A DNA stretch of 26,866 nt, taken from positions 1 to 26,866 of the IMG/VR virus record IMGVR_UViG_3300018080_000519. One strand, written 5' to 3'. The notes under the pieces were generated by a model that was not told where the DNA came from, searched no databases, and saw only the letters and a program-made list of their open reading frames with translations. Within the stretch, counting starts at the first letter, position 1. Each line of letters starts with the position of its first letter. The position numbers and the translations under genes were made by a program. Below are positions 1 through 26,866 of the stretch, in pieces. The stretch comes from a virus.

Positions 1-1
1 C

Positions 2-121
2 GAAGGATTTGAAGATTGTAATTTTTTTATAAAAGCTCTTGAGTGGAAAGGGCGTACAAGATTTAAGAATTTTGAAGGCATTTTAAGATGCAAGCAATGT
101 ATAGATATATTTGGAGAGTAA
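2..121 (+). CDS. C-terminal end of an unidentified protein (5' truncated)
   Basis: An open frame enters from the left edge and ends at TAA 119-121, giving the last 39 residues of a protein. It holds a Cys near its start and a CKQC-type pair (C30 and C33 of the visible part), which could be half of a zinc ribbon. Its stop lies 5 bases before the next gene, so it is the preceding member of the same operon. In many phages a small terminase subunit precedes the large one, but the visible part is too short to support that identity. Confidence 0.5.
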   Translation, partial: EGFEDCNFFIKALEWKGRTRFKNFEGILRCKQCIDIFGE

Positions 122-125
122 AAGG

Positions 126-239
126 GTGAACGAAGAAACAAAGAAAGCAGTAAAAAAAGCACTTCTCAATGTTTTATTGTTAATAATATTATCCTTGATT
201 TTTTTTGTGATACCGGCTATCTTTGTAGTATATGGCTAA
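126..239 (+). CDS. Small single-pass membrane protein
   Basis: This is a 37-residue ORF starting at GTG 126, with GGAG at 113-116 as ribosome binding site. The N-terminal 12 residues are charged and Lys-rich. They are followed by a continuous hydrophobic segment from about residue 13 to 36, rich in Leu, Ile, Val and Phe, which should be one transmembrane helix with the N-terminus inside. The last 8 bases overlap the start of the terminase gene, suggesting translational coupling. No family is recognised. Its function is unknown; membrane peptides of this size next to terminase genes are seen in other phages. Confidence 0.5.
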   Translation: MNEETKKAVKKALLNVLLLIILSLIFFVIPAIFVVYG

Positions 240-1470
240 ATTAAGAATAAAACTCATGCAGTGGCAAAACAAAGTTTTCGAGGCTTTGTCAAAGTTTAGA
301 TTTGTTGTAATATCAGCCGGACGGCAATCCGGAAAAACTCACCTCAGTATATTTTTAATATTCCTAAAGGCGTCGAAAAAGAAAGACTCGATAAACTGGT
401 GGGTTGCGCCTACATTCCCAGTGGCGCGAATAGCATTTAGAAGACTGCAAAAATTTCTTGCCGATAATAAAATAGTTCACAAAGTAAATAAATCCGACGC
501 ATGTATAACATTAAAGAACGGTGCTACTATATGGTTTAAGTCTGGTGACAACGAAAACGGCTTGCGTGGTGAGTCTGTAAATTTTCTTGTTATTGACGAA
601 ATGGGCTTTATTAAGCGCGAAACGTGGACTTTTGCCTTGCGTGGTACTATAACAGCTACAAACGCACAAGTCGTGTTTATTGGAACGCCTAAAGGAAAAA
701 ATCTTTTTTATGAGCTTTGGAGTCTTGGAAACGATTCAAAAGAGACTGAATATATTAGTTTTCAGTTTCAAAGTAAAGATTCTATCTATTTTAGTGACGA
801 CGAATGGGATTTAGTCAAAAAGTTACCGCAGCGAGTGTTTGAGCAGGAGTACGAGGCCAAATTTATCGACGACGGCGGCGAAGTTTTTAGAAACATAAGG
901 GCGTGTATTCGTGGTGATCTCGAACCGTACCATAAAAACAAATATTACTACATGGGCGTTGACCTTGCGAAAAGTGTCGATTATACCGTTTTAACAGTAC
1001 TAGACAATAAGGGCCATCTTTGCGCATTTGATCGGTTTAATTCTATTAGCTGGCGTATCCAGAAGCAGAGAATAATAAAACTTGCAAAGGCATATAATGC
1101 GGTTGTGTATGTTGATAGTACCGGACTCGGTGATCCTATAACCGAAGACCTTATTTATGCAGGTCTTAACGCTAATGGAATATCTTTTACTAATACGAAT
1201 AAAAGGCAGATGGTTGAGAACCTAGCTATTGCAGTCGAACAGGAAGAAATCAGCTATCCCGAAATAATAGAGCTCATACACGAAATGAATATATTTACCT
1301 TTGAGCAGCTTAAAAGTGGGGCCATTCGATATAGTGCGCCAGATGGACTGCACGATGATATAGTAATGTCGTTGTGCCTTGCCTATCATGGTTATAGTGG
1401 TGGTAAGGGATTTGACGTTGACGCGATAGAGTTCGGCGACGACCTTGTTACGCTTGATATGGACTTTTAA
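232..1470 (+). CDS. terL: Terminase large subunit
   Basis: DNA-packaging motor: an ATPase that pumps DNA into the procapsid through the portal, plus a nuclease that cuts the concatemer. At 412 residues it has normal family length. The ATPase half shows Walker A AGRQSGKT (29-36), Walker B FLVIDE ending in D122-E123, and the coupling motif GTPKG (151-155). The RNase H-like nuclease half shows the expected acidic residues D244 (MGVDLAKS), D295 (VYVDST) and D375/D376 (HDDIVMS). The ATG at 232 lies inside the preceding small membrane protein and has no good Shine-Dalgarno sequence, so it is probably translated by coupling. It is followed by a promoter and the portal gene, the usual packaging order. 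The family call is secure; the subtype (Mu gp28-like or another) is not. Confidence 0.95.
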   Translation: MAKLRIKLMQWQNKVFEALSKFRFVVISAGRQSGKTHLSIFLIFLKASKKKDSINWWVAPTFPVARIAFRRLQKFLADNKIVHKVNKSDACITLKNGATIWFKSGDNENGLRGESVNFLVIDEMGFIKRETWTFALRGTITATNAQVVFIGTPKGKNLFYELWSLGNDSKETEYISFQFQSKDSIYFSDDEWDLVKKLPQRVFEQEYEAKFIDDGGEVFRNIRACIRGDLEPYHKNKYYYMGVDLAKSVDYTVLTVLDNKGHLCAFDRFNSISWRIQKQRIIKLAKAYNAVVYVDSTGLGDPITEDLIYAGLNANGISFTNTNKRQMVENLAIAVEQEEISYPEIIELIHEMNIFTFEQLKSGAIRYSAPDGLHDDIVMSLCLAYHGYSGGKGFDVDAIEFGDDLVTLDMDF

Positions 1471-1477
1471 ATTTTGC

Positions 1478-1506
1478 TTGACATAAATAGTTATATTGGA
1501 TACTTT
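1478..1506 (+). promoter_or_regulatory. Sigma70-type promoter before the portal gene
   Basis: TTGACA at 1478-1483 is a perfect -35 box, followed after 17 bases by TACTTT at 1501-1506 as a -10 candidate (4 of 6 consensus positions). It lies in the 92-base gap between terminase and portal, one of the few real gaps in the structural operon. It would boost transcription of the head and tail genes independently of the upstream transcript. Confidence 0.5.
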
Positions 1507-1562
1507 ATATATAAATTGAAACTTTGACATGATTGTAATTGATAAAAATTAGAGGGTAGAAA

Positions 1563-3791
1563 ATGTCATTGTTCGATAGATTTAAAAAACCGATTGATAC
1601 AAAAATAACAGAAATACCAAATACCGAACAACAACCAAAAGGACAGGTCTTTCAAGAGACGTCTTTTGCTGAATCACCACTTTACGAGCCTTACAACTTA
1701 CGACCATACAACCCGGATGACCTTTACCAAAAACGTGGTGACTACTCAATCTTTGACGAAATGAGAGAAGACGAGCAGATAAACGCTACATTGACATTGA
1801 AGAAATTTTTTATTATAAATGGTAAATGGACAATAGAGTCTGAAGATGAAGAAGTAAAAGCATTTTTAGAAATGAATCTAAATTATTATCTTGATGAAAT
1901 GTTCGAAAAGAAATTGCTTAATATTTTGTCTTGTCTTGATTATGGGTTTTCTTTAACAGAAAAAGTCTTTACGTTTAAAGACATTCCAGAATTTGGCAAA
2001 AAAATCATATTAAAAACACTAAAGACGAGAGCCCCACACACATTCGAATTTCACCAAAACGACAAAGGCGATGTAGAAACAGTCATTCAGGATTACAAAG
2101 GACAAGACTTACCACTTAATCCGGAAAAGTTTATACATTACCCATATCAAAAAGAATTTGATAACGCTTACGGGAAAAGTGAATTGAATCGCGGTGTATA
2201 TCGTGCGTGGTGGTCGAAGAATGCAATAATTAAATTCTGGAATATGTACCTTGAACGATTCGGTATGCCTACGGTTATTGGTAAGTATCCACAAAATTTA
2301 GAAAGCCAGAAATCAAACTTTCTACGATCTCTTAAGAACTTGCAAGCAAAGAGCGCGTGTACAATGCCAGAGGACGTAACTGTTGAGTTTTTAGAAGCGA
2401 AAGGCGGTCAAGACAGCTACGAAAAAGCAATTGATAAATATAACACAATGATAGCCCGAAAAATGCTTATTCCTGACTTAATGGGCTTTAGTGGATCTGA
2501 AACCGGCGGTGGTTCGTTTGCTTTAGGAAAAGAACAATTTCAATTATTTTATAACAACATAGAACATGAAACAAGAAATCTTGAACGTCTTGTAAATAAG
2601 GAAATAATTAAGCCTCTTACAATGTGGAATTTTGGCAGCAATTATAGTGCTGAATTTAAATTTGTAAAAACTGATACCACACAAAAAGAAAAAGATCTAA
2701 AACTATGGCTAGAAGCAGTTAAGACAGGCAAAGTACCAGTTAACTATAGTCAAGTTACATGGTTTCTTAATAATGTCAATGCACCAGAGATAGAAGAAAG
2801 TGAATACGAAGAAATAGAAGCGAAAAAAGAAGAGCAAAGACAGTCTATTGTTGACGGTCAAAACGCGAACAATGAAGACGACAAAAAAGATGATGACAAA
2901 AAAGAAGACGACAAGCAGCCAGAAAAGAAAAAAGAGCCAGAAGTTGCAAAAGAAGACAAGAATACAAAAGAATATAAAAAATATTCCAGAGAACTAACGC
3001 AATACGAAAAGAAAGTTGATTTTGCTAAAATAGAAAGTGATATGGATAGCTTGCAAGATGAGTATACAGTAAAGCTGTCAGATGTTTATAGTCGCATGAT
3101 AAACGCTTTAGTTTCAGATATTAAAAGGCGAAACATAATAACTAAAGGGCGTATTGATCTTGTTAATAAACTTGAACTTAAATACAGAAACGACGCTTTA
3201 AAAGTTATTAAAGATATGCTTAAAGATTCTTACAAAGACGGGACGGCAAGCACACAAAAGAACTTTATAATTAAAGAGACAAGCGGCCTTGACGATCAAG
3301 ACGTTATAGACTGGTTTCAAGAAAACGCTATTTATGTTGAAACTGTTGAAGCTGAACAAATACTTAAAATCACCAAAGGTACCTTAATGGATGCTATCAA
3401 GTCTGGTAGCGGCGTACGAGAAACAATTAAAATGCTTGATGAAGCTCTAAAGGGCTACGATATAACCTTAGATGCAAATAGACTTGAAACAATCGCGCGG
3501 ACTAATATATCAAAGGCTTATAACGAATCTAGAAAACAAAAATTTCAAACTATCGACGGTATTGTCGCATATCAAATAAGCGCTATTCTTGACGCTCGAA
3601 CAAGTGAAATTTGCTTAGCACTTGATCAAAAAATATTTCCGCCGTCTGAATTAAGCTATTATAATCCGCCACTACATTATAATTGTAGGACTATTATTGT
3701 ACCAATTTTTGATGATGAAAATTTTGAATTCTCTAAGATGCCGGCCACTAATATGAAGGCAGGCGGATTTTTATTTGTGGGGGCTGCATAA
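1563..3791 (+). CDS. Portal protein (Mu gp29-like, DUF935) fused to Mu F-like head morphogenesis domain
   Basis: 742 residues, much longer than a simple portal. Residues 1 to about 410 read as a DUF935/Mu gp29-type portal, the dodecameric ring through which DNA enters. About 412-476 is a low-complexity linker of Glu, Asp and Lys runs. The C-terminal half is a minor head protein of the Mu F/SPP1 gp7 family, recognised by ARTNISKAYNESR, DARTSEIC and the hallmark PPLHYNCRT near residues 702-710. In Mu these are two separate proteins, gp29 and gp30. No stop or start signal separates them here, so this looks like a true fusion. GAGGG lies before the ATG. The stop overlaps the next ATG by one base. 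Confidence 0.88.
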   Translation: MSLFDRFKKPIDTKITEIPNTEQQPKGQVFQETSFAESPLYEPYNLRPYNPDDLYQKRGDYSIFDEMREDEQINATLTLKKFFIINGKWTIESEDEEVKAFLEMNLNYYLDEMFEKKLLNILSCLDYGFSLTEKVFTFKDIPEFGKKIILKTLKTRAPHTFEFHQNDKGDVETVIQDYKGQDLPLNPEKFIHYPYQKEFDNAYGKSELNRGVYRAWWSKNAIIKFWNMYLERFGMPTVIGKYPQNLESQKSNFLRSLKNLQAKSACTMPEDVTVEFLEAKGGQDSYEKAIDKYNTMIARKMLIPDLMGFSGSETGGGSFALGKEQFQLFYNNIEHETRNLERLVNKEIIKPLTMWNFGSNYSAEFKFVKTDTTQKEKDLKLWLEAVKTGKVPVNYSQVTWFLNNVNAPEIEESEYEEIEAKKEEQRQSIVDGQNANNEDDKKDDDKKEDDKQPEKKKEPEVAKEDKNTKEYKKYSRELTQYEKKVDFAKIESDMDSLQDEYTVKLSDVYSRMINALVSDIKRRNIITKGRIDLVNKLELKYRNDALKVIKDMLKDSYKDGTASTQKNFIIKETSGLDDQDVIDWFQENAIYVETVEAEQILKITKGTLMDAIKSGSGVRETIKMLDEALKGYDITLDANRLETIARTNISKAYNESRKQKFQTIDGIVAYQISAILDARTSEICLALDQKIFPPSELSYYNPPLHYNCRTIIVPIFDDENFEFSKMPATNMKAGGFLFVGAA

Positions 3792-4306
3792 TGAGTGGGT
3801 ATGCTAAAGACAGTGAAAACAGATTAATAATAATAGGTGAGTTGCATTATAAAGTTCATGACGGGCAAATGTTTGATGTATCAGGACGATCAACATTGAC
3901 AAGTACACAAATTAAAGAATTTTATATAGTTGTTGCCTCTACGTCTGCACATTTAACTGGAAACGTTGGGTCAGAAGGAAAGATTTATGTTGATTTAATT
4001 GAAAGCCCAACATATGATACTGCATCGGCTTTATCTAATTCAATAACCGTATATAATTTTAATAGAAATAGAAGCAATGCCCCGAAGACTGTTTTTTTTG
4101 GTGCTTCAACTGCTACTTCTAGTGGTGGCACATCAATAAAAGAAACGGCTATATGGGCAGGTGAAAGAAATAGTAAAATCAGTGGAGAGCAAGAAGAGCG
4201 GATAGAATGGGAATTAAAAAGAAACACAGTGTATTGCTTAAAAATACAAGATCAAAGCTTAAGTAATAATGAATTCCATTATGATATGGAATTTTACGAA
4301 GAATAA
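3791..4306 (+). CDS. Hypothetical virion-associated protein (NRNR motif)
   Basis: 171 residues, starting in a TAATG overlap with the portal-fusion stop. The sequence is rich in beta-formers, Ser and Thr, with a VYNFNRNRS motif near residues 87-95, a Ser/Gly-rich loop, and a C-terminal segment (RNTVYCLKIQ) that looks like the edge strand of a jelly-roll or Ig-like fold. I have an impression of similar proteins next to head genes in environmental phages, and none has a firm function. Its place directly after the portal fits a capsid decoration or head-surface protein, but this is inference from position and composition. Confidence 0.6.
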   Translation: MSGYAKDSENRLIIIGELHYKVHDGQMFDVSGRSTLTSTQIKEFYIVVASTSAHLTGNVGSEGKIYVDLIESPTYDTASALSNSITVYNFNRNRSNAPKTVFFGASTATSSGGTSIKETAIWAGERNSKISGEQEERIEWELKRNTVYCLKIQDQSLSNNEFHYDMEFYEE

Positions 4307-4324
4307 AAAACAGGAGGCCTTTAA

Positions 4325-4801
4325 ATGGGTATCTATAAAGAAGGACTGAAATATAAAACAGTTTGGACTTTAACAAAAAAGAACAAACAAAAAGAAATTA
4401 TTGAAAAAAATACTATAGAAAATAACGTAATGTTGACAGAGGGTATAACGCAATTATGGAATTTAATCACAGGTGCAACCGCTGGTACTCTTTATAATAC
4501 CGCAAGTAGTTATCTTGGCGTTGGTTCTGGTGTAACTTCTGAAACCGCAGCCGATACCGGATTGAGTGGAACAAACACGGCATATGTAGGCATGGATACA
4601 GGTTACCCCGTTGTTTCTGGCACTTCGGCATATTGGAAGGCTACTTTTGACACTGATGTAGCTAATTTTGCATGGGAAGAGTTCACAGTTGCCAACGGTA
4701 ACACTAACACAGCATTAAACTTGAATCGTAAGACGTCAAGTCAAGGAACGAAAACAAGCGGTCAACAATGGGAATTGACATTACAAATAACGTTATCATA
4801 A
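4325..4801 (+). CDS. Hypothetical phage structural protein
   Basis: 158 residues, with a perfect AGGAGG upstream of the ATG. A charged Lys-rich N-terminus is followed by a pattern that looks like a recurring phage family: NVMLTEGI, LGVGSG, an aromatic stretch YWKATFDTDVANFAWEE, then LNRKTSSQGTK and a C-terminal WELTLQITLS strand. The composition (Gly, Thr, Ser, alternating beta strands, no Cys) is that of an extracellular virion protein. It belongs to the block between portal and protease and probably builds a capsid or tail appendage. No enzymatic motif is seen. Confidence 0.6.
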   Translation: MGIYKEGLKYKTVWTLTKKNKQKEIIEKNTIENNVMLTEGITQLWNLITGATAGTLYNTASSYLGVGSGVTSETAADTGLSGTNTAYVGMDTGYPVVSGTSAYWKATFDTDVANFAWEEFTVANGNTNTALNLNRKTSSQGTKTSGQQWELTLQITLS

Positions 4802-4811
4802 GGGTAGTATA

Positions 4812-5141
4812 ATGGCAGTTTTAGCACAAATATTAAATACATTTGAAAGACCAACGGGGTTTTGGGCGTGGGCCCGTTTTTATGACGAGTCTACTACAAC
4901 TGATATAGTGACGAAGCTTTTTCGATTTACAAATGAGGCGGATTATTTAAGTCGTAGAATTGCAGTGAGAAACAAAGCAATTGCAAATATAGAAGCAGAG
5001 CTTGGACAGGAGTTAGTAGATGGGCAAGGGATAATAAATGCTTTAGATAAGTATTTTCTAGTTAACAGTAATACGTCTTTAAGCAATAACCAGTATATTA
5101 ATAATAGGGATAATTTCGTGTATCCTTATAGGAGTTTTTAA
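4812..5141 (+). CDS. Hypothetical protein
   Basis: 109 residues, 10 bases after the previous gene, ending with TAA directly abutting the next ATG. The first 45 residues contain an aromatic stretch (GFWAWARFYDE); the middle (residues about 50-80) looks helical; the C-terminus is Asn/Tyr-rich. No known domain is recognised. Tight packing with its neighbours makes it a real gene. It may be a small adaptor for the beta-helix protein that follows, but that is a guess from order alone. Confidence 0.55.
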   Translation: MAVLAQILNTFERPTGFWAWARFYDESTTTDIVTKLFRFTNEADYLSRRIAVRNKAIANIEAELGQELVDGQGIINALDKYFLVNSNTSLSNNQYINNRDNFVYPYRSF

Positions 5142-6686
5142 ATGGCTGATTATTTTGTAAGTAATGCAGGAACAACAACAAACGCAGGTGATACGATAAG
5201 CGCATCATGGCCGAATGTAGAATACGCAGTAGAAAGTGGTGCTTTGTCGGCTGGTGATTATGTGTGGAGACGTAGAAACGAAACAGAGACATATACAAGC
5301 AGTATAGAGCCAATATACGATGGTACTGCGGCAAGTCCCATTGTTGTTTTGGGTGTTCCAAGGGCAGTGCATACAATATCAAGCTCAGACTGGACAAAGG
5401 GAAGTTCGACGGTTGTTGTAGATGATAACGACATGTCAAGACTTGAACATCAAAGTAGACAAATAGAAGCACCAGACGGAGAGTTTTATTTTATTACTCA
5501 AATAAACACAACAGCCTCTTTGACTATTGATCGAAACTATGCAGGGACAACGACTTCTAATGCAGTTGCAGAGATACAAGAAGATGAAGATTACGACTTA
5601 TTCATGACTTTAGATGATACAAGTTGGTCAAGTGATAGTGACGTGTTGCCGACTATTGACTTTAATGACGGTGATTTTCAATTGTCTGTTGATGACGACG
5701 ACCATATACATTTTAAAAACTTTGAATTTAAAGACAGTACAAATAATCAGGGAATCGTTAAAAGTGCTAGAAGCTGGGGAAGTTTTTTCCAAAACTGTTT
5801 ATTTAAGCAAACAACACAAAATGATCCTATTTTTGGAGTTAGACAAAGAACTTTTTGTAAATTAAAGTTTTGTACACTAGAGGGGAGTGGCTCAGGATCG
5901 GCACAGCAAGGAATAAGTGGTATTTTCGGAGATAGCGCAAGTATTCATATACAATGTTGTGCTATTTATAATTGTGGAGATTATGGTTTTAATGTTCCCG
6001 GTCTTCATTATTTTGAAGACTTGAACATTGGAGTTGAGCAGGCCAACGGAGACGATGACATTAACATGGAAGCGTTCGCGTCAATTAAAGGTAAAGACGT
6101 AAATTTAGGCGGTACAAACGGAGAAGTTCAAATTTCAGCTGGTGACGGTAAAAGCTGGCTTTCAGAGGTAACTATTGAAAACTATGGTAAAGTACTCGGT
6201 GAAAATGTTTGTTTTTTCCCCGGTGGTAGTCAAGAAAAAGTTGCAGTAAGTGGAGAAACGCCTAATAAAAAATTAAGTGATGATGTTATAAAGTTGACTC
6301 TAAATTCTAACAACTTTGAGTTTGGATTTGGTCAGGCTGTAAAAATATTTGAACATGAATTTATAAATGATACGACATCAAGGACGTATAAGTATTATAT
6401 ATATAACAATTTAAGTACAACGGTAAACGCATCGACGGCAACAGAAGACATATGGTTAGAGGCTGAATATATAAACGCGTTTGATACAACAACGACATAT
6501 AATAGAACAAAGAAATATTCAACAGAGACGGTCATTGCACAGGCTGCAGACGCCGACGACTGGGATTCTTTGAGTGTTGCAAGTGTTGCACCTGCAGCGA
6601 CAAGCACGGTAAGACTTACAATGTATGTTAGTAAGTATTCGGCTTTAGGTAATTTATATATTGATCCAGAGGTGGAAATCTCATAA
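5142..6686 (+). CDS. Beta-helix-like fibre or spike protein
   Basis: 514 residues with AGGAG before the ATG. The N-terminus (MADYFVSNAGTTTNAGDT) resembles the entry of pectate-lyase-like right-handed beta-helix proteins. The middle carries irregular short strands and Asn/Asp/Gly turns (HIHFKNFEFKDS, FFQNCLFKQT, HIQCCAIYNCGDYGF), the ladder expected of a parallel beta-helix. The C-terminal 150 residues look like a beta-sandwich. Such proteins bind or cleave surface glycans. No catalytic residues can be assigned by eye, so enzyme or passive fibre is open. Its site between portal and protease is unusual for a tail fibre, so it may be a head-attached fibre. Confidence 0.6.
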   Translation: MADYFVSNAGTTTNAGDTISASWPNVEYAVESGALSAGDYVWRRRNETETYTSSIEPIYDGTAASPIVVLGVPRAVHTISSSDWTKGSSTVVVDDNDMSRLEHQSRQIEAPDGEFYFITQINTTASLTIDRNYAGTTTSNAVAEIQEDEDYDLFMTLDDTSWSSDSDVLPTIDFNDGDFQLSVDDDDHIHFKNFEFKDSTNNQGIVKSARSWGSFFQNCLFKQTTQNDPIFGVRQRTFCKLKFCTLEGSGSGSAQQGISGIFGDSASIHIQCCAIYNCGDYGFNVPGLHYFEDLNIGVEQANGDDDINMEAFASIKGKDVNLGGTNGEVQISAGDGKSWLSEVTIENYGKVLGENVCFFPGGSQEKVAVSGETPNKKLSDDVIKLTLNSNNFEFGFGQAVKIFEHEFINDTTSRTYKYYIYNNLSTTVNASTATEDIWLEAEYINAFDTTTTYNRTKKYSTETVIAQAADADDWDSLSVASVAPAATSTVRLTMYVSKYSALGNLYIDPEVEIS

Positions 6687-7426
6687 TGTGGAGTTATGGC
6701 AAAAATAAATATTTATTATCAAGTGGAACTTCTGTGACGGATAATTGGTTCTACGGGAAAAATTATGTTTATCATAACTATGTAAGTGCAGGTGCTTCTA
6801 GTGTAACGGCAATCAGTATTTCTGATGTAATGACAGGAACAGAGACAACTATATTTGTTAAAAATGTTTTTACTGTTCAAGATTCTGGTGTTGGGTCAGA
6901 TGTTATAAACGAGCTTAAAGCTTTTTTAAATATTCAAGATACCGGCTTGGGATCGGATGATTTAGCAATTATAGCTAATTTATTTTTGTCGGATGATGGA
7001 AGCGGCGCGGATAGTGGCACATTTACGAAAGGCGGTGTTGTATATAAGACATTACAGGATAGCGGAATCGGTGTTGACTCAATATCTATTAGGGCCATTT
7101 TAAGCGTTTCGGATAGTGGAACCGGTGCTGATAGTGATGAAGAGAAAGCAATTATGAAAATTTCAGACACTGGATCGGGAATAACTAATATAAATGTAAA
7201 AGCTTTGTTGAAAATTCTTGATTCTGGTGTTAATTTAGATACTGTTAATAAAGGGTCGGCTGCTTATTTGATTCAAGAGCTTGGAACTTTTGTTGACCAA
7301 ATATCCGTTGTTGGTAACGAAGGCGTTACGGAAAAGGTTTACTTTTATTGCAGAGCTGAAACAGAAAAGACTTTTTATACAAGAGCAGAGACAGAAAAAA
7401 CATTTTATACTAGGGGTTGGCGATGA
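6686..7426 (+). CDS. DSG-repeat virion protein
   Basis: 246 residues, starting in a TAATG overlap. Residues about 65-208 are built of a degenerate repeat of about 18 residues with core D-S/T-G-x-G-x-D followed by a hydrophobic strand. Cores begin near residues 66, 85, 103, 125, 143, 161, 179 and 198, the last degenerate. The acidic, glycine-rich cores recall calcium-binding beta-roll or solenoid repeats, but the exact RTX nonapeptide is not present. The C-terminus carries a perfect decapeptide duplication, RAETEKTFYT at 223-232 and 233-242. It is probably an elongated fibre or decoration element. It ends in an ATGA overlap with the next gene. Confidence 0.6.
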   Translation: MWSYGKNKYLLSSGTSVTDNWFYGKNYVYHNYVSAGASSVTAISISDVMTGTETTIFVKNVFTVQDSGVGSDVINELKAFLNIQDTGLGSDDLAIIANLFLSDDGSGADSGTFTKGGVVYKTLQDSGIGVDSISIRAILSVSDSGTGADSDEEKAIMKISDTGSGITNINVKALLKILDSGVNLDTVNKGSAAYLIQELGTFVDQISVVGNEGVTEKVYFYCRAETEKTFYTRAETEKTFYTRGWR

Positions 7427-7713
7427 TTTACACGGGACAATCAAAATTAAAGTTTTATTTTGAAACAGAAGTTGACTTGACCGGTTATAGTTCAGTAACA
7501 ACAAATATAATTAGACCAGACGGTCAAAAAATTAATTGGGCCACAACCGTTGAAAATGCGTCGACTGGCTCTTTGAGTTATACTTTTGGCACAACAACAA
7601 CGCTTAGTCTAAAAGGGATATACTACGGACAACCAGTTGTTACATTTACAGACGGTAAGGTGTTACCGTGTTTAGAATTTAGTTTTGAACCAAGCAAGCA
7701 GATCGGGGGATAA
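7423..7713 (+). CDS. Small beta-sandwich structural protein
   Basis: 96 residues from ATG 7423, which overlaps the previous stop as ATGA. A TTG two codons upstream is in frame but is less likely as start. AGGGG at 7412-7416 is the ribosome binding site. The protein alternates strands and turns (KLKFYFETEVDLTGY, IRPDGQKINW, LKGIYYGQPVVTFTDGK), resembling the small Ig-like domains at the N-terminus of baseplate/fibre proteins such as the BppU type. There is no catalytic motif. It closes the accessory block and directly precedes the protease gene. Confidence 0.6.
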   Translation: MIYTGQSKLKFYFETEVDLTGYSSVTTNIIRPDGQKINWATTVENASTGSLSYTFGTTTTLSLKGIYYGQPVVTFTDGKVLPCLEFSFEPSKQIGG

Positions 7714-8928
7714 ATGCAAATATGTAATTGCGCATTACCGGCTTTGTATCCAGATAGAAACGTTTGTGAGAATTGCGTTGTCAATTCATATCCGAACGAA
7801 ATTAAAGAGCAGTTTCCAAAAATACAGTTTGAGATTAAAAGATATATTCAAGGAGACTTTGACATGGCAACAGTAGACAAAAATAAAGTAGAAATATTCA
7901 GAGCCGGAAAGTGGAACGGTGACGAATACACAATCGAAGACCTTGACGAAATAGTAAAGGCACATAAAGAAATAGGTTTGATTTTAAAGCCATATCTTAA
8001 GTTGGGCCATGATGAAGGTCAAAAATTATTACAAAAAGACGGCTATCCTTCGGCCGGATGGATAACCAATGTATACAGGGAAGGGAAAAGGTTATTTGCA
8101 GACATTAAAAATATACCTAAAAAGATAGGGGAGCTTATCGACAATAAAGCTTATGGACGTTTTAGTTCTGAAATATACTGGAATCTCAAAGAGGGCGGTC
8201 GAGTTTTTAAAAAGGCCTTGAAAGCGGTTGCCCTACTCGGAGCAGATACACCAGCGGTCGGCACTATGGACGATTTTATAAATTTATATGAAACAAATAA
8301 TTTTGAGAAAGTGGTATTATGTACAGATATTGAAAACAATGGCAATAATGAGAAAGACAATAATAAAACGGAGGATGACATCATGACTGATACAGTAAAA
8401 GATGTTAAAGTAAATATTGAACTCGAAAACAAAGACGAGATCAAACAAAAATTTGATGAAATTAAAAATCACAACAAAGAACTTGAAGGTAAACTTGACT
8501 CTAAAGATAAAGAGCTTTTAGAAGCAAGAGAGGCCTTAAAAGAGGCTAAATTTTCTCAACGAAAAGCGGAAGTAGATTCGTATCTTGATAAAAAGATCGA
8601 AGAGAAAAAAATACTTCCATCACAAAGAGAATCTTATTTTAATCTTTTAATGGACGAAGAAACAGAAGAAAAAAAATATACATTGGAAGACAAAAAGAAA
8701 TATTCAAAAAAAGAACTAATTGAAAGTATTATCGATAACAATGTGGAAGCACCAGAAATCGACGACGAAGGTTCTAAGCATGTTAAGACAGAGAATAAAA
8801 CATATTCTAAAAAAGACGACAAGAGCGATAGAGACGATTTAGACAAAAAAGCTAAAGAGTACATGAAGAAACACGAAGTAAGTTATCGTGAAGCTATCGT
8901 AATTGTCGACAGCGAAGGAGGCGAATAA
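7714..8928 (+). CDS. Mu gpI-like prohead protease with C-terminal scaffold region
   Basis: 404 residues from ATG 7714. Residues about 55-190 match the Mu gpI-type phage protease family (VEIFRAGKWNG, YLKLGHDEGQ, AYGRFSSEIYWNL, LLGADTPAVG), which cleaves scaffold and head proteins during procapsid maturation. The rest is charged, helical and coiled-coil-like, as expected of a scaffold. The N-terminal 50 residues carry four Cys (C4, C6, C18, C21) in a zinc-finger-like arrangement not expected in the family. A second in-frame ATG at 7864 has a better ribosome site (AAGGAG, 8-base spacer) and may be the main protease start. A third at 8383 begins a nested scaffold gene. The stop overlaps the decoration gene start. 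Confidence 0.85.
   Translation: MQICNCALPALYPDRNVCENCVVNSYPNEIKEQFPKIQFEIKRYIQGDFDMATVDKNKVEIFRAGKWNGDEYTIEDLDEIVKAHKEIGLILKPYLKLGHDEGQKLLQKDGYPSAGWITNVYREGKRLFADIKNIPKKIGELIDNKAYGRFSSEIYWNLKEGGRVFKKALKAVALLGADTPAVGTMDDFINLYETNNFEKVVLCTDIENNGNNEKDNNKTEDDIMTDTVKDVKVNIELENKDEIKQKFDEIKNHNKELEGKLDSKDKELLEAREALKEAKFSQRKAEVDSYLDKKIEEKKILPSQRESYFNLLMDEETEEKKYTLEDKKKYSKKELIESIIDNNVEAPEIDDEGSKHVKTENKTYSKKDDKSDRDDLDKKAKEYMKKHEVSYREAIVIVDSEGGE
7850..7866 (+). promoter_or_regulatory. Internal ribosome binding site and alternative protease start
   Basis: AAGGAG at 7850-7855 is followed by an 8-base spacer and ATG 7864, in frame with the upstream ATG 7714. Before 7714 the G-run lies only about 4 bases from the ATG, a poor spacing. 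Translation may therefore start mostly at 7864, giving a 354-residue protease without the Cys-rich extension. Confidence 0.5.
8383..8928 (+). CDS. Nested capsid scaffold protein (Mu Z-like), same frame as protease
   Basis: An in-frame ATG at 8383 (residue 224 of the protease ORF) is preceded by GGAGG at 8370-8374 with an ideal 8-base spacer. Initiation here would give a 181-residue protein of Lys, Glu and Asp-rich helices with heptad character and no Cys, the composition of scaffolds that fill the procapsid before DNA entry. In Mu, gene I (protease) and Z (scaffold) share a reading frame in just this way, as do lambda C and Nu3. The product is inferred from the start signal and the family precedent; it is not proven by sequence alone. 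Confidence 0.55.
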   Translation: MTDTVKDVKVNIELENKDEIKQKFDEIKNHNKELEGKLDSKDKELLEAREALKEAKFSQRKAEVDSYLDKKIEEKKILPSQRESYFNLLMDEETEEKKYTLEDKKKYSKKELIESIIDNNVEAPEIDDEGSKHVKTENKTYSKKDDKSDRDDLDKKAKEYMKKHEVSYREAIVIVDSEGGE

Positions 8929-9431
8929 TGGCTATTTCAGGTGATGGTTTTGCATTAGACAAAACATTTAAACTAGATGATAATCTTAAAACAACTACAA
9001 GTCAATATAAAATTGTATCTATGGTTGCTGGAACTTCTGCGAATGCAGATTTGACAGTTCAACAAGCGTGTGCAACTGGAACAGGTGGCGTTCCGACTGC
9101 GGCTTCAAGGTATGCTATAGGCGTATTACAAACATATCAAAGCGCAGGTTCTTTAATCGGATCGGTAAGAATGTTCGGAATTGCTAAAGTTAAAGTTGCT
9201 GCTTCTGTAACAGCTGGTGAGTTCTTACGGGCTTACGACGGTGCAATTACAACTACAGCGGCTGGCTTTGCTCAACCAGTGGCTAATGGCTTAAGTGTAA
9301 CGGCTGCTACAATGTCAGTAACAGCGCAAAATGTTATTTTGGGTAGAGCAATGGAAGATGGATCTACGGGTACTGTAATTAGTATTTTCCTTAATCCACA
9401 ACTTTACGATAGAAATCTAATAGGAGCTTAA
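8928..9431 (+). CDS. Head decoration protein (DUF2190-like)
   Basis: 167 residues with AAGGAGG before the ATG, overlapping the protease stop by one base. The sequence is small-residue and Thr/Ala/Val-rich, with the shape of capsid decoration proteins of the DUF2190 type: a start rich in Lys/Thr, AIGVLQTYQSAG, RMFGIAKVKVAASVTAGEFL, and a closing VILGRAMEDGSTG segment. Such proteins bind the capsid exterior and stabilise the expanded shell. The gene lies exactly between protease/scaffold and the major capsid gene, the usual position. Confidence in the role is good; the exact family is less certain. Confidence 0.75.
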   Translation: MAISGDGFALDKTFKLDDNLKTTTSQYKIVSMVAGTSANADLTVQQACATGTGGVPTAASRYAIGVLQTYQSAGSLIGSVRMFGIAKVKVAASVTAGEFLRAYDGAITTTAAGFAQPVANGLSVTAATMSVTAQNVILGRAMEDGSTGTVISIFLNPQLYDRNLIGA

Positions 9432-9442
9432 GGAGGTAACTA

Positions 9443-10369
9443 ATGGAAGGTTCAATGAGGCTAGATAAAGCCCTAACAACTGTATCAGTAAAATACAAAA
9501 ATGCAGACTTCGTTGCAGGTCGATTCTTAAAAGAAACGCCAGTAATGAAAGATAGTGACAAATACTGGGTGTATGTGTCAGATTTTAAAATTCCAGATTC
9601 AGAACGTAGAGTAGGTTCTAGAGCGTCAATGAAAGATTGGAGCGCTTCTACATCTAGCTATAATCTAGTTGGTCATGCTCTTAAGGGTCATGTTTACGAC
9701 GAAGATTTAGACAATGTTGAAAAGCCTTTAAATTTAGAAATAGACACAACAGAAGACTTAACGGATTCTATTCTTTTACGACAAGAGTACGACGCACAAA
9801 AACTACTTTTCACAACTACTACGTGGAGTAATAACGCAACTATTGCAACGGCTACTTCATGGACTTATAATACTACTACAAGCGCACCTATTCAAAATGT
9901 ACTTAGTGCAACAGGTGCAATTTTAAAGGCTAGTGGTATGAGACCAAATAAAGCCGTGTGTGGTTGGGAAGTTCTCGAAGCATTAAAAGAAAACAATAAT
10001 GTTTACTCTCGTATTCAGTATGTTGAACGTGCTTTAATTACAGAAGGAATTCTTGCATCTTTATTTGATATTGACGAATTAGTTGTAGGAACATCTCACT
10101 ATAACAGCAATAAAAAGGGTGAAGCAGAAAGTAACAATTTTATATGGGGAGACGATTTTCTACTAGGTTATGTAAATCCAAGCCAAGGTTTAAGAAAAGT
10201 TACTTGTGCAACTACTTTTAGAAGCACTAAGCGTGGTAATCCTTTTAGAGTGAAAACTTATCGTGACGAGTCTCTAGAAGCTAAAGCTATTGAGGTACAA
10301 ACTAAGTATCAACACAAAGCAGTTGCGACTGGTTGTGCATATTTATTTAAAGCTGTAACAACAGCATAA
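9443..10369 (+). CDS. Major capsid protein
   Basis: 308 residues with an excellent AAGGAGGT ribosome site, consistent with very high expression. The sequence opens with VSVKYKNADFVAGRFLKETPV, then a polar loop, a helical region around residues 100-125 (the expected spine helix) and a C-terminal domain (FIWGDDFLLGYVNPS, FRVKTYRDES) resembling HK97-fold capsid proteins of Mu-type and related phages. It follows protease, scaffold and decoration genes and is followed by a hairpin that can limit downstream transcription. No long cleaved N-terminal delta domain is apparent, in keeping with a separate scaffold. Confidence 0.88.
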   Translation: MEGSMRLDKALTTVSVKYKNADFVAGRFLKETPVMKDSDKYWVYVSDFKIPDSERRVGSRASMKDWSASTSSYNLVGHALKGHVYDEDLDNVEKPLNLEIDTTEDLTDSILLRQEYDAQKLLFTTTTWSNNATIATATSWTYNTTTSAPIQNVLSATGAILKASGMRPNKAVCGWEVLEALKENNNVYSRIQYVERALITEGILASLFDIDELVVGTSHYNSNKKGEAESNNFIWGDDFLLGYVNPSQGLRKVTCATTFRSTKRGNPFRVKTYRDESLEAKAIEVQTKYQHKAVATGCAYLFKAVTTA

Positions 10370-10372
10370 TAT

Positions 10373-10393
10373 AAGGGGCTTGAAACGCCCCTT
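10373..10393 (+). terminator. Hairpin after the capsid gene (partial terminator/attenuator)
   Basis: AAGGGGC (10373-10379) pairs perfectly with GCCCCTT (10387-10393), leaving a 7-base loop. TTAATTA follows, which is only moderately T-rich. It sits 3 bases after the capsid stop. It would reduce read-through so that capsid mRNA exceeds that of later genes, or protect the 3' end of the mRNA. Confidence 0.65.
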
Positions 10394-10416
10394 TAATTAA
10401 AAAAAGGAGAAATTAA

Positions 10417-10710
10417 ATGCCAGAAGAAAACAAAGTGTTAGCAGAAAACAAAGAGGGAATAGAGAACGCAAAAAAATTACAAAAAGTTGTAAAAGATCAG
10501 TTCTTACCTAAAAATATAAAAGCTGTTGATTACGAAGAAATTCGATACCCAGACGGCAAGATAAAAGTGACAAAGAATACAACCTATAAAAACGGTGTTG
10601 TTAAAGGTTCGTTAGTTGGAATAGAAAAAAACGGAAAAGCAATTGTTGACAAAGGACTAAAAGAATACAGGGCAAAAAAAGCTAAAGAAAAAGAAAAAGG
10701 TAAAAAATAA
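10417..10710 (+). CDS. Lys-rich hypothetical protein
   Basis: 97 residues with AGGAGA ahead of the ATG. The ends are strongly charged: an acidic/Asn N-terminus and a C-terminus made almost wholly of Lys, Glu and Ala. The core (residues 35-75) looks like a short beta domain (YEEIRYPDGKIKVTKNTTYKNG). It sits between the major capsid and the connector gene, where Mu-like head modules often carry a small accessory protein. It may contact DNA or the capsid interior through its basic tail, which is inference from charge only. Confidence 0.6.
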   Translation: MPEENKVLAENKEGIENAKKLQKVVKDQFLPKNIKAVDYEEIRYPDGKIKVTKNTTYKNGVVKGSLVGIEKNGKAIVDKGLKEYRAKKAKEKEKGKK

Positions 10711-11213
10711 TGTCATACTCACGGTATAAAAATATATTAAACATATTACCGTTGGCGCCTCAGACGTCTACTTCAAATGGGTGGACGTCAACAGTCAATA
10801 CTATAGATAGGCACATTAAACGCGCGGACGCTTTAATAAATGGCTATATCGCGAGTAGATATGACGTGTCTAATTTTTGCACAATTGGCAGTGTGCCTCC
10901 TTTGATTGAGCTTTTAAGTGAGGATATTTCAACTTATTATTTAATGAGGTCTGAATTTTCTAATGATAATCAGAATGTAAATGAATGGGTCGAGAAATAT
11001 GAAGACGCAATAGAAACGCTTAAAGACCTGTCAAAAGGCGAGCTCAATCTCACGGACAAAGACGGCAATTTGATTGATACAAACGAGACAAGTACTATCG
11101 GTATTATTCAAGGAACAACAGACAATTTTTCGCCAACGTTTGACGAAGGCGACGTTTTAAATTGGAAAGTTAGCAATGACAAGCTTTCTGATATAGAGGA
11201 CAATAAAAATTGA
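10710..11213 (+). CDS. Head-tail connector, Mu gp36-like (DUF1320)
   Basis: 167 residues, beginning in a TAATG overlap. The N-terminal 100 residues fit the DUF1320/Mu gp36 family: an all-helical adaptor with DRHIKRADALINGYIASRYDV followed by PPLIELLSEDISTYYLM, the core of this fold. The C-terminal about 50 residues are acidic and probably flexible. The protein forms part of the ring between portal and tail. It lies immediately before the gpG-like gene, the same order as in Mu and its relatives. The stop overlaps the TTG start of the next gene. Confidence 0.82.
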   Translation: MSYSRYKNILNILPLAPQTSTSNGWTSTVNTIDRHIKRADALINGYIASRYDVSNFCTIGSVPPLIELLSEDISTYYLMRSEFSNDNQNVNEWVEKYEDAIETLKDLSKGELNLTDKDGNLIDTNETSTIGIIQGTTDNFSPTFDEGDVLNWKVSNDKLSDIEDNKN

Positions 11214-11635
11214 AAATCCAATTAAAAGGCATAGATAAAGTTAATAAGCGATTTATGAGAGTACGCGCAAACTTAAGAAATGCTAAGCCGGTTATGGATA
11301 CTATCGGCGCTATTGGTTTTAAACATATTGATGATCACTTTAGAAAAGAAGAGGGGCCACGCGGAAAATGGCAGTCTTTGAAAAAATCGACAATAAGACA
11401 GAGACGGAAAAGAGGCGGTGGCGCAAAGATATTACAAGACTCTGGACGCATGAGAGGCGCCACAAATTTTAAAGGGAAAAAACGACATGTTCTTTTGTTT
11501 AATAAAGTTAAGTATGCTCATTACCACCATGACGGTAAAGGCGTACCAAAAAGACGTTTTATGTGGATAGACAATAAAACAAGGCGTAGAATGGCAAAAA
11601 GATACTCTAGATTTTTAGTAACAGGGAAGGCGTAA
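11210..11635 (+). CDS. Virion morphogenesis protein, Mu gpG-like (phage_tail_S family)
   Basis: 141 residues from TTG 11210, overlapping the previous stop as TTGA, with GAGGA at 11196-11200 nine bases upstream. The family signature is clear: HFRKEEGPRGKWQSLKKSTI, ILQDSGRMRGA, then YAHYHHDGKG and PKRRFMWI. Proteins of this family act in head completion and head-tail joining. The product is extremely basic (many Arg and Lys), as usual for the family. The use of TTG as start is notable; the first good internal ATG would remove part of the N-terminal strand. Confidence 0.85.
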   Translation: MKIQLKGIDKVNKRFMRVRANLRNAKPVMDTIGAIGFKHIDDHFRKEEGPRGKWQSLKKSTIRQRRKRGGGAKILQDSGRMRGATNFKGKKRHVLLFNKVKYAHYHHDGKGVPKRRFMWIDNKTRRRMAKRYSRFLVTGKA

Positions 11636-11636
11636 A

Positions 11637-12140
11637 ATGGATTTAGTAGCACATTTAAAATCGACTGCAAATATACTTGAGAAAAACAACACTACAACCG
11701 CAACAAATGATTTATCAAATGGCTTGACAAAACGTGTTACCCGTGTATATAAAGGACTTGAAGGAATGTACGAGAGACAACCAGTTATGGTCAATCAATA
11801 TCCGGTTGTGTTTGTTGAAATAAGGACTCACGGCGAAGAGTTTGCAGAGTTAGGGAAATCGGCAAAAAGAGAGATAACAACCGGTTTTGATATAGTAGGT
11901 ATTACCCATTGCGGAATGGGAACCAAAACGGAGGATATTGAAACAACGGAAAATTCACAATATGAATGTATACAGTTAATTAGTAATATTGAGAATATAC
12001 TAAGAAACAATATAAGATTGTCTCAAACGGCTGTCACAAAATCGCTAATTATAAATACAGATTATAGCGAACGGCCACAGGAAAACTATATAAATAATGT
12101 GGCTCGAATAGAGTTAGAAGTCGAGCTGCTAACAAGCTAA
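11637..12140 (+). CDS. Putative tail terminator / tail completion protein
   Basis: 167 residues, starting 2 bases after the previous stop. The fold pattern is helix (LVAHLKSTANILEKN), a loop, strand YPVVFVEIRTHGEEF, strand REITTGFDIVGITHC, helix YECIQLISNIENILRNN, and a final strand VARIELEVELL. This alpha/beta order is that of lambda gpU and SPP1 gp17-like proteins that cap the tail tube before head joining. Position between the gpG-like gene and the tail tube supports this role. No direct sequence motif proves it. Confidence 0.65.
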   Translation: MDLVAHLKSTANILEKNNTTTATNDLSNGLTKRVTRVYKGLEGMYERQPVMVNQYPVVFVEIRTHGEEFAELGKSAKREITTGFDIVGITHCGMGTKTEDIETTENSQYECIQLISNIENILRNNIRLSQTAVTKSLIINTDYSERPQENYINNVARIELEVELLTS

Positions 12141-12154
12141 AAGGAGAATTAAGA

Positions 12155-13174
12155 ATGTTAAGCAAAGATGAAGTACTAAAACAAAGTGAAAATGCTTTCA
12201 GTCAATGGCGGGAAATATGGGAAGCGAACGCCAAAAGAAACGGTGATTTGTATAAGAAGTTAGGAACGGGCCACAAAGATTTATTGTTCAAAGGTCTAGG
12301 CAAAAATTTATTATGTATAGCGTTCGCGCCGTCTTTTGAAAAGAACATCCAAGTAATTAAAGATAATATTAACGAGAACACAGACATTGCGTGCGTTGAT
12401 AAATGTATGGGTGATCTTTTAAAGAATGGGATTAAGCCGAAGTATGTATTTTTAGCAGACGCAGGGATTGACTATGACAAGTGGCTAGAGCCCTATGTCG
12501 ATCAAACCGAAGACATCACACTACTTGCGAATGTAACAAGTAACCCAGATTGGACATATAACTGGAAGGGTAATGTTGTTTTTTATGTAAATAAAGACAA
12601 TATCGAAACTGAAAAAATTTACAGCAAACTTTCTGGTTGTATGGAAATGATTCCAGCGTCAAGCAATGTTGGAAACACGGTTGTTGTTTTCAGTGCTCAA
12701 ATACTCGGATATGATGAGTATTATTTATTAGGGTATGATTATTGCTGGGGGTCAGATGATAACTATTACGCCTTTAATGATAGTGACAAACGATATTGGA
12801 TGAAACACGCCGACGTAATAGACATGGCCGGTCGAATGGTCAACACGTCTAGCAATCTTTTATTTTCGTCTCGTTGGTTATCAGACTTTAATAAAAGCAT
12901 AGCACAGCAATATAATAATATAAAAATATATAATTGTTCTGATTGTGGCATTCTAGAAATGCAAAGAGCAAACTTAAAAAAGAAATTACAAGATTCAACG
13001 AAAAGAAAGTTAAATGATTTTGATAGAAAAGTTGTATTTGAAAAACTAAAAGAAACCGTTGTTTTAACACCGCAAGACGGCGCACAGGCTTTACAAAAGG
13101 CGCTTGATACGTTGAATGTTGCGCAGGTTTCTATTACTCACATGCCAACGGAGGTTATGGGATGGTTCAATTAA
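12155..13174 (+). CDS. DUF115 / MptE-like Rossmann enzyme
   Basis: 339 residues with AGGAG before the ATG. The pattern matches DUF115, related to 6-hydroxymethylpterin pyrophosphokinase MptE and Maf flagellin-glycosylation factors. It has a glycine-poor Rossmann opening (NLLCIAFAPSFEKN), IACVDKCMGDLLKNGIKPKY followed by VFLADAG, then SSNVGNTVVVFSAQILGYDEYYLLGYDYCWG, and a closing KIYNCSDCGIL in place of the usual YNATGGG-like end. Family members act on nucleotide-activated substrates; some are linked to sugar transfer. It lies in the late operon between tail terminator and tail tube, so it is expressed with virion proteins. Substrate is unknown. Glycosylation of a virion protein or host-surface change is a possibility, not shown. 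Confidence 0.7.
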   Translation: MLSKDEVLKQSENAFSQWREIWEANAKRNGDLYKKLGTGHKDLLFKGLGKNLLCIAFAPSFEKNIQVIKDNINENTDIACVDKCMGDLLKNGIKPKYVFLADAGIDYDKWLEPYVDQTEDITLLANVTSNPDWTYNWKGNVVFYVNKDNIETEKIYSKLSGCMEMIPASSNVGNTVVVFSAQILGYDEYYLLGYDYCWGSDDNYYAFNDSDKRYWMKHADVIDMAGRMVNTSSNLLFSSRWLSDFNKSIAQQYNNIKIYNCSDCGILEMQRANLKKKLQDSTKRKLNDFDRKVVFEKLKETVVLTPQDGAQALQKALDTLNVAQVSITHMPTEVMGWFN

Positions 13175-13353
13175 AATATACAGGTAGCTTTGATTTATGG
13201 TTCCCAAAATTAAAGTTTTTTTCTGGTGGTAAAATGGTAAAAAAAGGCGAAATTATCAAGGTTGATGAGTCCGTCGCGAATTCTATATTGAAAACAAGAG
13301 GCAAACTTTTTGAAGTAGTAAAAGAAACTAAAAAACAATTAGCGGAGGAATAA
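13162..13353 (+). CDS. Small hypothetical protein before the tail tube
   Basis: 63 residues from ATG 13162, overlapping the end of the DUF115 gene by 13 bases, with GGAGG just upstream. The N-terminal half is beta (VQLKYTGSFDLWFPKLKF), then GEIIKVDESVANSILKT resembles a short turn-helix, and the C-terminus is Lys-rich. It resembles small proteins found beside tail tube genes that read as: sheet, G-x-x-V-x-V-D, and helix. Function unknown; the location suggests an accessory of tail assembly. Confidence 0.6.
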   Translation: MVQLKYTGSFDLWFPKLKFFSGGKMVKKGEIIKVDESVANSILKTRGKLFEVVKETKKQLAEE

Positions 13354-13354
13354 A

Positions 13355-14389
13355 ATGGCAGCAGGAAACGCAAATCCTTTTTTGGGCTGGGCCTCAGGTC
13401 TTTTAATATCAGAAGAAACAACCTACGGAACTTTTGTGACGGGGACTTCATTTATTGAGTTCAACACAGAAAGCCTAAAAAATAATAGAGACGAAATACC
13501 AATAGATGCAATAAATTCTCAAAGAGGTAGAACGAAACGACTAACTGGAGGCTATACCGTTGAAGGGTCACTCGAATTCCCTTTTAATGTTGCAGAAGAT
13601 GGCAACGTTATTTTACTTAAGCAAGCAATGGGTGGCACTGTTTCAAGTGCAACTATAACGGCAGGCGCTTATAATCATACTATTTATGCTGGTGATATGG
13701 AAAACAACGCAGCAACGGCAACCGCAAGTGATGTGAAAAGCTTGTCTGTTTCTGTTCGACGTGGTGCAAGTTCTTCGAGTTTAAATGTTTTTAATTTTTA
13801 TGGTGGTCGTGTTAACAATATAACAATTAAAGGTGAGATAGGCGCGCCGGTTGTTGTTAGTGCGGATATGATTTTTCAAGGTTCTTCGACAACTGCAACA
13901 AGTCCGGCAGCAAGCTTTGCAAATATATTACCATTGAACTTTAGTGGAATTGAAATACAAACAGGTGATTCGATCGGTAATGTTTCGACTGAATACTTCA
14001 CAGGCTTTGAGCTTGCAATTTCTAATAATCTAAACGGCGATCAAAGGTCTTTAGGGTCTAGAAATATCACAGTGTTACCACCGCAAAACAGAGACGTAAC
14101 ACTTAAATTAATGCAAAGATTCGACACGTTGACGTCTTATGATAGATTTATTCAAAACACATTAACAGCAATTAAAATTATATGTGATGCTGAACAGACT
14201 ATAACCGCAGGTGGTTCGACTTATTCAATGGTTATAGACGTTCCAGAGGCTTACTATAATTCAAATTCACCAGAAGTCGGAGGGCCAGACGTATTAACAC
14301 ACGAAGTCGATCTTTCTGCACTTTTTAATCAATCAGAAGGTAAAGATTTAAGTATAAACATAAGAAACGCTACAGCAAATTACGAATAA
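13355..14389 (+). CDS. Major tail tube protein
   Basis: 344 residues with GGAGG before ATG and only one base between it and the previous stop. Composition and order fit a siphovirus tail tube subunit: NPFLGWASGLLISEETTYGT at the start (an entry pattern common in this class), long amphipathic strands (YTVEGSLEFPFNVAEDG), repeated beta-sandwich strands with Ser/Thr loops, and a C-terminal strand. It is longer than minimal tubes of about 200 residues and may carry an added surface domain. The chaperone pair and tape measure follow directly, which is diagnostic. No sheath gene is present, so the tail is non-contractile. Confidence 0.8.
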   Translation: MAAGNANPFLGWASGLLISEETTYGTFVTGTSFIEFNTESLKNNRDEIPIDAINSQRGRTKRLTGGYTVEGSLEFPFNVAEDGNVILLKQAMGGTVSSATITAGAYNHTIYAGDMENNAATATASDVKSLSVSVRRGASSSSLNVFNFYGGRVNNITIKGEIGAPVVVSADMIFQGSSTTATSPAASFANILPLNFSGIEIQTGDSIGNVSTEYFTGFELAISNNLNGDQRSLGSRNITVLPPQNRDVTLKLMQRFDTLTSYDRFIQNTLTAIKIICDAEQTITAGGSTYSMVIDVPEAYYNSNSPEVGGPDVLTHEVDLSALFNQSEGKDLSINIRNATANYE

Positions 14390-14405
14390 ACAAAGAGGTG
14401 AGTTC

Positions 14406-14765
14406 ATGAAGACAATTTTAATAGGCGGTAAAAAATACAAAGTAAAAATATCGTGGGGACGTGTTTTACAGTTTGAATCTATGGAGGCAAATTTTATTAA
14501 AACTATATCTTTGGCCGTTCATGGCAGTATGCCAGATGCGACAGAGTCAGAGATTGAAGCAGAAATCTCTAAAAGATTTGAACGATACGTCCATATTTTA
14601 ATGGCAAATACTATTTGGCATTTTCTAAAAAGACGTTGGTTCGGCTTTAAGCCTTTTCTTTTTAAGTGGCGTCTTAAAAACAATATTACCCCTCAAGAAT
14701 TTAGAGACGGTTATAGAAATCTAGTCGAGGCTATTCGAATGGAGGATAGGGAAGGGGGAAACTAA
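14406..14765 (+). CDS. Tail assembly chaperone (G-like)
   Basis: 119 residues with GAGGTGA ahead of the ATG. It begins MKTILIGGKKYKVKISWGRV and continues with mixed helices, as in gpG-type chaperones that coat the tape measure while the tube polymerises. It lies between tail tube and tape measure, the canonical place. The last codons read GGG GGA AAC then TAA, embedding a slippery heptamer, so part of the ribosomes should continue into the -1 frame to give a longer product. The short form should be in excess, as in lambda. Confidence 0.8.
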   Translation: MKTILIGGKKYKVKISWGRVLQFESMEANFIKTISLAVHGSMPDATESEIEAEISKRFERYVHILMANTIWHFLKRRWFGFKPFLFKWRLKNNITPQEFRDGYRNLVEAIRMEDREGGN

Positions 14766-15010
14766 GCAACACCGAAGTAACTTATATATTTAATAGGTAC
14801 TTTAATTTTGATGAAAAAAAGCTCTTAAATTTTACAATTGATGAATTACAAAATTTCTTAGACATGCTTTACGGTGAACAGATAACCGAAGATATGTTTA
14901 AATTAGCAATAAATGGTATTGACCCTTTAAAGGTTGATCACATTAAAAAGTATTATGCAAATAAAAAATTGAGAGCTAAGAAATGGCAACAAAAGAAGAA
15001 ATACGACTGA
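14406..15010 (+). CDS. Tail assembly chaperone G-T fusion made by -1 frameshift
   Basis: Join of 14406..14762 and 14762..15010, 201 residues. After the shift at G GGA AAC the -1 frame stays open for 82 codons to TGA 15008-15010. This stretch has no usable start of its own near the beginning and no other gene in the gap of about 220 bases, so the frameshift explains both the gap and the open frame. The T part is helical and acidic at first (FDEKKLLNFTIDELQNFLDM), then Lys-rich at its end, and overlaps the tape measure start by 28 bases. In lambda, the T domain recruits the tail tube protein to the tape measure. Confidence 0.75.
14741..14762 (+). promoter_or_regulatory. Programmed -1 frameshift site with SD-like stimulator
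   Basis: GGGAAAC at 14756-14762 is read in zero frame as G GGA AAC, the X XXY YYZ form; lambda uses GGGAAAG at the same place. GGAGG at 14741-14745 ends 10 bases before the heptamer, close to the spacing of the stimulatory SD-like element in E. coli dnaX. The zero-frame stop TAA follows immediately at 14763. Confidence 0.72.
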
Positions 15011-16830
15011 TAGTAAAAGCCGAAGTTGACAAAGCCATCAAAAAGATGGATAAACTAGAAAAGCAGACCAAAAAGACAAAGTCTAGTTTTATGAAAACTG
15101 CGTTGTCGGTCGGGGCTTTAACTTTAGGCTTTAAAAAGCTTGTTGCCGTAACCGAAAGACAACAGGCCGCAGAGAAACAACTTGAACAAAGACTTAAGTC
15201 AACAGGACACGCGGCCGGTCTTACTTCTAAAGAAATAAAGAACATGGCGTCAAGTCTTCAAGAGGTTACTACTTTCGGAGACGAGGCCATTTTAGAGGGT
15301 CAAAATTTACTTCTTACTTTTACTAATATAGGTAAAGACGTTTTCCCAAATGCCACCGAAGCAATGCTTAACATGTCTACGGCTATGGGCCAAGACATGA
15401 AGTCAAGCGCTATACAACTCGGTAAGGCTTTAAATGATCCGATACAAGGTGTTACAGCGCTTCAAAGAGTAGGCATACAGCTTTCAGAGACGCAAAAAGA
15501 ACAAATTAAAAACTTCATGAAAACCGGAGACGTTGCAAGCGCTCAAAATATTATTTTGGGTGAGCTTGAAAAACAAATGGGCGGGTCGGCACGGGCTGCA
15601 ACCGAAACTTTGGGTGGCGCTTTAAAGCAACTTGGTAACCTTTTTGGTGACTTAGTTGAAACAATGGGCGATGAAGCTACGCCCGGGCTTAGAGCTTTGT
15701 CGGAGGCACTCGGGATGTCGGCAAAAGACGGAGGTTTGTTGTCAAAGGCTTTCGCGTTAATTGGAAAAGTTATTAGTTCAGTTGGTTTTATTTTAGCAGG
15801 TTTTATCGGCGAACTTCAAATGGGAACTGTTCAAATAAAAAAGTTTTTATCATTTAACGAAAAAAACACGACAATGTCAGCGAGGCTGCTTTCTTCTTAC
15901 ACTAAACATCGTGGAAATATGAGCAAAGTTTTTAAAGAGGCTATTGCTGAACATAAAAAAGGGAATTCGTCTCTTCTCAATGATTTAGACGCTTTTAACA
16001 AAGGGGCGAATAAATATACCTCGGAAATGGCAAAGCTAGAAAAACAAGAAAAAGACTTACATAAAAAAAGAGAACAAAGAACAAGAGACGCAACGAATTT
16101 ATGGAAAACCGCCAGTGAGGAACAAGCAGAAATTGACGAAGAGGCCGACGCCAGAAAAGGCCTACTCCATCAAAAAGAAATACAGCGACAAAACGCAGAA
16201 ACGGAAAATAAAAAACTCAAGAAAAAAGAAGAGGCCGATTATATAACGGCTTTAGATAAACAAGTTCAAAATTTCATGCGTAAAGATTTAGGCGTAAAAG
16301 CCGGAATGCATCAATCATATACTTCTTTTATGCTTTCTAATTTAGATAAATCAAGTAAAGCGCAATTCGCAGTATGGAAAGCTTTTTCTATACAACAAGC
16401 AATTATAGATACTTATAAGGCAGCTAATGCAGGCTATGCAGCACTTGCCGGTATTCCTATAGTTGGGCCTGCTTTAGGAGCTGCGGCGGCTGCATCGGCT
16501 ATTGCTGTCGGTTTACAGCGTGTTAATATGATTCGTAAAACAAAATTTACTAAGGCTGAAAAAGGTGGTGTCTTTACAGGGTCAAGCGCTGGTCAATTTG
16601 TAAACTTAGCAGAGAACGGAAAAAGCGAGGCAGTTGTGCCGCTTGAGGACGAAGAAAGCATTGACAAGCTTCAAAGTGCTTTAGGTAATCAAGGAAACAC
16701 TTTTAATTTTTATGGTTGTATGTTTGCCGGTGATGACTACCCAGACGAGGCAGCGAAAAAGATTGACGAAGCATTATACAGAAGATATCAAGACAATAAT
16801 TCATTATTTGCGGAGAGTATAAAAGAATGA
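14983..16830 (+). CDS. Tail tape measure protein
   Basis: 615 residues, starting 28 bases inside the end of the G-T frame. The N-terminal 60 residues are a charged coiled coil (KAEVDKAIKKMDKLEKQTKK). Then comes a region typical of tape measures (TSKEIKNMASSLQEVTTFGD, GKALNDPIQGVTALQRVGIQ), more coiled coil at about 340-430, a hydrophobic Ala/Gly segment at about 481-512, and a C-terminal globular end. It sets tail length; with the usual estimate of about 1.5 angstrom per residue it would give a tail near 90 nm, an inference only. The hydrophobic segment may enter the host membrane during DNA injection. Confidence 0.9.
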   Translation: MATKEEIRLIVKAEVDKAIKKMDKLEKQTKKTKSSFMKTALSVGALTLGFKKLVAVTERQQAAEKQLEQRLKSTGHAAGLTSKEIKNMASSLQEVTTFGDEAILEGQNLLLTFTNIGKDVFPNATEAMLNMSTAMGQDMKSSAIQLGKALNDPIQGVTALQRVGIQLSETQKEQIKNFMKTGDVASAQNIILGELEKQMGGSARAATETLGGALKQLGNLFGDLVETMGDEATPGLRALSEALGMSAKDGGLLSKAFALIGKVISSVGFILAGFIGELQMGTVQIKKFLSFNEKNTTMSARLLSSYTKHRGNMSKVFKEAIAEHKKGNSSLLNDLDAFNKGANKYTSEMAKLEKQEKDLHKKREQRTRDATNLWKTASEEQAEIDEEADARKGLLHQKEIQRQNAETENKKLKKKEEADYITALDKQVQNFMRKDLGVKAGMHQSYTSFMLSNLDKSSKAQFAVWKAFSIQQAIIDTYKAANAGYAALAGIPIVGPALGAAAAASAIAVGLQRVNMIRKTKFTKAEKGGVFTGSSAGQFVNLAENGKSEAVVPLEDEESIDKLQSALGNQGNTFNFYGCMFAGDDYPDEAAKKIDEALYRRYQDNNSLFAESIKE

Positions 16831-17609
16831 ATATCGAATTTCTAGAACAAAATTTAGCAAATACAACAACTTTATACTCGGTTACAACTGGTACAACATC
16901 GGTACAATTTTTGTTTGATAAAAAGCAAACTAAAGTATATTCAAGTGCTGGTGACAATAGCGACCTTACGACAACGACTATAACGTTTACACCGTCAAGC
17001 GTTGAAGAAATAGACCGGATAATATTACAAAACATAAACTTTAAAGGGTTTAAAATTTACTATAATGCAACAACAACAAATCTGTTCTCTATAACAAGCG
17101 CATTGACAGGCACAACCGACTGGTCGTCAAATAGTGAAGCAAGTCTTTATTTGCTGCTTGCGGCCACTAAGACTATTACTTCTTTAACAATCGAAGCTAC
17201 AACAACAATGATAGCAAACGAAGAAAAGAAAATAGGCGAACTGTGGATCAATGGTCAATACTTTGAAATGGAACGAAATCCAGCTGCTAAAGACTTTAAG
17301 CCTAAATTAAACCGCCTTCAGTATACGCATACGTTGTCGGACGGTGGAGTTACTAATTATATAATTGATGACAAATTCGAATCTCAATATAAATTGAATT
17401 ATGTATCAGTAGCAGAAGAGGCGAACATTAGAAGCTTGTTTGACCTAGAGGACGTTTTTGTTATTACACCAGAGCCAACCGGGACATCATGGAATAGTAA
17501 AATATATGAAGTTAACTGGATCGGCGGTTATTCATTCGAAACATATGCAGACAATTACAAGGGCAATGGGTACAAGGGACAGTTTACAGTTAAGGAGACT
17601 CCAAGTTAA
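16827..17609 (+). CDS. Putative distal tail protein
   Basis: 260 residues, beginning in an ATGA overlap with the tape measure. An N-terminal half rich in Thr/Ser strands and a C-terminal half with GELWINGQYFEMERNP and SLFDLEDVFVITPEPTGTSW suggest two beta domains, as in Dit-like proteins. These form the ring at the tail tip that links the tube, the hub and fibres. The order tape measure - this gene - hub is the standard siphovirus order and is the main evidence. The stop overlaps the next ATG by one base. Confidence 0.65.
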   Translation: MNIEFLEQNLANTTTLYSVTTGTTSVQFLFDKKQTKVYSSAGDNSDLTTTTITFTPSSVEEIDRIILQNINFKGFKIYYNATTTNLFSITSALTGTTDWSSNSEASLYLLLAATKTITSLTIEATTTMIANEEKKIGELWINGQYFEMERNPAAKDFKPKLNRLQYTHTLSDGGVTNYIIDDKFESQYKLNYVSVAEEANIRSLFDLEDVFVITPEPTGTSWNSKIYEVNWIGGYSFETYADNYKGNGYKGQFTVKETPS

Positions 17610-18889
17610 TGAGTTTACAAGCTGAAATAAAAAAGAATAACCACAAGGCTTTTAGGCGTCTTTACATGAAGCGTCGAGAGCTTAACGGAGAGTATGAAAC
17701 AGACTGGCAATTGATACCGGATAGAGACGTTATTAATTACGGTTCTATCTCTTATAGTATTGACGACATTAAACCGGACTTTTACAAGATTGAGTCAGTC
17801 GGCTTTAAGCTTACCAATTACGACGGTGACTATGGCCCAGAAACAGACGATAAAAGCTTTTTTTATCAGAAGTTAACAAGAGCAAAGACTTTGATTAAGT
17901 TTGAAGGTGGTTACGAGGATAAAGACGGGAATGAATTCCCGACCAACGCGAGCTTGTTTGTCGGTGTTCTCGACTGGGATATGATATATAAGTCTAATCC
18001 AGAATTGTCATTAAAAGCTAAAAGTTTGACGTCTGTTTTTGAAGACTTTCCATCTGATCAGATACCGAGCTTAAATAGCTCTCAAACAGCAATTGAAATT
18101 CTTACAAAAATAAGAGACTTTCAAGACGCAGGGTCAACTTTTTATTTTCAAAAGTTTATTACGTCCGGCGGATGGTATATGACCGCCGGATCGACATATT
18201 ATGATATATCAACAGGAACTACTTTACAAAGTAAAAGTGTATGGCAGTTAATGCAAAATCTTGCAAATGCTGAAAATGCCGTTGTGTACATAGATAGATC
18301 AGGGGATTTTTATTTTAAGCCTAAATCTGACATAACAACAACTGCAGATTTTCACTTTTCTGGCATTGGTGACGACGACAAGTCTTGGGGCCACAACATA
18401 TTAAAAGACGGAATAACCGTTGATGAAAATATTAGAAAGGTCTATAACAGGATTAAGATTAAATTTAATAAAGATGATACGACGACAAGTTATTATATAA
18501 GAAATGAGACGTGGCAATGGGGTGACTCTTCAAGTTCCTTTCTTTATGGAGTTAAAGAGCTTAAATACGAAAATACGTTTTTAGAGTCCACAACGGCGCA
18601 AACTATCGGTGAAACTCTTTACGATGAATTTGTAAGGCCTAAAAATGAAATAAAAATAAAGGCAAAATTTATACCTCATATAATGGTGCAAGATAGATGC
18701 ACGGTGACATATAAGAAACAACGATATTTTGGTGATGCGTTGTGGGGCGCTTTTCTTTGGGGGCACGCCGTTTGGGGTGAAAGACTTGGTTATAATATAG
18801 ACTTAAATAATGAAAACGTTCGATTGTTGAAAGTATCGCATAATTTAGATAACTTTACTACTAATGTTACGTCAAGGAGTGTGGAATAA
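17609..18889 (+). CDS. Tail hub / baseplate protein (Tal-like)
   Basis: 426 residues with AAGGAG before the ATG. The first 150 residues (YGSISYSIDDIKPDFYKIES, SLFVGVLDWD, SLKAKSLTSVFEDF) look like the first domains of gp27/Tal-type hub proteins. The middle, with VVYIDRSGDFYFKPKSD and the basic stretch KVYNRIKIKFNKDD, is the usual hub continuation. Near the C-terminus is an unusual Trp-Gly cluster (DALWGAFLWGHAVWGE). Hub trimers close the tail tube and carry the receptor-binding apparatus. The following two genes are fibre paralogues. No peptidase or lysozyme domain is seen. Confidence 0.72.
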   Translation: MSLQAEIKKNNHKAFRRLYMKRRELNGEYETDWQLIPDRDVINYGSISYSIDDIKPDFYKIESVGFKLTNYDGDYGPETDDKSFFYQKLTRAKTLIKFEGGYEDKDGNEFPTNASLFVGVLDWDMIYKSNPELSLKAKSLTSVFEDFPSDQIPSLNSSQTAIEILTKIRDFQDAGSTFYFQKFITSGGWYMTAGSTYYDISTGTTLQSKSVWQLMQNLANAENAVVYIDRSGDFYFKPKSDITTTADFHFSGIGDDDKSWGHNILKDGITVDENIRKVYNRIKIKFNKDDTTTSYYIRNETWQWGDSSSSFLYGVKELKYENTFLESTTAQTIGETLYDEFVRPKNEIKIKAKFIPHIMVQDRCTVTYKKQRYFGDALWGAFLWGHAVWGERLGYNIDLNNENVRLLKVSHNLDNFTTNVTSRSVE

Positions 18890-19588
18890 ATGTATTTTAT
18901 ATTGATAAACAGTACAACGGCTGACGCCTCAGACGTAAACGACAATTTTTATCATATTGCGCAAGGGTCACGGCTACCAATGGGCGGCCAATCTTTAAGT
19001 TCTACAGACGGTGTTTACGATTTAGGTAGTGATTCTTATAGATGGAATACGCTTTATTGTAATAATATTGATTTTGACGGTACAGCAAATGGTAATTTAT
19101 GGGTAAAAGTTCACGAAGAAACGGTCGAAAATGTTTCCGACTTGGAAATTACAGGACTTAACGGTGATACAGATGAAATGTATTTACTATATGCTTATGC
19201 TACAGATGACCCAGCACATACTCATGTTATGACTTTTAATGGAGACTCCACAAGTAATAAAGGGTTGCAGAATTTAAAAGTTATAGGCGGAAGTGCTTCC
19301 GGAACAGCACAGGCTAATAGATCTGTATTTGATTTTCTTGGTGTTCAAAGCTCTGGACTGACTACAACAGTTGTCGGTTTTTCAAAATCTATTATATATG
19401 CAAAAACAGGGGCGGAAAGAACTTTGTTTACTCAATACGGTAGCGCGAGCGGTGATAGTGTCGGGAATGGATTTACTTCATTGTTCCAGTGTTGGGCGGA
19501 CGCGACAACAACAATAACAAGCATAAAGCTTGGAATATTTTCAAACACATTCACTTCTTTGCATGTGATTCTATTTAAAAAGGCTTAG
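18890..19588 (+). CDS. Tail fibre / receptor-binding protein, copy 1
   Basis: 232 residues starting immediately after the hub stop, with AAGGAG upstream. The N-terminus (ADASDVNDNFYHI) is of the type that anchors fibres to the tail tip. The segment DLGSDSYRWNTLYCNNIDF (residues about 44-62) is the beta motif frequent in trimeric phage fibres. The C-terminal domain carries LEITGLNGDTDEMY, IIYAKTGAER and DATTTITSIKL, all shared with the next gene, so the two are paralogues. The C-terminal part is a likely receptor-binding head. Confidence 0.68.
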   Translation: MYFILINSTTADASDVNDNFYHIAQGSRLPMGGQSLSSTDGVYDLGSDSYRWNTLYCNNIDFDGTANGNLWVKVHEETVENVSDLEITGLNGDTDEMYLLYAYATDDPAHTHVMTFNGDSTSNKGLQNLKVIGGSASGTAQANRSVFDFLGVQSSGLTTTVVGFSKSIIYAKTGAERTLFTQYGSASGDSVGNGFTSLFQCWADATTTITSIKLGIFSNTFTSLHVILFKKA

Positions 19589-19590
19589 AT

Positions 19591-20295
19591 ATGTTTAATA
19601 TTTTTGAAAAATACAAAACCATAACAGCCGAACAGATGAACGAAAACTTTACTTTCACGGCAAGTGAAGACCTTTTTCCACGTAGCGGTGTAAGTTTAAG
19701 TTTGTCGTCATTAGAAACTTTTGACTTGGGTAATTCAGATTTTAGATGGAATAATGTTTATTGTAATAATTTAGACTTTAGCAGTATGACAAATAGCTGG
19801 GTTCTCGTTTCTCAATATTCTTTAGATTCAGCAACGGGATCAATTGAAATAACCGGGCTTGATGGTGATACAGACGAGGTGTATAGAATTTTTATTTATA
19901 CTTATCATGCCTCGTTGTATGGAGGAAACCACGCCTATATTGTTTCATTTAATGGAGTTTCAAGCGGTGCTTATGGATATCAAGAGGTCGTTGTAAATGG
20001 TGGTACGGCAACACCTGCAGCAACAACCGCAAGTAATCATTTTATAATGTTAAGAACTGAAACGTTGACGTCATGTGTGACTTTTTCTGAAATGGTTTTA
20101 TATGCAAAAACAGGGGCGGAAAGACTTTATTTTTCTAATTCTTTAAATCAGGCCGACACTTCAAGCGCCTTTTCTATAAGTGAAAAATTCGGAACATTTT
20201 CAGACGCAACAACGACAATAACAAGTATAAAAATTTCTACTGGGCCAGACTCTTTTGACACTGGAACAACAGTATTGATATATGCAAAGAGGTAA
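19591..20295 (+). CDS. Tail fibre / receptor-binding protein, copy 2
   Basis: 234 residues, paralogue of the preceding gene in tandem. The N-terminal anchor (TITAEQMNENFTF), the beta motif RWNNVYCNNLDF (52-63), IEITGLDGDTDEVY, LYAKTGAER and DATTTITSIKI match copy 1 in the same order and spacing, while the loops between them differ strongly. More than 20 bases around the YAKTGAER codons are identical in the two genes. This suggests duplication with divergence of surface loops, giving two receptor specificities or a hetero-oligomeric fibre. Confidence 0.68.
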   Translation: MFNIFEKYKTITAEQMNENFTFTASEDLFPRSGVSLSLSSLETFDLGNSDFRWNNVYCNNLDFSSMTNSWVLVSQYSLDSATGSIEITGLDGDTDEVYRIFIYTYHASLYGGNHAYIVSFNGVSSGAYGYQEVVVNGGTATPAATTASNHFIMLRTETLTSCVTFSEMVLYAKTGAERLYFSNSLNQADTSSAFSISEKFGTFSDATTTITSIKISTGPDSFDTGTTVLIYAKR

Positions 20296-20298
20296 ACA

Positions 20299-20550
20299 AT
20301 GAAAAAGTTAATAAAAGAATATATCGAAAAAACAGATTTAGGCACTTTTAAAATAAAGGATTATGGTCAAATAAAAGTTAAAACTATGATTGAGCCGTCG
20401 GTTGAATATAAAAAAAAGTTAGAAAAAAGAAAAATAGATTTTGAAAACGAAAAAAAAATAAAAGAAAAAGCACAACAAAAAGAAAAAATAATAAAAAAAA
20501 GGATGAGAGAAATAGCAATACGAGAGTTAGAAAATGAAGGTTTACTATAA
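20299..20550 (+). CDS. Small coiled-coil protein
   Basis: 83 residues with AGAGGT before the ATG. The first 35 residues are mixed. The rest is an almost uninterrupted Lys/Glu helix (roughly residues 34-80) with heptad-like spacing of Ile and Leu, so a coiled coil is likely. It sits between the fibre genes and the lysis genes. It may be a tail-fibre connector or assembly factor, but no family is recognised. A run of A-rich codons gives very low GC here. Confidence 0.55.
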   Translation: MKKLIKEYIEKTDLGTFKIKDYGQIKVKTMIEPSVEYKKKLEKRKIDFENEKKIKEKAQQKEKIIKKRMREIAIRELENEGLL

Positions 20551-20564
20551 CGAGGACGGTAAAA

Positions 20565-21185
20565 ATGTTTGATTCAATAAGTAGTTTAATAGACAAAGTA
20601 GGATTTGACGACGCATTTAAAATAATATTACTAGGGGTGTTGATTTTTGTTCTTAAGATAATGGACAAGCACGCAAAATCCAATCATGTTTTAGCAGAAT
20701 CGGTAAATACAAATTTTCACGCGTTGGGCGACACGCTTCATATGATGTCTGAACAAAACAGAAAAATCCACGAAGACGTCAAAGAAAAAAATGTCTACTT
20801 GAACACTGAACAAACCATTGATATGTTTAGAGATAAATGCAGAGCGCACACGGAAGACAAAGTTGAAGTCTTGAGAGAGATTTTAACAAATAATAATTTA
20901 TTAACAAGAAAAGAAGAAATAAAAGAAAACATACACGATACTTTTAGGGCCATTACAAATAAAAGAGTCAGTGAACTTGCAAAATATAAAAGTGTTGTTG
21001 GTGATCTTGCAAGTATAGTAGAAGATAATATTGACTGGAATGAATTGTTTGAAGATACTTACGATATTGTTTTTAATAATAAATCTAGCAATAAGCAAAA
21101 GATTTTTGATTTTAGAAAAAGAATGGATAAATACACAAACAAGATAGAAAGGAAAATTCGTATATATGGAGAGTGTAACGGATAA
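20565..21185 (+). CDS. Membrane-anchored coiled-coil protein (lysis region)
   Basis: 206 residues with GAGG ahead of the ATG. A single hydrophobic segment at about residues 18-33 (FKIILLGVLIFVLKIM) is a signal anchor. The remainder is a long charged helical domain without Cys-based motifs apart from two scattered Cys. It directly precedes the amidase gene, so it may be a holin-like, spanin-like or lysis-accessory protein. One transmembrane helix and a long soluble domain do not fit an ordinary holin. Topology (soluble part in or out) is not decidable from the sequence. Confidence 0.5.
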   Translation: MFDSISSLIDKVGFDDAFKIILLGVLIFVLKIMDKHAKSNHVLAESVNTNFHALGDTLHMMSEQNRKIHEDVKEKNVYLNTEQTIDMFRDKCRAHTEDKVEVLREILTNNNLLTRKEEIKENIHDTFRAITNKRVSELAKYKSVVGDLASIVEDNIDWNELFEDTYDIVFNNKSSNKQKIFDFRKRMDKYTNKIERKIRIYGECNG

Positions 21186-21195
21186 GGAGTAAATA

Positions 21196-21909
21196 ATGAC
21201 TAGAATAGATTACGAAGTTTATGATTATTTCTACCCTATGTGGTCAAAAAAAAGAAAAAACTTATTGGCGCCACGATCTTTAACAGAGATAAAAGAAATA
21301 ACCTTGCATCATACAGAAGGGGGCGGAACCTGGAACGGCTTAAAAAGATGGATATTGTCAAAGACAAATAAATGCCGGAGTAATTACAAAAGGGGCGTTG
21401 GGCTTTTCCATGATTGTATCGAAAAAGCCGGACTGGTTGTTAATTGTTGGCCGCTTGACATTCCGGTGTTTCATTCAAGCAGCTGGCTGCATGATTTAGA
21501 GACGGTAGGAATAGAAATTATTCATTTGACCGGCCCATTTACCGAGACGCAATATAAAAGCCTTATGTGTAGAATTGAAGAGATAATGGAACTTTGCCCA
21601 AACTTGGAACGAATAACGACACACGACTACAATTATCAAAAGTTTTCTAATGGGACAAAAGGATGTCCGGGTAAAGACTTTGATTTTAAACGTATAGTTA
21701 ACAACCTTAAAAAGAAAGGGCTTAAGTTTCAGACTAATAATAAGAATATTATTGATTTTACAATGAAAAATAAAGAATTACACACATATAAAATAGTAGA
21801 TGGGACACCACAAGAATTGGCAACTAAACAGATTGAAGGACGGCAACCATTATGGCAAATATTATTAAAAGAATTGGAAAATTTATTACAAAAGTACTTT
21901 GGGAAATAG
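21196..21909 (+). CDS. N-acetylmuramoyl-L-alanine amidase (endolysin)
   Basis: 237 residues with AAGGAG before the ATG. The zinc amidase (amidase_2/PGRP) motifs are visible: ITLHHTEGG with H38 as first ligand, VGIEIIH near 104-110, and THDYNYQKFSNGTKGCPGKDF, with H143 and C157 as the other ligands. It cleaves the bond between N-acetylmuramic acid and L-alanine in peptidoglycan. No signal peptide is present, so it needs the holin to cross the membrane. The C-terminal about 60 residues after the catalytic domain are Lys/Leu-rich and may bind the wall. The last 58 bases overlap the holin gene. Confidence 0.9.
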   Translation: MTRIDYEVYDYFYPMWSKKRKNLLAPRSLTEIKEITLHHTEGGGTWNGLKRWILSKTNKCRSNYKRGVGLFHDCIEKAGLVVNCWPLDIPVFHSSSWLHDLETVGIEIIHLTGPFTETQYKSLMCRIEEIMELCPNLERITTHDYNYQKFSNGTKGCPGKDFDFKRIVNNLKKKGLKFQTNNKNIIDFTMKNKELHTYKIVDGTPQELATKQIEGRQPLWQILLKELENLLQKYFGK

Positions 21910-22103
21910 GCCCATCATGGATAGTTAAAAACGGAAAGCTTAACAAGTTAAGAATTATATTGACAGGCTTGACATTTTACATGTTTTTAGTATTATACAA
22001 GAAATATGTTGATCCTCAATATTTATCTGATGCATATGTCCTAGGAATACTAGGAGCAATTACAGCGCTTATATTTACAGACGTATATAAGAATAAAGGA
22101 TAG
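21852..22103 (+). CDS. Putative holin
   Basis: 83 residues, in a different frame from the amidase end it overlaps. AAGGA at 21836-21840 lies 11 bases before the ATG. The protein has a basic amphipathic N-terminus and two hydrophobic segments at about 34-49 and 62-77, separated by a short polar loop, with a basic C-terminus. This is the class II holin architecture. Adjacent to an amidase lacking a signal peptide, it is the best holin candidate. It is the last gene before the strong terminator. Confidence 0.7.
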   Translation: MANIIKRIGKFITKVLWEIGPSWIVKNGKLNKLRIILTGLTFYMFLVLYKKYVDPQYLSDAYVLGILGAITALIFTDVYKNKG

Positions 22104-22143
22104 TTCAACTTCATGAATTCCCCTATTGTAGCTTACATTCTTT

Positions 22144-22172
22144 GGCCCCTCTTTATTGAGGGGTCTTTTTTT
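22144..22172 (+). terminator. Rho-independent terminator ending the late operon
   Basis: GGCCCCTC (22144-22151) pairs with GAGGGGTC (22158-22165) over 8 base pairs including one G-T, with loop TTTATT. Seven T follow directly at 22166-22172. It lies 40 bases after the holin stop and cleanly separates the structural/lysis operon from the next promoter. Confidence 0.92.
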
Positions 22173-22203
22173 GCATTTTTTTTATTATTTTACAAAAAAG
22201 TAG

Positions 22204-22232
22204 TTGACAAAACTAGAAACAATTGTTAATGT
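22204..22232 (+). promoter_or_regulatory. Promoter of the Zn-ribbon / tRNA-like region
   Basis: TTGACA at 22204-22209 is a perfect -35 box. Seventeen bases later TAATGT (22227-22232) is a weak -10. The segment from TTGACA through the spacer shares TTGACAAAA, AGAAAC and the same spacing with the promoter at 24286, which supports a common phage promoter type. A better AT-rich hexamer, TATAGT, lies a few bases further but too far for standard spacing. Confidence 0.5.
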
Positions 22233-22262
22233 CTATAGTATAACAAGTAAGGGAGAAACAAA

Positions 22263-22445
22263 ATGAAAACAACAGAAGAAACAAAATATTTTATTATAGG
22301 AACTTTTGAAGCTCAGGAAATAGGTTTAAAGTGTAGCGTATGTGGTGAAATTATCACAACACCAAATATTTTTTTCATACAACATAAAGAAACTGCTTCA
22401 ATTCAAGTATCATGTGATAAATATAAATGTTGGAGTATCTTTTAG
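22263..22445 (+). CDS. Small zinc-ribbon-like protein
   Basis: 60 residues with GGGAG before the ATG. Cys at 24, 27, 51 and 56 (CSVC and CDKYKC) could bind one zinc. The rest consists of short strands, with a Phe/Ile-rich centre. Such small ribbon proteins are frequent in early or middle phage operons and may bind nucleic acid or host proteins. It is the first gene after the promoter at 22204 and is followed by the structured noncoding region. No specific family is recognised. Confidence 0.55.
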   Translation: MKTTEETKYFIIGTFEAQEIGLKCSVCGEIITTPNIFFIQHKETASIQVSCDKYKCWSIF

Positions 22446-22456
22446 TATGATTTACA

Positions 22457-22486
22457 GTCAAGGGGGGAGCGCAAGCCCCCTTTGAC
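22457..22486 (+). other. Strong GC hairpin before the tRNA-like elements
   Basis: GTCAAGGGGGG (22457-22467) pairs with CCCCCTTTGAC (22476-22486) with one G-T, and GC-GCAA-GC can form a GNRA tetraloop at the tip. It follows the Zn-ribbon gene by 11 bases. There is no T-tract, so termination is doubtful; mRNA 3' protection or a processing signal is more likely. Confidence 0.55.
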
Positions 22487-22492
22487 AAAATA

Positions 22493-22561
22493 CACTGCTT
22501 AGTATCAATGGTAGATATAATGGATAGCTTCCATGTCTTGGGTTCGATTCCCGAAGCAGTG
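22493..22561 (+). tRNA. tRNA-like element 1 (69 nt, no readable anticodon)
   Basis: CACTGCT (22493-22499) and AGCAGTG (22555-22561) form a perfect 7-base-pair acceptor stem. TTGGG-TTCGATT-CCCGA (22538-22554) is a canonical T arm. TATC-AATGGTA-GATA (22503-22517) is a good D arm with the conserved GG. T8 and A9 are present. The anticodon arm is wrong: ATGGA-TAGCT-TCCAT has a 5-base loop, and other pairings give ATAGCTT with a mismatch and a T at position 37. The total is several bases shorter than a normal tRNA. CCA is not encoded. It is either a decayed tRNA gene or a tRNA mimic that is processed but does not decode. Confidence 0.45.
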
Positions 22562-22652
22562 AAGAACGCAGGCGCTGACTAATTGGTCTAATTAACCAAT
22601 TCCTGTAGGATCCAAAAAGAGGGCAGTGACGGCCGGGAAAAGACCGGCAACA

Positions 22653-22709
22653 AGCCGTATCGTGGTTGAAACTATTTTTTAGTGTGGCGGTTCGATTCCG
22701 CTTGCGGCT
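22653..22709 (+). tRNA. tRNA-like element 2 (57 nt, D and anticodon arms reduced)
   Basis: AGCCGTA (22653-22659) pairs with TGCGGCT (22703-22709) over 7 base pairs with one G-T. GGCGG-TTCGATT-CCGCT (22686-22702) is a full canonical T arm. Only 26 bases lie between acceptor strand and T arm, against about 41 in a normal tRNA. They hold TGGTTGA, resembling a D loop, and ACTA-TTTTT-TAGT, a small hairpin with a 5-base loop. It cannot decode in the usual way. CCA is not encoded. Confidence 0.35.
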
Positions 22710-22713
22710 CATA

Positions 22714-22771
22714 ATCCCTCCCCTCACATGGTAAAGCATGCAGCCCGTGCAAGTCGAGCTAGGGGACGGAT
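22714..22771 (+). ncRNA. Third stem-loop of the structured region
   Basis: ATCCCTCCCCT (22714-22724) pairs with AGGGGACGGAT (22761-22771), 10 of 11 positions, around an inner stem GCATG-CAGCC-CGTGC (22736-22750) with again a 5-base loop. CATGGTAAAG between the stems resembles a D loop. There is no T-loop motif. It could be the remains of a tRNA or a separate RNA element before the next gene. Confidence 0.35.
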
Positions 22772-22798
22772 AAAATAAAAATTTAAAGAGGTTTTATC

Positions 22799-23245
22799 AT
22801 GTTTATTTTAATAATAACTGTTTTATTAGTTTCAATTTTTGTTTTTGCGTACTTCAAACGTAAAGATGAAGAACTTATTGCTTTTGCAGTAGCAACTTTT
22901 TTTATTGGTGCTATTTTTTCTTTATTTCCTATCTCTTCCGGTATTACTGATTACGGATTTTTAGTTCAAAAAAAACAAGAAGTTATTTCATTAAGAAAAA
23001 GAATAGATGATATAAAAAAAGCTCGTTACCCTCATAGCAATACTGCAAGTTTTGTAAATGGTAGTATTGAGAACTTTAAACAATCAACAATATTATCCGA
23101 ATACATAAAAGAGGTAGTACAAAAAGAAGCAAAATACAACGGGTATTTGTCAAAATGCAAAGCGTATAAAGATAACATCATTACTATTATTTTTGCTGAT
23201 GGTTTTTTTATTTCTGATAAAATAGACGAGTTGGACAATCTGTAA
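22799..23245 (+). CDS. Membrane protein with two N-terminal helices and coiled coil
   Basis: 148 residues with AGAGG upstream of the ATG. Two hydrophobic segments (about residues 2-18 and 27-47), separated by KRKDEE, form a membrane hairpin. After it comes a charged helix (VQKKQEVISLRKRIDDIKKA) and a soluble part ending in a hydrophobic strand pair (ITIIFADGFFIS). Proteins of this shape occur in many phage accessory regions without known function. The stop overlaps the next ATG by one base, so it heads a small operon reading to 24265. Confidence 0.6.
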   Translation: MFILIITVLLVSIFVFAYFKRKDEELIAFAVATFFIGAIFSLFPISSGITDYGFLVQKKQEVISLRKRIDDIKKARYPHSNTASFVNGSIENFKQSTILSEYIKEVVQKEAKYNGYLSKCKAYKDNIITIIFADGFFISDKIDELDNL

Positions 23246-23394
23246 TGAAAGACAAAGAATATACAAAATTATATCAAGCACTTAAAACAAAGTATGACCT
23301 TGAAAACGAACAGAAACAGCACTCAGAGCAACGAGACAAAGACTTAAACTGGAAAGAGTGGCTAAGTTCGCAAAACTGGTTTAGGGGGCTTTAA
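23245..23394 (+). CDS. Short hydrophilic protein
   Basis: 49 residues from ATG 23245, which overlaps the previous stop as TAATG. It is highly charged and helical (KDKEYTKLYQALKTKYDLEN), with Trp-rich end NWKEWLSSQNWFRGL. It has no known domain. It is accepted as a gene because it fills the space exactly: the next gene starts one base after its stop and no other frame is open. Confidence 0.5.
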   Translation: MKDKEYTKLYQALKTKYDLENEQKQHSEQRDKDLNWKEWLSSQNWFRGL

Positions 23395-23395
23395 A

Positions 23396-23554
23396 ATGCA
23401 TAAAGTAACGATTCATACAGATTGCGAGTTTTGTCAAGTTGTCATAACAGAGTCTTTTTTGTTTGCAACAGACAAGCCATATAATGTAAAAAAGATTAAA
23501 TGTCATAAATGTGGACGTATAAATTATTTAGAAAAAAAGGAGAAAAAAAAATGA
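23396..23554 (+). CDS. Small zinc-ribbon protein
   Basis: 52 residues from ATG 23396. Two CxxC knuckles are present, C10-C13 (DCEFC) and C36-C39 (CHKCG), separated by 22 residues: a classic zinc ribbon. The C-terminus is Lys-rich. The ribosome site of the next gene (AAGGAG) lies within its last codons, and its stop overlaps the next start as ATGA. It is likely a nucleic-acid or protein adaptor; no specific function can be given. GGGGG at 23384-23388 serves as its own ribosome site. Confidence 0.6.
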   Translation: MHKVTIHTDCEFCQVVITESFLFATDKPYNVKKIKCHKCGRINYLEKKEKKK

Positions 23555-24066
23555 AAAACATTTTATTTTGTTCAGACTCAGAAAAAGAAAAACAGGAAAA
23601 ACTTTTTTTTGCTTCAAAGTTTATATCTAATAAAAAAACAAGAATTATATTAAGTAATTTTTTATATGAAAATGAAAACTTAATAGCCTCAGATTCTTTT
23701 AGACTTGTTTTGATAAAAAATATTTATTTAGAAATAGAAGACGGTTTATATAATGTTTATACAGTAAAAAAAAGAATGATAATCTTAAAAGAAGAAATAT
23801 TTTACAGTGTTAACCAGTTTCCAAAATATAAAAAAATAATTCCAAAAGGAAAACCAAAGAAAACAAAAACAATAAATTTTTCTCAAAAAACAGCGTTTTC
23901 TAAGTTAATAAAAATTACAGATAAAGAAAATGGAGTTGATTTAGATCTAATTAAAGACTTAAAAGGGTACTGGAAAGTTAATATTTATAATCAAAATCAA
24001 CCAATTGAATTTACACAAGACAATATTTTTGTTTATGTTATGCCATTATTAATAAGAGAGGATTAA
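23551..24066 (+). CDS. Hypothetical protein, possibly sliding-clamp-like
   Basis: 171 residues from ATG 23551, chosen over an in-frame ATG at 23509 because AGGAG precedes it with good spacing and it forms an ATGA overlap. The order LIASDSFRLVLI, then GLYNVYTVKK, then QFPKYKKIIPKGK recalls the pattern of DNA polymerase III beta clamp domains (TDG-x-RL followed by FP-x-Y-x-x-IIP). The length would suit one clamp domain plus part of another. This is a weak visual resemblance, with Ser in place of the usual Gly after Asp. It is otherwise unknown. Confidence 0.55.
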   Translation: MKNILFCSDSEKEKQEKLFFASKFISNKKTRIILSNFLYENENLIASDSFRLVLIKNIYLEIEDGLYNVYTVKKRMIILKEEIFYSVNQFPKYKKIIPKGKPKKTKTINFSQKTAFSKLIKITDKENGVDLDLIKDLKGYWKVNIYNQNQPIEFTQDNIFVYVMPLLIRED

Positions 24067-24067
24067 A

Positions 24068-24265
24068 ATGGAAGTAAACGATCAAGTAAAAATAGTAAAG
24101 TGCGAAGACGACGACGCGTGGATAAATGAAATGTATCGACTTATAGGTCAAATAGGTAAAGTTATCGGTTTTTTAGGACATCAAAGAGAAACATTTATTC
24201 GTGTTTATTTTGAAAACATAGAAAGGGAATACTGCTTTACAGAAAATGAGATACAAAAAATATGA
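24068..24265 (+). CDS. Small SH3-like barrel protein
   Basis: 65 residues with GAGAGG before the ATG. The pattern NDQVKIVKCE, IGQIGKVIGFLG, FIRVYFENI, YCFTENEIQKI is that of a small five-stranded barrel of the KOW/SH3 type: strand, G-x-x-G-K-V, strand, and a final E-I pair. It ends the operon that starts at 22799. Such barrels occur as stand-alone proteins in many phages; partner unknown. Confidence 0.55.
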   Translation: MEVNDQVKIVKCEDDDAWINEMYRLIGQIGKVIGFLGHQRETFIRVYFENIEREYCFTENEIQKI

Positions 24266-24285
24266 TATTTTTTTTAACTTTATTG

Positions 24286-24314
24286 TTGACAAAAGCAGAA
24301 ACGAATATTATATT
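24286..24314 (+). promoter_or_regulatory. Strong promoter of the recombination operon
   Basis: TTGACA (24286-24291) and TATATT (24309-24314) are separated by exactly 17 bases, close to ideal sigma70 consensus. The same pair with the same spacing recurs at 26054-26082, and the TTGACAAAA...AGAAAC portion recurs at 22204. It drives the small acidic protein, Bet and two following genes. Confidence 0.82.
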
Positions 24315-24343
24315 GTTCAAAAATAAGTAATGGAGGAAAAGCA

Positions 24344-24514
24344 ATGAGAGAAACAGAAAGATTGTGTGACGAGCTCGACGCCTGTGTTTTCACCGGAGAC
24401 ATGTTGTTTTCTGATGATGACAGAAATAAGTTGAAAGACTATATTGAAAGATGGAATCGAGCTATTAAAGAACATGAAGAGTATATCAAACTAGAGGGGG
24501 TTGAAAATGACTAA
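24344..24514 (+). CDS. Small acidic protein before Bet
   Basis: 56 residues from ATG 24344, with GGAGG upstream. The sequence is acidic and helical (ERLCDELDACVF, RNKLKDYIERWNRAIKEHEE). It is the first gene of the operon and its stop lies 8 bases inside the Bet gene. No domain is recognised. Small acidic proteins at the start of phage early operons sometimes inhibit host DNA-binding proteins, but nothing here shows that. Confidence 0.55.
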   Translation: MRETERLCDELDACVFTGDMLFSDDDRNKLKDYIERWNRAIKEHEEYIKLEGVEND

Positions 24515-25298
24515 AGACTTACAAGTAAAAGAAAGCTTTGATGTAGTCACAAAAGAGAAAATTGCCGACTATTTAGATGCTTTCGGTTTGGCTACAACTT
24601 TGGATAAAAAAGAGCAAAAACAATTTATTGAGATTGCACAGGCTTACAACCTAAATCCTTTTAAGAGAGAGATTTATTGTATACCTTATAACACAAAGGA
24701 CGGCCGAAAGTTAAGTATTATAACAGGCTATGAAGTATACATAAAACGTGCTGAACGAACCGGAAAACTTAACGGTTGGAATGTTTCAATTTCTGGTGAA
24801 AGTGTTCACATGGTCGCAAAGATAGTAATTTATCGTAAAGACTGGGCTCATCCTTTCGAGTATGAAGTTGAATATTCAGAGTATGTGCAAAAGAATTACA
24901 AGGGTGAAATTACAGGTCTTTGGAAAACAAAACCTAAAATGATGTTAAAGAAAGTTGCAATATCGACAGGTTTTAGAATGTGCTTTAGTGATGAAATCGG
25001 CGGCATTCCCTACAGCGACGAAGAAATGCCCGACAACATGACAAAATCAGAAGAAAAGGAAAAAGATATGATAGTTGATTATGACACTGCTATAAGAATG
25101 ATCGAAGAGTGTAAAAGCAATGAAGAGTTAGCAAAGCTTATTCTTAAAATTGATTATTCTAATTATAGCGATAAGCAAAACGAGGATATGACTAAAATAT
25201 ATAGAGCCAAAAGGCATGAGCTCGAAGAAAAGACAGATAAAAAGAAAAGATACGAAGACATGGTAACAAACGCAACAGAAGCGGAGGTGGTAGAATGA
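24507..25298 (+). CDS. bet: Bet/RecT-family single-strand annealing protein
   Basis: 263 residues from ATG 24507, preferred over TTG 24501 because GAGGGGG precedes it at proper spacing. The Bet core is clear: LNPFKREIYCIPYN (about residues 49-62), IITGYEVYIKRAERTGKLNG, the basic strand region, and WKTKPKMMLKKVAISTGFRM leading to IGGIPYSDEEM (about 158-174). It anneals complementary single strands for phage recombination and replication. The C-terminal about 85 residues are charged and helical, probably for ring contacts or SSB binding. No partner exonuclease is seen in the window. The stop overlaps the next gene as ATGA. Confidence 0.93.
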   Translation: MTKDLQVKESFDVVTKEKIADYLDAFGLATTLDKKEQKQFIEIAQAYNLNPFKREIYCIPYNTKDGRKLSIITGYEVYIKRAERTGKLNGWNVSISGESVHMVAKIVIYRKDWAHPFEYEVEYSEYVQKNYKGEITGLWKTKPKMMLKKVAISTGFRMCFSDEIGGIPYSDEEMPDNMTKSEEKEKDMIVDYDTAIRMIEECKSNEELAKLILKIDYSNYSDKQNEDMTKIYRAKRHELEEKTDKKKRYEDMVTNATEAEVVE

Positions 25299-25768
25299 AA
25301 GAACTTGATACTATGAAAGTTGGCGATTTTAACGTCAAAGAAGTACTGGAAAACAAAAGTCTATATTTAGAAAATCCAGAAGTTTTAGCGGCCGTCTATG
25401 ATGCTATTTCTCAAATGGAATCGAAGCTTTACGAAGAGAAAAAAGCATTAACACAATACATAATTAGAGCAATGACAGAGAGAAACGGGACAAAACTTGA
25501 ATACATTGGCCCTAATAATTTTCTAAAAGAAAACAAAGTTATAACTCTACAAAATGGAAAGTTCTCTTGTAAAAAGAAATTAGAAGACATTGAACGTGTT
25601 ATAAAAAAACACAACTTTGATCTTAAAGACTTTGGTGAAATGGAATTTAAGTTGTTGAAGTGGTCAGAGGCAAAAGAAAAGAGAAAAAGCGGCGGCAATA
25701 TTCAACATGTTATTGATGAGCTTTTCGAACAGGGAGAGCCGACATTAAAAATAGGATTTAAAAAATGA
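25295..25768 (+). CDS. Hypothetical protein downstream of Bet
   Basis: 157 residues, ATGA overlap with Bet. The sequence has an N-terminal helical part (residues 10-60, EVLAAVYDAISQMESKLYEEKK), a small beta portion (KVITLQNGKFSCKK), and a C-terminal helical part with KHNFDLKDFGEMEFKLLKW. It has no nuclease motif visible (no clustered D, E and K set), so it is not the expected exonuclease partner. It could be a modulator of Bet or of host nucleases; this rests on gene order only. Confidence 0.55.
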   Translation: MKELDTMKVGDFNVKEVLENKSLYLENPEVLAAVYDAISQMESKLYEEKKALTQYIIRAMTERNGTKLEYIGPNNFLKENKVITLQNGKFSCKKKLEDIERVIKKHNFDLKDFGEMEFKLLKWSEAKEKRKSGGNIQHVIDELFEQGEPTLKIGFKK

Positions 25769-25929
25769 AACGATTAGGATTGTTTATAATAGTGTGTACT
25801 GTTTTGATAGCAGTTGTTATAGTTTCTTTTATAACCGGGTTATCAATAGGCGAAAACCTTATTATAATAACTGGCTTTAGTGTAATTGTAATATTGGTGT
25901 TTTTGCTGATATCGTTGTTTACAAATTAA
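25765..25929 (+). CDS. Small two-helix membrane protein
   Basis: 54 residues from ATG 25765, which overlaps the previous stop as ATGA; AGGA lies upstream. Apart from KR near the N-terminus and a central GLSIGEN turn, it is wholly hydrophobic, with segments at about 6-25 and 32-52. It is a membrane hairpin of holin-like size at the end of the recombination operon, far from the lysis genes. Function unknown; superinfection exclusion and regulation of membrane processes are possible roles. Confidence 0.55.
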   Translation: MKRLGLFIIVCTVLIAVVIVSFITGLSIGENLIIITGFSVIVILVFLLISLFTN

Positions 25930-25935
25930 CGAGAA

Positions 25936-25969
25936 GGCCCCCGGCGAATGGAGTAAAAAACCGGGAGCC
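25936..25969 (+). terminator. Hairpin after the recombination operon (possible terminator)
   Basis: GGCCCCCGG (25936-25944) pairs with CCGGGAGCC (25961-25969), eight of nine positions, loop of 16 bases. There is no immediate T-tract, though TTTT and TTTTT follow within 30 bases. AGTAAAAAACC inside the loop (25952-25962) can instead pair with GGTTTTTACT (25986-25995), which would break the first stem. Confidence 0.4.
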
Positions 25970-26035
25970 ACTGGAGTTTTATTAGGTTTTTACTGAATGA
26001 AAATTTAATATTAATATAAAATAAGTATTTTTTTC

Positions 26036-26059
26036 TGTCAACTGTTTTTTTTGTTGACA
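26036..26059 (+). repeat. Inverted repeat over the -35 box (possible operator)
   Basis: TGTCAAC (26036-26042) and GTTGACA (26053-26059) are perfect reverse complements separated by 10 bases. The right half contains the -35 box of the promoter at 26054. A dimeric repressor or activator could bind here. Confidence 0.4.
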
Positions 26060-26082
26060 AACGAAAAAACGTTATTTATATT
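26054..26082 (+). promoter_or_regulatory. Promoter of the replication region
   Basis: TTGACA (26054-26059) and TATATT (26077-26082) with a 17-base spacer, identical in both boxes and spacing to the promoter at 24286. Transcription would start near 26090 and run through two large hairpins before reaching the replication gene at 26302. Confidence 0.8.
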
Positions 26083-26107
26083 GTTTTTATCAGATGTAAG
26101 TATTATT

Positions 26108-26187
26108 ATATCGGCGGACGTTAGACCAAATACACTTTTCTTCTCTTCTTGTTTTTACAGTAATTTTTTTGTGTATTCCGCCGATAT
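26108..26187 (+). ncRNA. Large bulged hairpin in the leader of the replication gene
   Basis: ATATCGGCGGA (26108-26118) pairs perfectly with TCCGCCGATAT (26177-26187). Inside, after an 11-base bulge on the left, ATACAC (26130-26135) pairs with GTGTAT (26171-26176). The remaining 35-base loop is almost all pyrimidine and contains CTTCTT, which can pair with the AAGGAG ribosome site of the replication gene with one G-T. It may be a regulatory RNA element or a replication-origin structure. Confidence 0.5.
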
Positions 26188-26218
26188 TGCCCTTATTTAA
26201 TATTTTAAAGCTTCATAA

Positions 26219-26274
26219 AAGCCCGACTCGTATAATAAAACCTTGCTCACAGGTATTTTATATTAGTCGGGCTT
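26219..26274 (+). repeat. Long hairpin before the replication gene
   Basis: AAGCCCGACT (26219-26228) pairs perfectly with AGTCGGGCTT (26265-26274). The interior continues with ACCT/AGGT and AT-rich pairs around loop TGCTCAC, making one long imperfect hairpin. CTTCTTACTTT follows, weakly T-rich. It could terminate a small RNA begun at 26090 or attenuate expression of the replication gene, whose AAGGAG lies at 26287-26292. Confidence 0.6.
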
Positions 26275-26301
26275 CTTACTTTACAAAAGGAGTAGCAGAA
26301 A

Positions 26302-26866
26302 ATGAGTGAAATTAAATGGATTAAAATTACAACAAACATGTTTGACGATGAAAAAATTAGACTTATAGAAATGTTGCCAGATGCTGATGCAGTATTAGTG
26401 ATATGGATCAAGCTTTTAATGCTTGCCGGTAGGTGTAACGATAAAGGTCTTGTTTATTTGCACGAAGAAATGCCATACGATGCACAAATGTTGTCAACAA
26501 TAATGAGAAAACCAGTTGCAACGATACAACTTGCATTAAATGAATTTCAAAACCTAAAAATGATAGAAATTCATCAGTGTGGAATTGAAATAATAAACTG
26601 GGAAAAACACCAAAATATTGAAGGTATGGAGAAAATAAAAGAGCAAACAAAAAAAAGAGTACAAAAGTATAGAGAAAATAAAAAATTAGAATTAGGACTA
26701 GCCGGCAACAAAAGTGACAATAATGAATGTAACGTTACTGTAACGTTAAGTAACGCAACAGAAGAGAATAGAATAGATAAGAATAGAATAGATACAGAAG
26801 AGAATAGAATAGATAAGAATAGAATAGATACAGAAGAGAATAGAATAGATAAGAATAGAATAGATA
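26302..26866 (+). CDS. Replisome organiser / replication initiator (3' truncated)
   Basis: 188 codons are visible and the frame is still open at the window end. AAGGAG precedes the ATG. The N-terminal 120 residues are a clear phage replisome organiser N-terminal domain: MSEIKWIKITTNMFDDEKIR, LVIWIKLLMLAGRCNDKG, NWEKHQNIEGMEKIKEQTKK. This winged-helix protein binds the phage origin and recruits helicase. After it comes NVTVTLSNAT and then a perfect 12-residue repeat (TEENRIDKNRID) three times, encoded by iteron-like DNA. The C-terminal helicase-loader-binding part lies outside the window. Origins inside the initiator gene are known from several phages of this type. Confidence 0.9.
   Translation, partial: MSEIKWIKITTNMFDDEKIRLIEMLPDADAVLVIWIKLLMLAGRCNDKGLVYLHEEMPYDAQMLSTIMRKPVATIQLALNEFQNLKMIEIHQCGIEIINWEKHQNIEGMEKIKEQTKKRVQKYRENKKLELGLAGNKSDNNECNVTVTLSNATEENRIDKNRIDTEENRIDKNRIDTEENRIDKNRID
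26730..26755 (+). repeat. TAACGTTA palindromes (possible initiator binding sites)
   Basis: The 8-base palindrome TAACGTTA occurs at 26730-26737 and 26741-26748, and a third partial copy TAACG at 26751-26755. The copies are spaced 11 and 10 bases apart, about one helical turn, which suits cooperative protein binding on one DNA face. They lie directly before the 36-base repeats. Confidence 0.5.
26758..26865 (+). repeat. Three perfect 36-bp tandem repeats (iterons, putative origin)
   Basis: Copies lie at 26758-26793, 26794-26829 and 26830-26865, identical over all 36 bases, and the array runs to the window end. Each copy contains two near-identical 15-base subunits built on AGAATAGAATAGAT plus ACAGAA. 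The period is a multiple of three, so the coding frame is kept. The very AT-rich sequence could also serve as DNA-unwinding element. More copies may exist beyond the edge. Confidence 0.8.

Follow-up and report, generated by a model that had tools for sequence, protein, structure and literature searches.

The window, that is the whole 26,866-base stretch of the viral record IMGVR_UViG_3300018080_000519, belongs to a siphovirus, with genes encoding TerL, capsid, tape measure, amidase endolysin and RecT proteins, as well as a portal protein fused to a minor head protein. On the basis of the portal, the nearest named phages are those of Bacillus, Rossellomorea and Geobacillus (26-31%). The same phage is also represented by IMGVR_UViG_3300017991_000505 (L001/L141; TerL and portal: 100%), which extends ~650 bases further upstream and stops short of the array described below. 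Towards the other end of the window, a second noncoding stretch (25930-26300) with strong inverted repeats (TATCGGCGGA/TCCGCCGATA and AGCCCGACT/AGTCGGGCT) precedes the last ORF, which is truncated. The contig terminates within a repeat, GAATAGAATAGATAAGAATAGAATAGATA (26770-26866), near the end of this ORF, and the assembly probably broke here because of the repeat.

A noncoding region downstream of a short ORF forms the subject of this analysis (Table 1). In an otherwise AT-rich genome it has a GC content of 0.46 and a minimum free energy (MFE) of -0.32 per nt, while the other gaps of this phage range from 0.26 to 0.37 in GC content and from -0.17 to -0.20 per nt in MFE, making it the gap with the strongest per-base folding. 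A minus-strand ORF overlapping the region (22458-22739) was rejected as it has no Pfam match. The promoter-like stretch ahead of the region was recognized by eye; the promoter scanner made no call at this position and called the terminator that precedes it. Similar GTTGACAAA-type stretches, also recognized by eye, recur before gene blocks (22204-22232, 24288-24316 and 26040-26090).

Table 1. Features of the array region and its surroundings, and the comparable element of a sister phage
Feature	Position	Strand	Description
Terminator	22144-22172		Scanner call; the promoter-like stretch lies downstream
Promoter-like stretch	22204-22232	+	TTGACA-17-TAATGT, by eye; ahead of the 60-aa ORF and array
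60-aa ORF	22263-22445		Ahead of the array
Noncoding array region	22446-22798	+	353 nt, between the 60-aa ORF and a 148-aa ORF
G-rich hairpin	22457-22486	+	11 bp, from folding; immediately 5′ of element 1
Element 1, tRNA-like cloverleaf	22493-22562	+	70 nt including discriminator A22562
Element 1 acceptor	22493-22499/22555-22561		CACTGCT/AGCAGTG, 7/7 pairs; 8/8 with T22500-A22554
Element 1 D arm	22502-22518		GTATC-AATGGTA-GATAT
Element 1 anticodon arm	22520-22534	+	ATGGATAGCTTCCAT, 15 nt; ATGGA[TAGCT]TCCAT or ATGG[ATAGCTT]CCAT
Element 1 T arm	22538-22554		TTGGG-TTCGATT-CCCGA, 5/5 pairs including T-A and T-G
Structured spacer, elements 1-2	22563-22652	+	Hairpins AATTGGT/ACCAATT and GCCGG/CCGGC, from folding
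Element 2, D-armless, tRNA-like	22653-22709	+	57 nt; 90 nt downstream of element 1
Element 2 acceptor			AGCCGTA/TGCGGCT, 7/7 pairs
Element 2 T arm			GGCGG-TTCGATT-CCGCT, 5/5 pairs; loop as in element 1
Possible element 3	22714-22771	+	Closing stem ATCCCTCCCCT/AGGGGACGGAT, 91% complementary; D-loop-like ATGGTAAAG
Sister phage G306, element EB, D-armless	L223:1491-1551 (also L228)	-	Acceptor 7/7, T arm 5/5

Judged by its sequence and fold, element 1 descends from a tRNA. It combines a 7-bp acceptor stem with a T arm of the TTCRANT type, does not encode CCA, and its MFE structure (-22.2 kcal/mol; z-score: -2.99) is the cloverleaf itself. The perfect acceptor stem, D arm and canonical T arm reported in the first-pass annotation at 22493-22561 were thus recovered, with the discriminator extending the element by one base, as was its anticodon arm of 15 bases. 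Of the programs proposed there as checks, ARAGORN at standard settings returned nothing in a whole-window scan, nor did Rfam at its gathering thresholds, while Infernal, applied to the stretch alone, aligned the element to the Rfam tRNA covariance model (CM) over its full length (1-71) with a score of 25.1 bits (E-value: 0.0009; 79 nt x 4227 families), below the RF00005 gathering cut-off of 29 bits.

The anticodon arm departs from the 17-nt arm and 7-nt loop of a tRNA. Its 15 nt can fold as five pairs with a 5-nt loop (-3.9 kcal/mol), the form taken in the CM alignment, or as four pairs with a 7-nt loop, ATAGCTT, which would place U33 correctly and show the anticodon AGC (-1.5 kcal/mol). As the latter form is possible but less stable, a readable anticodon is disfavored, if still conceivable. 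The earlier claim that none can be read therefore stands as the probable state of the modelled arm, favored by both CM and energy, with the AGC-bearing alternative as the qualification.

Element 2, which does not feature in the earlier description of the locus, likewise has a 7-bp acceptor stem and a TTCRANT T arm. Its D stem is absent, however, and a hairpin, ACTA[TTTTT]TAGT, sits in the anticodon position. Within the window, the T arm sequence GGTTCGATTCC has just two perfect copies, separated by 148 nt, and across elements 1 and 2 all 24/24 acceptor and T-stem pairs (12 each) are intact. The highest-scoring Rfam match of element 2 is the mascRNA-menRNA family (RF01684; positions: 1-56/56; 16 bits; E-value: 0.27), well below the gathering cut-off of 42.5 bits; the tRNA family is not listed for this element, other families scoring higher. 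The fold of element 2 is less secure than that of element 1, since its own MFE structure (-18.9 kcal/mol) differs from the open tRNA-like form (-16.5 kcal/mol). The spacer between the elements contains a D-loop-like TTGGT and may represent another, degenerate element, but it has no tRNA match, and possible element 3 lacks the T-loop consensus and gave no tRNA match. No canonical tRNA was found in the window or in the searched sequence of the sister phage G306. A tmRNA was rejected, as practically only the T arm matches the tmRNA CM, far below its cut-off, and ARAGORN at standard settings found none; an intron-containing tRNA was also rejected, the ARAGORN -i calls being noise.

A 7/7 acceptor with a T arm of at least 4/5 pairs arises in 6/300 shuffles of the whole window. 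The strict architecture (acceptor 7/7, T arm 5/5, gap of 20-59), of which the window has two instances, has a single match in 867,386 nt from related phages, both strands included, and this match is itself a candidate element, EB of G306. Two strict elements 90 nt apart on the coding strand are not a product of chance. They might instead merely be T-loop motifs contained within one larger structured RNA of unspecified kind. The whole 353 nt folds well (z-score: -2.5), and in the MFE structure the element 1 acceptor strand pairs with GGGCAGTG near 22625 and not with its own 3′ strand. However, the elements fold individually, element 1 matches a tRNA from end to end, and no Rfam family covers the whole region, making a single larger RNA highly improbable.

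Should the elements still decode, they would do so in an unorthodox manner, element 1 reading GCU-type codons with its ATAGCTT loop and element 2 acting as a D-armless tRNA with the loop ATTTTTT. U33 is in place in both of these readings, and ARAGORN with loosened thresholds does place a tRNA-Ala(AGC) at element 1, amid dozens of noise calls. Against this, the 7-nt loop loses 2.4 kcal/mol in stability relative to the 5-nt loop, which the CM also favors, base 37 is U, and the G3:U70 determinant of alanine tRNAs is replaced by C3-G70 in element 1. Furthermore, alanine anticodons with A34 are unusual in bacteria. Even with the acceptance of an engineered D-armless tRNA by the translation machinery of E. 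coli (PMC11551756), we consider decoding unlikely.

Relatives of the phage were sought by a portal-profile scan, which yielded sister phages at 43-53% identity. In one of these, G306 (IMGVR_UViG_3300031952_000045; portal: 49%; endolysin: 35%), two T-arm motifs lie on the coding strand at a distance of 181 nt, within noncoding sequence preceded by a promoter-like TTGACT-18-TATTAT. In the second element, EB, a D-loop-like TATGGTTAG has no accompanying stem, and the anticodon position is taken by a hairpin whose loop has 6 nt. Its top Rfam match is tRNA-Sec with the D arm mostly deleted (20.6 bits; sub-threshold), and a rival fold is better by about 1 kcal/mol. The first element, EA, is weak, with four acceptor pairs only and no CM match. 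Homology between the window and G306 arrays was rejected, as their local alignment score falls within that of shuffles. Most other sister phages have no comparable array, and other T-loop motifs in 74 portal relatives mostly lack tRNA architecture; ordinary-looking tRNA sequences are observed in two portal relatives, L222 and L256. DNA searches of phages, plasmids, IMG/VR and GTDB genomes recovered no homologue of the window elements, the weak matches falling outside them on terminator and AT-rich stretches. Protein queries from near the locus (o22799, endolysin and RecT) found no relatives in IMG/VR, while the sole contig retrieved with TerL (100%) stops short of the array. The literature searched holds nothing specific on such phage tRNA-like RNAs.

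The elements could also be relics of attachment sites, host tRNA gene pieces acquired through site-specific integration. In prokaryotes, partial tRNA genes are known to arise when genetic elements integrate (PMC9897764). The 21-nt T-arm/acceptor end was, however, found in 0/84,980 genomes, and no integrase was identified among the window ORFs scanned, on a contig that is a fragment. As both elements furthermore possess their own matching 5′ acceptor strand, such an origin appears very doubtful.

The main rival remains decay, whereby deletions removed two anticodon-arm bases from element 1 and the D arm from element 2 in former tRNA genes no longer under selection. Single deletions could yield both elements, phage tRNA clusters turn over quickly, and conservation is not seen for the window locus. 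An intact tRNA is, however, absent from the window, yet every acceptor and T-stem pair holds in both elements, and a similar kind of loss is found in G306. A survey for D- and T-loop consensus sequences spaced too closely for a normal anticodon arm recovered short-arm tRNA-like genes in at least 120 IMG/VR contigs (L002-L121), many labelled tRNA-??? or missed by ARAGORN; such RNAs are largely invisible because the ARAGORN and Rfam cut-offs drop or mislabel them. The matches listed include 71 distinct elements in which 6-7 acceptor pairs and 4-5 T pairs form. Within the 2 kb of sequence covered around them, 40 show no ARAGORN tRNA, while about 31/71 lie near normal tRNAs, as would be expected of decaying arrays. 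Some of the surveyed elements may represent decay or sequencing error.

In a family from Lachnospiraceae prophages, by contrast with what decay would leave, short arms are retained with compensatory changes. Each of its nine distinct sequences (members include L060:3733-3820, L083:1983, L127:5777 from Cuneatibacter caecimuris DSM 29486, L005, L069, L133, L134 and L121) has an anticodon arm of 4 bp and 6 nt, with two-sided changes in the acceptor, anticodon and T stems, variable loop sequences and, in most members, one acceptor mismatch. The gene is solitary, with a shared leader ending in TTATGGA immediately 5′ of the acceptor and, where scanned, neighbors belonging to PHROGs of unknown function (phrog_17256 upstream and phrog_2152 downstream). 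An integrase is found nearby in these prophages, and the short-arm pattern occurs in just 3/299 genomes of the host family. The short arm is clearly maintained here, and covariation together with a persistently short arm, which the first-pass annotation had named as support for a tRNA mimic, is seen in this family unrelated to the window. The G306 and Lachnospiraceae elements are best viewed as parallels to the window array, homology not being shown, and the retention of similar reduced-looking tRNAs in other phages may mean that such elements are working RNAs rather than junk. Taking both sides together, decay is a quite possible account of the window array.

All secure elements share an intact acceptor/T half and a reduced decoding half, the reduction affecting the anticodon arm in element 1 and the D and anticodon arms in element 2. 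This design recurs across elements, and the initial observation of a retained acceptor/T half beside an altered decoding half thus extends to element 2 and to G306. The reading we prefer, with a probability of roughly 45%, is that the phage encodes an array of non-decoding tRNA-like RNAs, or pseudo-tRNAs, with a function outside decoding. The acceptor/T half is the part read by RNase P, RNase Z, the CCA-adding enzyme and EF-Tu. The array would be transcribed together with its flanking genes, with RNase P generating the 5′ ends and RNase Z cutting immediately 3′ of the discriminator, as both enzymes read chiefly this half, releasing RNAs of 57-70 nt that may receive CCA. Selection would act on the acceptor/T half, although this is a weaker step, drawn from the inability of the elements to decode normally. 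The elements could mark where the phage transcript is cut ('tRNA punctuation'), or they could act as decoys, engaging host factors that bind or cut tRNAs while offering no anticodon loop to cleave; both punctuation and a decoy for tRNA-targeting defences fit the data. A broader and rather doubtful proposition is that several phage lineages maintain tRNA-like RNAs of an unrecognized, non-decoding class, which are under selection for the acceptor/T half, freed of a functional anticodon arm and act on host tRNA-handling enzymes, in a decoy or anti-defence role, or as RNase P cutting points. The window array would be one case of this class, with a D-armless form that is natural among its members.

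The presence of tRNAs in phages is a long-standing puzzle, and tRNAs that are non-decoding yet kept, if real, would separate codon supply from defence evasion and RNA processing. Phage tRNAs are known to counter tRNA-targeting defences through full, replacement or cleavage-resistant tRNAs (PMC10264068, PMC11555353). Like phage tRNAs (RF00005; PMC10264068; PMC11555353), the window elements are tRNA-derived, phage-borne, arrayed and altered in the anticodon arm. Unlike the anti-defence tRNAs, which decode and replace cleaved host tRNAs, they have a 15-nt anticodon arm or have lost the D arm, and unlike phage-encoded tRNAs (RF00005) they have no canonical tRNA beside them. A non-decoding decoy would, if true, constitute a mechanism other than the replacement tRNAs described in these studies (PMC10264068, PMC11555353). 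The Bacillus cereus pseudo-tRNA tRNA-Other (PMC3399842) is similarly a tRNA-like RNA of the Bacillota outside translation, but it has a Trp anticodon and is chromosomal, beside a pathogenicity island. The Lachnospiraceae prophage family resembles element 1 in being phage-borne with intact D and T arms and a short anticodon arm, but differs in its canonical GCTC/GAGC D arm, 4-bp and 6-nt anticodon arm, solitary position and own leader, and shares no sequence homology with the window. With its 57 nt, intact acceptor and T arm, and reduced D and anticodon arms, element 2 resembles mascRNA/menRNA (RF01684), of which mascRNA mimics a tRNA and undergoes RNase P/Z processing (PMC11693755). These are 3′ ends of animal lncRNAs, however, and element 2 is not a member of the family, the likeness being one of design only. 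The engineered 62-nt mini HisT (PMC11551756) lacks a D arm, as do element 2 and EB of G306, but is synthetic and decoding. Known bacterial tRNAs are all stated to be canonical cloverleaves (PMC11551756), and natural D-armless phage tRNA-like RNAs would, if confirmed, bear directly on this statement.
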